From Xaviernesmea rhizosphaerae (GTDB lineage: Bacteria > Pseudomonadota > Alphaproteobacteria > Rhizobiales > Rhizobiaceae), in the NCBI RefSeq assembly GCF_001938945.1, contig NZ_MKIO01000029.1, forward strand, positions 62,001 through 126,000: a stretch of 64,000 bases of DNA, given 5' to 3'. The notes below the pieces were generated by a model. It saw nothing but the letters and a program-made list of their open reading frames with translations. It made no database searches and had not been told where the DNA came from. Below are positions 1-64,000 of the stretch, piece after piece. A program made the position numbers and the translations under genes. Each line of letters opens with the position of its first letter. Within the stretch, counting starts at the first letter, position 1.

Positions 1-2400
1 CTCGCGCTCGACACCCTCGCCGGCTGTCGCCGCCCACAGCTCCTCGGTCATGAAGGGCATGAAGGGATGCAGCAGCCGGTAAACGGCGTTGAGCACATAA
101 GCGACGCAGGCCTGCGCCTCCTTCTTCGCCGCCTCGTCCTCGCCGGCAAAGACCGGCTTGAGGAGCTCCAGATACCAGTCGCAGAACTGGTTCCAGACGA
201 AGCGGTAGAGGCTGCCCGCCGCCTCGTTGAACCGGTAGGTCTCCAGCGCCTCGGTCACCTCGGCCACCGTGCGCGACAGCTCGGTGAGGATCCACTGGTT
301 GATGGTCAGCACGGCGCCTTCCGGCACGAAGGCCGGATCGCTGGCCACGCCGTTCATCTCGGCGAAGCGCGTGGCGTTCCACAGCTTGGTGCCGAAATTG
401 CGGTAGCCGGCGATGCGGGCCGGGTCGAGCTTCACGTCGCGCCCTTGCGCCGCCATGATGGCCAGCGTGAAGCGCAGCGCATCCGCGCCATATTCGTCGA
501 TCAGGTCGAGCGGATTGATGACGTTGCCCTTGGACTTCGACATCTTCTGCCCGTTCTTGTCGCGCACCAGCGCGTGGACATAGACGGTGTGGAAGGGCTC
601 GTAAGGGTTGCCGTCCTGGTCCTTCATGAAATGCAGGCCCATCATCATCATCCGGGCGACCCAGAAGAAGATGATATCGAAGCCGGTGACCAGAACGTCG
701 GTCTGGTAGTAGCGGTCGAGCTCGCGCGTCTGGTCCGGCCAGCCGAGCGTGGAGAAAGGCCAGAGCGCGGAGGAGAACCAGGTGTCGAGCACGTCCTCGT
801 CGCGGGTCAGGATCTCGCCGGGCTGGAAGTTCTCGAGCTTCTCCTGAACCCAGGCCTTCCACGGACCTTCATGGGCTAGGTAGTGCTGGACGGCGGCATC
901 GAGTGCCTCTTCCTCGGTCTTCTCGACGAAGACCTGCCCATCCGGCCCGTACCAGGCCGGGATCTGGTGGCCCCACCAGAGCTGGCGGGAGACGCACCAG
1001 GGCTGGATGTTTTCCATCCACTCGAAATAGGTCTTTTCCCAGTTCTTGGGCACGAAATTCGTGCGGCCCTCACGCACGGAAGCGATGGCCGGCTCGGCCA
1101 GCGTCTTGGCATCGACGAACCACTGGTCGGTCAGCATCGGCTCGATGACCACATTGGAGCGGTCGCCGAAAGGCTGCATGATCTTCTTGTTCTCGACATA
1201 GGCAATGTCGTTGCCTTCGCCATCCTTGACCGTAACGGCCAGGCCCTCGGCATTGATCGCGGCGACGATGCGCTTGCGCGCCTCGTAGCGGTCGAGACCG
1301 CGATAGTCCTCCGGCACGAGATTGATTTCGTCGATCTCGGCCTCGCTCGGCAGGCGGCCGGAGCGGGCGATCTCCTGCGCCTGGGCGGCGTAAGTCGCGT
1401 AGTCCTCGCCATCGGCACGCATCTGCGCCTGGGTGTCCATCAGCCGGTAGAGCGGGATATTGTTGCGCTTGGCGACCTGATAGTCGTTGAAGTCATGCGC
1501 GCCGGTGATCTTGACCGCGCCGGAGCCGAAAGTCGGATCGGGATATTCGTCGGTGATGATCGGGATCAGGCGGCGATGCGCCTTCGGCCCGACCGGGATC
1601 TCGCAAAGCTTGCCGACGATCGGCTGGTAGCGCGCATCCGAGGGATGGACCGCCACCGCGCCATCGCCCAGCATGGTCTCCGGCCGGGTGGTGGCGATCG
1701 CGATATAGTCGCGCTCTTCCTGGAAGGTGACGTTGCCGTCCGCGTCCTTCTCGACATAGGTATAGGTCTCGCCGCCGGCCAGCGGATACTTGAAGTGCCA
1801 CATATGGCCGTCGGTCTCGCGGTTCTCGACCTCGATGTCGGAGATGGCGGTCTCGAACTGCGGGTCCCAATTGACCAACCGCTTGCCGCGATAGATCAGG
1901 CCTTCCTTATAGAGCGTGACGAAGACCTCAAGCACGGCCTTGGACAGGCCCTCATCCATGGTGAAGCGCTCGCGCGACCAGTCACAGGACGCGCCCAGGC
2001 GCTTCAACTGGTTGAAGATCAGCCCGCCCGACTCGGCCTTCCACTCCCAGACCTTGTCGACGAAGGCCTCGCGGCCCATGGCGCGGCGGCCGGGCAGCTG
2101 GCGCTCCATCAGCTGGCGTTCGACCACCATCTGCGTGGCGATGCCGGCATGGTCCATGCCCGGCTGCCACAGAACGTCCTTGCCGCGCATGCGCTCGAAG
2201 CGCACGAGCACGTCCTGCAGCGTGTTGTTGAGCGCATGGCCCATATGCAGCGAGCCGGTGACGTTCGGCGGCGGGATCACGATGCAGAAGGGATCGGCAC
2301 CCTCGCTTGCGCCCGCGCCGGCGCGAAACGCATTGTTGTCGTCCCAGAGCTTCGCGATGCGCGGTTCGACGGCGGCGGAATCATAGGTCTTGTCAAGCAT
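1..2400 (-). CDS. valS: Valyl-tRNA synthetase, N-terminal 800 residues (3' end outside window)
   Basis: Class I aminoacyl-tRNA synthetase that charges tRNA-Val in the cytoplasm. The frame is open from an ATG at 2400 ([15 protein letters not shown]) to the left window edge, so about 800 residues are visible and the C-terminal anticodon-binding and coiled-coil part is missing. The HIGH-type motif is seen as [15 protein letters not shown] near residue 45, the editing (CP1) domain follows in the middle, and the KMSKS loop appears as [13 protein letters not shown] (about 533-551). A DWFSS-like segment ([12 protein letters not shown]) and the tRNA-synthetase helical domain ([11 protein letters not shown]) are also visible. 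It lies downstream of popZ on the same strand, behind a hairpin. Identity is very secure. Confidence 0.97.
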
Positions 2401-2497
2401 TTCGAAGCCACGAGAAAGATTGGGGTTGAGGGCCTGATAAATCGGAACGTCGCCAGCCTGTCAACTCACGCCGGATCCGGCAGAGTGGCAAACGACG

Positions 2498-2522
2498 AAG
2501 GCCCGCACTTAAGCGGGCCTTC
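2498..2522 (-). terminator. Hairpin between popZ and valS
   Basis: The arms AAGGCCCGC and GCGGGCCTT form a perfect 9-bp stem around a 6-nt loop. There is no strong T-tract on either side. It lies downstream of popZ and just upstream of valS on the minus strand, so it may end popZ transcripts or structure the valS leader. Confidence 0.45.
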
Positions 2523-2555
2523 GGAATCCCCGATTTTCAGTCGAGATAGATCTGT

Positions 2556-2596
2556 GCTGTCGCCGCTTGCGGGAAGAGGCTGGCGGCAGAGGACGG
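2556..2596. repeat. Degenerate rhizobial intergenic repeat fragment
   Basis: The stretch reads CCGCTTGCGGGAAGAGGCTG followed by GCGGCAGAGGA. It resembles the common rhizobial intergenic repeat whose usual form has a CCGCTTGCGGGGAGAAGGTG core followed by GCGGCAG. It sits in the 204-bp gap between popZ and valS. The resemblance is from memory of rhizobial genomes, not from a search. Related sequence is seen near 55208-55240. Confidence 0.45.
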
Positions 2597-2604
2597 CGTG
2601 CCCG

Positions 2605-3903
2605 TCAGCGGCGCGGGCCGCGGGCCACGCGCTCGATTTCCTCGCGCACCAGCCGCTCCACCAGCGTGGGAAGGTTGTCGTCCATCCATTCCTGCAGCAT
2701 GGGGCGCAGCATGTCCTGGGCGATCTCGTCGAAGGAGCGGCGCGGCTTGCTGTCCACGGCAATGGCGAGCTGCTCGAAGGCATGGGCCACATGCGCTCCG
2801 ACCACAGGCGAGATGATTCCGGCAACGCCGGTCAGCGGATGATCCTGCTCCTGTGCCTCGGCAGGCGCAGCCGGTTCGGCATGCGGTCCTGCCAGCTCCG
2901 TCGTCGCCGCCTCATGGGCGTCGAGCTCGGCCTCGAAGGCGTCGGCTGCGGCATGGAGCGCATCCTCCACCGGGTCGGCGGATGCCTCAGGCAGGTCCGT
3001 GACGATCTCGAAATCCTGCTCTTCCGCCTCAAAGCCTCCCGGCTCCAGGCCAATATGTGCCGGGCCGCTATGTGCCAGGTCCATGGGCGCCGGGGCCGGG
3101 CTAACGGAGATAGGCGCAGCAGGCGCAGGCTGGCCCACCCCGCGCAGGGGCTGCTGGCGCAGCGCCATGGCCTCGTCGAAGGGCAGATCCAGATCGCTGG
3201 AGCGCAGCGGCGCGGCGGCGGCCGGCTGTGCGAAAACCGAAGGCGCGGGCGCCGCGAAAACCGGCATCTCCACCGCGCGCGGCGGCTCGGCCGCTGGCGG
3301 GGCATCGAAATGCACAACGCGCGCCTGCTCGAAGCTGCGCGGGGCCGGCTCGACCGCCGGCGCGGCGCCGGCGCCGCGCTCGAAAGCGGCAAAGGCGCTG
3401 CCAGCGGAGGGCAGCGGGCGCGACGGCTCGAAGCCGGCGACAGGCACGACCGGAGAGGGCGGGGCAAAGCTGTTGGCGACGGGCGCGACCTGCGGCGCGG
3501 GGGAAGGAGCCGCGGCTGCGGCCGGGCGGGCGGCGGTATCGGCGGCACCCTCGATGCGCGCGGCAACGCTGCGCTCGGAGGCGGCGCGCACCCGCGCGGC
3601 GACATCTGCCAGCGACAGCGGCGGATTGGCGATGGCGGCCGCACCGGTATGTTGAGCGGCTTGCGGCAGGCTGGGCGCCGAGGGACGCGCCGGAGCCTCA
3701 TAGGCATCCTCGCCGAAAGCGGGAAGCCTGAGGTCGTCATCCACCGTCAGATGCACCTCTTCCGCAGCGGCGGCACCATAGCGCGGCCCGGGATCGTTGG
3801 CCGGCTGGCCGGGACCGCCGATCTCGTTGCTCTCGATGATCCGGCGGATCGAAGCAAGAATTTCGTCCATGGACGGTTCACGCGCTACGTTGCCTTGTGC
3901 CAT
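2605..3903 (-). CDS. popZ: PopZ-type polar organizing protein (DUF2497)
   Basis: Predicted polar scaffold protein that self-assembles at a cell pole and recruits ParB/centromere and cell-cycle factors. The 432-residue protein has the two conserved ends of the family. The N-terminal helix reads MDEILASIRRIIESNE (residues 12-27). The C-terminal region (about 390-432) reads FDEIAQDMLRPMLQEWMDDN then LPTLVERLVREEIERVARG. Between them lies a long Pro/Ala/acidic low-complexity linker of roughly 340 residues, much longer than in Caulobacter PopZ (177 aa in total), as expected for rhizobial homologs. In Agrobacterium the protein marks the growing pole. The start is the first ATG, giving MAQGNVAREPS. 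Confidence 0.88.
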   Translation of the reverse strand: MAQGNVAREPSMDEILASIRRIIESNEIGGPGQPANDPGPRYGAAAAEEVHLTVDDDLRLPAFGEDAYEAPARPSAPSLPQAAQHTGAAAIANPPLSLADVAARVRAASERSVAARIEGAADTAARPAAAAAPSPAPQVAPVANSFAPPSPVVPVAGFEPSRPLPSAGSAFAAFERGAGAAPAVEPAPRSFEQARVVHFDAPPAAEPPRAVEMPVFAAPAPSVFAQPAAAAPLRSSDLDLPFDEAMALRQQPLRGVGQPAPAAPISVSPAPAPMDLAHSGPAHIGLEPGGFEAEEQDFEIVTDLPEASADPVEDALHAAADAFEAELDAHEAATTELAGPHAEPAAPAEAQEQDHPLTGVAGIISPVVGAHVAHAFEQLAIAVDSKPRRSFDEIAQDMLRPMLQEWMDDNLPTLVERLVREEIERVARGPRR

Positions 3904-4230
3904 GTCGCTTTCCAGTATCCCAGCCTATTGAAATCCATCGCGCCGCTTCTGCGCGCGAAGCGGTTTGCGGCGAAATTATGCCAGTACGATCCGAGGGGAA
4001 ACCGCTCGAATCAACCCTTGACGATCATGCACAGATTTGTTCGCGCCGTCATCACGGCCGCAGCGGGAACAGCAAGGCAATCGCCAGAGGTGGCGGGTTT
4101 GCCACGGTGGTCAAAACAGGGGATAGGCCGGAGCATCGGGCTCACACCCAGGATCGGTCAGAGCCCCCCAGCCTTTTGTTTTCAGGTGGGATTTCTTCGG
4201 GGAGCGGTTCCCGCCCTGCGGACCGACGCG
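3904..4230. other. Intergenic region between tolC and popZ
   Basis: 327 bp holding the presumed popZ promoter and the 3' flank of tolC, both minus strand. An imperfect dyad, CCGCTTC with GAAGCGG (about 3952-3967), lies close upstream of popZ. I see no convincing ORF and no clear sigma-70 or CtrA consensus. Confidence 0.4.
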
Positions 4231-5625
4231 CTATCGCGCGCTGTCGATGCTTGCGCCGAAGGCCTTGTTCTTCACGGCATTATAGTGCCGCTCGGCATCA
4301 TATTCGGCCACGGGAAGACCCTGGCCCGCGACGGTGAGACGGCCGGTGGCCGCCAGCAGGGAATAGCTTGCGACCACGGCATTGCGCTGCGCGGCGGCCA
4401 GCGTCTCGCGCGCAGCCAGAACGGACTGCTGGGCATCGAGAACATCGATGGTGGTGCGCTGGCCGACCTTGCGCTCCTCGATCACGCCTGACAGCGCCCG
4501 GGTGGCAGCGGCGATGCGCTCGCGCGTTGCCAAGATCGTCGCCCGCGCGCCGTCGAGCTGGGCATAGGCCTGCATGATCGTCTGGCGCACCTCGGCGCGA
4601 ATCGAATCGACCAGGATCGCCTGCTGGCCGGCCCGCTCCTTGGCCTGGCGGATCTGGCCATATTCGGCGCCGCCCTGATAGATCGGGATTTCGATGCGCG
4701 CGGTCACCGCGGCATTGGAGCTGTTGGGCACCTCGCCCGGCTGGTCGGTCAGGCTGCGGCTGATCGAGCCCTGCAGGGTCACGCCGGGCAGCATGGTGCC
4801 CTCGGCCTGCTTGACGCGGTAATCGGCGGCATCAACCCGGTGGAGTGCCGCGGCAATCGCCGGATGTTCCTTGATGCCGGTCGCCACGGCCAGATCCAGC
4901 GTTCGGGGGAGGTTGCGCACGGCCGGCTTGGCCTGCTTGATGCCGCTTGCCGGGCTGCCGACGATCTGCAGATAGGTGGCCTCGCTCTGGCGGAGCTGGG
5001 CAATGGCGGCGGCGAGAAGCGCCTTGGCCTCGGCCGCCTGCGTTTCCGCCTGGTTGACGTCGGTCAGCGTGCCCTCGCCTAGGCGCTGGCGGCTGCCGGC
5101 GGCATCCACCTGCTGGCGCAGGAACGACAGGTTCTGCTTGCGGATGGCGACTACGTCTTGGTCGCGCGCGACATTGGCGAAAGCTTCGGCGGCCGACAGC
5201 AGGGTCGAGATCTCGTTGGCGCGCATGCTCTCGCGCTCGGCAAAGGCCGAAGCCTCGGCCACGCGCACGCTGTTCAGCGTCTGAAATCCGTCAAAGACCT
5301 GCTGGGTGATGGTGATACCGGCCGAGCGGTTGGTGTAGTCGAGCGGCTTGGCGATCGAATTCGAATCGAAGCGTACGGCCGTCCCCGTGGCATTGGCGGA
5401 AATGCGCGGACGATAGCCCGATTTGGCGATCGGCACGCCCTCGTCCACGGCACGCAGGCTGGCGCGCGCGGCGTTCAGATCCGGATTGTTGGCATAGGCC
5501 TTGGCCATGGCGCCGGCGATCGTCTCGGCGAGGGAGGCGGAGGAAAGCCCCAGAACCAGAGCCAGCGCTATACCCGCTTTTGCGATCTGAATCGTGACGA
5601 TGTGCTTCAGGGCGTTTTGCTTCAT
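4231..5625 (-). CDS. tolC: TolC family outer-membrane efflux protein
   Basis: Outer-membrane channel of type I secretion and RND efflux systems. The 464-residue protein has a signal peptide with hydrophobic core IALALVLGLSSASLA and a likely cleavage before ETIAGAMAKAY. Two tandem outer-membrane efflux repeats follow, with typical motifs NPDLNAARASLRAVDE, ITQQVFDGFQT and VLDAQQSVLAARETLAAA. Residues predicted to form coiled coils are frequent in both halves. No membrane-fusion or inner-membrane pump gene adjoins it, so it probably serves several transporters encoded elsewhere. It follows the isoaspartate methyltransferase gene after 233 bp. Confidence 0.93.
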   Translation of the reverse strand: MKQNALKHIVTIQIAKAGIALALVLGLSSASLAETIAGAMAKAYANNPDLNAARASLRAVDEGVPIAKSGYRPRISANATGTAVRFDSNSIAKPLDYTNRSAGITITQQVFDGFQTLNSVRVAEASAFAERESMRANEISTLLSAAEAFANVARDQDVVAIRKQNLSFLRQQVDAAGSRQRLGEGTLTDVNQAETQAAEAKALLAAAIAQLRQSEATYLQIVGSPASGIKQAKPAVRNLPRTLDLAVATGIKEHPAIAAALHRVDAADYRVKQAEGTMLPGVTLQGSISRSLTDQPGEVPNSSNAAVTARIEIPIYQGGAEYGQIRQAKERAGQQAILVDSIRAEVRQTIMQAYAQLDGARATILATRERIAAATRALSGVIEERKVGQRTTIDVLDAQQSVLAARETLAAAQRNAVVASYSLLAATGRLTVAGQGLPVAEYDAERHYNAVKNKAFGASIDSAR

Positions 5626-5645
5626 GGCGACTGCGGATCCGCAAT

Positions 5646-5662
5646 GCCCTCTGCGAGAGGGC
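5646..5662 (-). terminator. Short hairpin downstream of the pcm-family gene
   Basis: GCCCTCT and AGAGGGC form a 7-bp stem with a 3-nt loop, in the gap between the methyltransferase gene and tolC. There is no T-tract, so it is a weak terminator candidate or a leader structure of tolC. Confidence 0.3.
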
Positions 5663-5858
5663 TTCGGTCGGCCGCCATACCAGCGAGTCCGACGGTTTCG
5701 TCAGCCCCGGCGCCATTGCGGGGCGGCTTTCGCGGCGGCCACATCATCTGCCAGCCACCCCTCCTTATTGCCTCAGCTTCCACCGGAGGGCAAGACCCGG
5801 ACGGGAAGCCCTGAAGCGCCAGCGCCGCATCGGGCACCGGCGCGCGAGCCGCAGGGGC

Positions 5859-6518
5859 TCAGAATACGAATTCACGGGCCAGGCGGAAGCCCGGCAGCGG
5901 CTTGACGGCCGTGTTGAAGGCCGGGCTTTCGGACACGATCCCGCCTTCGCGCAGGAAGAGCTTCGCACGTGAGGCATTCCCGTAGCCGACCACGGCAACG
6001 AGACGGCCGCCATCCTTCAGCTGGGCGAAGATCGCGTCGGGAACGGTTTCGACGGCGCCATGCAGGAAGATCACCTCATAGGGCGCCCCGGCCGCATGAC
6101 CGGCTTCCAGCGGGCCTTCCACCACCGTGACATTGTCATAGCCCAGCGCGGCCAGCGTCGTCCTGGCCTGCGCGGCCAGAGCGCCATCGCTTTCCAGCGC
6201 GACGACAGAGCCGCCGATGCGCGAGAGGATGGCTGCGCCATAGCCGCTATTGCTGCCGATTTCGAGAATGGCGTCGCCCGGCTCGATCGCCGCCAGCTGC
6301 ACCAGCTTGGCGAGCGGCGAGGGCTCCATGACGTAGCGGCCACCATTGGCGGCGGAAACCTTCACATCCGTGTCGATATAGGCCAGCGCCTTCATCTCCT
6401 CGGGAACGAAGGCCTCGCGCGGCACCGTCAGAAAAGCGGAAAGCACCGGATGGGACGTGACATCCGTTGTCCGGACCTGGTTGTCGACCATTTTGATGCG
6501 TGCTGCTTCGAAATCCAT
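5859..6518 (-). CDS. Protein-L-isoaspartate O-methyltransferase family protein
   Basis: SAM-dependent methyltransferase of the PCMT/PIMT family, about 219 residues, inferred to methylate isoaspartyl residues in damaged proteins. The SAM-binding motif I is visible as ILEIGSNSGYGAAIL, and the N-terminal family signature VDNQVRTTDVTSH precedes it. The start is placed at 6518 (MDFEAARIKMVDNQ), preceded by a GAGGCAGAG stretch. The frame remains open to an ATG at 6560, but the extra 14 residues look unlike the family. The C-terminal VKPLPGFRLAREFVF is typical of the rhizobial form. Gene order with tolC and valS is common in rhizobia. True PIMT activity is not assured, because many alphaproteobacterial members are divergent. 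Confidence 0.85.
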   Translation of the reverse strand: MDFEAARIKMVDNQVRTTDVTSHPVLSAFLTVPREAFVPEEMKALAYIDTDVKVSAANGGRYVMEPSPLAKLVQLAAIEPGDAILEIGSNSGYGAAILSRIGGSVVALESDGALAAQARTTLAALGYDNVTVVEGPLEAGHAAGAPYEVIFLHGAVETVPDAIFAQLKDGGRLVAVVGYGNASRAKLFLREGGIVSESPAFNTAVKPLPGFRLAREFVF

Positions 6519-6933
6519 CTCTGCCTCGTCCCCGTGGGCGTTCGCTGCCGGAGCGCTCATGCCCTCCTGCGGTCTCTACGCTCATATTGCGGCGCAGGCG
6601 GCGTTTCAAGCCGCGAATGTTGCGCGAGCGCTTCGCCGCGCATGTTTCGCATCATGCCGTGACCTCCCGCGAGGGGCAAGAGCCGCTGCAATCGGGGTCG
6701 CGAGGCCCGCGCGAGCACCCTGCCCCGCTCGCGTCTTTTATGAGGATCCTCTCCTAGGCCGCGGGATAATCTTGTGTTTCCAGGATTTCTGACCGAACTC
6801 ATCCGGCCCAGCCACAGTCCTTCGCCTGCAGCGATCATGCGCAACGGTCCGTCCGCAGCAAAAAGCCGGCCGGCGGATCGGGTTCTTCGCCGCGTGGCAG
6901 TGCGATGCGGCAGGCGGGATAAGGCAGCGGCGC
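6519..6933. other. Gap between exbD and the pcm-family gene
   Basis: 415 bp carrying the presumed promoter of the pcm-family gene and the exbD 3' flank. A 95-residue minus-strand frame (6557-6844) overlaps the pcm-family start, is Arg-rich and has no recognisable domain, so I do not call it. A GCCGGCCGGC palindrome lies at about 6865. I see no tonB gene here. Confidence 0.4.
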
Positions 6934-7359
6934 TCAGCGCGCCGGCATGCCCTCGAGACCGACAAGCGCGATGCGCTGATAGCCGGCGCGCTGGATCCTG
7001 TTCATCACATCCATGAGCGCCCCGTAATCAACGGATTTGTCGGCGCGCAGCAGCACGCGGGTCTCCCGGTTGCCGCCGGTCTGCGCCTGAAGGGCCGCGG
7101 CGAAGGCCTGCTCGCTGACGGTCTCATTGCCGATGGCGAGACTGCGGTCGGCCTTGAGCGTGACGAAGGCGGGCTTGTCGTCGCGCGGCGCCGGGCGCGC
7201 GGCCGATTGCGGCAGATCCACCTTCAGATCGACGGTGGCGAGCGGGGCCGCCACCATGAAGATGATCAGGAGCACCAGCATCACATCGATGAAGGGCGTG
7301 ACGTTGATCTCGCTGTTTTCCGCAAGGTCGTCGCTGTTTTCATTGAGCTTGGCCGCCAT
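6934..7359 (-). CDS. exbD: ExbD/TolR-type biopolymer transporter subunit
   Basis: Inner-membrane subunit of a proton-driven motor that energises TonB-dependent outer-membrane transport. The 141-residue protein has a short cytoplasmic N-terminus, one membrane helix (FIDVMLVLLIIFMVAAPLA) with the essential Asp of the motor family in INVTPFIDVML, and a periplasmic domain ending in RAGYQRIALVGLEGMPAR. It follows exbB with 2 bases between stop and start, so the pair is one operon. It could in principle be TolR, but the upstream ExbB with its N-terminal extension favours ExbD. Confidence 0.92.
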   Translation of the reverse strand: MAAKLNENSDDLAENSEINVTPFIDVMLVLLIIFMVAAPLATVDLKVDLPQSAARPAPRDDKPAFVTLKADRSLAIGNETVSEQAFAAALQAQTGGNRETRVLLRADKSVDYGALMDVMNRIQRAGYQRIALVGLEGMPAR

Positions 7360-7361
7360 GG

Positions 7362-8366
<1,005 letters not shown>

Positions 8367-8408
8367 GACGAGTTCTCCCTGCGACGCCCGCTTCGGCGCG
8401 GCGAATGT

Positions 8409-8531
8409 CATACGGTTTCCGGCCGATCGCTTCGCGAACCGGAAACAAGAACCAACGAAAATCTCTGGCAGGAAGGCCAGATTTTCGATGGAAGGCGTAC
8501 GGTTTTCGGTCTGATCAACCGGAAACCGTAT
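8409..8531. repeat. Composite palindromic repeat upstream of exbB
   Basis: Two hairpins lie in the exbB leader or promoter region. The first (8415-8446) pairs GTTTCCGG with CCGGAAAC. The second (8498-8530) pairs TACGGTTTTCGGT with ACCGGAAACCGTA, with one G.T mismatch. The outer arms also match each other over 13 bp: ATACGGTTTCCGG at 8410-8422 and its exact complement at 8519-8531. The inner GATCGCTTCGCGA recurs at about 12954-12966. This looks like a dispersed palindromic repeat family, though an operator role is possible given its position. Confidence 0.6.
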
Positions 8532-8695
8532 CAGTCCAGCGGGCTGATCTCGACCTTTGCCAACCGCTCGCAAAATCCCCGAGGGCCAACAATCAAAATC
8601 ATGAGGATCACTGAATAAGCGAATGTTTTCCATTGGAATTTTCGAAATTGCCGTTTGATCCCCAGAGCGCGGCAGATCGGCATCACCTGTCAAAT

Positions 8696-11290
8696 TCATT
8701 CCACCTGGCTGTCATAGGCAAAGCCGTCCGCCGGGGCAAGATTATCTTGATTATTTTCATCATGATTTTTGGTCGCAAGATCGGGCGGGGCCGCCGGGGC
8801 AAACTGGCGGGTGCGCCAGTCATAGAGGCGGTGACGGGCCCAGGGCGCGGCAAGATCCGGCACGGAGGCGAAGACGCGCAGGGCCGGCTTGCCGCCCGCC
8901 GAGGGCTCAGCCGCTGGCCCGGCGCGGATCTCAAGCGCCCCGCTGCGGCGCAATGTTGCGCCGGTGGCGGCAGCGGCCGGCCCCGCCTGGCAGAGCGGCG
9001 TCTCCCGAAGGGCGCCCGGCGCGATTACCAGATCAGCGCCAAGGCAGGCGGCCTGCGACAGACGCAGATCCTCCAGCGTGACGATGCGCCAGCCCTCGAC
9101 ACTCACCGCCGCGCACCATTCCCGAGCCACGCAGGCGAAGCGGCCGGGTGGCGCCGCCGCCAGAAGCGCCACCAAGCGCTGATCCGCCGCGGCAAGATCG
9201 AGTGGCGGCGGTTCACGCCGGGCTTTGGGCGATGCGGGCTGATCGCCCTCCTGTCGCTTTGCCTGCGCCTCGGGGTGCTCCGGCCCTGCCGCCGCCTTGA
9301 TGGCCAGCGAGAGCGCGGGCAGCATCAGCGGCGCTGCCGTGGTCTCGATCACCAGCGCGCGGCGCCATTGCTGGTAGATGAAATCCGGCGGCTTGGTCCG
9401 GTTCACTCCTGCCGTGCCGCCGGAGAGCAGTGCGACCAGCCGCCCATCCTCCGACACGAGCATGGCCGGCCGCGAAGGCTGGGCCAACACGGCGACGGCG
9501 GCACCTGCCAGGATGAGGAGGAGGCCGGAAAGCGCGAGTGCCGTGCGCAACAGGCAGAGGAGAACGCCGCCGACGGCCACGAGGGTGAAAGCCATGGGTG
9601 CCAGCCGGCCGGTATCGACCTCCCCGCCCCAGCCGGCAACGGTGCGCGCCACGGCATTCATCCAGTCCAGCCCCAGCGCCACAGCCATCCAGGCCGGGCC
9701 ATCCAGCCCGAAGGGCATCAAGAGCATGGCGATCAGTGCGCCCGGCATCACCACCGTGCCGACGACCGGCAGCGCCAGCACATTGGCGATCAGGCCATAG
9801 GCCGGCAGGCGGTGGAAATGGGCGGCGGAATAGATCAGCGTCGACAGGCCGCCGATGAGCGAGGACAGGACCAGGCCGACAAAACCGGTCCAGACAGGGG
9901 AAACCAGCCTCAGCACCGGAAGCGCGCTCGCCTCCCGCCCCTCGGCCGGCGAGTCGAGCCGGCGATAGAGCGCCACAAGAGCTAGCGTGGCGGCAAAGGA
10001 CATCTGAAATCCCGGCCCTGTGATGGCCGAGGGGGTGACCAGCAGAATGAGGAGGCCCGACAGCGCGATGTTGCGCAGGCTGATCGAGGGCCGGTCAACG
10101 AAGACAGCCAGCAGCATGACGACGATCATCACGAAGGAGCGCACGGCCGAAACCGCGCCGCCGGCGATCATCATATAGAGCGTGACCATGAGCAGCGCGC
10201 CGGCCGCAGCGATCTTCTTCACCGGACGGCGCTGCGCGAAGCCGGGAAGCAGGCTGAGGCCGGTGCGCAGGCCGACCAGCAGCGTGCCGGCCGCCAGCGC
10301 CATGTTCAGCCCCGAGATCGCCAGCACATGGCCAAGGCCAGACAGGCGCATGGCCTCCACCAGCGCCGGGTCGATCGCCCGCTCCTCCCCTGTCACCAGT
10401 GCCGCCGCCAGCGCGCCGGTGGGGCCGCCCACAAGGCCGCGAATATGCGTGCCCACCGCCTCGCGCAGAATGGCGATGCGCATCAGCGTCTCCCGCAGCA
10501 GGCCCTGCGCCGGGGCGGGGCCGAGATCGCGCGGCGTGCCATAGAAGTAGCCGACAGCGCCAATGCCGGCGAAATAGGCGTCATAGGCGAAATCATTGGC
10601 GCCGCGCAGCGCCGGCCCCGAGGGCGGCGACAGGCGGGCCCGCCCCTCGATCTGCCGGCCGATCGCCACAGGCGGCCCGCGCCCGCGCGACAGCAGCATC
10701 ACTCTCTCCGGCCGGCGAAAGATCGCCGGTGCACGGGTGCCCAAGAGCGCCACCTCGTAACGCCAGAAGCCGCGCGCATCCACCTCCCGCCCCTGCACCA
10801 CCCCCGTGATCGTCGTGGTCACCGGCGCATCGATCAAAACCGTGTCGAGACGCCAGGTCTGAAGCGCGGCGGCAGCGGCGCCGACCGCCAGCAGCCCTGC
10901 CGCAAGCGCAACGGCTTGAAGCAACGGATAGCGATAGCGCGCGCCATAGGCAGCCATGCATAAAACACATGCCAGAGATGCGTTTTGCGCAAGATCCGAC
11001 GGATTGGCCTGCGAAAACCAGAGGAGCGCGCCAAGGCCGATCAGCAGCGGCCAGAAGAGAAAGCCGTGACCATAACCGGCCTCCAGCGCCAGGCAGTCGC
11101 GCAGCCAGAGCGTCAGACGCCGAAGCAGCGACGGGCGTTCTATGCCCAGCAGATCCTGCGACCGGACGAGCGCACGGCCCTGCGTGACGACCGCGGGCAG
11201 ATTGGCAGAGCCGATATCAGTCGCCGGAGCCTGGGGCGCATCCGCCCAGGCGGTCTCGCGGGGCGATTGACGTTCCCCCTCCATCGGCAC
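8696..11290 (-). CDS. comEC: ComEC/Rec2 family competence membrane protein
   Basis: Polytopic inner-membrane protein related to the DNA-import channel ComEC, 864 residues. It has an N-terminal soluble (DUF4131/OB-like) region with flanking helices (about 45-230) and then the Competence domain with many membrane helices (about 290-620). Recognisable competence-domain motifs are LVTGEERAIDPALVEAMR, LGHVLAISGLNMALAAGTL and LIYSAAHFHRLPAYGLIANV. The C-terminal 240 residues show no HxHxDH metallo-beta-lactamase motif. It is divergent from gltA. The closing residues run into a hydrophilic tail (NHDENNQDNLAPADG). Natural transformation is not established in most rhizobia, so the cellular role is uncertain. 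Confidence 0.88.
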   Translation of the reverse strand: MPMEGERQSPRETAWADAPQAPATDIGSANLPAVVTQGRALVRSQDLLGIERPSLLRRLTLWLRDCLALEAGYGHGFLFWPLLIGLGALLWFSQANPSDLAQNASLACVLCMAAYGARYRYPLLQAVALAAGLLAVGAAAAALQTWRLDTVLIDAPVTTTITGVVQGREVDARGFWRYEVALLGTRAPAIFRRPERVMLLSRGRGPPVAIGRQIEGRARLSPPSGPALRGANDFAYDAYFAGIGAVGYFYGTPRDLGPAPAQGLLRETLMRIAILREAVGTHIRGLVGGPTGALAAALVTGEERAIDPALVEAMRLSGLGHVLAISGLNMALAAGTLLVGLRTGLSLLPGFAQRRPVKKIAAAGALLMVTLYMMIAGGAVSAVRSFVMIVVMLLAVFVDRPSISLRNIALSGLLILLVTPSAITGPGFQMSFAATLALVALYRRLDSPAEGREASALPVLRLVSPVWTGFVGLVLSSLIGGLSTLIYSAAHFHRLPAYGLIANVLALPVVGTVVMPGALIAMLLMPFGLDGPAWMAVALGLDWMNAVARTVAGWGGEVDTGRLAPMAFTLVAVGGVLLCLLRTALALSGLLLILAGAAVAVLAQPSRPAMLVSEDGRLVALLSGGTAGVNRTKPPDFIYQQWRRALVIETTAAPLMLPALSLAIKAAAGPEHPEAQAKRQEGDQPASPKARREPPPLDLAAADQRLVALLAAAPPGRFACVAREWCAAVSVEGWRIVTLEDLRLSQAACLGADLVIAPGALRETPLCQAGPAAAATGATLRRSGALEIRAGPAAEPSAGGKPALRVFASVPDLAAPWARHRLYDWRTRQFAPAAPPDLATKNHDENNQDNLAPADGFAYDSQVE

Positions 11291-11588
11291 CTCGTCACCC
11301 TACGTGCACTGAGGCTATACTGTGCAACCCCGCGCCGATCGCGGCAAGAGCCTCGATTGCTCAATTTCAAGGCAGTTCATGCCATAAAGTCGTGCAAGGC
11401 CAGATATGGCGTTTCGAAATAAGCCGTGTACGATGCATATATTGCAAGGCCGCATTCCTTTGCTGCACCGCATTGACACGCCCGCTGCCGAACTTGGCAC
11501 CGGTGGATAAATGGGCTAGCACAAGGGCAACTTTAACATTTGCGGCTTATCGCATAGACCATTGAACCCGCATCACGGAGGATCCCCG
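11291..11588. promoter_or_regulatory. Divergent promoter region of comEC and gltA
   Basis: 298 bp separate two divergent genes, so both promoters should lie here. An AT-rich patch with TGCATATATTGC sits at 11434-11445, and a TTGACA hexamer lies at 11473-11478, but I cannot pair a good -35/-10 set. GGAGG at 11578-11582 is the ribosome binding site that sets the gltA start. No gltX or lexA gene is found in this gap. Confidence 0.4.
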
Positions 11589-12878
11589 GTGGCGAATAAA
11601 AGCGCAGTCTTCACGGTCGATGAAAAGCAGGTCGAAATGCCGGTGCGATCCGGCTCCATCGGTCCCGATGTGATCGACATCGGCACGCTCTACAAGAATA
11701 CGGGCACGTTCACCTACGATCCGGGGTTCACCTCGACCGCATCCTGCGAATCCAAGATCACCTATATCGACGGTGACGAAGGCGTTCTCCTGCACCGCGG
11801 CTATCCGATCGAGCAGCTGGCCGAGCATGGCGACTTCCTCGAAGTCTGCTACCTGCTGCTGTACGGCGAACTGCCGACGGCAAACCAGAAGAAGGACTTC
11901 GACCACCGCGTGACCATGCACACCATGGTTCACGAGCAGATGAGCCGCTTCTTCACCGGCTATCGCCGCGACGCCCATCCGATGGCCGTCATGTGCGGCA
12001 CGGTCGGCGCTCTCTCGGCCTTCTATCACGACTCGACCGACATCACCGATCCGCACCAGCGCATGGTCGCTTCGCTGCGCATGATCGCCAAGATGCCGAC
12101 GATCGCCGCCATGGCCTACAAGTACCATATCGGCCAGCCCTTCGTTTACCCGAAGAACGACCTCGACTACGCCTCCAACTTCCTGCGCATGTGCTTCGCC
12201 GTTCCCTGCGAGGAGTATGTGGTGAACCCGGTTCTGGCCCGCGCCATGGACCGCATCTTCATCCTGCATGCCGACCACGAGCAGAACGCCTCGACCTCGA
12301 CCGTTCGTCTCGCCGGCTCCTCGGGCGCCAATCCCTTCGCCTGCATCGCGGCCGGCATCGCCTGCCTCTGGGGCCCGGCCCATGGCGGCGCCAACGAAGC
12401 GGCGCTCAACATGCTCGCCGAAATCGGCTCGGTCGACCGCATTCCGGAATATGTCGCCAAGGCCAAGGACAAGAACGATCCCTTCCGCCTGATGGGCTTC
12501 GGCCACCGCGTCTACAAGAACTACGACCCGCGCGCCAAGATCATGCAGAAGACCACGCATGAAGTGCTGGCCGAGCTTGGCCATCGCGACGACCCGCTGC
12601 TGGAAGTGGCGATGGAACTCGAGCGCATCGCACTGACCGACGAGTACTTCATCGAGAAGAAGCTCTACCCGAACATCGACTTCTACTCCGGCATCACGCT
12701 GAAGGCGCTGGGCTTCCCCACGACCATGTTCACCGTGCTCTTCGCGCTCGCCCGCACCGTCGGCTGGATCGCGCAGTGGAACGAGATGATCGAAGACCCG
12801 CAGCAGCGCATCGGCCGTCCGCGCCAGCTCTACACCGGCGAACCGAAGCGCGATTACGTTCCGGTTCCCAAGCGCTAA
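11589..12878 (+). CDS. gltA: Citrate synthase (type I)
   Basis: Condenses acetyl-CoA with oxaloacetate at the entry of the TCA cycle. The start is a GTG at 11589 (protein begins [14 protein letters not shown]). It is preceded by GGAGG with a 6-base spacing, which is better placed than the in-frame ATG at 11562. The 429-residue product matches the usual rhizobial length. Family signatures are visible: the active-site stretch [17 protein letters not shown], the catalytic His region [13 protein letters not shown], and [15 protein letters not shown] strong terminator follows at once. Very secure. Confidence 0.98.
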
Positions 12879-12902
12879 GGCGCCGAAACGCTGACAGACA
12901 GA

Positions 12903-12930
12903 AACCCGGCTGGAAACGGCCGGGTTTTTT
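12903..12930 (+). terminator. Rho-independent terminator of gltA
   Basis: AACCCGGC pairs with GCCGGGTT and is followed by a run of T (six T in total). It lies 24 bases after the gltA stop. A classic intrinsic terminator. Confidence 0.9.
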
Positions 12931-12942
12931 GATGGGTAATAC

Positions 12943-13147
12943 GAAATCCGGTTGATCGCTTCGCGATGTCTGGAGCGTCTTGGCAGAGGCGCACAGTCCT
13001 CGTTTCGTCATGCTCGGGCCTGTCGCGAGCATCTCGCAAACGCCTGATATGTCGATAAACCAACCGCCATGGCAGATCCTCGGGACGAGCCCGAGGATGA
13101 CGTCGCGCGCGATGATCGTCCTTGCCGGAAATCTCAAAAGCCGGACG
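12943..13147. repeat. RIME-like mosaic palindromic repeat, copy A
   Basis: About 205 bp between the convergent 3' ends of gltA and lpxB. The core (about 13069-13107) carries CATGGCAGATCCTCGGGAC, a hairpin of TCCTCGGG and CCCGAGGA, then GATGACGTCGC. An inverted relative of the same arm, TCATGCTCGGGCC, lies about 70 bp to the left. A second copy sits at about 54948-55164 with nearly identical core (one difference in about 39 bases) and more diverged flanks. The left end (TACG..ATCCGG..GATCGCTTCGCGA) also matches the exbB-upstream repeat. I read this as a rhizobial intergenic mosaic element. Confidence 0.75.
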
Positions 13148-13153
13148 TGACGC

Positions 13154-14353
13154 TCAGATGCCGGCGCTGCGCCCTTCGGCATAGGCCAGCACGATCGCGG
13201 CCCCCGCCTCGCCCGGCGGCACCGGGGTCTGCATGCGCGCCATCACCAGGTCGAAGCCGACGCGCATGGCGCGGCGCTGGTCGGTGTCGAACGCCAGGCG
13301 TTCGATCCAGCGGGCGAGCGCACCGGGGCGGATCGATTCGTTGAAATATTCGGGAACGACCGGATAGTCGGCGATCAGGTTCGGCAGCGCGCCGGTCCAG
13401 ATGCGGATGCGGCTGTGCATCAGCTTGATCAACCAATCGGCACGATAGGTGGAGACCACGGGAATGCCGCAGAGGCCAAGCTCGAGGATGACCGTGCCGG
13501 AGGCCGCCAGCGCAGCGTCGGCCTCGGCGAAGGCCTCCCATTTCGCCTCGGCGCCGACGCTGATCTCGGGCTTATGCGGCCAATTAGCCACCAAGTCCCT
13601 GACCCGTGCTTCCTGCCGGGGCACGGTGGGCAGGAGGAAGCGCATGGTCGGGTGGCGCTCCTTCAGAAACAGCATGGCCGCCTGGAATTCCGGCAGGAGC
13701 CGCGTGATCTCGGCGCCGCGCGAGCCGGGCAGCAACAGGCAGGTGCGCGGAGCGTCTTTCGCCTCACCATCGCGCTCCCGCTCTCTCTCGCGCGCGCTCT
13801 GACGGGCACGCACGGCCAGCACCGCGGCATCCTGCGCCAGCCGATGGCCGACATAGCTGGTCTTCGGTCCGCCGAGACGGGCCATCACCTCCGGCTCGAA
13901 GGGCAGCACCGCCAGCACATGATCGACATAACCGCGCATCCGCGGCGCGCGATATTCCTTCCAGGCCCAGACGCTGGGGCAGACATAGTCGATGATGGGC
14001 ACGCCCGGCAGCGCCGCGCGCACGCGCCTGGCGACGCGATGGGTGAAATCCGGGCTATCGATGATCAAGAGCACATCCGGCCGGGCCGCGATCAGCGCGT
14101 CGGCCGTCTGGCGGATGCGGCGGATCAGCGTCGGCAGCCGCGCCAGCACCTGGGACAGGCCCATGATCGACAGTTCGCTGTAATCGAACAGCGATGCCAG
14201 CCCCTCGCGCTGCAGGTCCTCGCCGCCGACGCCGACGAGACGGACCGGCCGGTCCGTCTGCCGCTTCAAGGCGCGAATCAGGTCGCCGCCGAGCAGGTCG
14301 CCGGACACCTCGCCGGCAACCACGCCCACGGTCAGGACGGGACGATCGGCCAT
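13154..14353 (-). CDS. lpxB: Lipid-A-disaccharide synthase
   Basis: GT19 glycosyltransferase that joins UDP-2,3-diacylglucosamine and lipid X to the lipid A disaccharide on the inner membrane. The start at 14353 (MADRPVLTVGVVAGEVSGD) is 2 bases after the lpxI stop with an AAGGAG ribosome site. The product is 399 residues. Family motifs include GEVSGDLLGGDL, VLLIIDSPDFTHRVARRV, CPSVWAWKEYR and LLLPGSRGAEI. An Arg/Glu-rich low-complexity insert (ARQSARERERER, residues about 183-195) is encoded by a simple-sequence tract just before the LLLPGSR motif and is unusual for the family. Last gene of the lpx cluster. Confidence 0.96.
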   Translation of the reverse strand: MADRPVLTVGVVAGEVSGDLLGGDLIRALKRQTDRPVRLVGVGGEDLQREGLASLFDYSELSIMGLSQVLARLPTLIRRIRQTADALIAARPDVLLIIDSPDFTHRVARRVRAALPGVPIIDYVCPSVWAWKEYRAPRMRGYVDHVLAVLPFEPEVMARLGGPKTSYVGHRLAQDAAVLAVRARQSARERERERDGEAKDAPRTCLLLPGSRGAEITRLLPEFQAAMLFLKERHPTMRFLLPTVPRQEARVRDLVANWPHKPEISVGAEAKWEAFAEADAALAASGTVILELGLCGIPVVSTYRADWLIKLMHSRIRIWTGALPNLIADYPVVPEYFNESIRPGALARWIERLAFDTDQRRAMRVGFDLVMARMQTPVPPGEAGAAIVLAYAEGRSAGI

Positions 14354-14355
14354 GC

Positions 14356-15246
14356 TCACTCCTTTGCCAGGGATCGGTCGATGCCGAGAATGAAGAGGTC
14401 GGCGGCATCCGCCGCCGCCACGGCCGCCGCGCGATCGAGCAGCAGCGCCCGGCCCGCCTCCACCGCGATCCCGGCAAGGCCGGCCGCAGCGGCCTTTTCT
14501 ATTGTCGAGAGCCCGATCGAGGGCAGATCCGCGCGCAGCTCCTGCTGCGGTTTGCACATCTTTACCAGCACGCCGCGCCGGCGCTGCGAAATCCGCCCTT
14601 CGCGGCGCAGCTCCGCCACCCGCTCCAGCATGCCATCCGTGCCCTCGGCGCCCTCCAGCGCCACCACGCGCCCGCCAATGGCGACCGCGCCTTGGCCGAT
14701 GTCGAGCTGGCCGAGCAGATCGGCCGCCGCCCTTCCGGCCGCAATGTCACGAAGCGCCTCGGCATCGGGCCGGCACGCACCAAGAGGGCCGATCTCGGCC
14801 AGAAGATCCGGAACGATCTCCTGCACGCCGATGACGCGGGCGCCGCTGGTCTCGATCAAGGCGATTGCCATTTTCAAGACCGCATCGTCCCCGCCAGAGA
14901 TCAGCGTGCGCACGACGGCCGGAACGCGGGCGATCATGCGCAGGGTCGGGCGGATCTGGCGGAAATCCGGCCGCCGCCGCACCCAGCCCGACAGCACCAC
15001 GCGGTCGACGCGCTCACGCTGCAACAGGCCGGTGATCGCGCGAAAATCGCCGATCGGCAGAACGACGCGCTCGAAGCCGGCCCAGTCGCTTTCCGATTCG
15101 CCTGTGAGCGCGATGATCAGCGGCTCGTCGCCGCGCGCACGCGCCGCCTGGGCCACATCCACCGGCAGCCGGCCGCCGCCGGCAATGATCGCCAGGCGCC
15201 CCTTGGACGGCGCCGGCGACCCCGGCAGGGGCGCGCTCGCCGTCAC
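14356..15246 (-). CDS. lpxI: UDP-2,3-diacylglucosamine pyrophosphatase LpxI
   Basis: Hydrolyses UDP-2,3-diacylglucosamine to lipid X and UMP, replacing LpxH in many alphaproteobacteria. The GTG start at 15246 lies 4 bases after the lpxA stop and gives 296 residues. Longer in-frame starts run into lpxA and are Arg-rich nonsense. Visible family features are KGRLAIIAGGGRLPVDVAQA at the N-terminus, VVLSGWVRRRPDFRQIRP, the region KMCKPQQELRADLPSIGLST, and the C-terminal GIAVEAGRALLLDRAAAV. It sits between lpxA and lpxB, exactly where this pathway step is expected. Confidence 0.94.
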   Translation of the reverse strand: MTASAPLPGSPAPSKGRLAIIAGGGRLPVDVAQAARARGDEPLIIALTGESESDWAGFERVVLPIGDFRAITGLLQRERVDRVVLSGWVRRRPDFRQIRPTLRMIARVPAVVRTLISGGDDAVLKMAIALIETSGARVIGVQEIVPDLLAEIGPLGACRPDAEALRDIAAGRAAADLLGQLDIGQGAVAIGGRVVALEGAEGTDGMLERVAELRREGRISQRRRGVLVKMCKPQQELRADLPSIGLSTIEKAAAAGLAGIAVEAGRALLLDRAAAVAAADAADLFILGIDRSLAKE

Positions 15247-15250
15247 GGCC

Positions 15251-16063
15251 TCAGCCCTTCTTGCCCCGGTGCGGCGAGGACAGCGCCCGGTCCTTGGCCG
15301 CGGCAATGAAATCGAGGATCTCGACCACCGCCTTGCTCTCGGCAAACCGCTCGCGGATCGCCTCCGCATTGGTGCGCACATTGCCCGGCCCCTCGAAAAT
15401 CTCGAGATAGGCGCGGCGCACCTCATGGATCTCAGGCTTGGAGAAGCCCGCCCGCGTCATGCCTACGACGTTGAGACCGGAGAGCACGCCGGGATTGCCG
15501 TTGAGCATACCATAGGGAATCACGTCATAGCTGACGGCCGAGAGGCCGCCGACAAAGGCCTGCCGGCCAATGCGGGTGAACTGATGCACCGCCGAACCGC
15601 CGCCGAGAATCGCGCGGTCCTCCACGGTGACGTGGCCGGCCAGCATGACATTGTTCGACAGGATGATGTGGCTGCCCAGCCGGCAATCATGCGCCACATG
15701 CGCATAGGCGAGAAACAGATTGTTGTCGCCCACCTCGGTCAGGCCGCCATGCTCGCGCGTGCCGGTGTTCATGGTCACGCCTTCGCGGATCGTGCAGTTC
15801 GCGCCGATGCGCAGCTCTGTATCCACCGCGCTGTGATGCACGCTCTGCGAATCGCCGCCGATCACCGCATTCGGGAAGATGCGCGTGCCCTTGCCGACGG
15901 TGGTGCGGCCGGTGACCACCACATGGCTGAGGAGAACCACATCGTCAGCCAGCACCACCTTCGGCCCGACATGGCAGAAGGGGCCGACGGTGACGTTCTC
16001 GCCGACCACGGCGCCCTCTTCGACCAGCGCGAGCGGATGGATCTTGGCGCTTGCAGCAATCAT
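15251..16063 (-). CDS. lpxA: UDP-N-acetylglucosamine O-acyltransferase
   Basis: First enzyme of lipid A synthesis: transfers a 3-hydroxyacyl chain from ACP to UDP-GlcNAc. 270 residues, the usual length. The left-handed beta-helix hexapeptide repeats are evident from residue 5 on ([40 protein letters not shown]). The catalytic His region is in the [20 protein letters not shown] stretch. The C-terminal helical domain starts near [18 protein letters not shown]. The start is 2 bases after the fabZ stop, so translation is coupled. Confidence 0.97.
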
Positions 16064-16065
16064 GA

Positions 16066-16533
16066 TCAGGCGTCTTCCTTCTTGATGATCATCGCGCCGA
16101 TATCGGCCTCGGCCACCAGCTGGCCATCCACCTTGGCATCGCAGTGAAACTTCCAGATGGTGCCGCGTTGCTTCTGCTTGACCACATGGAATTCCACGCG
16201 GTCGCCCGGCACGACCGGCTTGCGGAAGCGGGCATTGTCGATGGTCATGAAATAGACGAGATTGGTGCCCTCGCCCGTCTTGCGCGCGCAGATGGCGCCG
16301 GCCGTCTGGGCCATGCCCTCGATCAGCAGCACGCCCGGCATGATCGGCTGTTCCGGAAAATGCCCGGTGAAATGCGGCTCGTTCGCCGTCACGTTCTTGA
16401 TGCCGACAGCGGAATTATCCCCGTCGATGTCGATGATCCGATCGACCAGCAGGAACGGGTAACGATGTGGAAGAAGCTTGAGGATCTCGCGAATATCGGC
16501 CGTACCGAGAACATTGGCGTCTGCGTCACTCAT
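16066..16533 (-). CDS. fabZ: 3-hydroxyacyl-ACP dehydratase FabZ
   Basis: Dehydrates 3-hydroxyacyl-ACP in fatty acid synthesis and controls the branch to lipid A acyl donors. The start at 16533 ([14 protein letters not shown]) overlaps the lpxD stop by 8 bases and gives 155 residues. A longer in-frame start lies inside lpxD and adds unrelated sequence. Hot-dog fold motifs: [14 protein letters not shown], the active-site His in [19 protein letters not shown], and the catalytic Glu in [11 protein letters not shown]. The position between lpxD and lpxA is the conserved one. Confidence 0.97.
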
Positions 16534-17590
16534 CCTTGGCTCCAGATTTCCTTTGTCTGTTTTGCGCGCGCGCCGACACTTCGGCGATCTCGCGCAAGAA
16601 GTCCTTGATCGGCCGGGCCGGCAGGCCGCCGATCCGCTCACCCGGGCCGACATCAGAGGCGACGCCGCTCTTGGCGGCGATCTGCGCTCCGTCTCCCACG
16701 GTGATGTGGCCGTTCAGCCCGGCATTGCCGCCGATCATCACGCCATTGCCGATCGTCGTCGAGCCGGCAATGCCGACCTGCGCGACGATGCCGCAATGAC
16801 GGCCGATGCGCACGTTGTGCCCGATCTGAACGAGATTGTCGATCTTGGTGCCCTCGCCGATCACCGTATCATCCATGGTGCCGCGATCGATCGTCGTGTT
16901 GGCGCCGATCTCGACGTGATCTTGAAGGATGACCCGGCCGATCTGGACGATCTTCATCATGCCGGGACGCGTGCCCGGCGCATAACCGAAACCATCCTGG
17001 CCGATGCGGGCGCCGGGATGAATGATGACGTGATTGCCGATCAGCGCGCTGGCAAGGGTCACGCCCGCCGCGATCGTGCAATCGCGACCGATCGCAACAT
17101 TGGCGCCGATCACGACATTGGGTCCGATGCGCGTGCCCGAGCCAATCTGCACGCCAGCGCCGATCACGGCAAAGGGCTCGATCTCGACATCGGGCTCGAT
17201 CTCGGCTGTGGGATGAACCACGGCTTGGGCGGAAATGCCCTGTCCGGTGGAAATGCGTTCGGGCCGCAGCGCCTGCGGATGCAGAAGCGCGCCGGCCAGC
17301 GCGAAGGCGGTGTGCGGCCGCGCGGTGATCAGAAGCGGCAGATGCTCGGGCGCAAGCCGGGCCATGGCCGCATCGCAGATCAGCGCGCCGGCGCCGGTCG
17401 TCTTGAGTTCGTCGGCCTGACGCCGGTTGAGAAGATAGCACACCTCGTCAACCCTGGCGCGCGCGACCGGCGCCACGGTGCGGATCAGCCGGTCTGCCAC
17501 GCCCTCGCCCTTCAGCTCCGCGCCGATGGCCTCGGCAAGCGCCGCCAGGCGAATGCCGTCATGCGGCGGAAAGAAGGGCCTGGTTTCCAT
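16526..17590 (-). CDS. lpxD: UDP-3-O-acylglucosamine N-acyltransferase
   Basis: Third enzyme of lipid A synthesis: adds the N-linked 3-hydroxyacyl chain. 354 residues from [13 protein letters not shown] small uridine-binding N-terminal domain (about 1-100) precedes a long left-handed beta-helix of hexapeptide repeats (about 110-310). The conserved stretch [11 protein letters not shown], then [20 protein letters not shown] and the [11 protein letters not shown] segment with the catalytic His are all visible. A Lys/Arg-rich C-terminal tail follows. It starts 458 bp after bamA, so it may have its own promoter. Confidence 0.97.
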
Positions 17591-18048
17591 GCTGAATGCT
17601 CCCGTTTTCGTGCGGCCCGCCGGGCCGGACGATCATGCCGCGCGGCGCTGCCGCGCTCGTCTTGCCGCCCGCCTGCGAAGGTCGCGGAGCCGGCCGCCTC
17701 AGGCCGATCCAGCCGGCTGTCCGGCGCCCCAGGCGCGGGGCCACGCACGGCTGCCAAGATCCGCGCGGCAGCGGCAATCACCCGGGCATTAGCCTTGAAA
17801 GGTCGCCGACTTCAAGAGCATGTCGCCGTTTTTGCCAGACGCAACGCAATCTTTTGAACGAAGCCAACAGAATAACACTGTCTGGAACGCAAGATCAGCG
17901 CCGCCTTTGCCCGCAGCGGAACGCATGGCCAAAACGCCCGCAGCGCATTGCCGCAGCGCCTAAAACGCAAACGTGCCGCTAGCACTGGCCAGCGGCACGT
18001 TCAAGAGAAATGGTTTTCCCGCAGAAAGCAGGACATCCCGCCGCCTTG
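17591..18048. other. Gap between bamA and lpxD
   Basis: 458 bp without a supported gene. It holds the bamA terminator at its right end and possibly an lpxD promoter. Many alphaproteobacteria carry skp/ompH at this place. I see no frame here with a signal peptide or OmpH-like coiled coil, so skp is absent or elsewhere. Confidence 0.5.
17961..18000 (-). terminator. Terminator of bamA
   Basis: ACGTGCCGCT and AGCGGCACGT form a perfect 10-bp stem with a 10-base loop, followed on the minus strand by TTGCGTTTTA. It lies about 50 bases after the bamA stop. Confidence 0.75.
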
Positions 18049-20385
18049 TTAGAAGGCCGAGGAAATGCCGAGTTTCAGGTTCTGAACGCGGTCATAATCC
18101 TTCTTCACGACCGGCACGGCGTAATCGACGCGCAGCGGGCCGAACGGCGAGGCCCAGATCAGGCCGATACCGACCGAGGCGCGCAGCGACGCATCGGTGC
18201 CGACCACGCGGTCCGCCTTGGTGACGGCGACGTCGTTACCATAGAGCGTGCCGGCATCCGCAAAGATCGCGCCGCGGAAACCAGCGTCACGCGAGACGCC
18301 GGGCAGCGGGAAGGTCGCTTCGGCCGAGGCGGTGAAATAGGTCGTGCCGCCGATGGCATCGCCATATTGCAAGCTGCGCGGGCCGATACCCATACGCTCG
18401 AAACCGCGGACATCCGAGTTGCTGAACTGGAACTGGTCGAAGACCTCCATCGGCCCGCCCGTGTTGAACATATGGCCGGCCGAGCCGGCCAGCGAGCCGA
18501 TCAGATCGGCCTCGTCGTTCAGCGTGTAGTAGATCTTCGCCTTGCCGCTCAGCTTGTAATAGTCGGAGGTGCCGCCGAGACCGGCATATTCCTGCGTTGC
18601 CGAAGCGAGAATCCCGCCATGCGGCAGCTGCGCGTCATCCAGCGTGTTGTAGGTCACCGTCTGCGAGATCGCGGAGCGCGTCCAGGGCGATTCCTTGACC
18701 ACATGGCGGAAGGGCGAGGAAATGTCCGTGAGGTCGCCGCTGTAATCCAGCTGCGTCAGCGTGTAGCGGAAGGTCGTCGACAGGCGCTCGGTGATCGGCG
18801 CCGTCACGCGCAGCGTGAAGCCCTGGTCCTCATAGCTGTAGTTCTGGCCCGAGGTGCTGTCGTTCTCGTTCTTGAACACGTCGAAGCCGGCAGCCAGACG
18901 GTAACCGAGGAAATAGGGCTCGGTGAAGGACAGGTTATAGGTCTTCGTCGCCTGACCGCGGCCGGCGGCCAGACGGATATACTGGCCGCGACCGAGGAAG
19001 TTCTTCTCCTCAACCGAGGCTTCCAGCAGGACGCCGCCATTGGCGCCGGCGGCATAGCCAGCACCGATGCCGAAGGAGCCGGTCGACTGATCCTGCACAT
19101 CGACGACCACGACGACACGGTCGGGCGCACTGCCCTGCTGGGTCGTGATGTTGACGCTGGAGAAATAGCCGAGCGCTTCCAGCCGGCGCTTGGCCGAAGC
19201 GATCATTTCCTGGTTGAAGGCATCGCCTTCGCTGATGTCGAACTCGCGGCGAATGACATAGTCACGCGTGCGGGTGTTGCCGCGAATGTCGATCCGTTCG
19301 ACATAGGCACGCTCGCCCTGGTCGACCAGATAATCCACGGCAACCGTGTGATTGTTGAAGTCGCGGTTGCCGCGCGGGGTGACGCGGGCGAAAGGATAGC
19401 CATTGGCGGCAACGCGGCGCGAAATCGCCGACATCGTGTCCTGGATGTCCTTGGCCTTGTAGATCTGCCCCTGCTTGCTGACCACGAGGCCCTTCAGCTC
19501 GTCGGCATTGATGCCCTGCACGGTCGATTCGACGTTGATCGCGCCGAAATCGTAGCGCGGGCCTTCCTCGACCACGAACTTGATATTGTACTGATTGGAC
19601 GCGGGATCGAGATCGGCGCTCGAAGAGACGATCCGGAAATCGGCATAGCCGCGGTTGTAATAGAACTGGCGCAGCGCCTCTTCGTCCGCCTGCAGCTTCT
19701 CGGGGCTGTAGACGTCCTTGCGGGTCAGGAACGAAAAGATGCCCGATTCCTTCGTCAGGATGACGGAGCGCAGGCGGTTGTTGCTGTAGGCGCTGTTGCC
19801 TTCGAAGCTGATGTCCTTGATCTTGGTGCGCTCGCCTTCATTGATCTGGAAGGCGAGGTTGATGCGGCCTTCGGCGATCGGCGCAGTCTTCACCTCGACG
19901 GTGACATCGCTGCGGCCGATGGCGGCATAGGCATCCTTGATCGTCTGGACGTCGGCCTGGACGGTGGCCTCGTTATAGGGGCCGAGCGCCTTGGTCTTGA
20001 CGATCGTCTGAAGCTTGTCGTCCTTGATCTTGCTGTTGCCGTTGAAGACAACCTGATTAATCAGCTGCGCTTCCTTGACGGACACGACGAGCGTGGAACC
20101 CGCGACATTGATCGTCACGTCGGAGAAGTAGCCCGTCTGATACAGACGACGGACAGAAGCATCGATATCCGCGCCGGAAAAGGCCTTGCCCGGCTGGATG
20201 CTGATATTGGCGCGCACCGTTTCAGGGCTGACGCGCGTGGCACCGCGAACCTCAATGCGCGACACCGTCGCAGCCATGGCGACAGAGGCGCTCGCAAGCA
20301 TGGCCACGCCGGCACCCGTCGTCACCATCCCTGCAGACAGCGCGACCGCCGAAACCGCGGTCAAAAATCTCGAACCAGCTTTCAT
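18049..20385 (-). CDS. bamA: Outer-membrane protein assembly factor BamA
   Basis: Central Omp85 subunit of the BAM complex, which inserts beta-barrel proteins into the outer membrane. 778 residues. The signal peptide ends near ASVAMAA. Five POTRA domains follow (about 40-430), beginning with VSRIEVRGATRVSPETVRAN. The C-terminal bacterial surface antigen barrel (about 430-778) contains the conserved VRGF signature as SNSDVRGFERMGIGPRS. The protein ends LRVDYAVPVVKK...LKLGISSAF with a terminal Phe, the usual C-terminal barrel signal. Flanked by rseP and lpxD as in most alphaproteobacteria. Confidence 0.97.
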   Translation of the reverse strand: MKAGSRFLTAVSAVALSAGMVTTGAGVAMLASASVAMAATVSRIEVRGATRVSPETVRANISIQPGKAFSGADIDASVRRLYQTGYFSDVTINVAGSTLVVSVKEAQLINQVVFNGNSKIKDDKLQTIVKTKALGPYNEATVQADVQTIKDAYAAIGRSDVTVEVKTAPIAEGRINLAFQINEGERTKIKDISFEGNSAYSNNRLRSVILTKESGIFSFLTRKDVYSPEKLQADEEALRQFYYNRGYADFRIVSSSADLDPASNQYNIKFVVEEGPRYDFGAINVESTVQGINADELKGLVVSKQGQIYKAKDIQDTMSAISRRVAANGYPFARVTPRGNRDFNNHTVAVDYLVDQGERAYVERIDIRGNTRTRDYVIRREFDISEGDAFNQEMIASAKRRLEALGYFSSVNITTQQGSAPDRVVVVVDVQDQSTGSFGIGAGYAAGANGGVLLEASVEEKNFLGRGQYIRLAAGRGQATKTYNLSFTEPYFLGYRLAAGFDVFKNENDSTSGQNYSYEDQGFTLRVTAPITERLSTTFRYTLTQLDYSGDLTDISSPFRHVVKESPWTRSAISQTVTYNTLDDAQLPHGGILASATQEYAGLGGTSDYYKLSGKAKIYYTLNDEADLIGSLAGSAGHMFNTGGPMEVFDQFQFSNSDVRGFERMGIGPRSLQYGDAIGGTTYFTASAEATFPLPGVSRDAGFRGAIFADAGTLYGNDVAVTKADRVVGTDASLRASVGIGLIWASPFGPLRVDYAVPVVKKDYDRVQNLKLGISSAF

Positions 20386-20782
20386 GTCGTCTTCTTACCT
20401 TTTTCCGATGTCACGCGGCAAACTCGTACCGACTCCGGTCATGCTGCCGTTTTACCCGCTTTTGTCATTGAAGCAAGGTCACCCGTTCATTTCCGTTTAC
20501 TTCACCAAGACGGCGTGTCCTAATGGCCACTCTCATGTTCCATTAGGGTAAATGAACCCTTCCAAGCGAAGGTTTTGCTTAGGATTTTGGCAAGCTTTGC
20601 GCCATTGTTGAAGGTTGATCCCGGGCAATGCGCCCAGCAGCGTCGATGCCCCTTTTCCCCGTCTTTTTCCGGGACGCCCGGCGCCTCCCTCAAGGCGCCG
20701 CGCATGGACCGGAATGGCCCGAGCCGCAGCCCTCGCCAGCCCGTTGGCGAGGGTCAAAAGGGATGCAAGCCAGGATGCGCAG
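20386..20782. other. Gap between rseP and bamA
   Basis: 397 bp. The hairpin CCTCGCCA/TGGCGAGG at 20731-20752, close after the rseP stop, is the best terminator candidate but lacks a T-tract. A small dyad AGGGT...ACCCT lies at 20545-20560. The bamA promoter is presumably in the right half. No supported ORF. Confidence 0.4.
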
Positions 20783-21916
20783 TCAGCCGATCAGCGAGCT
20801 GATATCGTTCCAGGTGGCGAACACCATCAGCATCAGAACCATGGCGAAGCCGATACGGAAGGCCACGTCCTGAGCACCCGCCCCCAGCGGCCGGCCACGG
20901 ACGGCCTCGATGGCATAGAACATCAGATGCCCCCCATCGAGGACCGGCACCGGCATCAGGTTCAGCAGGCCGATCGACACGGAAAGCACGGCGGCGAGAT
21001 GGAACAGGGCGACCACGCCGAGCGTCGCCATCTGGCCCGAGGCCTGCGCCACCCGAATCGGACCGCCCAGCTGATCGGCCTTCATCCGCCCGGCAATGAG
21101 ATTGCGGATATAGTCGAAGGTACCGGTCACGACGTTCCAGCTCTCGCGCGCGCCTTCCGCGACGGCCTGCGCCGGGCTGAAGGTCTGAACACGGAAATTG
21201 CCGCTCTGCTGGCTGGTCAGAATGCCGATGATGCCGAGTTCCATCTTGTTGCCGAACTGGTCCTCCACGACCGTGCGCTCCGGCACCATGGTGAGATCGA
21301 CCTCCTGCCCGGCGCGATCGATGCGCACGGCGATCGGCACTTCAGGACGGACGCCGACATAGCGGCGCACATCGTCAAAGGTGACCACGGGCGAGCCGTC
21401 GATCGCCACCAGCCGGTCGCCCGGCTTCACGCCCGCCCGCTCGGCCGCACTCCCGGCCTTGACCTCGGACACGGTCGGGTCGGCAATATGCTTGCCATAG
21501 GTGGCGAAGATCACCGCGAAGATGGCGATGGCGAGGATGAAATTGGCAATCGGGCCGGCGGCGACGGTGGCCGCGCGCTTCCACAGCTTGGCGCCGAGGA
21601 AGGTCCGGTCGCGCTCCTCCGGGGCAACGCGGTCCAGCGCGGCGTAATCGGGCGTGCTCGCCGCGTCGCCATCGCCATAGAAGCGGACATAGCCGCCGAG
21701 CGGGATGGCGGAGATCTTCCATCGGGTTCCATGCCGGTCGTTGAAGCCGATGATCTCGGGACCGAAGCCGATGGAGAAGGCCAGCACGCGAATGCCGGTC
21801 CAGCGGCCGACCAGATAATGGCCCATTTCATGGACGAAGACGATCAGGGTGAGAACCACCAGGAAGGGCAGGATATAGCCCACCAGAAGGTTCAGCGCGT
21901 CGCCGAGGAAAACCAT
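20783..21916 (-). CDS. rseP: RIP metalloprotease RseP (site-2 protease)
   Basis: Inner-membrane zinc protease that cleaves transmembrane anti-sigma factors and signal-peptide remnants. 377 residues. The zinc motif is VHEMGHYLVGR in the first helix (about residue 28), and the second catalytic motif is LMPVPVLDGGHLM near the C-terminus. A PDZ domain (about 125-205) contains SEVKAGSAAERAGVKPGDRL. Four membrane helices are apparent. Only one PDZ domain is clearly seen. It lies 38 bases downstream of cdsA in the cell-envelope operon. Confidence 0.96.
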   Translation of the reverse strand: MVFLGDALNLLVGYILPFLVVLTLIVFVHEMGHYLVGRWTGIRVLAFSIGFGPEIIGFNDRHGTRWKISAIPLGGYVRFYGDGDAASTPDYAALDRVAPEERDRTFLGAKLWKRAATVAAGPIANFILAIAIFAVIFATYGKHIADPTVSEVKAGSAAERAGVKPGDRLVAIDGSPVVTFDDVRRYVGVRPEVPIAVRIDRAGQEVDLTMVPERTVVEDQFGNKMELGIIGILTSQQSGNFRVQTFSPAQAVAEGARESWNVVTGTFDYIRNLIAGRMKADQLGGPIRVAQASGQMATLGVVALFHLAAVLSVSIGLLNLMPVPVLDGGHLMFYAIEAVRGRPLGAGAQDVAFRIGFAMVLMLMVFATWNDISSLIG

Positions 21917-21953
21917 GTCATCAAACTCCCGCAGGGCCTACCGGCCTGCCTGT

Positions 21954-22805
21954 TCACAGACCCAGTAGGATTGCCCCAATCGAGGCCTGCTGTCCATCCA
22001 GCTGGCCGAGATTGCCCGTCAGGGCCAGTTCCACCAGGACGATGGCAAGGGCCAGCGTGGCGGCAACCACCAGCGCATCGACCCGGTCCATCACCCCGCC
22101 ATGGCCGGGAATGATGCGACCGGAATCCTTGACGCCCGAGCGCCGCTTGACCCAGCTTTCAAAGAGATCGCCCACCTGACCCGCCACTGACAGCACGAAA
22201 GCGATGAGGAGAATGCGCAGGAGCCCCTGCCCGCCGGCGGCAAACTGCACGCAGGCGCCGGCAAACACGCCTGACAGCGTGCCGCCAATGGCGCCCGACC
22301 AGGTCTTGCCGGGCGAAATGCGCGGCGCGAGCTTTGGTCCGCCCAGGGCGCGGCCGAAGAAGAAGGCCATGATGTCGGTCGACCAGACCACGGCGAAGAG
22401 AAAGATCGTCGCCATCAGTCCCGCCGAGGAGCTGCCACGCACCGCCTCCAGCGAAATCATCGCCAGGCCGGAATAGAAGATGCCGGTGGGAAGCCAGCGG
22501 CTGGCATGGTCGCGGCGGTAAAGGAGAATCGCGGCGAGCACGCCGAGGATGACGACCGCCAGTGCCCAGAGAATGCCGAAAAGCACGAGAGCCACGGCGG
22601 CGAGCGCAAAGCTTGCCCAGCCGAGCGCCAGACCGCGCCGGCCGCGCAGGACCAGCCGCGTCATCGCGCTCCATTCGGAAAAGACCAGCGCCCCGATCAC
22701 CACGCTGAACAGGGCGAAGGCATATCCGCCGGCCCAGGTCACGGCCAAGGCGAGAATGGCAAGGATGATTCCGGAGATGATTCGCAGCTTCAATTCACGC
22801 GTCAT
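21954..22805 (-). CDS. cdsA: Phosphatidate cytidylyltransferase
   Basis: Makes CDP-diacylglycerol, the precursor of all phospholipids, in the inner membrane. 283 residues with about eight hydrophobic segments. The family signature is visible as KRRSGVKDSGRIIPGHGGVM then DRVDALV near residues 215-240, with the metal-binding Asp residues. Its ATG shares one base with the uppS stop (TGATG), so the two are translationally coupled. Very secure. Confidence 0.96.
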   Translation of the reverse strand: MTRELKLRIISGIILAILALAVTWAGGYAFALFSVVIGALVFSEWSAMTRLVLRGRRGLALGWASFALAAVALVLFGILWALAVVILGVLAAILLYRRDHASRWLPTGIFYSGLAMISLEAVRGSSSAGLMATIFLFAVVWSTDIMAFFFGRALGGPKLAPRISPGKTWSGAIGGTLSGVFAGACVQFAAGGQGLLRILLIAFVLSVAGQVGDLFESWVKRRSGVKDSGRIIPGHGGVMDRVDALVVAATLALAIVLVELALTGNLGQLDGQQASIGAILLGL

Positions 22806-23551
22806 CAGGAACCGACGGCCAGGGTTTGCGCGGCGGTGACGCCGCCGAATCGGCGCTCGCGCCGGGAATAGGCATCAAGCGCGCGCAGAAAGACCTCGCG
22901 GTCAAAATCCGGCCAGAATTCCGGCACGAAAACCAGTTCGGCATAGGCGGCCTGCCAGAGCAGGAAGTTCGACAGACGCTCCTCGCCGCTGGTGCGGATG
23001 ACCAGATCGGGATCGGGGATGCCGGCCGTATCCAGCCGGCTTGCCAGGCGCTGCGCGGTGATCTCCTCCGGGGCGAGGCGCCCGGCCGCCACCTCGGCGG
23101 CGAGCGCCTGGGCAGCGCGGGCGATCTCGTCGCGCGCGCCGTAATTGAAGGCGATCACCAGGGTGATGCCGCTGTTGCGCGCCGTCGTCTCTTCCGCCTC
23201 CTCCAGGAGAGGCAGGATGTCGCCGCGCAGGTGCACCCGGTCGCCGATAATGCGGATGCGCACGTTCTGGCGGTGCAGCTCGGCGAGATCGCGACGTATG
23301 AAGACTTTGAGCAGGCCCATGAGATCATTGACCTCGGCCTCGGGCCGCCGCCAGTTCTCGGAGGAAAAGGCAAACAGCGTGAGATAGTCGATCCCGAGAT
23401 CGCCGGCCGTGCGCACGGCCTCGCGCACGGCTTCGACACCCTTCTTGTGGCCGAGCGTACGCGGCAGGCCGCGCTTGTTTGCCCAACGCCCGTTCCCGTC
23501 CATGATGATGGCGACGTGCTGCGGAACAGTCTGATGTGTGGCTTTGGACAT
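22805..23551 (-). CDS. uppS: Isoprenyl transferase (undecaprenyl diphosphate synthase)
   Basis: cis-Prenyltransferase that builds the C55 carrier lipid for peptidoglycan and O-antigen. The start at 23551 ([20 protein letters not shown]) gives 248 residues, the family norm. An in-frame ATG 24 codons upstream adds an Arg-rich non-conserved stretch. The catalytic Asp lies in [10 protein letters not shown], followed by [11 protein letters not shown] and the C-terminal [19 protein letters not shown] signature. It stands between frr and cdsA. Confidence 0.97.
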
Positions 23552-23588
23552 AGATCGCCGTCGGAAAAAGAGTCTGAAAGGGCTGAAC

Positions 23589-24149
23589 TTAGACCTGCAT
23601 GATTTCCTTTTCCTTGTCGGCAAGCAAGCGGTCGATGTCAGAAATCATATCATCGGTGATCTTCTGCACTTTTTCCGAGAGGCTGCGGCTTTCATCCTGA
23701 CCGACGATGCCGTCCTTTTCCGCCTTCTTCAGCACATCCATGCCGTCGCGGCGCACGTGGCGGATGGCGACCTTGCTCTTCTCGGCATAATCATGCGCGA
23801 CCTTGACCAGCGAGCGGCGGCGCTCCTCGTTGAGCTCCGGCAGCGGGATGCGCAGGTTCTGGCCGTCGATGATCGGGTTCAGGCCGAGATTGGATTCGCG
23901 GATCGCGCGGTCGACGGCGCCGACCATCTGCCGGTCCCAGATCGACACGCCGAGCATACGCGGCTCCGGCACGGTGATGTTTGCAACCTGGTTCAGCGGC
24001 ACGCGCGACCCGTAGGCCTCCACCATCACGGGATCGAGAACATTGGCCGAAGCGCGGCCGGTGCGCAGCGAGGCGATATCGTTCTTGAACGCTGCCAGCG
24101 CGCCATCCATGCGGCGCTTGATGTCGTTAAGGTCCAAACCCTTGCTCAT
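23589..24149 (-). CDS. frr: Ribosome recycling factor
   Basis: Splits post-termination 70S ribosomes together with EF-G. The start at 24149 ([18 protein letters not shown]) follows a GGGAG ribosome site and gives 186 residues, the usual length. RRF signatures seen include [36 protein letters not shown] and the C-terminal [20 protein letters not shown]. 37 bases separate it from uppS. Confidence 0.97.
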
Positions 24150-24429
24150 GGCATCACTCCCTTTTGCCGGCGCTCTTCCCGGCCCGCTCAAATCAGTCTT
24201 CGGCCGCACGCTCTATGCTGCAGGGACATAGGACAGCCGGTTAAAACGTCATCGGCACGGCGCACGGGCAATGAAGCCCGACGGCCGCGCGCGATCTTCT
24301 CATGCGTTGCGGCGTCGCCGTCCGCAAGCGGCAAAACGGCAAAACGTCACAAAAGCGCGAGGGAATGCAGCATCGCCTGGGTGAAAACGCCGGCCGAAGC
24401 CGGCGCCGGGCGCCTGCTCACGGCGACGA

Positions 24430-25152
24430 TCAGTTGTCCGAGACGATTGTGTAGAGGCCCTTGCCGCCGAGAATATCGGTGAAGCCGCCCTTCTCGTGGA
24501 TCGAGAAGACAATGATCGGAATATGGTTTTCACGCGCGAGTGCAACAGCCGCGACGTCCATCACGGCCAAGCCCTTGGCCAGCACGTCGGAATGGGTCAG
24601 CTTGTCGAAGCGTGTGGCATGCGGGTCCTTCTTCGGGTCAGCCGAATAGATGCCGTCCACCTGGGTGCCCTTGAAGATCGCCTCGGCGCCCATTTCGGCG
24701 GCGCGCAGCGCGGCGGCGGAATCGGTGGTAAAGAAGGGATTGCCGGTGCCGCCGGCGAAGATCACGACGCGGCCGAGCGAGAGGTGATGCAGGGTGGCGC
24801 GCTGGGAGAAGCTTTCGCAGATTTCCGGCATGGCGATGGCCGAGAGAACCACGGTATCGACATCGAGCTTGCGCAGCGAGGTGGCCAGCGCCAGCGCGTT
24901 GATGACGGTGGCGAGCATGCCCATATGGTCGCCGGTGACGCGGTCGCCACCCTTGGAGGCCACGGCCACGCCGCGGAAGATATTGCCGCCGCCGACGACC
25001 ACGCCGACTTCCACCCCCATGGCGCGGGCCTCGGCAATGTCGGATGCGATCCGGTCGGCAACGGCGACATCAATGCCGAAACCTTGATTTCCCATCAAGG
25101 CTTCACCTGAGGCCTTGAGCAGGACGCGTTTGTAGAGCGGCTGGGCGGGCAT
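24430..25152 (-). CDS. pyrH: UMP kinase
   Basis: Phosphorylates UMP to UDP, a hexameric amino-acid-kinase-fold enzyme. The ATG at 25152 (MPAQPLYKRVLLKASGEALM) is 5 bases after AGGAG and is preferred to the GTG at 25158, which overlaps that site. 240 residues. Motifs: LKASGEALMGNQGFGID, VVVGGGNIFRG, and the acceptor region GTGNPFFTTDSAAALRA. 280 bp separate it from frr, with a GC-rich stretch at about 24395-24412 but no strong terminator. Confidence 0.97.
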   Translation of the reverse strand: MPAQPLYKRVLLKASGEALMGNQGFGIDVAVADRIASDIAEARAMGVEVGVVVGGGNIFRGVAVASKGGDRVTGDHMGMLATVINALALATSLRKLDVDTVVLSAIAMPEICESFSQRATLHHLSLGRVVIFAGGTGNPFFTTDSAAALRAAEMGAEAIFKGTQVDGIYSADPKKDPHATRFDKLTHSDVLAKGLAVMDVAAVALARENHIPIIVFSIHEKGGFTDILGGKGLYTIVSDN

Positions 25153-25282
25153 CGTCACTCCTGTCGGAAAAGCGCGAGATATCGCGCGGAAAATGCGGGC
25201 TTACGCCGCCAGGCCGTGCAAGCGCGAGCGCACATGCGTGTTCAAGGGGCCTCGGCCGGCGGCCATCCCCGCGATACACGAA

Positions 25283-25309
25283 GGGCACCGCGTTGTCCAC
25301 GCGATGCCC
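25283..25309 (-). terminator. Hairpin between tsf and pyrH
   Basis: GGGCACCGCGT pairs with ACGCGATGCCC with one internal mismatch (11-bp arms, 5-base loop). It lies about 90 bases after the tsf stop. The flanking T-content is weak on the minus strand, so partial termination or 3'-end protection is likely. Confidence 0.55.
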
Positions 25310-25399
25310 CTGGTTTTCCCGGCGATTTTATTGCAATGCACAAGGCGCCTTCGCAACCGCATCAATGCGCGGCGTTAAGCGCCCCAATGCATCAATGCC

Positions 25400-26323
25400 T
25401 CAGCCCTTGGCGACGGCGGCGACTTCGGCGGCGAAGTCGGTCTCTTCCTTCTCGACACCTTCGCCGAGCAGGAGGCGGGCCATGCCCGTGACTTCGATCG
25501 GCGCGCCGACGGTCTTTTCAGCTTCCTTGATCGCAGCCTCGACGGTGATGTCGGGGTTCATCACGAAGGCCTGCGACAGCAGGGCGACTTCCTCGAAGAA
25601 CTTGCGCATGCGGCCGTCGACCATCTTCTCGATGATGTTGTCGGGCTTGCCCGAGGCGCGCGACTGCTCGATGAACACGTTGCGCTCGCGCTCGGCAACC
25701 GCTGCATCCACTTCGCTGGCGCGGATGGCGAGCGGGTTGGTGGCGGCGATGTGCATGGCGACCTGGCGGCCGATCGTGTTCAGCGCATCCTTGTCGCCGG
25801 TGGACTTCAGCGCGACGAGAACGCCGAGCTTGCCCAGGCCGTCGGCTGCGGCATTGTGGATATAGGTCGAAACCACGCCGTCCTCGACCGAGAGCAGGGC
25901 TGCACGGCGCAGCGTCATGTTCTCGCCGATCGTGGCGATGGCGTCCTTGATGGTCTCGGAAACCGACTTGCCGGTGGCCGGATAGGTGGCGGCGGCGATC
26001 GCGTCGACCGAACCTTCGGTTTCCACGGCAACGGCGGCTACGCCGCGAACCAGATCCTGGAAGGCGTCGTTGCGGGCAACGAAGTCGGTTTCGGAGTTGA
26101 TTTCGACCACGACGGCCTTGGTGCCGGCGCTGGCGATGCCGATCAGGCCTTCAGCAGCGGTGCGGCCGGACTTCTTGTCCGCCTTGGCGATGCCCTTGGC
26201 GCGCAGCCAGTCGATGGCCGCTTCCATGTCGCCATTGGTCTCGGCCAGAGCCTTCTTGCAATCCATCATGCCTGCGCCAGACTTCTCGCGCAGTTCCTTC
26301 ACCATTGCAGCTGTTACGCTCAT
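25400..26323 (-). CDS. tsf: Translation elongation factor Ts
   Basis: Nucleotide exchange factor for EF-Tu. The start at 26323 ([20 protein letters not shown]) follows AGGAAG. 307 residues, the alphaproteobacterial length. The N-terminal UBA-like domain reads [19 protein letters not shown], and the EF-Ts signature [12 protein letters not shown] appears at about residue 80. Core subdomains follow to the C-terminal [19 protein letters not shown]. It lies 252 bp after rpsB with a hairpin in between. Confidence 0.97.
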
Positions 26324-26477
26324 CTTCCTGCCTCTTTGATTGGTTCCGTTTGGCGCGCAGCCCGGATGAAACGGCGCGGTGCCAGAGGTGTGAGGGGAAT
26401 GCCCCTCCTTCATGACATCGTGATGAACCTCAACCCGATGCCAGGCGGCAGGCGATGCCTGCCGATGAAATGAACAG

Positions 26478-26511
26478 GGCCGTTTTCCCTTTTCAGCGGT
26501 GAAACGGCCCC
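26478..26511 (-). terminator. Hairpin between rpsB and tsf
   Basis: GGGCCGTTT and AAACGGCCC form a perfect 9-bp stem with a 16-base loop, followed on the minus strand by TGTTCATTTCAT. It probably attenuates rpsB transcripts before tsf. Confidence 0.55.
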
Positions 26512-26575
26512 GTCAGTCATTCGGTTGCGATGACGGCCGCCCTTGAGACCCGAAAGGGCAAGGGCGGCGCGGCAA

Positions 26576-27343
26576 TCAGGCTTCCACGCCTTCTTCGAGC
26601 GCGGGCTCGAGCGGCAGGTCGGCCGAAGCGCCGAGGTCGCGGCCGGCGGCACCCTGCTGGCGGGCAATGCCGTCGAGGGCAGCGCGCGAGATCAGGTCGC
26701 AATAGAGCGAGATGGCGCGCGAGGCGTCGTCATTGCCGGGGATCGGGAAGTCGATCTGGTCCGGATCGCAATTGGAGTCGATGATGGCCACGACCGGGAT
26801 GCCAAGGCGCTTGGCTTCGTCGATGGCGATCGATTCCTTGTTGGTGTCGATGATGAACATCAGGTCCGGAACGCCGCCCATGTCGCGGATACCGCCGAGA
26901 GCGCGGTTGAGCTTTTCGCGCTCGCGCTCGAGGTTCAGGCGTTCCTTCTTGGTGAAGCCCTGGGCGTCGGAGGCCAGGATTTCATCGAGCTTGCGCAGGC
27001 GCTGGATCGAGTTGGAGATCGTCTTCCAGTTGGTCATCATGCCACCGAGCCAGCGGGCATTGACGTAGTACTGGGCCGAGCGCTTGGCGGCATCGGCGAT
27101 GATGTCCGAGGCCTGGCGCTTGGTGCCGACGAAGAGAACGCGGCCGCCACGGGCAACGGTGTCGCTGACGACCTGCAGGGCGCGCGACAGCATCGGAACG
27201 GTCTGGGCCAGGTCGATGATGTGAACGTTGGAACGTTCACCGAAGATGTAGGGCTTCATCTTCGGGTTCCAGCGATGGGTCTGGTGGCCGAAGTGAACAC
27301 CAGCTTCCAGAAGCTGGCGCATGCTGAAATCAGGCAATGCCAT
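26576..27343 (-). CDS. rpsB: 30S ribosomal protein S2
   Basis: Small-subunit ribosomal protein. 255 residues from [20 protein letters not shown], preceded by an AAGGAG site. S2 signatures seen: [40 protein letters not shown], and [20 protein letters not shown]. The C-terminal Ala/Glu-rich tail ([13 protein letters not shown]) is typical of rhizobia. First gene of the rpsB-tsf-pyrH-frr block; the 217 bp upstream should hold its promoter and any autoregulatory leader. Confidence 0.98.
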
Positions 27344-27505
27344 GCCTTTTACTCCTTTTCCGGTTTAACCTCCGCGAAGTGAACAGCCCGCCCGATCATG
27401 TTCGGATACGGACAAAGCCACCGGCGGAACCGCCGGATGTCTCCCGGTCGATCCCAACTTCGCGTGTGGAATGGTGGGCGCCATACAGGATGGCCGACGA
27501 ACAAT

Positions 27506-27526
27506 CAAGGCCGGGAGGGCCTTTTC
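27506..27526 (-). terminator. Terminator downstream of the eipB-like gene
   Basis: AAGGCC...GGCCTTTT forms a short stem around GGGAG, about 35 bases after the eipB-like stop. On the minus strand the stem is followed by GATTGTT. A modest intrinsic terminator. Confidence 0.5.
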
Positions 27527-27560
27527 GCCCGCCCGCTGCCGGTTTCCTCGTGTTTGAGGC

Positions 27561-28517
27561 CTATTTGGCCTGCTTTGCGGGCGAGTTACAGCCATCGGCC
27601 TTGTAAAGATCAAGCTTGGCAAGCTTGGCCGAGAGGACGAAATCGCCGTAGTCGAGGGTCAGGTCGCGAGTCACACCGTTTTCGTAGAGCTTGAAGCTGG
27701 TGCGGTAGGTCGGCGTGGCGTCGCCGGTGGAGTGATCCTCGAAATAGGCGATGGTCACGGGCCAGTAGGGGCTACGGGCCAGCGTGCCGGCCTTTTCGGC
27801 GTCCGTGTCGTCCGCGCCCTCCTCGGCCTTGCCGCTCTCGATCTTGTCTTCCTTGTTCTTGTCGCTCTCGGCCTTGCCTGCGCCACCGCCGGCAGGCGTC
27901 TCCCGCGCACCGATCACCGTCGTCGTCAGCATGGTCTTGTCGCCCGAATCGGAGCCGTCGAACAGGCGCGCCTCGAACAGCTTCTCGCCCTTCAGCGCCC
28001 TCTCGATCACGTCGATCATGTGGGCGGTGGGAAACATCGCCTTCGTCAGATCGACCGACTGCTTCTGCGGCGCCTCCAGATCCACGGAGACCCCCTTCTC
28101 CGTTTCATGGGCGGTGCCGCGCACCTCCTTGTCCAGCTTGTCGTCGGTGAAGGAGCGCGTGAGGAAGCGGAAGCTGCCCTTCGGATCCTCGAAGGTCGTG
28201 GTCTGCTGGTCTGTGGTGCGCACCTCCTCGCCGCCATCGACCTTGGTGACGAAGCGGAAGCTGACCGTGTAGCCGGCGCAGGCCGAGCCGTTGAACTCAT
28301 AGACCATGCGGCCATACATGTTGGAAATGCCGGACTGCTCGGTGGCGTCCTGCAGCTGCAGATCATAGACGGCGCGATGGGGCACCAGCGGCGTCATCGC
28401 CAGGGCCGGGGCAGCGTGGCTCATGAGGGTGCCGGCCATAAGGAAGAGCGTCAGAGCGCTGCCTTTCCGGAGCGCCTGCGTCCTGTCGGGGCGTCTTGCA
28501 AAGGCTTTCGGAAACAT
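27561..28517 (-). CDS. eipB: EipB-like periplasmic cell-envelope integrity protein (DUF1849)
   Basis: 318 residues from the ATG at 28517 (MFPKAFARRPDRTQAL). A signal peptide with core LTLFLMAGTLMSHAAPALA is followed by the mature start MTPLVPHRAVYDLQL. The fold family is named after Brucella EipB, a beta-spiral protein needed for envelope integrity. The pair of cysteines expected for its disulfide is present as C80 (GSACAGY) and C310 (ADGCNSP). A charged, low-complexity segment rich in Glu, Lys, Asp and Gly (about 206-247) looks like an insert in a surface loop. The family assignment is from recalled sequence pattern. The frame is open far upstream, but that part is antisense to ridA. Confidence 0.78.
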   Translation of the reverse strand: MFPKAFARRPDRTQALRKGSALTLFLMAGTLMSHAAPALAMTPLVPHRAVYDLQLQDATEQSGISNMYGRMVYEFNGSACAGYTVSFRFVTKVDGGEEVRTTDQQTTTFEDPKGSFRFLTRSFTDDKLDKEVRGTAHETEKGVSVDLEAPQKQSVDLTKAMFPTAHMIDVIERALKGEKLFEARLFDGSDSGDKTMLTTTVIGARETPAGGGAGKAESDKNKEDKIESGKAEEGADDTDAEKAGTLARSPYWPVTIAYFEDHSTGDATPTYRTSFKLYENGVTRDLTLDYGDFVLSAKLAKLDLYKADGCNSPAKQAK

Positions 28518-28676
28518 GCGCTTGGCTCCTGTTGGTTTGCGCGGCAATGCGTTAGAACACGGGTGCCGAGGAAAGCCGCTTCCTGCGTGCGCCGCGGCCG
28601 TCACTGACGCTTCGCACAAACCGTCTGCATGCCGCATCCGCCGGCAAAACACAATCGACCCGAATCCGGAGATATC

Positions 28677-29150
28677 ATGTCCGCCGTCCATCCGATCGAT
28701 GCAAAACTCGCCGAACTCGGAATTACGCTGCCTGTCGCTGCCGCGCCGGCCGCCAATTACGTGCCCTATGTGCTCTCTGGCACGCAGCTGTTCATTTCCG
28801 GCCAGCTGCCGATGGAGGCCGGCAAGGTCGCCGTGACGGGTAAGCTCGGGGCCGGGGTCGATGTCGCCGCCGGGCAGCGCGCCGCCGAACTCTGTGCCAT
28901 CAACATCCTCGCCCAGGCCAGGGCCGCGCTGGATGGCGACCTCTCGCGCATCGCCCGCGTCGTCAAGCTCAACGGCTTCATCGCCTCTGTGCCGGAGTTT
29001 ACCGAGCAGCATCTCGTCATGAACGGCGCGTCCAATCTGATCGCAGCGATCCTGGGCGACGCCGGCCGTCATGCGCGCGCCGCCGTCGGCATGGCCGCCC
29101 TGCCCTTCGATGCCGCCGTCGAGATCGACGCCGTGCTCGACATCATCTGA
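28677..29150 (+). CDS. RidA family (YjgF/YER057c) protein
   Basis: Trimeric family that deaminates reactive enamine/imine intermediates released by PLP enzymes. The start at 28677 (MSAVHPIDAKLAELGITLP) follows CCGGAGAT and gives 157 residues. This long form, with AAPAANYVPYVLSGTQLFIS and VVKLNGFIASVPEFTEQHLV, belongs to the RidA_like subgroup (YjgH/PA5083-like), not to canonical 128-residue RidA. Part of the catalytic Arg-type signature seems shifted (GRHARAAVGMAALP holds the conserved Arg). First gene of a plus-strand run. Confidence 0.9.
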   Translation: MSAVHPIDAKLAELGITLPVAAAPAANYVPYVLSGTQLFISGQLPMEAGKVAVTGKLGAGVDVAAGQRAAELCAINILAQARAALDGDLSRIARVVKLNGFIASVPEFTEQHLVMNGASNLIAAILGDAGRHARAAVGMAALPFDAAVEIDAVLDII

Positions 29151-29243
29151 GCCGCGATATCAGTCGTATAGAACGAGGACTGAGACCCTGGCGCCCCGAA
29201 TGCAGGCGCGCCGGGTTTCGGCCGAGCGTCAAGGATCATGCGC

Positions 29244-30005
29244 ATGACCGATCATTCCTGGCTGAAGACCCTGCCGATCGCCCATCGCGGCTATCACGAC
29301 ATGAACGGCCACATCTGGGAAAACACGCTGTCCGCCTTCCAGCGGGCGGTCGACAAAGGCTTCGCCATCGAATGCGACCTGCATTACACGGCCGACAGCG
29401 TGCCGGTGGTGTTTCACGATGACGACACGGAGCGGCTGTGCGGCATAGCCGGCGATGTGCGCGCCCGCACCGCCGGCGAGCTTGGCCTGCTCGCGGTCGG
29501 CGGCACGAAGGACAGGGTGCCGACCTTCAAGCAGATGCTGAAGCTGGTGGGCGGCCGCGTGCCGCTGATGGTGGAGCTCAAGGGCCGGGAAGGCGATGAC
29601 GAGGGCTTTGCCGCCGCCGTGCTGGAAGTGCTGGAAGATTATAGCGGCCCCGTGGCGCTGATGAGCTTCGACGCCTGGCTCCTGGCCGACCTCAAGGCGC
29701 TGGATGCGCCCTTCCCGCTTGGCCTGACGGCCTGGGGCGAGACGGCGGAGGATTTCGAGCGCCACGAAAAAGCCATGGAGCTGGGGCTCGCTTTCACCTC
29801 CTATCATTACGCCCACCTGCCCAATCCCTTCGTCGACGGGGTCAAGGCCCGCGGGCTGCCGGTAATCACCTGGACGGTGAGGGACGAGGCGGCGCTGCGC
29901 CACAGCTATGCCGAGGGCGACCAGATCACCTTCGAAGGCTTCGACCCGACGGAGCTTCCCGCCAGCGGTCTCGACAACACGGCAAGAACAAATGGTAAGG
30001 AGTGA
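29244..30005 (+). CDS. Glycerophosphodiester phosphodiesterase family protein
   Basis: TIM-barrel GDPD that hydrolyses deacylated phospholipids to glycerol-3-phosphate and an alcohol. The ATG at 29244 lies 8 bases after AAGGA; the ATG at 29238 is only 2 bases away from it, so I prefer the second. About 253 residues. Catalytic motif at the N-terminus: IAHRGYHDMNGHIWENTL (HR...ENT), then AIECDLHYTADSVPVVFHDD (E-D and H catalytic residues) and VELKGRE. No signal peptide, so cytoplasmic. Nine bases separate it from the FemAB-like gene, which suggests one operon. Confidence 0.92.
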   Translation: MTDHSWLKTLPIAHRGYHDMNGHIWENTLSAFQRAVDKGFAIECDLHYTADSVPVVFHDDDTERLCGIAGDVRARTAGELGLLAVGGTKDRVPTFKQMLKLVGGRVPLMVELKGREGDDEGFAAAVLEVLEDYSGPVALMSFDAWLLADLKALDAPFPLGLTAWGETAEDFERHEKAMELGLAFTSYHYAHLPNPFVDGVKARGLPVITWTVRDEAALRHSYAEGDQITFEGFDPTELPASGLDNTARTNGKE

Positions 30006-30014
30006 GCCAGCCTC

Positions 30015-31220
30015 GTGACAACGCCTGTCAGCATTCGCATCGAAACCGCCTTCCAGGCGATCGACAAGCAGGCCTGGGCGCGGCTTGGCGGCGCCGCGCG
30101 CGGCCAGTCCGGCATGGCCTATAATCCCTTCGTCTCCCATGCCTATCTCTCGGCGCTGGAGGAATCGGGATCGGCCACCGCCAAGACGGGCTGGCTCGGC
30201 CAGCATCTGCTGATCGAGGACGAGGCGGGCGGCCTGCTCGGCGCGCTGGTCTGCTACCTGAAGAACCACAGCCAGGGTGAATATGTCTTCGACCATGGCT
30301 GGGCCGATGCGCTGGAGCGGGCCGGCGGGCAATATTACCCGAAGCTGCAATGCTGCGTGCCCTTCACCCCGGCTACCGGCCCGCGCCTTCTGACGGCGCT
30401 CGGCACCGATCCAGAGGCGACGGGTGCAGCGCTCACCGCCGGCCTGCAGGAGCTGACCCGGCGGCTCGGCGCCTCGTCCGCCCACGTCACCTTCCTGCCG
30501 GAAGCCGAGCTGGAAAGCTTCGACGATGCCGGTTTCCTGCACCGCATGGACCAGCAGTTCCACTTTACCAATGCCGGCTATGGCTCGCATGACGATTTCC
30601 TGGAGACGCTCGCCTCGCGCAAACGCAAGGCGCTGAAGAAGGAGCGGCGCGCCGCGCTCGAAAATGGCATCAGCATCGACTGGCTGACCGGCTCCGACCT
30701 GACAGAAGACATCTGGGACCAGTTCTTCGCCTTCTACATGGATACGGGCAGCCGCAAATGGGGCCGCCCCTACCTCACCCGGCGCTTCTTCTCATTGATC
30801 GGCGAGCGCATGCCGGAGGATATCCTGCTGGTGATGGCCAAGCGCGAGGGGCGCTACATTGCCGGCGCCATCAATTTCATCGGCGAGGATGCGCTGTATG
30901 GCCGGCACTGGGGCTGCATCGAGGACCACCCCTTCCTGCATTTCGAGGTCTGCTATCACCAGGCCATCGACTTCGCGATCGCCCGCAAGCTCGCGCGCGT
31001 GGAGGCCGGCGCGCAAGGGGAGCACAAGCTCGCGCGCGGCTATCTGCCCGTGACCACCCATTCCATGCATCACATCGCCCATCCCGGCCTGCGCCGCGCG
31101 GTGGAGGCCTATCTCGAGCGGGAGCGGCGCGATGTCGAGGCCATGGGCGACATGCTCTCCGAGCATGGTCCCTTCCGCAAGGGCGCGCGCCAGCTGCGCG
31201 AGGGCGAGGAGATCGAGTAG
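30015..31220 (+). CDS. FemAB-like / GNAT-fold N-acyltransferase (DUF482)
   Basis: 401 residues from a GTG at 30015 (MTTPVSIRIETAFQAI). It matches the family once called DUF482 and later FemAB-like, with paired GNAT folds. Recognised segments are MAYNPFVSHAYLSALEESG, GWLGQHLLIEDEAGGLLGAL, FASRKRKALKKERR-like LASRKRKALKKERRAALENG, RKWGRPYLTRRFFS and GALYGRHWG-like DALYGRHWGCIEDHPFLHFE. No signal peptide or membrane helix. The substrate is unknown. Its place directly after a GDPD gene is common in rhizobia and might tie it to lipid or cell-wall precursor modification, but that is only inference. Confidence 0.85.
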   Translation: MTTPVSIRIETAFQAIDKQAWARLGGAARGQSGMAYNPFVSHAYLSALEESGSATAKTGWLGQHLLIEDEAGGLLGALVCYLKNHSQGEYVFDHGWADALERAGGQYYPKLQCCVPFTPATGPRLLTALGTDPEATGAALTAGLQELTRRLGASSAHVTFLPEAELESFDDAGFLHRMDQQFHFTNAGYGSHDDFLETLASRKRKALKKERRAALENGISIDWLTGSDLTEDIWDQFFAFYMDTGSRKWGRPYLTRRFFSLIGERMPEDILLVMAKREGRYIAGAINFIGEDALYGRHWGCIEDHPFLHFEVCYHQAIDFAIARKLARVEAGAQGEHKLARGYLPVTTHSMHHIAHPGLRRAVEAYLERERRDVEAMGDMLSEHGPFRKGARQLREGEEIE

Positions 31221-31355
31221 AAGGCCACAGGCGGATCGCCGATCCGCCGCTTGCGATTGCCCTCTTTCCCTTTCAAGAGAATGCACACAAAGACTCACGG
31301 AAACCGCGATGGCGCCGAACCGGTGCTGGTCGCGCGCCCGCATCAGGAGGACCCC

Positions 31356-31781
31356 ATGACCGCCTATGACACCGACAATATCTTCGCCAAGATCCTGCGC
31401 GGCGAGATCCCGTCGCACCGCGTCTATGAGGACGAGGCGACTATCGCCTTCATGGATGTGATGCCGCAGGCGGACGGCCATGTGCTGGTCGTGCCCAAAG
31501 CGCCCTCGCGCAACCTGCTCGACGCCGACCCGGCCACGCTCGCCGGCCTGATCCAGGTGGTGCAGACGATCGCGCAGGCCGCCCAGGAGGCCTTCGAGGC
31601 CGATGGCATCAGCATCATGCAATTCAACGAGGCTGCCGGCGGCCAGTCGGTGTTCCATCTGCATTTCCACGTGATCCCCCGCCATGAAGGCCGGCCACTG
31701 AAGCCCCATACCGGCACCATGGCTGATCACGGCCTCTTGGCCGCCCAGGCGGAAAAGCTGCGGGAAGCACTCGCCGGCTGA
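31356..31781 (+). CDS. HIT domain protein
   Basis: Histidine-triad nucleotide hydrolase of the Hint branch, 141 residues. The start at 31356 (MTAYDTDNIFAKILRGEIPS) follows AGGAGG. The triad is clear in SVFHLHFHVIPRHEG (H-x-H-x-H), and the Hint N-terminal signature FAKILRGEIPSHRVYEDE is present. Likely hydrolyses purine-nucleotide phosphoramidates in the cytoplasm. 135 bases separate it from the upstream gene. Confidence 0.94.
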   Translation: MTAYDTDNIFAKILRGEIPSHRVYEDEATIAFMDVMPQADGHVLVVPKAPSRNLLDADPATLAGLIQVVQTIAQAAQEAFEADGISIMQFNEAAGGQSVFHLHFHVIPRHEGRPLKPHTGTMADHGLLAAQAEKLREALAG

Positions 31782-31816
31782 GGCTGAAGGCCTGTCAGCC
31801 CCTGGATCGATCCGAC

Positions 31817-32728
31817 TCAGCGAAAGGCCAGCCGGATCAGATAGAGGCAGGCGCCGAGGATGAGCGCCGGCAGCACGAGGATGCGCACGAGATAGGAGAC
31901 GGCGATGGCGATCGAGGCGTTGAACAGATCGCCCGAAATCGCCACGCCGTCCGCCACCACCTTGGCCTGGGAGATCACGCCCTCCGACAGGCGTTCGACC
32001 ACGCCGGACGCAGAGGTCACGGTTTCCGACAGGGCGGCGCCCGAAGCGCCGATCGCCGTGCCGATCCGGCCGAGAAGGCTCTGCTCCGGCGGGGCCACTT
32101 CCGGTGTTGGAGCGGGCGGCGGCACCACGGCGGCTTCGGCCGCCTTGTCGCTATAGTCGGTCTGCAGCCGGTCGAAGACGGCGGTCGCCTGTTTCCAGGC
32201 GGTATTGGTCATCGCCTCGCCGGCATGGAAAGCCAGCGTGTAGGACAGGGGCAGCGCCAGCGCGCCGACAAGCCCGAGCACCACCAGTCCCCGCATCAGC
32301 CTTTGCCCCGCCTCCGGCAGGCTGCGGCCAAGTCCGGCGATGAGCGCGAGCAGGGCGGAAGCGGCGGCGAGGCCCACCGCCGCGACCTTGGCGACCGGCA
32401 GGACGATGGTGGAGAGAATGCCGGAGAGGATCGCCAGCCAGAAGAGCAGCTCGGCCATGCGGTCGATCGTGTTGGTAACGGGCTGCAGCAATTGTCCGGG
32501 GCTCGCAGTGACCGAGGCCACGCCGACACCGCCCGTGACATCCGCATCCTTGGCCACGCTCATCACCGAATTCATCACCCGGAGCGTTCCATAAAGGGCG
32601 GTGCTGCCGATGGTGACGTCGCGATTATAGCCGGCGGCCCGGTCCGCCAGCGGATTGGCGAAGGCCAGCAGAACCGCCAGGGCCGCTGTCAGCAGCCAAC
32701 CCAGCGCCTGACGGCGTCGTCCTGACAT
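31817..32728 (-). CDS. Membrane protein of unknown function
   Basis: 303 residues, not recognised. One N-terminal hydrophobic segment (about 8-25, signal-anchor or signal peptide) precedes a 65-residue polar loop. Then come three hydrophobic segments (about 94-112, 114-133, 147-166), a Pro-rich linker (VVPPPAPTPEVAPPEQ, about 201-216), an amphipathic Ala/Ser/Val-rich region, and a C-terminal hydrophobic segment (about 271-301). No catalytic motif is seen. It faces the HIT gene tail-to-tail and is followed upstream by azlD about 200 bases away, on the same strand. Codon use and GC content look like its neighbours, so recent transfer is not indicated. Coding status rests on the clean membrane pattern and a plausible ATG (MSGRRRQALGWLL). 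Confidence 0.7.
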   Translation of the reverse strand: MSGRRRQALGWLLTAALAVLLAFANPLADRAAGYNRDVTIGSTALYGTLRVMNSVMSVAKDADVTGGVGVASVTASPGQLLQPVTNTIDRMAELLFWLAILSGILSTIVLPVAKVAAVGLAAASALLALIAGLGRSLPEAGQRLMRGLVVLGLVGALALPLSYTLAFHAGEAMTNTAWKQATAVFDRLQTDYSDKAAEAAVVPPPAPTPEVAPPEQSLLGRIGTAIGASGAALSETVTSASGVVERLSEGVISQAKVVADGVAISGDLFNASIAIAVSYLVRILVLPALILGACLYLIRLAFR

Positions 32729-32930
32729 GCGCGTCTCCTTTCGGTGGTCCGACCAATCATCCGCTGCCGGGACGCGTGGACATCAGCGCCACGTCATCAT
32801 CTTAAGGCCGGACGGGTTCTGCCTGCCGAAAGCGGCAAGCCGCTTGTCTATATAGGTCGATGACGGCCAAAGCGCAGCCCATGCAAGCGTGTGGCATCCC
32901 GCGGCGCGTACAAGGCCGCGACCGGCGCGA

Positions 32931-33275
32931 TCAGAAGCCGATCCACCAGAGGCCGAGGGCCAGCGTGGCGATTGCGGTGCCGATGCCGATGGCGGGCGTC
33001 TTGCGGCCGAGGAAGAAGGCCAGAGCACCGACGGCGACCGCCAGCAGCCGCACCCAGAGCGGCGAGGCGGCAAGTTCGCCGGTGGGGAAGACGATGAGCT
33101 TGGAGACGACGGCCGCCACCAGCGCGGTGGCGACGGCGCGCACCCAGTTGAGCATTTCCGAGCTCTCGTCCAGCCGGTTGCCGATGATCACGCCGAGCCA
33201 GCGCCAGATGTCGGTGGCGAGAAATCCGGCGATCGCAATGAAGAGATAGCCCTCAGGCCCCGGGGTCCAGTTCAT
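32931..33275 (-). CDS. AzlD domain-containing small membrane protein
   Basis: 114 residues with about three or four membrane helices (YLFIAIAGFLATDIW, AVATALVAAVVSKLIVF, LLAVAVGALAFFLG, IGTAIATLALGLWW). It matches the AzlD partner of branched-chain amino acid exporters. Its ATG overlaps the azlC stop by 4 bases (ATGA), so the two subunits are made together. Substrate not certain. Confidence 0.85.
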   Translation of the reverse strand: MNWTPGPEGYLFIAIAGFLATDIWRWLGVIIGNRLDESSEMLNWVRAVATALVAAVVSKLIVFPTGELAASPLWVRLLAVAVGALAFFLGRKTPAIGIGTAIATLALGLWWIGF

Positions 33276-34063
33276 GCCGCCTTCCCTTCCCGCTTGCGCC
33301 AGGCCCGCTCGATCATCCAGGCGAGCGTGCCGCCGCCGATGCCGGAGACGAGAATGTCGAAATCGGGCACAGCCAGCGCCGCGAAGGGGCCGATGAAGAG
33401 GCCGATCACGAGCGCCACGGGAATGACCCTCTGGCGCGCCGAACTCCAGATCGAGGCGAGAAAATAGACCGGCGTCAGGAAGAACAGGCAGCCGGCCACC
33501 AGCGGCGGAAAGGTGGAGACGAAGGGATAGACCAGCGCCACCAGCGCCATGCAGGAGAGCGTCAGCGTCAGCCCAAGTGCCGCGACGAAAGCGAGCCGGT
33601 GCGGACGCGGAACCGCCTGCACCCGCTCCATGGCCATGACCCAGGCGGTGATCGCGATCAGATGCGAGACCAGCAGGAGCGCCCAGCTCGGGGTTTTCGC
33701 CGTGCGGATTTCCGGAATCAGCGCCGCGATCATCGGCATCAGCCGGATGGAGGACAGGGTGACGGCGAGGAAGGCGGCGATCAGCGGCGCGCCGCTGACG
33801 ATCGACCCCACGAGAATCACCTTGGCCGGCAGCGCCCAGATGATTCCGGTCATGAACACGGCCTGCGCCATGGGAATGCCGGACTGCGCGGCGAAGGCGG
33901 CAAAGCCGGAAAAGGAGATGAGCAGGATCATCCCCGGCAGGCTGAAGAGACCGAGCATGCCGCGCCCGATCCAGTAAGCGCGCGTGCGCTCCGGCAGGCC
34001 ATCCTTTTCAGGGAGGTCGCCCCCTCGGCCGTGTGGGATCGGCGGCCCGTGCTTCTCGGTCAT
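33272..34063 (-). CDS. AzlC family transporter permease
   Basis: 263 residues, the larger partner of an AzlCD-type exporter, probably for branched-chain amino acids or related compounds. Family features: FSLPGMILLISFSGFAAFAA, GIPMAQAVFMTGIIWALPAK and SSIRLMPMIAALIP, with about six membrane segments. The N-terminal 28 residues are hydrophilic (MTEKHGPPIPHGRG). No Lrp/AsnC regulator lies beside it. The start at 34063 has no better alternative. Confidence 0.87.
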   Translation of the reverse strand: MTEKHGPPIPHGRGGDLPEKDGLPERTRAYWIGRGMLGLFSLPGMILLISFSGFAAFAAQSGIPMAQAVFMTGIIWALPAKVILVGSIVSGAPLIAAFLAVTLSSIRLMPMIAALIPEIRTAKTPSWALLLVSHLIAITAWVMAMERVQAVPRPHRLAFVAALGLTLTLSCMALVALVYPFVSTFPPLVAGCLFFLTPVYFLASIWSSARQRVIPVALVIGLFIGPFAALAVPDFDILVSGIGGGTLAWMIERAWRKREGKAA

Positions 34064-34386
34064 GCCATCAGCCTTTGCTGTGCTTTCCGCCGCCGCGCGT
34101 GACGCGTCTGATCAGCGTTCCTGTCCGGCTGCCTTTCAGGCAGTAGCGGATGCACGCTCGCGAAGAAACCACCATCGCACATGGCTGTCATGAAGAAGGC
34201 GCAACACGTCATGCGCCTGGGCGATCCTAAAAGGCCCGCTTCGATCATCGCACCGCCCGGCGATGCCATGACCGAGCCGAAAGAGCGACACCGTCCTGGT
34301 CAGCCGGCTTTTCCACGAAAAGGCGAAAACGAAAAAGGCCGGACGATCCCGCCCGGCCCTTTCCTTCATCTTTGAGCAAGCATCGC
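34064..34386. other. Gap between clpA and azlC
   Basis: 323 bp on the minus-strand side between the clpA stop and the azlC start. It contains the clpA terminator (34331-34360) and presumably the azlC promoter. Short frames of 69-77 codons here are not protein-like. Confidence 0.45.
34331..34360 (-). terminator. Terminator of clpA
   Basis: On the minus strand GGCCGG...CCGGCC is followed by TTTTTCG. It lies about 27 bases after the clpA stop. Good intrinsic terminator. Confidence 0.8.
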
Positions 34387-36879
<2,493 letters not shown>

Positions 36880-36888
36880 GTGCGTTCC

Positions 36889-37239
36889 TCATTTCTTTTC
36901 CATGACGCATTGAAGCGGATGCTGATGCTGACGCGCAAAATCCATCACCTGCATCACCTTGGTCTCCGCGACCTCGTAGGTGAAGACGCCGCATTCCCCC
37001 ACCCCGTGGTGGTGGACATGCAGCATGATCTTGGTCGCCTCTTCGAGATCCTTCTGGAAAAACCGCTCCAGAATATGGATCACGAACTCCATCGGCGTGT
37101 AGTCGTCATTCAGAAGCAGGACACGATACAGACTCGGCTTCTTGGTCTTCGGCTTGGTCCGGGTGATGACCGATGTGCTCCGGCCACCCTCCCCGCCGCC
37201 GTCTTTCTCACTCTGCATCCGGATCGGCAGTGCGATCAT
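36889..37239 (-). CDS. clpS: ClpS N-end rule adaptor
   Basis: Adaptor that delivers N-degron substrates to ClpA. 116 residues from [19 protein letters not shown]. The conserved core is [20 protein letters not shown], then [20 protein letters not shown], with the N-degron pocket residues (N-D-D-x-T and the H-x-x-G region). The N-terminal 36 residues are flexible and charged. Directly followed by clpA. Confidence 0.96.
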
Positions 37240-37560
37240 TTCTTGTTCATTCCCTTATCGGATCGCCGAGCCTCCGGCTGCAATGCGACCATTCGATGAC
37301 ATGTTATCTAGTGGTTCGTTTCCTGATTTTAAGCCCGTTCTGCCGCTCTGCAACGATATTCGCAGGGGCCGCGCCAGAATGCTCGGCAGACGCCGCAATC
37401 GCTGGGAAACCTCTCGCCGGAATGGCGGTTCCGGCTGATATGGGGACGAAGCGCGCAAAACAAAACCGGCCGCAGAAATCTGCGGCCGGTTTCGGCTCAA
37501 TCCGGAAATTGACGATGGACCCGGCGGGGCCCGTCCGTGCCATCAGGCAGCGGCGGAATC
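37240..37560. other. Gap between phasin gene and clpS
   Basis: 321 bp. It contains the strong phasin terminator at 37463-37492 and, to its left, the presumed clpS-clpA promoter. No supported ORF. Confidence 0.45.
37463..37492 (-). terminator. Terminator of the phasin gene
   Basis: AAACCGGCCGCA and TGCGGCCGGTTT form a perfect 12-bp stem with a 6-base loop; on the minus strand it runs into TTTTGTTTTG. One of the strongest intrinsic terminators in the window. Confidence 0.92.
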
Positions 37561-37929
37561 TCAGGCAGCGGCAGCGGCCTGGGCCGCGGCGGCCTTCACA
37601 TTGGCGGCAGCCTTGGCGACCGGCGCTTCATAAGACTTGTAGGCGCTGCGGGCCAGATCGGCATACATTTCGCCGAGCTTGGTGGCTTCGGCGACGTAGC
37701 CCTCATAGGCCGACTTCACGAAGTTGGTCTGCAGCTCGACCGCAGTCTCGATGCTGCGAACCGACGACAGACGCTCGATATGGGCAACGCTTTCCTCGAA
37801 GGAGCGCTTGGAATAGTCGGTCGCTTCCGCGGCGATGGCCTGGAAGCCCTTCGCCATCGAGGCGTAGGACTTCAACACCAGGTCCATGGCTTCCTTGTTG
37901 CGCTTATTTGCTTCATCAAATGCAAACAT
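37561..37929 (-). CDS. Phasin family protein
   Basis: 122 residues, mostly amphipathic helix. Phasins coat polyhydroxyalkanoate granules. The pattern FDEANKRNKEAMDLVLKSYA, ATDYSKRSFEESVAHIERL and VELQTNFVKSAYEGYVAEAT is the phasin_2 family type. It ends in a poly-Ala tail (KAAAAQAAAAA). No PHA synthase gene is in the window. Strong terminator downstream and own promoter gap upstream suggest a well-expressed single gene. Confidence 0.92.
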   Translation of the reverse strand: MFAFDEANKRNKEAMDLVLKSYASMAKGFQAIAAEATDYSKRSFEESVAHIERLSSVRSIETAVELQTNFVKSAYEGYVAEATKLGEMYADLARSAYKSYEAPVAKAAANVKAAAAQAAAAA

Positions 37930-38090
37930 GGGATGTCTCCTCTCACCAGTTTATGCTGACAAAAAGAGTATGTGCGGTGCACAATGAAGTCAATGTGCAC
38001 CGCGGTATAGCCAGGGATGGAATCACTAGAAATAGCGAGAAAACCGACCAAAAATCCGTGATCACCTTTTGATTGCAGGCGCTGCGGGCC

Positions 38091-38294
38091 TCAGAGATCG
38101 ATCGCCAGGATCGCCATCGAGAAATTGTAGGACAGTTCGCCGTCTTCCTCGTCGCGGAAGATCACGCCCAGGAACTCGTCGGCCAGATAGACCTCGGCCG
38201 ATTCGTCCTTGCGCGGGCGCGGCTTGATGACGATCTCCTGGTTCAGGTTGCGCTTGAAATAGGCTTCGAGCTTCTTGACTTCTTCAGGCTTCAC
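38091..38294 (-). CDS. DUF3126 family protein
   Basis: 67-residue acidic/basic protein (MKPEEVKKLEAYFKRNLNQE) ending NFSMAILAIDL. It matches the small conserved alphaproteobacterial family DUF3126, for which I know no function. The FLGVIFRDEEDGELSYNF stretch looks like a compact beta-strand domain. It lies between cysE and the phasin gene on the same strand, as in other rhizobia. Confidence 0.85.
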   Translation of the reverse strand: MKPEEVKKLEAYFKRNLNQEIVIKPRPRKDESAEVYLADEFLGVIFRDEEDGELSYNFSMAILAIDL

Positions 38295-38537
38295 GGATGT
38301 CTCCGACGTGAGGGTGGGCCGTCATCGCGCGGCGAAGGCGCCAGAAAGGCGCTCGGCTCCGGGCAGCGCCGGACGGCGGAACGGCAAAGGAGGACAGCGC
38401 GCGATGCGCCGTGCGGGCTTTTCTCACGAAGCCACGGGCGGTGTAAAGCCGCGCCCGAGACAATTTGCGACAAAGGCTGCGCCCGACCCGCGCAAAACGG
38501 CGCGCGCCTTCACCGCGCACGCGCCATTCTGCTGCCG

Positions 38538-39365
38538 TCAGCTCTCGAAGGGCGGCACCAGCTGATCCATCGAGCGCGCGGGCTCCGAGCAGCCGGCCTC
38601 GCCCACCACCCGCGCCGGCACGCCGGCGACGGTGGACTTGGGCGGAACGGGCTTGAGAACGACCGAGCCGGCCGCCACGCGCGAGCAGTTGCCGACATGG
38701 ATATTGCCGAGGATCTTGGCGCCCGCGCCGATCAGCACGCCATTGCCGATCTTCGGATGGCGGTCGCTGCCTTCCTTGCCCGTGCCGCCGAGCGTCACGC
38801 CATGGAGGATCGAGACATTGTCGCCGATCACTGCGGTTTCGCCCACCACAAGCCCGGTGGCATGATCGAGGAAGATGCCCTTGCCGATGCGCGCAGCCGG
38901 ATTGATGTCGGTCTGGAAGATCGAGGAGGAGCGGCTCTGCAGGTAAAGGGCGAGGTCGCGCCGGCCGTGCGAGAACAGCCAATGCGCCAGACGATGGGTC
39001 TGGATGGCGTGGAAGCCCTTGAAATAGAGCAGAACCTCCATGAAGCGGGTGCATGCCGGATCGCGGTCATAGACGGCCTGGATATCGACGCGCAGGATCG
39101 AGCTCCATTGCGGCCAGTCCGCCGCCATTTCCGCAAAGGCCTGGCGCAGCAGGCTTGCCGAGAGGTCGCCATGGTCCAGCCTCTCGCAGATGCGGTGGAT
39201 CACGGCCTTTTCCAGCGAGGTCTGGTTGATGATCGTCGCGTAGAGGAAGGCTCCCAGGACCGGCTCGCGCTCGGCGGCAAGGGCGGCTTCCTCGCGCAGG
39301 CTGTCCCAGATCGGATCCATCGGCTGGATCGTCTCGCTGGAACGGATGTCGGTCCTGGCAGCCAT
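38538..39365 (-). CDS. cysE: Serine O-acetyltransferase
   Basis: Acetylates serine with acetyl-CoA, the first step of cysteine synthesis. The start at 39365 (MAARTDIRSSETIQPMDPIW) is 7 bases after AAGGAG; an earlier ATG lacks such a site. 275 residues. An N-terminal helical SATase domain (about 20-150) with EPVLGAFLYATIINQTSL precedes the left-handed beta-helix with DIHPAA-type motif (TDINPAARIGKGIFLDHATG), HGVTLGGTGKEGSDRHPKIG and the C-terminal cap. The tail MDQLVPPFES may carry the cysteine-synthase-binding and feedback end, although the usual terminal Ile is absent. Confidence 0.96.
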   Translation of the reverse strand: MAARTDIRSSETIQPMDPIWDSLREEAALAAEREPVLGAFLYATIINQTSLEKAVIHRICERLDHGDLSASLLRQAFAEMAADWPQWSSILRVDIQAVYDRDPACTRFMEVLLYFKGFHAIQTHRLAHWLFSHGRRDLALYLQSRSSSIFQTDINPAARIGKGIFLDHATGLVVGETAVIGDNVSILHGVTLGGTGKEGSDRHPKIGNGVLIGAGAKILGNIHVGNCSRVAAGSVVLKPVPPKSTVAGVPARVVGEAGCSEPARSMDQLVPPFES

Positions 39366-39667
39366 TGCCGCTCTCCTTGCACCTTGCGAATAGGGGCCTT
39401 GTGACGGCGCGCAGCTCATGGGAACTCCCAGGGCACGCGCCGCTGTCCTTCTCCTTTCCGATGAGGACGGAAAGGCCTGTCAATTTGAGTGGCACATATA
39501 GGGCAAAATCACGCCAACGGAAATGGCCCTGCGGCCACAACACAGGTCCCTCTCTGCCTTCCGGACCAGGGCGGGTGGCCTGCCTGCATCGTTCGCTGCG
39601 GACACGCCCGCTATTTGCGGCCGGGCATAAGCCGGACCTCGCGCGCCATCGGGCAGCGCGCCCGGCG
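39366..39667. other. Gap between the alpha/beta hydrolase gene and cysE
   Basis: 302 bp that should carry the cysE promoter and the hydrolase 3' end. No convincing terminator, repeat or ORF is seen. Confidence 0.4.
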
Positions 39668-40453
39668 TCAATGACCGGCATGCTGCTCCAGGAAAGCGAG
39701 GACGGCGGCCTTGAACACCCGGTCGCCGACAGCCAGCATGTGGTCGCGGTTGGGAATGTCGAGCGCGGTGGCATTCGGCATCAGGGCGGCCAGCGCCTGA
39801 GGCGATCCGCCAATATCGTCGCGCGTGCCCACGGCCACCAGCGTCGGTGCGGCGATCCGGCCCATGTCCTCGACTGAGAGGAGATCGCGCGAGGTCGAGA
39901 TGCAGGCGGCAAGGGCCTGACGGTCGCTCTTGGTCTGATCGGCGAAAGCGCGGAACATGCGGCCGCGCTCATGGCTCACCTCCTCCAGCGAGGGCGCCAG
40001 CAGCGCGTCGGCGATCGGGTCCCAATCGCCCACGCCCTCGACCATGCCGATGCCGAGACCGCCGAGCACGAGCGCGCGCACGCGCTCCGGCGTCTCGCGC
40101 GCCAGGAAAGCCGAGATGCGCGCGCCCATGGAATAGCCCATCAGCGTGGCCGAGGTGATGCCGAGATGATCGAGCAGCGCCCGGGCATCGGCCGCCATGG
40201 CCGGCGGATGATAGAGGGCAGGATCGTGCGGCTTGGCGCTTCGGCCATGGCCGCGATTGTCGAGCGCGATCACCCGGTAACCGGCATCACCCAGCGTCTT
40301 CAGCCAGCCGGGAAAGACCCAGTTGACGAGCGCGCTGGAGGCGAAGCCGTGAATGAGCAGCACCGGCGGACCGGCAGGATCGCCCTTGTCGAAAAAGGAA
40401 AGATCCAGCCCGTCATGGCGAAAGGTCTGGAACGACGGAGCGTTGAGATCCAT
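39668..40453 (-). CDS. Alpha/beta hydrolase
   Basis: 261 residues from the ATG at 40453 (MDLNAPSFQTFRHDGLDL), 8-9 bases after AAGGAG. Fold motifs: oxyanion HG as VLLIHGFASSALVNW, nucleophile elbow GYSMGARI with Ser, acid candidate in VAVGTRDDIGG and the catalytic His in IPNRDHMLAVGD. No signal peptide, so probably a cytoplasmic esterase or related enzyme; the substrate cannot be told from sequence. It is divergent from the zinc-binding gene. Confidence 0.92.
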   Translation of the reverse strand: MDLNAPSFQTFRHDGLDLSFFDKGDPAGPPVLLIHGFASSALVNWVFPGWLKTLGDAGYRVIALDNRGHGRSAKPHDPALYHPPAMAADARALLDHLGITSATLMGYSMGARISAFLARETPERVRALVLGGLGIGMVEGVGDWDPIADALLAPSLEEVSHERGRMFRAFADQTKSDRQALAACISTSRDLLSVEDMGRIAAPTLVAVGTRDDIGGSPQALAALMPNATALDIPNRDHMLAVGDRVFKAAVLAFLEQHAGH

Positions 40454-40705
40454 GGGGCAAAACTCCTTCAAACGGTCTTCGTCCGGCACCAAGGGCGCCG
40501 GCCATCATCTTTATGCGGCGTCTTCTTACATGGTGACGGCCCGGCGCGCGACCGCAAAGCGCAGCCGATCTGCCCACCATCACGCCCGATCGTGGCGCCG
40601 GAAAATCCGGCATGAGGCACGCTTGGCGTCTACACATTTGCCGCAAAGCTTTCTAAGGTGCCGGCCGATCGAAACCCGATACCGCAAGAACCGGAGCATA
40701 GAGCC

Positions 40706-40951
40706 ATGGCCAGTCACGGCATTCCCCATTTCCAGAACGACGGCGGCCATGCCGTGATCGAAATCGGCGTCAAGGAGTTCATGTGCACCGGCGCCTCCAT
40801 TCCCTTCGACCATCCGCACATCTTCATCGACATGGGCGACGACAACGAGAAGGTCTGCTCCTACTGTTCGACGCTCTATCGCTACAACCCTGCCCTTAAG
40901 GCAGAAGAGACCGTGCCCTCGGGCTGCCTTTTTTCGGTCAAGGCGGCCTAA
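40706..40951 (+). CDS. Small zinc-finger domain protein (NDUFS6/CHCC type)
   Basis: 81 residues from the ATG at 40706 (MASHGIPHFQNDGGHAVIEI). The zinc-ligand pattern is C at VKEFMCTGASIPFDHPHIFI with H, then KVCSYCSTLYRY, which fits the CHCC zinc-finger family related to the mitochondrial complex I subunit NDUFS6. Bacterial members may assist complex I, but this is inferred. Nine bases separate it from the FAD monooxygenase gene. Confidence 0.9.
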   Translation: MASHGIPHFQNDGGHAVIEIGVKEFMCTGASIPFDHPHIFIDMGDDNEKVCSYCSTLYRYNPALKAEETVPSGCLFSVKAA

Positions 40952-40960
40952 GACCGTTCG

Positions 40961-42106
40961 ATGCCGCATGATCTGCCCGTCGCCATCGCCGGGGCGGGCA
41001 TTGCCGGCCTGACGGCCGCGCTGTCGCTCGCCCGTCACGGCTTCCAGGTCGACATCGTCGAGCAGGCGACGGAGTTGAAGGAAGTCGGCGCGGGGCTGCA
41101 GCTCTCGCCGAACGCCACGGCCGTCTTGGAGCGGATCGGGCTCGGCCACGACCTCGCGCGCGTCTGGCGCGAGCCGGAGGAAATTCGGCTGTCCGACGGC
41201 GCGAGCCTTAGCCGCGTGGCCGCGGTGCCGGCCGGCGCCTATGCCCGGCAGCGCTGGGGCCATGCCTATGCCGCCATCCACCGCGCCGCCCTGCAGCAGG
41301 TGCTAAGCGCGGCGGTGGCCGCCCATCCGCTCTGCCGCCTGCATCTGGGCCAGCGGCTGGATGGCGGCACGATCTCCCGTCTCGACGCCATTACGGGCCG
41401 GCGCCCGGCCGTGCTCATCGGTGCCGATGGCGCCCGGTCCGCGTTGCGCGCGGTTCTTCCCGGCGCCGGCGCGCGGCATTTTTCCGGTCACGTAGCCTGG
41501 CGCATGACCCTGCCCTTCGACAAGGCGCCAGACGTGCTCGATCCGCAGGCGGTGACGGCCTTCATGGCGACGCGGGCCCATGCGGTGGCCTATCCGCTGC
41601 GCGATGCCTTCAATCTGGTGGTGATCGGCCGCGGCAGCGCCGATCTCGCCGCCGGCAGCCCGCATCAGGTGCCGGCCGATCTGCTGGCGCTCTGGCATCC
41701 CGGCCTTCAGGCGGCGATCCGCCAAGCGACGCCGGCCGTGGCCTGGCCGCTCTTCGAGGTGGCAGACGGCGCCTGGGACGATGGCGCGCAGCGTGTGCTC
41801 ATCGGCGATGCTGCCCATGCGATGACACCCTTTGCCGCACAGGGTGCGGCCATGGCGATCGAGGACGCCTTCGAGCTGGCGGGTTTTCTCGCGCAATCGC
41901 GCGCGCCGGCCGATGCTTTCGCCGCCTATCGCCGCCATCGCGCCGGCAGGATCGACAAGGTGCGCGCCCGCGCGGCCTTCAACCGCTTTGCCTATCACGC
42001 CGCCGGTCCGCTGCGGCTCGGCCGCAATCTCGTACTCGGCCTGCGCCGCGGCGAAAGTCTCGCCGCGGATTTCGACTGGCTCTATGGCTATCAGGCGCGG
42101 GGATAA
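40961..42106 (+). CDS. FAD-dependent monooxygenase
   Basis: 381 residues. Class A flavoprotein hydroxylase fold: the dinucleotide-binding motif AIAGAGIAGLTAALSLARHG at the N-terminus, the DG motif region (LIGADGARSALRAVLPGA) and the GD motif LIGDAAHAMTPFAAQGAAMA. Such enzymes act on aromatic substrates (salicylate or hydroxybenzoate hydroxylase-like) or on ubiquinone precursors. The substrate here is not known. It follows the zinc-binding gene closely and ends 66 bases before the metC stop, convergent. Confidence 0.92.
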   Translation: MPHDLPVAIAGAGIAGLTAALSLARHGFQVDIVEQATELKEVGAGLQLSPNATAVLERIGLGHDLARVWREPEEIRLSDGASLSRVAAVPAGAYARQRWGHAYAAIHRAALQQVLSAAVAAHPLCRLHLGQRLDGGTISRLDAITGRRPAVLIGADGARSALRAVLPGAGARHFSGHVAWRMTLPFDKAPDVLDPQAVTAFMATRAHAVAYPLRDAFNLVVIGRGSADLAAGSPHQVPADLLALWHPGLQAAIRQATPAVAWPLFEVADGAWDDGAQRVLIGDAAHAMTPFAAQGAAMAIEDAFELAGFLAQSRAPADAFAAYRRHRAGRIDKVRARAAFNRFAYHAAGPLRLGRNLVLGLRRGESLAADFDWLYGYQARG

Positions 42107-42172
42107 TCCGCGCCATTCGCGCTGCGGCCACTGCCGTCCAGCAGCGACTGCAACAATTTTGGGGCTTCCCTC

Positions 42173-43393
42173 TTAAAGCAGCGAGGCCGCGGCAAAGCCT
42201 AGCTCGAGATCACGCTGGAGATCGGCGACGTTTTCCAGACCGATCTGCAGACGGATGACTGTGCCCTCCGCCGGTCCCTTGGCGATGACGCGGTCGTTGA
42301 GATTGACGTGCACGGCCAGGCTCTCATAGCCGCCCCAGGACCAGCCGAGCCCGAAGAGCCGGAGCGCGTCGAGGAAGGCATAGGCCTTGGCCTTGCGGGC
42401 GCCGGGCTCAGCCTTCAGGACGAAGGAGAAGACACCGGACGCCCCTTTGAAATCGCGCTTCCACAGCGCGTGTCCCGGGAAGCTTTCCAGCGCGGGATGC
42501 AGAACCGCCGCCACCTCCTCGCGCGTTTCCAGCCAGCGCGCAATTGCCAGCGCGCTTTCGCCGTGATGTGCCAGCCGCACGCCCATGGTGCGCAGGCCGC
42601 GCAGCACCTGATAGGAATCATCGGGTGATCCGCAGATGCCGAGCGTGATCGAGGCCTCGTGCAGCCGCTCCCACTGCGCCGCATTGGCCGAGACGGTGCC
42701 GAGCAGGATGTCGGAATGGCCTGCCGGATATTTCGTCGCGGCATGGATCGAAATATCGACGCCGTGGTCGAGCGGACGGAAATAGAGCGGCGTCGCCCAG
42801 GTATTGTCCATGGTGACGACGGCACCGTGGCGATGGGCGACATCGGCGATCGCGCGAATATCCTGCATTTCAAACGTGTTGGAGCCCGGGGCTTCGGTGT
42901 GCACCAGCCGGGTGTTCGGCCGCATCAGGCTCTCGATGCCGGCGCCGATCTCAGGATCGTAATAGTCGACGGTCACGCCGAGATGCGTGAGCATCGCATT
43001 GCAGAAATGCCGCGTCGGCCCATAGACCGAGTCGACAATCAGGGCGTGATCACCCGCGGAGAGCAGCGCCAGGAACGGCACCGTCACCGCCGCCAGCCCC
43101 GAGGGCACGACGATGGTGCCGGCAGAGCCCTCCAGCGCGTCGATCGCCTCGCACAGGGCGTCGGTCGTCGGCGTGCCGCGCGTGCCATAGGTATATTTCT
43201 GCGCCCGCGTCTCCATGGCCGCCGCATTGGGAAACAGCACCGTAGAGGCATGCACGACGGGCGGATTGACGAAGCCGTGGAAGTCGAAGGGATGATTGCC
43301 GAGATGGGCGAGCCGCGTGTTCATTCCGGCAGAGGCCAGTGCGTCCTTATAGACGGGATCCTTGTCATCAGTCATCGCGAAAGCATGCTCCAT
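42173..43393 (-). CDS. metC: Cystathionine beta-lyase (PLP, Cys/Met metabolism family)
   Basis: PLP enzyme that cleaves cystathionine to homocysteine, pyruvate and ammonia. 406 residues from MEHAFAMTDDKDPVYKD, with AGAGAGGG upstream; a second ATG 6 codons later is possible. Seen motifs: TYGTRGTPTTDALCEAIDAL, PSGLAAVTVPFLALLSAGDH, the PLP Lys in ISIHAATKYPAGHSDILLG, and the C-terminal RLQIGLENVADLQRDL. It is divergent from aapJ, an arrangement also reported next to the R. leguminosarum aap operon as I recall. Confidence 0.93.
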   Translation of the reverse strand: MEHAFAMTDDKDPVYKDALASAGMNTRLAHLGNHPFDFHGFVNPPVVHASTVLFPNAAAMETRAQKYTYGTRGTPTTDALCEAIDALEGSAGTIVVPSGLAAVTVPFLALLSAGDHALIVDSVYGPTRHFCNAMLTHLGVTVDYYDPEIGAGIESLMRPNTRLVHTEAPGSNTFEMQDIRAIADVAHRHGAVVTMDNTWATPLYFRPLDHGVDISIHAATKYPAGHSDILLGTVSANAAQWERLHEASITLGICGSPDDSYQVLRGLRTMGVRLAHHGESALAIARWLETREEVAAVLHPALESFPGHALWKRDFKGASGVFSFVLKAEPGARKAKAYAFLDALRLFGLGWSWGGYESLAVHVNLNDRVIAKGPAEGTVIRLQIGLENVADLQRDLELGFAAASLL

Positions 43394-43732
43394 TGAGATG
43401 CCCTCTCTTGAAACCGAGACCCCGCATCCGTCAAGAGTCGGCACTTTTGATCGAACAAAGTGAATCAGCCTGGGATACCAGGGATATTCCTGGGGGATAT
43501 CGATTATTTTTTGTGCGGTGGGCGGATTTATCCCCGTTTATTCGCGAATTTCAGTGGCAAACTCGCAGAAAAAAACAGCAATGCCTTTGTGATGAGCAAG
43601 CCGACTTGACCGGGGTTGTTTTTATGATGAGATAGAATTCTGAGCGCCACCCGCGGTGGTTGTACATCGAGAGGTGGCAGCAGCTTTCGATCGCTCTTTC
43701 AGCGCAGATGACAACACAAAAAGGTTCAAACA
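43394..43732. promoter_or_regulatory. Divergent metC/aapJ regulatory region
   Basis: 339 bp, clearly AT-richer than its surroundings (43500-43640). It should hold both promoters. A dyad CCAGGGATATTCCTGG lies at 43478-43493, and three GGGATA hexamers stand at 43472, 43481 and 43494. No convincing sigma-54 site (GG-N10-GC) was found on the aapJ side. Confidence 0.5.
43478..43493. promoter_or_regulatory. Operator-like dyad in the metC-aapJ gap
   Basis: CCAGG-N-ATAT-N-CCTGG is a perfect 16-bp dyad apart from the two N positions. It is 85 bp from the metC start and about 240 bp from aapJ. Its role is a guess from symmetry and position. Confidence 0.35.
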
Positions 43733-44755
43733 ATGGCAAACAGGATTCTGGCAGTGCTGATCGGCGCTGCGGTCATGGGGATCGGCGCGCAGGCTTCGGC
43801 GGGCACCCTGGAAGACGTGAAAGCCAAGGGCTTCCTGCAGTGCGGCGTCAACGCAAATCTGTCAGGCTTCGGCTCGCAGGATTCCTCCGGCCAGTTCGCG
43901 GGTCTTGATATTGACCTTTGCAAGGCCGTGGCGGCCGCTGTTTTCGGCGACGCCACCAAGGTCAAGTTCACGCCTCTCTCGGCCAAGGACCGTTTTCCGG
44001 CGCTGCAGTCGGGCGAGATCGACATGCTGGCCCGTAACACGACCTGGACTGCCAGCCGCGACAGCCAGCTCGGCTTCGACTTCCGCGCCGTCAACTATTA
44101 CGACGGCCAGGGCTTCATGGTCCGCAAGGAGCTGAACGTGAAGTCGGCGCTGGAACTCTCGGGCGCCGCTGTCTGCGTACAGACCGGCACGACCACCGAG
44201 CTGAACCTGGCCGACTACTTCAAGTCGCACAACCTGCAATACAATCCGGTCGTGTTTGAAAAGCAGGAAGAAGTCGATGCCGCCTACAATGCCGGCCGTT
44301 GCGACGTCTACACCACCGACCAGTCGGGCCTGTACTCGATCCGCCTGTCGCTCTCCAATCCGGACGATCACGTGATTCTGCCGGAAATCATCTCCAAGGA
44401 GCCGCTCGGCCCGGCCGTTCGCCAGGGCGACAGCAAGTGGTTCGACGTGGTGTCCTTCTCCCATTACGCCATGGTGGCCGCCGAGGAATTCGGCATCACC
44501 CAGGCCAATGTCGAGGAAATGAAGAAGTCGCCGAACCCGGATATCAAGCGCTTCCTCGGCGAGGAACAGGGCTCGACCATCGGCGCCGATTTCGGCCTGT
44601 CCAAGGACTGGGCCGTGAACATCATCAAGGCCGTCGGCAATTACGGCGAAGCCTTCGAGCGCAATGTCGGCCAGGGCTCGCCGCTGAAGATCAAGCGTGG
44701 CCTCAACGCGCTGTGGAACCAGGGCGGCCTGCAATACGCTCCACCGATCCGCTAA
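43733..44755 (+). CDS. aapJ: General L-amino acid ABC transporter, substrate-binding protein
   Basis: Periplasmic solute-binding protein of the Aap broad-range amino acid permease. 340 residues. The signal peptide is MANRILAVLIGAAVMGIGAQ with cleavage near ASA-GTLEDV. The SBP_bac_3 domain shows LQCGVNANLSGFGSQDSSGQ, GLDIDLCKAVAAAVFGDATK and IDMLARNTTWTASRDSQLGF. First gene of aapJQMP; an intercistronic hairpin follows it, consistent with the SBP being made in excess. AapJQMP is under Ntr control in Rhizobium leguminosarum as known from the literature. Confidence 0.96.
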   Translation: MANRILAVLIGAAVMGIGAQASAGTLEDVKAKGFLQCGVNANLSGFGSQDSSGQFAGLDIDLCKAVAAAVFGDATKVKFTPLSAKDRFPALQSGEIDMLARNTTWTASRDSQLGFDFRAVNYYDGQGFMVRKELNVKSALELSGAAVCVQTGTTTELNLADYFKSHNLQYNPVVFEKQEEVDAAYNAGRCDVYTTDQSGLYSIRLSLSNPDDHVILPEIISKEPLGPAVRQGDSKWFDVVSFSHYAMVAAEEFGITQANVEEMKKSPNPDIKRFLGEEQGSTIGADFGLSKDWAVNIIKAVGNYGEAFERNVGQGSPLKIKRGLNALWNQGGLQYAPPIR

Positions 44756-44765
44756 GGCGGATGTT

Positions 44766-44813
44766 GACGCGCTAAGCGTCCAATCCTGCGGAAGGCACCC
44801 CCGCGCCTTCCGC
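44766..44813 (+). promoter_or_regulatory. Tandem hairpins between aapJ and aapQ
   Basis: Two adjacent stem-loops: GACGC/GCGTC (44766-44780) and GCGGAAGGC/GCCTTCCGC (44788-44813, 9-bp perfect stem). There is no T-tract, so a 3'-stabilising or partial-termination role that raises AapJ over the membrane subunits is likely. Confidence 0.55.
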
Positions 44814-44864
44814 GACTCTCATTTCAAACGCCCGGCCAACAGGGCGATGCAAAAGGGGTTAAAC

Positions 44865-46088
44865 ATGGCTTCCGCTGATGCCCGCGATGGGGATGGCCGT
44901 CGCGCATCTCTTCTCTATGATCCGTCTGTGCGTGCCTATGCCTATCAGGCGCTGACCGTTCTCGTGGTCGGCTGGCTGATCTGGCAGGCCTGGTCCAATG
45001 CCGCCGAGAACCTCGCCCGCGCCAATATGACGGCCGGCTTCGGCTTTCTGTCCGGCCGCGCCGGCTTCGACCTCGGCCAGGCGCTGATGGCCTACAGTTC
45101 CGATTCCACCTTCGCCCGTGCGCTGACCGTCGGTCTGCTCAACACGCTGCTCGTCGGCGTTCTCGGCATCATCACCGCCACGATCGTCGGCCTGCTGATC
45201 GGCATCGGCCGGCTTTCGAAGAACTGGCTGATCGCGCGGCTCTGCACGATCTATGTCGAGCTGTTCCGCAACATCCCGCCGCTGCTGGTCATCTTCTTCT
45301 GGTACAAGGGTGTGCTGTCGATCCTGCCGGATTTTCGCGCCATTCGCGCCGGCGTGGAACAGGCCAAGGCCGCCGATCCCTCTGTCGGGGACCCGCTGTT
45401 CATCATCTCCAACCGCGGCATCAGCTTTCCCGCGCCGATCTTCCAGCCCGGCTTCGGCGCTGTCTGGATCGCGCTGGCCGCGGCCGTGCTGGGCGCGATC
45501 GGTTTCACCCTGTGGGCCAACAAGGTCCAGGCGGCCACGGGCAAGCGCCCGCCGGCGCTTCTCGTCTCCGTCGCGCTGATCGTGCTGCTTCCGCTCGCAG
45601 TCTTTTTCGCGGCCGGCCAGCCGATCGCCTTCGACTATCCCGTGCTCGGACGCTTCAACCTGAGCGGTGGCGGTCTCATCAGCCCGGAATTCCTGTCGCT
45701 CTATCTGGCACTCTCGCTCTATACCGCCTCCTTCATCGCCGAAATCGTGCGGGCCGGCATTCGCGGCGTGCCCTCGGGCCAGTTCGAGGCCTGCAGCGCG
45801 CTCGGCGTGCGGTCCGACCGCGCCATGCGCCTGGTGATCCTGCCGCAGGCCATGCGCATCATCATTCCGCCTCTGACATCGCAATATCTCAACCTGATCA
45901 AGAACTCTTCGCTCGCCGTCGCCGCCGGCTATCCCGATCTCGTGCAGGTGGGCAACACCATCCTGAACCAGAGCGGCCGCGCCATAGAGGTGATCGCCAT
46001 CTGGATGATCGTATATGTCACGATCAGCCTGGTCACATCCGTCTTCATGAACTGGTTCAATGCCAGGATGGCCCTGAGGGAGCGTTGA
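44865..46088 (+). CDS. aapQ: General L-amino acid ABC transporter permease AapQ
   Basis: First permease subunit, 407 residues from the ATG at 44865 ([20 protein letters not shown]), preceded by AAAAGGGG. An in-frame upstream ATG overlaps aapJ and adds unrelated sequence. HisM-type permease with about eight membrane segments; the N-terminal extension before the core (about 1-95) is a feature of the Aap/Bztb group. The EAA motif region reads [20 protein letters not shown]. It pairs with AapM, which starts one base after its stop. Confidence 0.95.
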
Positions 46089-46089
46089 G

Positions 46090-47268
46090 ATGACCGAGAG
46101 CCTCTCCCCGAATATGACCACCGAACTCGGCTATGTCCGCCAGACCTTCCTGCCGCAACAGCCCGCACCGAAGGCGAAATCCACCACGCTTTCCTGGATC
46201 CGGGACAATCTGTTCCCGTCGGTCGGCAACAGCATCCTGACGCTCATCGCCCTGGCGCTGCTCGTCCGCTATCTGCCGGGGCTGATCGACTGGCTGTTCG
46301 TCTCGGCCCAATGGACAGGCACAGACCGGGCGGCCTGCGCCACCGCAGTTCAGGGCGGCGTTCGCCCCGATGGCTGGAGCGGCGCCTGCTGGGCCTATGT
46401 CGGCGACCGCTTCCAGCAGTTCATGATCGGCTCCTATCCGCGGTCCGAAGCCTGGCGGCCCTATCTGGTGGCCGCCCTGTTCGTGGCGCTCTTGGTACCG
46501 CTGCTGATCCCCTCGGTCCCGCGCAAGGGGCTGAACGCGCTGCTGATGCTCGTTGCCCTGCCCATCGTCGCCTATATCCTGCTGCTCGGCGGGGTCTTCG
46601 GCCTCGAACATGTCGAAACCGCGCTCTGGGGCGGCTTGATGGTCACCCTGATCATCTCCTTCGTCGGCATCGCCGTGTCCCTGCCCGTCGGCGTGCTGCT
46701 GGCGCTGGGGCGGCGCTCGACCATGCCAATCGTCAAGACCTTCTGCGTGCTGTTCATCGAGTTCATCCGCGGCGTGCCGCTGATCACCGTCCTGTTCATG
46801 GCCAGCGTGCTGCTGCCGCTGTTCCTCGAGCCGGGCGACACGATCGACAAATTCCTGCGCGCGCTCGTCGGCGTGTCCATCTTCGCCTCCGCCTATATGG
46901 CGGAAGTGATCCGCGGCGGCCTGCAAGCCATTCCCAAGGGACAATATGAGGGCGCCGACTCGCTCGGCCTCAACTATTTCCACAAGATGGGCTTCGTCAT
47001 CCTGCCGCAGGCGATCAAGCTGGTCATTCCCGGCATCGTCAACACCTTCATCGGCATGTTCAAGGACACCTCGCTGGTCTCGATCATCTCGATGTTCGAC
47101 CTGCTCGGCGTGGTCAAGAACAGCTTCAGCGACGCGACATGGCTGACGCCGGTGACCCCGATGACGGGCCTGGTTTTTGCCGGCTTTGTCTTTTGGATGT
47201 TCTGCTTCGGCATGTCGCGCTATTCTGGCTTCATCGAGCGCCGGCTCGACAAGGGGCACAAGCGCTGA
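46090..47268 (+). CDS. aapM: General L-amino acid ABC transporter permease AapM
   Basis: Second permease subunit, 392 residues from [20 protein letters not shown]. Core permease domain in the C-terminal half with the EAA loop [20 protein letters not shown] and helices such as [21 protein letters not shown] long N-terminal part with two or three helices and a periplasmic loop (about 80-125) is typical of AapM. One base separates it from aapQ. Confidence 0.95.
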
Positions 47269-47298
47269 CCCTTCAAACGCGAAAGCCTGCGCCAGCGC

Positions 47299-47325
47299 GC
47301 CGGGAAGGCCCCGATCCTTCCCGGC
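47299..47325 (+). promoter_or_regulatory. Hairpin between aapM and aapP
   Basis: GCCGGGAAGG and CCTTCCCGGC form a perfect 10-bp stem with a 7-base loop, about 30 bases after the aapM stop and 40 before aapP. No T-tract; likely an mRNA-stability or attenuation element. Confidence 0.5.
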
Positions 47326-47365
47326 ACCATCGTAACAAGCAAAGAAAAAACAAGGGAAACGACAG

Positions 47366-48142
47366 ATGAGTGCTCAAGCCGCGCCGAAAGCGATGACCGT
47401 CTCCGCGACAGACGTTGCCGTCGAGATCATCGGCATGAACAAATGGTATGGCGACTTCCACGTTCTGCGCGACATCAACCTCAAGGTCATGCGCGGCGAA
47501 CGGATCGTGATTGCCGGCCCCTCGGGCTCCGGCAAATCGACGATGATCCGCTGCATCAACCGCCTGGAAGAGCACCAGAAGGGCAAGATCATCGTTGACG
47601 GCATCGAGTTGACCAACGACCTCAAGAAGATCGACGAAGTGCGGCGCGAAGTCGGCATGGTGTTCCAGCACTTCAACCTGTTTCCGCATCTCACCATCCT
47701 GGAAAACTGCACGTTGGCGCCGATCTGGGTGCGCAAGATGCCGAAGAAGGATGCCGAAGAGATCGCGATGCACTATCTCAAGCGCGTCAAGATCCCGGAA
47801 CAGGCAAACAAATATCCCGGCCAGCTCTCCGGCGGCCAGCAGCAGCGCGTGGCGATTGCCCGCTCGCTCTGCATGAAGCCGAAGATCATGCTGTTCGACG
47901 AGCCGACCTCGGCACTCGACCCCGAAATGGTCAAGGAAGTGCTCGACACCATGGTCGGCCTGGCCGAAGAGGGCATGACCATGCTCTGCGTTACCCATGA
48001 AATGGGCTTCGCCCGCCAGGTGGCCAACCGCGTGATCTTCATGGACCAGGGCCAGATCGTCGAGCAGAATTCGCCCGCCGAATTCTTCGATAATCCGCAG
48101 CACGAGCGCACCAAGCTCTTCCTGAGCCAGATCCTGCATTGA
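47366..48142 (+). CDS. aapP: General L-amino acid ABC transporter ATPase AapP
   Basis: ATP-binding subunit of the Aap permease, 258 residues. Walker [13 protein letters not shown], signature [15 protein letters not shown], Walker [15 protein letters not shown], and the switch His in [12 protein letters not shown]. It starts 97 bases after aapM behind an intercistronic hairpin and completes the four-gene operon. A GGGAA ribosome site precedes the ATG ([15 protein letters not shown]). Confidence 0.96.
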
Positions 48143-48188
48143 TCTCAGGGCTCCGCTAATCACCGGCCCGAAGCGCAAGGGCATCTCT

Positions 48189-48229
48189 CGACAGGCGTCG
48201 GCAATGGTCAAAATTGCCGGCGCCTGTCG
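48189..48229 (+). terminator. Long hairpin downstream of aapP
   Basis: A 17-bp stem (CGACAGGCGTCGGCAAT with ATTGCCGGCGCCTGTCG, one G.T wobble) closes a 7-base loop 47 bases after the aapP stop. No T-tract beyond CCGTTTG, so termination may be partial or the structure protects the 3' end. Confidence 0.65.
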
Positions 48230-48492
48230 CCGTTTGATAGACAGGAGCGCGCGGGGTTGGTCTGTCGATCCGCTGCAGACGCTTTCGGCAGATCGCGCTT
48301 GCGCTCCCCGCGGCCCGCCTCTTCCAACCCTCCAGCACCCGGCCCCGCTCAGGGGGGCCCGCGGCCGGAGCATCGGCTTGAGACCGAACGCAGTCTTATG
48401 CTCCAGGATTTTGTTTTTGCACCGGATTTCTCCGAAAGTCGGCTCCCGCTTTCCTATCCGACGCGCTTCAAAAAAAGCAGCCCGCCCAAAAC

Positions 48493-48525
48493 AAAACCCG
48501 CCCTGGTCGGACCACGGCGGGTTTT
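48493..48525 (-). terminator. Terminator of alaS
   Basis: On the minus strand AAAACCCGCC...GGCGGGTTTT closes a stem that runs into TTTTGTTTTG. It lies about 30 bases after the alaS stop. Confidence 0.85.
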
Positions 48526-48552
48526 AATGTCTTAAGAAAAGAAAGCGGTGTC

Positions 48553-51207
<2,655 letters not shown>

Positions 51208-51523
51208 TCGCTTGCCTCTGCTGTTTCCGCCTGCCCGCCCCCGTTCAAGGCCGGACGCGCCCACGCCCCGGATCTCGTTTCCCTGCGGCCCTGCCCGGCC
51301 GGCTCATCGAGCGAAACCACAGCCGAAGCCACAAGGGGAACAGCGGCTTTTATCGTTGCAGAAAAACCCTGTCCAGCGCGCAAACGAAAAGGCTTGAGAT
51401 CGACCGCCCGCCGGGCGCAAACGCCCCACCTTGCCGCGTAACGTTGCCGCATCGCCTTATCGGATCACGAGGCCCCACAAGCAAAAAGGGCGGCACCTTC
51501 CGGCACCGCCCTTTTTCAAACCG
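51208..51523. other. Gap between alaS and recA
   Basis: 316 bp holding the recA terminator (51483-51516) and the presumed alaS promoter. No recX-like frame, and no ORF I would support. Confidence 0.45.
51483..51516 (-). terminator. Terminator of recA
   Basis: AAAAAGGGCGG and CCGCCCTTTTT form a perfect 11-bp stem with a 12-base loop, 7 bases beyond the recA stop; on the minus strand it ends in five T. Strong intrinsic terminator. Confidence 0.92.
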
Positions 51524-52618
51524 TCAGCCCAGGGCCGCGTCGTCGTCGTCGCTCTCGCCGGCCTCGGGGCCGCCATTCTCCAGGAACTTCTCGGCGATCA
51601 GCCCGGCATTCTGGCGCAGCGCCATTTCGATCTCGCGCGCGGCATTGGGATTGTCGCGCAGGAACTGCTTGGCGTTCTCGCGCCCCTGGCCGAGGCGCTG
51701 GCTGTTATAGGAGAACCAGGCGCCCGACTTCTCGACGATGCCAGCCTTGACGCCGAGATCGACGAGCTCGCCGGTCTTGGAGACGCCTTCGCCATACATG
51801 ATGTCGAATTCGACCTGCTTGAAGGGCGGGGCCATCTTGTTCTTGACCACCTTGACGCGGGTCTGGTTGCCGACCACCTCGTCACGCTCCTTGACCGAAC
51901 CGATGCGGCGGATATCGAGACGGACCGAGGCGTAGAACTTCAGCGCATTGCCGCCGGTCGTGGTCTCGGGCGAGCCGAACATGACGCCGATCTTCATACG
52001 GATCTGGTTGATGAAGATCACCATGCAGTTCGACTTGGAGATCGACGCCGTCAGCTTGCGCAGTGCCTGGCTCATCAGGCGAGCCTGAAGACCCGGCAGG
52101 CTGTCGCCCATCTCGCCCTCGATTTCGGCGCGCGGCGTCAAAGCTGCGACCGAGTCGACCACCAGCACGTCGATCGCGCCGGAGCGCACCAGCGTATCAG
52201 TGATTTCAAGCGCCTGCTCGCCGGTATCGGGCTGGGAGATCAGCAGGTTTTCCAGATCGACGCCGAGCTTGCGGGCATAGATCGGGTCCAGAGCATGTTC
52301 GGCATCGACGAAGGCGCAGACACCGCCCTTCTTCTGCGATTCGGCAATGGTCTGCAGCGCCAGCGTGGTCTTGCCCGAGCTTTCCGGCCCGTAGATCTCG
52401 ACGATACGGCCCTTGGGCAGGCCGCCGATCCCCAGCGCGATATCCAGCCCTAGCGAGCCGGTCGGCACGGTCTCGATCTCGACCACGCTGTCCTTGCCGC
52501 CAAGCTTCATGATCGAACCCTTGCCGAAAGAGCGTTCGATCTGGGAAAGTGCCGCCTCGAGTGCCTTGCTTTTGTCCACGGATTTTTCCTCTACCAGCCG
52601 CAAAGAATTCTGTGCCAT
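51524..52618 (-). CDS. recA: Recombinase RecA
   Basis: Strand-exchange recombinase and LexA co-protease. The start at 52618 ([20 protein letters not shown]) follows AAGGTGG and gives 364 residues, the rhizobial length. Walker [15 protein letters not shown], catalytic VDAEHALDP, Walker [19 protein letters not shown], and DNA-binding loop L2 [20 protein letters not shown] are intact. The acidic C-terminal tail [12 protein letters not shown] is present. The frame is open far upstream but that part is antisense to psuK. Confidence 0.98.
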
Positions 52619-52677
52619 TTCGTCCACCTTTAGGTTATCGGAACTGTCGAGGCAATCACGCCGCCGCTCAGGACTAT

Positions 52678-52692
52678 GTACTGCTTTTGTTC
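52678..52692 (-). promoter_or_regulatory. Candidate SOS (LexA) box upstream of recA
   Basis: GTAC-N7-GTTC lies 60-75 bases upstream of the recA start. The alphaproteobacterial LexA site is the direct repeat GTTC-N7-GTTC; one half here has a T-to-A change (GTAC). The position and spacing fit the known regulation of recA in rhizobia. Confidence 0.4.
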
Positions 52693-52843
52693 TCAATCCA
52701 CAAGAGGCGAACAAGTCCTTGCCGGTAAATTGGAATTTTATTTTCGTTCCACAGATGTTCACGCTGGGGACAATCGGTGCCTGCTTTATGACGAAACCGA
52801 CGCAGAGCGGCGCGAATCGCGCTTTTGGCGAGGATGATCGGCG

Positions 52844-53887
52844 ATGCTGAACCTCCTCGAGGACCACGCGGTCGTGGTGCTGGGCGGTGCGCATCTCGAT
52901 CGGCGGGGGCGCATCGGCGGGCAGACCGTAATGGGCGCCAGCAATCCCGGCAGCCTGTTCGAGGAAGCGGGCGGCGGCGGCTTTAATGCCGCGCGCAACC
53001 TGGCGCGGCTCGGTGCGGCGGTGACGATGGTCAGCCCGCGCGGCGGCGATGCGGCGGGCGAGATGGTGGCGCAGGCCGCGCTCGATGCCGGCGTTACCGA
53101 CAAGCCCTTCGTCTTCCTCGATCGTCGCACCCCGAGTTACACGGCGATCCTGGAAGCCGATGGCAATCTCGTCATCGCCATTGCCGACATGGATCTCTAC
53201 CGCCTGTTTGGCCCGCGCCGCGTGCAGCAGCGGCAGCTGCGCGAGCAGATTGCGGCAGCCGACGCTCTTTTGACCGATGCCAACCTGCCCGCTGAGACAC
53301 TCTTGGCAGCGCTTCTTCTGGCGGAAGCCGAGGGCCGGATCAAGGCGGGCATCGCGATTTCGCCGGCCAAGGTCCTGCGCTTCCAGCCGAGCCTCGACGC
53401 GCTCGATCTCCTGTTCATGAACCGGGCGGAAGCGGCCGCGCTGGTGGCGGCGCAGACGGGGCTGGACGGCGAAGCAGACGGCGCCGGCATCGATCCGGCC
53501 AGCGTCGATCCCGCAAGCTGGCCGGCGCGCCTGTCGGCGCTGGGTCTCAAGGGCGGGGTGGTCACCTCGGGCGCCGGACCCGTCATTGCCTTTTCGCACG
53601 GTCAAGCCGTGCTGCTGCAGCCGCCGAAGCTCCCCGCGCTCGCCGACGTCACCGGCGCCGGCGATTCGCTGGCGGCGGGATTTCTGGCCGCGCGGCTTGC
53701 CGGCCTCGATCTGGGCCAGAGCCTGCGCCATGGCGTGGCCGCGTCGCTGGTCACGCTCGCCTCACCGCTCGCGGTCTCGTCGCAGATGAGCCCGCCGCTC
53801 CTGGCGGGCGCGCTTGCCCATGTGCCCGACGTCACGCATCTGCCACCTGTGAGAGGGAGCAGCGCGGCATCGATCGCGGCTTTCTAA
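52844..53887 (+). CDS. psuK: PfkB family sugar kinase, probable pseudouridine kinase
   Basis: 347 residues from [20 protein letters not shown], ribokinase fold. Family signatures: [19 protein letters not shown] near the N-terminus and the anion-hole/base motif [13 protein letters not shown] near residue 270. It is predicted to phosphorylate pseudouridine to pseudouridine 5'-phosphate because psuG follows it directly (118 bases). No N-terminal HTH domain, unlike some PsuK proteins. The GAGG at 52828 is an acceptable ribosome site. Divergent from recA. Ribokinase/adenosine-kinase-like substrates cannot be excluded by sequence alone. Confidence 0.87.
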
Positions 53888-54005
53888 GGCCCGCGAAGAA
53901 AAACGACTTCTCCTGGCGCAGGCCCAAATGCGGCGCCAAATGCCAGACGACTCGCCGGCTGCGCAAACGCCCCCGCCGGCTTCCAGCTCCAAGAGGATCC
54001 ATGTG

Positions 54006-54929
54006 ATGACCCGACCCGCCTCCCCGCTCCTGCCCATGCGTCTTTCGGCCGAGGTTGCCGCCGCCAAGGAGCGCAGCGCGCCGGTTGTTGCGCTGGAATC
54101 GACCATCATTACCCATGGCATGCCCTATCCGGGCAATCTGAACATGGCCCGCAGCGTCGAGACGATCATCCGCGAGGCCGGCGCCGTGCCGGCAACCATC
54201 GCCGTGATCGACGGCACGCTGCATATCGGCCTGGAAGAGGCCGAGCTAGAGACCCTGGCCCAGACCAAGGGTGCGATGAAGGTTTCCCGCGCGGACATCG
54301 CCTTTGCCATTGCCGAGCGGCGCACGGGCGCCACCACGGTGGCCGCGACGATGATCGCCGCCGCCCGCGCCGGCATCCGCGTTTTCGCGACAGGCGGCAT
54401 TGGCGGTGTCCATCGCGGTGCGGAACTGAGCTTCGACATTTCGGCCGATCTGGAAGAGCTGGCGATCTCGCCCGTGATCGTCGTCTGCGCAGGCGCAAAA
54501 GCGATCCTCGATATCCCGAAGACGCTGGAAGTGCTGGAGACGCGCGGCGTGCCCGTCGTCACCTTTGAAAGCGAGGCTTTCCCTGCCTTCTGGTCGCGCG
54601 AATCGGGCCTTGCCTCGCCGCTCAGCCTCAACAGCCCGGCGGCGATCGCCAATTTCCAGAAGGTGCGCGACCAGCTCGGCATCGATGGCGGCATGCTGAT
54701 CGCCAATCCCGTACCGGAAGAGGCGGAAATCCCGCGCGAGGAAATGGAGATCTACATCGCCCGCGCGCTCGACAATGCCAAGCGCGACGGCATTCTCGGC
54801 AAAGCGGTCACGCCCTATCTGCTGCAGAGCATTTTCGAGATCACCGACGGGCGCAGCCTCCAGACCAACATTGCGCTGGTGGAAAACAATGCGCGCCTGG
54901 CGGCCGAAATCGCAGTTGCCATGGTGTGA
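54006..54929 (+). CDS. psuG: Pseudouridine-5'-phosphate glycosidase
   Basis: Cleaves the C-C bond of pseudouridine 5'-phosphate to uracil and ribose 5-phosphate. The start at 54006 (MTRPASPLLPMRLSAEVAAA) is 8 bases after AAGAGGA and gives 307 residues; an earlier ATG adds a Pro-rich leader. Family motifs: VALESTIITHGMPYPGNL with the metal/substrate region, KVSRADIAFAIAERRTGATT, FATGGIGGVHRGAE and ANPVPEEAEIPREEMEIYI. It completes the psuK-psuG module; no dedicated transporter is nearby. Confidence 0.95.
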   Translation: MTRPASPLLPMRLSAEVAAAKERSAPVVALESTIITHGMPYPGNLNMARSVETIIREAGAVPATIAVIDGTLHIGLEEAELETLAQTKGAMKVSRADIAFAIAERRTGATTVAATMIAAARAGIRVFATGGIGGVHRGAELSFDISADLEELAISPVIVVCAGAKAILDIPKTLEVLETRGVPVVTFESEAFPAFWSRESGLASPLSLNSPAAIANFQKVRDQLGIDGGMLIANPVPEEAEIPREEMEIYIARALDNAKRDGILGKAVTPYLLQSIFEITDGRSLQTNIALVENNARLAAEIAVAMV

Positions 54930-54947
54930 GACGGAGGTCTCGGGGTT

Positions 54948-55164
54948 GAGTACGAAAGCGCGAGCCCTCGCCTTCGCATCCATGCAAAGGCCCGTCCCGA
55001 GGCTGCGCAAGCTCCTCGTTGCGTCATGCTCAGGCTTGCCCCGAGCATCTGCAAACGTTTGATATATCTACGAATCACTGAACATGGCAGATCCTCGGGA
55101 CAAGCCCGAGGATGACGTCGCACGTGATGGTTATCTCTGGCAGAAACCTCAAAATTCCGCCTGA
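54948..55164. repeat. RIME-like mosaic palindromic repeat, copy B
   Basis: About 215 bp just after psuG. It matches copy A at 12943-13147. The best-conserved part is CATGGCAGATCCTCGGGAC, then AGCCCGAGGATGACGTCGC, which folds as TCCTCGGG/CCCGAGGA (55092-55112). An inverted relative, GTCATGCTCAGGC, lies about 70 bp to the left. Flank similarity extends leftwards to a shared TACGAAA and rightwards to a shared AACCTCAAAA/AATCTCAAAA. Confidence 0.75.
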
Positions 55165-55207
55165 TCTCCTATCACAGGACAGGGCGCAAATGTCTTTGAC
55201 CCTGGCT

Positions 55208-55273
55208 ACCCCCTCATGCGGCCCTTCGGGGAGCCTTCTCAAGGCTATACAACAAGGCCGAGGATGACGTCCC
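55208..55273. repeat. Fragments of a second rhizobial intergenic repeat
   Basis: ACCCCCTCATGCGGCCCTTC and GGGGAGCCTTCTC at 55208-55240 resemble the widespread rhizobial repeat that normally reads CCCCTCATCCGGCCCTTCGG with CACCTTCTCCCC. An adjacent AAGGCCGAGGATGACGTCCC (55254-55273) is a further piece of the copy A/B core. The neighbourhood is therefore a mosaic of repeat remnants. Confidence 0.55.
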
Positions 55274-55343
55274 ATCAGCATCGATGGCCGGGGAAACCTG
55301 TTGAAGCCTCCCGCACGCTGGGCCGAACAAGCCTGTCCCATCG

Positions 55344-55388
55344 AATGCAAAAGCCCGGAGATCCGTCGGATCTCCGGGCTTTTGCATT
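55344..55388 (-). terminator. 45-bp perfect palindrome, terminator of hflX
   Basis: AATGCAAAAGCCCGGAGATCCG (55344-55365, first 20 bases quoted as AATGCAAAAGCCCGGAGATC then CG) is exactly complementary to 55367-55388 around one central base. The 22-bp arms and the T-rich shoulders on both strands make it a bidirectional intrinsic terminator 19 bases after the hflX stop. Confidence 0.85.
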
Positions 55389-55406
55389 GTCTATCCGGCG
55401 ATAGCC

Positions 55407-56735
55407 TCACCAGTTCTCGCTGTCGTCCAGCTTCGGCGCCAGCCCCAGGCGGCGCTCGAGGTCGATGGAATCGCTGGCCGACAGGCGCAGCTCGAGGCGG
55501 ACGGCGCCGTCCTCCAGATCCTCCCGCTCCTCGACATGCGCATGCTCGTAGATCCAGGGCAGCAGGTGCAGCCTGTCGACCGGAATGGTGACGCTGCCCT
55601 CGGTCATCACGCCGGAAAGCCGGTCGTTGACGAGATCGATCAGCGCATCGACACCCTCGCCGGTAATGGCGGAGAGCGCCATGACGCCCTCGGTGTGGGT
55701 GGCCTTTTCCTTCAGCGCATCATGCGCCTCGGGCTCCAGCCGGTCGATCTTGTTCCAGACCTCGACCAGGCGCTCCTTGCGCGCGGCCTCGTCAATGCCG
55801 AGATCGGCCAGGATGCGCAGGACGTCGCTTGCCTGGGCGGCGGTGTCAGGGTCCGACATATCGCGCACATGCAGGATCAGATCGGCTTCCAGCACCTCTT
55901 CCAGCGTGGCGCGGAAGGCGGCGACCAGATGGGTCGGCAGGTCCGAGATGAAGCCGACCGTATCGGACAGGATGACGGTGCGGCCATGCGGCAGCTTCAT
56001 CCGGCGCAGCGTCGGGTCGAGGGTGGCAAACAGCATGTCCTCGGCCAGCACGCCGGCGCCGGTGATGCGGTTGAACAGCGTGGACTTGCCGGCATTGGTA
56101 TAGCCGACCAGCGCCACGATCGGATGCGGCACCTTCTTGCGCTTGGCGCGGTGCAGCTGGCGGGTGCGGCGAACCTGCTCCAGCTCGCGCTCCAGCCGGA
56201 CGATCCGGTCCTGCAGCAGCCGGCGGTCGGCCTCGATCTGGGTTTCACCCGGGCCGCCCATGAAGCCCGCGCCACCGCGCTGGCGTTCAAGGTGGGTCCA
56301 GCTGCGCACCAGCCGGCCCTTCTGATAGTTGAGATGGGCGAGGTCGACCTGCAGCGTGCCTTCCTTGGTGGAGGCACGGCGGCCGAAGATTTCGAGGATC
56401 AGGCCCGTCCGGTCGATGACCTTGGCGTTCCATTCCTTCTCGAGATTGCGCTGCTGCACCGGCGTCAGCGGATGGTCCATGATCACCAGTCCGGCATTGT
56501 GCTCGCTGAGCAGGTGGCCGATCTCTTCGATCTTGCCGCTGCCGAGCAATGTGCCGGGTTTGGGCTGGGCCACGGGCACGATCAGGCCCTCGACGACCGT
56601 CAGGTCGATCGCAATGGCCAGGCCCTTGGCCTCTTCAAGCCGGCTTTCGTCGGAGCGCGTGGAAACCGACACGGCGGCTTCCGCCGCGCCGCGTCCGGTC
56701 TTCTTGATCACGGGCACGACGACAAGCGCACGCAT
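55407..56735 (-). CDS. hflX: GTPase HflX
   Basis: Ribosome-associated GTPase that splits or rescues stalled ribosomes under stress. From the ATG at 56735 the product is 442 residues. The N-terminal HflX domain contains VVEGLIVPVAQPKPGTLLGS and the conserved GGPGETQIEADRRL. The G domain shows GYTNAGKSTLFNRIT (G1), DTVGFISDLPTHLVAAFRAT (G3) and NKID (G4). The frame stays open upstream to the hfq stop with protein-like sequence (STSIIPELERLRDD), so a non-ATG start further upstream is possible. Follows hfq in the conserved order. Confidence 0.95.
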   Translation of the reverse strand: MRALVVVPVIKKTGRGAAEAAVSVSTRSDESRLEEAKGLAIAIDLTVVEGLIVPVAQPKPGTLLGSGKIEEIGHLLSEHNAGLVIMDHPLTPVQQRNLEKEWNAKVIDRTGLILEIFGRRASTKEGTLQVDLAHLNYQKGRLVRSWTHLERQRGGAGFMGGPGETQIEADRRLLQDRIVRLERELEQVRRTRQLHRAKRKKVPHPIVALVGYTNAGKSTLFNRITGAGVLAEDMLFATLDPTLRRMKLPHGRTVILSDTVGFISDLPTHLVAAFRATLEEVLEADLILHVRDMSDPDTAAQASDVLRILADLGIDEAARKERLVEVWNKIDRLEPEAHDALKEKATHTEGVMALSAITGEGVDALIDLVNDRLSGVMTEGSVTIPVDRLHLLPWIYEHAHVEEREDLEDGAVRLELRLSASDSIDLERRLGLAPKLDDSENW

Positions 56736-56812
56736 GTCGTCGCGAAGCCGCTCGAGCTCCGGGATGATGGAGGTGGATTTCGTATCGCGTTTGGTAATGA
56801 GACCAGATCCCG

Positions 56813-57055
56813 TCAGGACGTGCTGTCGTCGCTTTCGAACATCTGCACCGGCTGGCCGGGCATGATTGTCGAGATCGCGTGCTTATACACGAGCTGGGAG
56901 TGGCCGTCACGGCGCAAAAGCACACAGAAATTGTCAAAGGAAGTGACAACGCCAGTCAGCTTGACGCCGTTGATGAGGAAAATCGTCAGGGAAATCTTCT
57001 GCTTGCGGACGGTATTGAGAAAAAGATCCTGCAAGTTTTGAGAACGTTCCGCCAT
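56813..57055 (-). CDS. hfq: RNA chaperone Hfq
   Basis: Hexameric Sm-like protein that pairs sRNAs with mRNAs. 80 residues. Sm1 motif around [22 protein letters not shown] (distal and proximal face residues Q and F/L present) and Sm2 motif [13 protein letters not shown] with the YKH signature. The short acidic C-terminus (FESDDSTS) is typical of alphaproteobacteria. It lies between ntrX and hflX, where Hfq in related species supports nitrogen control and nif expression. Confidence 0.98.
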
Positions 57056-57247
57056 GGCGTCGCTGCTTTCTTATTTGCCGGTCCGGCAACCGGTTGTTCC
57101 AAAAGAAAAAAATTGCACCCGGGCATGCCCCCGCCCGTCCGTGCGCATTTTGGTATCAAATCGGGGTTACCTCCGCAATCTCGAAAACGATTGCCGCTGC
57201 ATCCCCCGAAAAAAAGAATAGCCGGCGATCCGGACCTGACTGTCTGA

Positions 57248-57297
57248 TTTTGACATTTGATTCGTGAGATCGCCCGAGGTTGGCCTCAAATGTCAAA
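57248..57297 (-). terminator. AT-rich inverted repeat between ntrX and hfq
   Basis: TTTGACATTTGA (57249-57260) and TCAAATGTCAAA (57286-57297) are perfect 12-bp complementary arms 25 bases apart. The right arm begins 4 bases beyond the ntrX stop. It may be the ntrX terminator, but the long loop and AT-rich arms also fit an operator or a processing site ahead of hfq. Confidence 0.55.
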
Positions 57298-57301
57298 TTC
57301 C

Positions 57302-58666
57302 CTAGACACCGAGCGATTTCAGTTTTCGGTGTAGCGCGGAGCGTTCCATCCCCACGAATTCGGCCGTTCGGGAAATATTTCCGCCGAAACGGTTGATCTG
57401 CGCAATAAGATAGTCGCGCTCGAACATTTCCCTGGCCTCGCGCAAAGGCAGCGTCATGATGTGCTGGTCGCCCTGGGCGGAGATCTTCGGCAGGCTGTCG
57501 CCCACCTCGGTCGGCAGCATGTCGGCGGTGATGACGCTGTCGGGACCATCGGACCGGGCGAGAATCATCAGCCGCTCGATATTGTTGCGCAGCTGGCGGA
57601 TATTGCCCGGCCAGTCATGCGCCTGGAGAACCGCCAGCGCGTCATCGCCGATTCGCCGCGAGCGGATGCCGGCCTGTTCGGAAATCTGGCGCATGAACAT
57701 GTCGACCAGGAAGGGAATATCCTCGCGCCGCTCGGCCAGCGGCGGCACGCGCACCGGGATCACCGCAAGGCGATGGTAGAGATCCTCGCGGAACAGCCCC
57801 TCGGCGATCAGGCTTTCGAGATTGTAAGCGGTGGAGGAGATGATGCGCACATCCACCTTGACCCGCTTGGAGCCGCCGACACGCTCGAACTGCTGATCGA
57901 CCAGAACGCGCAGGATCTTGTTCTGCGTCTCGCGCGGCATTTCGCCGATTTCATCGAGATAGAGAATGCCGCCATGGGCCTCCTCCAGCGCGCCGGTGCG
58001 GCGCGGCTGCCCGGCCGTGCCCTCGGTGCCGAACAGCGCGATCTCCATGCGATCCGGCGTGATCGCTGCGGCATTGAGCGCGACGAAGGGGCCAGTGGCG
58101 CGGCTGGACTTGCGGTGGACCATCCGCGCCACCAGCTCCTTGCCGGAGCCGGAGGGGCCGAGGATCATGATGCGGCTGTTGGTCGGCGCCACCTTCTCGA
58201 TGGTCTGGCGCAGCTGGGAGACCGCCACCGACGTGCCGATCAGCTCGACAGGATCGCCGGAGCGCTTCTTCAGTTCGGACACCTCGCGCTTGAGCTTGGA
58301 GGTTTCCAGCGCGCGCTCGGCGATCAGGATCAGCCGGTCGGCCTTGAACGGCTTCTCGATGAAGTCATAGGCGCCGCGGCGGATGGCGGAGACCGCGGTT
58401 TCGATATTGCCATGGCCGGAGATCATCACCACGGGCAGTTCGGGATGGCGGGAATGGATCTCGTCGAGCAGGGCCAGCCCGTCCAGCCGGCTGCCCTGCA
58501 TCCAGATATCGAGGAAGACCAGACGCGGAAGGCGATCGGAGATCGCCGCCAGCGCGCTGTCGCTGTCGAAGGCCGTGCGGGTCTCGTAGCCCTCGTCGGA
58601 CAGAATGCCGGAGACGATCTCGCGGATGTCTTCCTCGTCGTCCACAACCAGAATATCAGCCGCCAT
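57302..58666 (-). CDS. ntrX: Nitrogen assimilation response regulator NtrX
   Basis: Response regulator of the NtrY/NtrX two-component system, 454 residues. Receiver domain (1-120) with phospho-acceptor Asp in RLVFLDIWMQGSRLDG (D53). The AAA+ domain (about 145-370) has Walker [14 protein letters not shown], but the sigma-54-contact GAFTGA loop is missing: the equivalent place reads FGTEGTAGQPRRTGALEEA. A Fis-type HTH ends the protein (ISRTAEFVGMERSALHRKLK). NtrX proteins of this clade commonly lack the loop and act as classical activators/repressors. Its start overlaps ntrY by 11 bases. Confidence 0.96.
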   Translation of the reverse strand: MAADILVVDDEEDIREIVSGILSDEGYETRTAFDSDSALAAISDRLPRLVFLDIWMQGSRLDGLALLDEIHSRHPELPVVMISGHGNIETAVSAIRRGAYDFIEKPFKADRLILIAERALETSKLKREVSELKKRSGDPVELIGTSVAVSQLRQTIEKVAPTNSRIMILGPSGSGKELVARMVHRKSSRATGPFVALNAAAITPDRMEIALFGTEGTAGQPRRTGALEEAHGGILYLDEIGEMPRETQNKILRVLVDQQFERVGGSKRVKVDVRIISSTAYNLESLIAEGLFREDLYHRLAVIPVRVPPLAERREDIPFLVDMFMRQISEQAGIRSRRIGDDALAVLQAHDWPGNIRQLRNNIERLMILARSDGPDSVITADMLPTEVGDSLPKISAQGDQHIMTLPLREAREMFERDYLIAQINRFGGNISRTAEFVGMERSALHRKLKSLGV

Positions 58667-60923
58667 GCCTGTTTTCCTTGTTCTCTTGCTCGGCGCCCTC
58701 GGCCGTGGCCGGGGGCAGGAGCACGCGGATCATCGCCCCGCGCCCCTGGTCGAAATCGGCGGGCGCATCGTGCAGTTCGAGCTGCCCGCCATGATCCTCG
58801 ATAATCTTCTTGACGATGGCGAGGCCGAGGCCCGTACCCTTCTCGCGCATCGTCATATAGGGCTCCAGGATCCGGTGCCGGTTTTCCGTGGGAAGCCCCT
58901 TGCCGTTGTCGATCACCTCGACACAATAGAGGTGGCGCTCCGCATCGGCGCGCGCACGCACCAGGATCTTGGCCGGCCCGCGCTCGGCATCGCCCGACAC
59001 GGCCTCGATCGCCTCGACGGCGTTCTTGATCAGATTGCCGAAGGCCTGGCCCAGCATGCGCGAATCGAACAGGCCATCCAAGGCCGCGGCGCCGAAATCG
59101 CGCTGGAACTGGATGTGGCTGTTGCCCATCTCGCGCAGGAAGACGGCGTCCTTGAGGATCGCGCGCAGATCGCTGCGCTCCTTCGTCGGCTTGGGCATGC
59201 GCGCAAAGGCGGAGAACTCGTCGACCATGCGGCCGATATCCTCGACCTGGCGCACGATCGTGTCGATGCACTGGTCGAAGACCGGACGCCCATCCTCGGC
59301 GATCTGCTTGCCATAACGCCGACGCAGCCGCTCGGCCGAAAGCTGGATCGGGGTCAACGGGTTCTTGATCTCATGCGCGATGCGCCGCGCCACATCCGCC
59401 CAGGCCGTGGAGCGCTGGGCGATCACGAGGTCGGTAATGTCGTCGATGGTGATGACGAAGCTGTCCTTGGCATCATGGCTTTCCTCGCGCGTCACCTGAA
59501 CATTGAGCGTGCGCTCGGTGCCGCCGCGCATGATGTTGATCTGCCGGCGATAATCGGCGCGCGGCCGGCTGACGGCCTCGCTCAGCACCTGATCGATCTC
59601 CGGTGCGACATCGCCGAGGCGCTCGCCGACCATATCCAGCACGGGACGGGCGAGAAAATCCTCGGAGGAGGGATTGGCGATGGTGATGCGCCGGTCTTCC
59701 TCCACGCCGATCACCGCCGCTGTGACGCCCGACAGCACCGCCTCGATGAAGCGGCGGCGGTTGTCCATCTCGTCCTTGGCCTCCAGCAACTGGTCGCGCT
59801 GGGTGCGGATCTGGACGATCATCTTGTTGAAAGTGCGCGACAGGCTGCCGACATCGCCATCGACGGCATGCACCGGAACCACCACATGCAGATTGCCCGA
59901 GGCGACGCTGTCGGCCGCGCCGATCAGCAGGCGGATTGGCCGCACGATCCGGTCGGCCACGGCAATCGCGGTCCAGATGGCCGCAAGCAGCACGATCAGC
60001 GCAAAGCCGAGATAGAGCACGCCGAAGGCAAGCTGCAGGGAGGCGCGGCCGGCCTTCAGGTTGGAATATTCGGCGGCATTCTCCTCCATCTGCCGCATGG
60101 CCCGCATGACGTTCGGATCGACCGAACGCACTGTGTAGAGCAGCGTGTCGGGAATGTTGTCGACGGGAATGATGGCGCCGACGAGATTGGTCACGCCGGG
60201 AGGAATGAGCGTCGGCTGGCCGGCGACGGTGCTGTTCAGCGCATCCGTGGGAATGGCCGGCAGAGGCCTGTCGGTGGGAATATTGGCCTGAAGGATGGCC
60301 GTGCCGTCCTTGCGCACCAGGAAGGCGCCGAGCATGCCGCGCGCGCGCGCCTGGCGCGTCATCAGCTCGATGAAGCCGGTGCGGTCGAGGCTGTAGAGCT
60401 GGCGGTTGCGCTCCAGATCATTGGCCATCGAGGCCGTCTGTCCCTGGAGGTAGCTGGCATTTTCCAAGACATAGGCTTGCGCCACATCGAGCGAGGAGCG
60501 CACGATCGCTTGGGTTCGCAGCGAGAACCAGCGGTCGAGGCCGACATCCAGCGTGATCGAGGCGAAGATCGCCACCAGGATCGCCGGGGTGATCGCCACG
60601 ATCGAAAACAGCGCGACGATGCGGATATGCAGCCGCGCCGCCGCCCGGCCGCGATGGCGCGCCTTCAACAGGCGGGTGATTTCACGGCCGATGAGATAGG
60701 CGAGACCGATGACGAAGACCGCGTTGACCGCGGCCGAGGCGATGACGATGTTGCGCTCGGGCGCGATCGGCGTGAGACCCAGCAGAATCAGCAGCGAGGC
60801 GATGGCGCAGAACAGCGCGCCGCTGGCCAGCATCACGCCCGGCAAAGCGAAGGACGCACGGCGATCCTGGCCGATCACCGCCCCCTCCTTCTGCCCCGCA
60901 GGCATCGATACCCCGTCCACCAT
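58656..60923 (-). CDS. ntrY: Nitrogen-sensing histidine kinase NtrY
   Basis: Membrane sensor kinase, 755 residues from the ATG at 60923 (MVDGVSMPAGQKEG), preceded by GGAAG. Four hydrophobic segments: about 32-50, 60-80, 100-122 and 297-322, with a periplasmic sensor domain between the last two (123-296). A HAMP domain (about 322-378) and a PAS domain (388-500) follow, then the H-box [20 protein letters not shown] with H517, and the ATPase domain with NLIKNAVEAIEA and GTGLGLAIVKKI. Works with NtrX; both may cross-talk with NtrB/NtrC. Confidence 0.96.
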   Translation of the reverse strand: MVDGVSMPAGQKEGAVIGQDRRASFALPGVMLASGALFCAIASLLILLGLTPIAPERNIVIASAAVNAVFVIGLAYLIGREITRLLKARHRGRAAARLHIRIVALFSIVAITPAILVAIFASITLDVGLDRWFSLRTQAIVRSSLDVAQAYVLENASYLQGQTASMANDLERNRQLYSLDRTGFIELMTRQARARGMLGAFLVRKDGTAILQANIPTDRPLPAIPTDALNSTVAGQPTLIPPGVTNLVGAIIPVDNIPDTLLYTVRSVDPNVMRAMRQMEENAAEYSNLKAGRASLQLAFGVLYLGFALIVLLAAIWTAIAVADRIVRPIRLLIGAADSVASGNLHVVVPVHAVDGDVGSLSRTFNKMIVQIRTQRDQLLEAKDEMDNRRRFIEAVLSGVTAAVIGVEEDRRITIANPSSEDFLARPVLDMVGERLGDVAPEIDQVLSEAVSRPRADYRRQINIMRGGTERTLNVQVTREESHDAKDSFVITIDDITDLVIAQRSTAWADVARRIAHEIKNPLTPIQLSAERLRRRYGKQIAEDGRPVFDQCIDTIVRQVEDIGRMVDEFSAFARMPKPTKERSDLRAILKDAVFLREMGNSHIQFQRDFGAAALDGLFDSRMLGQAFGNLIKNAVEAIEAVSGDAERGPAKILVRARADAERHLYCVEVIDNGKGLPTENRHRILEPYMTMREKGTGLGLAIVKKIIEDHGGQLELHDAPADFDQGRGAMIRVLLPPATAEGAEQENKENRHGG

Positions 60924-61262
60924 GCTCTCACTTCCTTCGACGCCCGACCTTCCGGCTCTCGCCGCTTCGGTGCCGCCTCGTCGCCGTCCATCATCCCCAC
61001 GTCCGCGCTTGCCAAGGCGGAGAAGCGACCAAGCCGCGCCGACCTCCCCTGACCGGGATCCCTGCCAGGCAAAGCGCATCAAAGGCTCGAAGACGGAGCG
61101 AAGCCGACAATCTCTTGAGACGAGATTGTGGTCTAATCAACGGATTGTGGCCAAAATGCAACGGTCCGGCAGCGGAAGTCAAGCAGGGACATCCGCAGAC
61201 GCAGGATCAAGGCGCTCGAGCGGAGCAAGGCCCCGGCTGGGCATGCCCGGTGAAAGTGCCGC

Positions 61263-62713
<1,451 letters not shown>

Positions 62714-62717
<4 letters not shown>

Positions 62718-63868
62718 CGGGAGGATCCTCTTACGCTGGACGGATCGGCGTCCTCGGCCTTGCCCTTGGAGGCCGGCATGAGCACGCGGAAGGTGGTGCG
62801 GTGGTTCTGGCTGTCGCATTCGACGATGCCGCCATGGCCGCCGATGATCTTGGCGACCAGCGCCAGCCCCAGACCCGATCCGTTGGTCTTGGTGGTGACG
62901 AAGGGGTCAAAGAGATGCGGCAGCAGGTCGGCCGGAACGCCGGGGCCGTTGTCATGAACGCAGAATTCGAGCGGCAGCGAGATCTTCTCGCGCGTGCCGG
63001 CAACCGACAGGCGGATGCCCGGACGATAGGCCGTCGTCAGCATGATCTCGCCATCCGGCTTGTCGCCGATGGCTTCCGCCGCATTCTTCACCAGGTTGAG
63101 GAAGACCTGTACGAGCTGGTCGCGATTGGCGAAGACGGCCGGCAGCGACGGATCGTAATTCTCGGTGATCTTGATGCGCCGGGCAAAGCCGGCCTTGGCC
63201 ACGGCCTTCACATGATCCAGCACGGAATGGATGTTGACCGGATGGCGGTCGACCGGCCGCTCGTCGGAAAACACCTCCATGCGATCGACCAGCGAGACGA
63301 TGCGGTCCGTCTCGTCGCAGATCAGCCGGGTCAGCGCCCGGTCCTCGTCGTCGACGGAGGTTTCCAGAAGCTGGGCGGCGCCGCGAATGCCCGACAGCGG
63401 GTTCTTGATTTCATGCGCCAGCATTGAGGCGAGGCCCGTGACAGAGCGGGCCGCCGCGCGATGGGTCAGCTGGCGGTCGATCTTGTCCGCCATGGAGCGT
63501 TCCTGAAACACCACGACGACGCAGCCGGGCTCGGAGGCGACCGGACCGACGAAAAGATCGACCAGCTTGTCGGCGCCCAGGCGCGGCGAGCTCAGATCCA
63601 CCCGGTATTCGTTGACCGCGGCGCGGCGTTCGCGCACCTGCTCGATCAGCGTCAGCAGCGGGCTGCCGAAGGGAATGAAGGCGCTGATGTCGTGGCGGGC
63701 GAGATAGTTGGCGCTGGCGCCGAAAAAGGATTCGGCCTGCCAGTTGGCAAAGACCACCAGCCCCTTGTCGTTAACCATGATCACAGGATTGCGGATGGCG
63801 TTCAGCACCGCCATCGGCAGGCTGTCATCCACGCGCTTCTCGGTATCCTTCCTGCCGGCGTCCGTCAT
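62714..63868 (-). CDS. ntrB: Nitrogen regulation sensor histidine kinase NtrB (NR(II))
   Basis: Soluble kinase/phosphatase of NtrC, 384 residues from [23 protein letters not shown] domain (about 18-125), H-box [20 protein letters not shown] with H152, N-box [20 protein letters not shown], and G-boxes in [20 protein letters not shown] and [18 protein letters not shown]. No transmembrane segment. It responds to PII protein in related species. Starts inside the dusB stop (ATGA). Confidence 0.97.
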
Positions 63869-64000
63869 GCAGCGGCGCTCCTTTCGACCAGGTCGTTGCC
63901 AGGCTGGCGGCCATCGCCTCTGCCTTGCGCGTCTTCGATGGCGGCGAGCACGCGGGCGATCACCGCCTTCGGCTCCGTTCCGGTCATGATCAGGCCCTTG
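63865..64000 (-). CDS. dusB: C-terminal end of a tRNA-dihydrouridine synthase (NifR3/DusB), partial
   Basis: Only the last 44 codons are in the window ([20 protein letters not shown] then [15 protein letters not shown] to SAAA stop). The reading frame runs to the right edge and its stop overlaps the ntrB start (ATGA). The identity is inferred mainly from the conserved rhizobial order dusB-ntrB-ntrC, since this C-terminal tail carries no catalytic motif. It is the 5' end of this operon reading leftwards. Confidence 0.7.

Follow-up and report, generated by a model that had tools for sequence, protein, structure and literature searches.

A probable worn MITE copy carrying a pair of CGTC REPs between gltA and lpxB of Xaviernesmea rhizosphaerae

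The window analyzed here is a stretch of 64,000 nucleotides of Xaviernesmea rhizosphaerae (contig NZ_MKIO01000029.1, positions 62,001 to 126,000 of the forward strand), in which two genes whose products match the Pfam profiles of citrate synthase and LpxB converge on a common intergenic region. These are presumably gltA and lpxB, the short gene names in the window following an earlier, sequence-only reading or general usage. That reading had placed a palindromic repeat of about 200 bp between the two genes, at 12943-13147. The repeat and its convergent surroundings are real, but the element, a member of what is called family A below, is slightly larger. It starts at 12940 and reaches about 13153, where damage has changed or removed the final 13-16 nt or so of the family consensus (Table 1). 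The lpxB stop codon may have been the original insertion target, since its TCA at 13154-13156 abuts the damaged end and lpxB, as judged by eye, ends at the same codon in Xaviernesmea oryzae; the left flanking triplet of the window copy is TAA and thus differs from it. The window contains one further family A copy, which also lies between convergent genes, with Pfam matches to Indigoidine_A and HflX, and a related repeat at 8.4 kb lies beside a gene matching MotA_ExbB.

Table 1. Coordinates of the repeat elements and adjoining features in the window
Feature	Position	Strand	Basis or remark
Terminator-like hairpin of gltA with T run	12902..12930	+	Read by eye; outside the element, common to relatives
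Left flanking triplet TAA, TNA type	12937..12939		Candidate target-site copy without an intact right counterpart
Family A element, window copy	12940..13153 (right border approximate)	+	Consensus positions 1-210 of about 226 matched
Left terminal repeat TACGAAATCCGGTTGATC	12940..12957	+	Consensus alignment and terminal-pattern search
Left CGTC-tagged REP, tag outward	13006..13034	+	Imperfect hairpin in window copy (by eye); arm search, alignment, description in PMC3733652
Spacer separating both REPs	13035..13073	+	Arm search
Right CGTC-tagged REP, opposite orientation, 9-bp stem, 5-nt loop	13074..13102	-	Arm search and stem analysis
lpxB stop codon (TCA on the plus strand)	13154..13156	-	Adjoins damaged right end; possible original TNA target
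Second family A copy	54951..55176	+	Decayed ends, convergent genes on either side
Left target-site copy TCA of family B element	8408..8410
Family B element, 5' of exbB-like gene, 120 bp	8411..8530	+	Related terminal repeats, no REP core
Right target-site copy TCA of family B element	8531..8533

gltA adjoins lpxB in 72 of 80 named relatives, with a gap of at most 40 nt in 46 of them, and the gap in X. rhizosphaerae measures 279 nt in the same way, or 275 nt between the stop codons. For annotation purposes, the element explains this long gap, and it serves as a warning that repeats can alter gene ends in these genomes. When the loci of the 80 relatives (most of about 11 kb) were searched with the family A consensus, all eight matches at E <0.5 fell in three loci, those of a strain bearing the label X. 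oryzae B4P, Sinorhizobium meliloti 4H41 and S. medicae (L058, L070 and L085; gap at about 6149-6400), and all of them lay in the gltA-lpxB gap or overlapped the lpxB edge, the sequences concerned being REPs. Because the matches are confined to this one gap, it probably acquired CGTC REPs repeatedly, although a single acquisition may underlie both Sinorhizobium cases. Two further loci of Sinorhizobium/Ensifer (L059, L072) have a different repeat-like insert in the same gap.

Inside the element lies a pair of inverted arms, which the earlier reading had noticed at about 70 bp from each other: TCATGCTCGGGC at 13008-13019 and GCCCGAGGATGA at 13089-13100 are separated by 69 nt, and the repeat arms extend to 29 nt each (13006-13034 and 13074-13102), with 83% complementarity and a spacing of 39 nt. 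The right arm forms a stem of 9 bp with a loop of 5 nt; the hairpin of the left arm is imperfect in the window copy. CGTC REPs are characterized by a CGTC tag, a 9-bp stem starting with AT, a 5-nt loop and an arrangement in head-to-head dimers, according to their description (Di Nocera 2013, PMC3733652). The family A consensus has all of these traits: its core reads CGTCAT... and ...ATGACG, which places the tag at the palindrome end and AT at the opening of the stem, as in REP families 3/4; its stems and loops, ATGCTCGGG-CTTGT-CCCGAGCAT and ATCCTCGGG-ACAAG-CCCGAGGAT, have the expected 9 bp and 5 nt; and the two REPs stand head to head with their tags outside. The likeness to the published dimers extends to a heterodimer whose left and right stems differ by a compensated base, an intergenic location and a preference for 3' ends. 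On the other hand, the family A pair sits inside an envelope of about 226 bp that has terminal repeats and TNA direct repeats of its own, and the published CCA tail is not evident, the consensus tail being CTG, whereas the paper gives a tail that is mostly, not always, CCA. In the same paper, the CGTC-1 dimers of H. neapolitanus lie in 41-bp palindromes and are likewise REP dimers inside a longer palindrome, but the family A envelope is longer, TNA direct repeats flank it, and related ends also exist without REPs. Elsewhere, REP pairs without family A ends are found in another envelope (CCTCTC...GAGAGG) that extends rightward (L022, L023, L024, L026, L027 and L144).

The genome of X. rhizosphaerae, a draft of 5.53 Mb in 48 contigs, holds many further copies, as would be expected of the repeated palindromic mosaic element that had been proposed. 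When the best 40 of 92 candidates were scored, the gltA-lpxB repeat had at least 47 matches in it, far more than chance would give; for the family A consensus there were at least 66 (best 40 of 85 candidates scored), numbers that differ from the number of copies because the palindrome often matches on the other strand as well and short REP cores are included. Counted by places that span 150 bp or more, there are at least 17, with a few more of about 100 bp, that is, some twenty dispersed copies. The predicted second copy at 54.95 kb aligns with the first at 55005-55154, with 79% identity over 151 bp (E 3e-31). A duplicated gene fragment as the source of this resemblance is ruled out, since the similarity ends at the element edges amid many unrelated gene contexts.

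The family A consensus, rounded to 226 bp, starts with TACGAAATCCGGTTGATC and ends with GGATTTCGTA. Once minus-strand copies had been turned (5 of the first 12), the alignment gave terminal inverted repeats, TACGAAATCC/GGATTTCGTA, such as MITEs have, and the family ends can be written as the pattern TACGRWWTCCGG. Most of 14 aligned copies have these ends in common; the right side is truncated in L012 and L014, and both ends of L002 are worn. Over its full length the consensus is an imperfect palindrome: when it is aligned, with gaps, to its reverse complement, 164 of 226 positions agree.

The resemblance of the left end to the repeat upstream of exbB, first noticed as the 13-mer GATCGCTTCGCGA (12954-12966 in the family A copy, 8425-8437 in the other), goes beyond that string. 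The exbB-upstream repeat belongs to a second family, B, which starts with TACGGTTTCCGGYTGATC and ends with CCGGAAACCGTA; at least 14 full copies occur in the genome, including that in the window, with at least 88% identity to the query (best 40 of 59 candidates scored). The terminal repeats of families A and B are related, and TNA triplets flank both. The halves of family B also occur singly, as palindromes of 32-33 bp and of 40 bp. Three size classes of repeat, namely A, B and the single palindromes, thus have related ends and TNA repeats.

The flanking triplets bear the marks of transposition. The ends of 34 copies (20 of family A, 14 of family B) were placed by consensus alignment and the triplets outside them compared. 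Family A copies that retained 7 or fewer of the 12 terminal bases at either end were regarded as worn and left out before counting, ten in all; one of these, L019, has TGA at both sides. Identical triplets flank 5 of the 10 remaining family A copies (shuffle mean 2.0, P 0.008) and 11 of the 14 family B copies (shuffle mean 5.7, P 0.0007). In the pooled set, 16 of 24 are identical (shuffle mean 6.8), a value reached in 0 of 50,000 shuffles, which indicates target-site duplication at the level of the families, though not for the window copy. All 16 matching triplets are of the TNA type (TCA, TGA or TTA). The triplets do not match in L004, where a one-base shift gives TCA/TCA, nor in L005, L009, L010 and L015 of family A, nor in L196, L197 and L200 of family B. 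Similarly, identical TNA triplets flank five of seven closed single palindromes in the same genome (L205, L206, L207, L208 and L253; not L250 and L252), a count that leaves out L249, which has no pair, and the short matches C19:32392 and C42:33573; if L204 and L209, apparent cut left halves of family B with differing triplets, are included, the figure becomes five of nine. For L212 and L216, which are single palindromes of two further genomes, the left and right triplets differ at one base, and in G134, a genome of another genus, the family B copies L246 and L247 have identical triplets as read, L245 has them after a one-base shift and L244 does not. Members of the IS1031 group of the IS5 family are described as inserting at TNA and leaving 3-bp direct repeats (PMC12016507), and the same habit is found here at the level of the families. 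An IS630-type TA target, with the ends read as TA, was rejected, since the base next to the TA, the variable middle one of the triplet, agrees between both sides more often than in shuffles. In some cases the stop codon of the neighbouring gene coincides exactly with a flanking triplet: this holds for the right triplet in 6 of 14 family B copies and, among the 20 family A copies, for the left triplet of L006 alone.

Sites without the element are found in the nearest genome, that of X. oryzae CGMCC 1.7048 (G001), whose lpxB protein is 83% identical. Orthologs of 9 of the 20 family A copies were sought there, and ten stretches were taken. Both flanks were found on one X. oryzae stretch for seven copies (L001, L002, L006, L007, L009, L011 and L012); the flanks of L017 are about 12 kb apart, and one flank only was found for L013. 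The family A consensus had no match at E 0.01 in the ten orthologous stretches, and five of the junctions, read by eye, are shorter and without the element, the intergenic divergence being too great for base-exact definition of an empty site. X. oryzae has two full family A copies of its own, and their longest alignments with 50 loci of X. rhizosphaerae are about as long as the element, with no common flank among the matches listed. From the seven empty orthologous sites and the lack of common flanks we infer that the insertions are lineage-specific. The many dispersed copies, together with relatives' sites devoid of the element, are as expected of a MITE.

Beyond these two species, 40 of 101 genomes, that of X. 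rhizosphaerae (G000) included, match the family A consensus, and among the matches listed only G000 and G001 exceed the REP pair (at most eight candidates scored per genome). Among the matches listed, the full envelope is thus seen in the genus Xaviernesmea only, and the REP core is widespread. In a plasmid collection, 59 records match the consensus, none of them with 80% coverage at a single location, and no record matches family B. At E 0.01, family B matches 9 of 201 genomes, with full copies among the matches listed only in G000 and G134 (at most four candidates scored per genome), the latter having at least four (L244, L245, L246 and L247), and it was not found in X. oryzae (best 4 of 23 candidates scored). 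Its presence in one other genus and not in X. oryzae is a patchy distribution that would fit transfer or loss. A non-exhaustive search of the literature found no description of these repeats in the genus Xaviernesmea; two further papers were also drawn on (PMC2573895, PMC2245857).

Taken together, the gltA-lpxB repeat is quite probably a non-autonomous MITE in a worn state, which carries a REP pair and depended for its movement on a DDE transposase acting in trans, one that chose targets as the IS5/IS1031 group does. Among the roles that the sequence-only reading had left side by side, namely mRNA 3' protection, nucleoid binding and a mobile origin, the last is the best supported. The transposase, supplied in trans, would cut the element ends and insert the element at TNA triplets, the head-to-head CGTC REP pair riding inside the envelope as cargo. 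Insertions at gene ends can spare the protein, since the stop codons TGA and TAA (on either strand) are TNA triplets, and between convergent genes an insertion would disturb no promoter. Like other bacterial MITEs such as RUP and Correia/NEMIS (PMC2229807), family A is small, gene-less and intergenic, and it has terminal inverted repeats and a target duplication; it differs from those described there in its 3-bp TNA duplication, its nested REP pair, the solo units down to 32-40 bp and the fact that no partner IS was found.

The partner was sought around four DDE_Tnp_1 loci (G000) and nine DUF4096 loci (G000 and G134; partly the same), none of which has a terminal pair at two mismatches or fewer; at L232, one loose terminal pair has its right member within the transposase match. 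An autonomous partner was not found by the terminal-pattern search either, nor were ends in common with an IS1031-group element found around the transposase loci examined. The elements have the TNA preference and the 3-bp direct repeats of that group (PMC12016507), but family A is without a transposase gene, and its terminus TACGAAATCCGG is unlike that of the one member compared. Further points count against the MITE reading. The family A copies are old, with a mean pairwise identity of 75% among 12 of them; half of the ten measurable ones have unequal triplets, the right end of the window copy is damaged, and the divergence of X. oryzae blurs the empty sites. A DDE reaction that joins two ends would, moreover, have very little room on a palindrome of 32-33 bp.

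The main alternative is a functional 3'-end element of the RIME or REP type, whose hairpins would protect mRNA or end transcription and would be selected at convergent gene ends. Gene calls for assessing it came from a simple codon-usage caller trained on eight window ORFs. Gene orientation could be assigned on both sides for 18 of the 20 family A copies: 14 of these have convergent neighbours, four tandem ones and none divergent ones. Of the 50 gene pairs that form the window background (two family A sites included), 40 are tandem, 5 convergent and 5 divergent (Fisher P 2e-7); small genes may have been missed, since the nearest called gene is more than 400 bp away on one side in 8 of the 20 copies. 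The bias suits a 3'-end role, as does the general preference of REPs for 3' ends (PMC3733652), but purifying selection on insertions would leave the same one. Family B has 11 tandem, 3 convergent and no divergent contexts (n=14). Strong folding also speaks for such a role: the window copy folded as RNA, as had been suggested for both strands, gave z scores of -2.4 and -2.6, one per strand, and the family A consensus as single-stranded DNA forms one long hairpin of -60.5 kcal/mol, compared with -33.6 for shuffles (z -7.7, a consensus possibly folding better than real copies).

Other observations point away from selection on the RNA. A scan of 12800-13300 listed neither terminators nor promoters, a weak argument since it also missed the hairpin read by eye at gltA, and no T run was seen by eye 3' of the element hairpins. 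In 19 copies, each REP stem has a single double change, and many pairs are broken (140 of 169 cells paired on the left, 148 of 163 on the right); the terminal repeats, with 112 of 173 cells paired, have eight double changes, which are read as decay rather than as structural support. L003, L006 and L008, with L015 similar, have an identical broken left hairpin, CCTGATATCT, a string also present in the consensus spacer, which suggests that a subfamily without that hairpin spread from one altered source copy. A 3'-end function as the explanation is thus unlikely, and an RNA role is regarded as secondary, given the missing compensatory pattern in the stems, the common broken hairpin and the terminator-like hairpin that gltA appears to have of its own. 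Transcribed hairpins may nonetheless influence mRNA 3' ends, an effect not required for explaining the spread.

It might also be supposed that the CGTC REP pair itself is the mobile unit, REPIN-like and moved by a RAYT or another HUH enzyme, the envelope being flanking DNA carried along. Pairs without the family A envelope do occur in this genome and in relatives, and a similar core is enclosed by at least one envelope of another type. This explanation is nevertheless very improbable: it is the envelope, not the REP pair, whose outer borders carry the TNA repeats, family B has related ends without a REP core, and CGTC repeats, which predominate in alphaproteobacteria, apparently lack a dedicated transposase, according to their description (PMC3733652). 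RAYT/REPIN mobility in particular was rejected for X. rhizosphaerae, whose genome has no match to the Y1_Tnp (RAYT) profile (0/1, with control positives in 5/14). The last candidate, a nucleoid-protein or recombination site spread via ectopic gene conversion instead of transposition, would account for similar cores in different envelopes, but gene conversion makes no new insertion sites with 3-bp direct repeats, and it can hardly be credited.

Within the reading of the gltA-lpxB repeat as a MITE copy, the three size classes might, tentatively, be brought together. The basic mobile unit could be the 32-40-bp palindrome, which would duplicate 3 bp on inserting at TNA, in many cases that of a stop codon, and paired units could act as composites, with the REP pair enclosed in family A (226 bp) and a segment that forms a hairpin in family B (120 bp). 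If true, this would provide a route by which CGTC REPs, devoid of a transposase, are spread. How they spread is left open in PMC3733652, and a family with transposition-marked ends and a REP pair inside is one concrete route. Since solo palindromes of only 32-40 bp have TNA repeats, they give a minimum size for such elements that can be tested.

Another palindromic intergenic repeat of Rhizobiaceae, RIME (Rhizobium-specific intergenic mosaic element), was reportedly described by Osteras in 1995. The likeness to RIME proposed in the sequence-only reading lacks support in the form given there. It has the palindromic nature, the intergenic location and the host family in common with family A, the full element of which was seen in one genus only, among the matches listed, and the chvI-chvG gap of S. 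meliloti 4H41, the one genome used for this comparison, contains no match. Nothing in Rfam matched the element at the gathering score. Elsewhere in the window, Rfam detected an rpsB sRNA (RF01815) at 27345-27468 on the minus strand, with 43.6 bits against a gathering score of 40.
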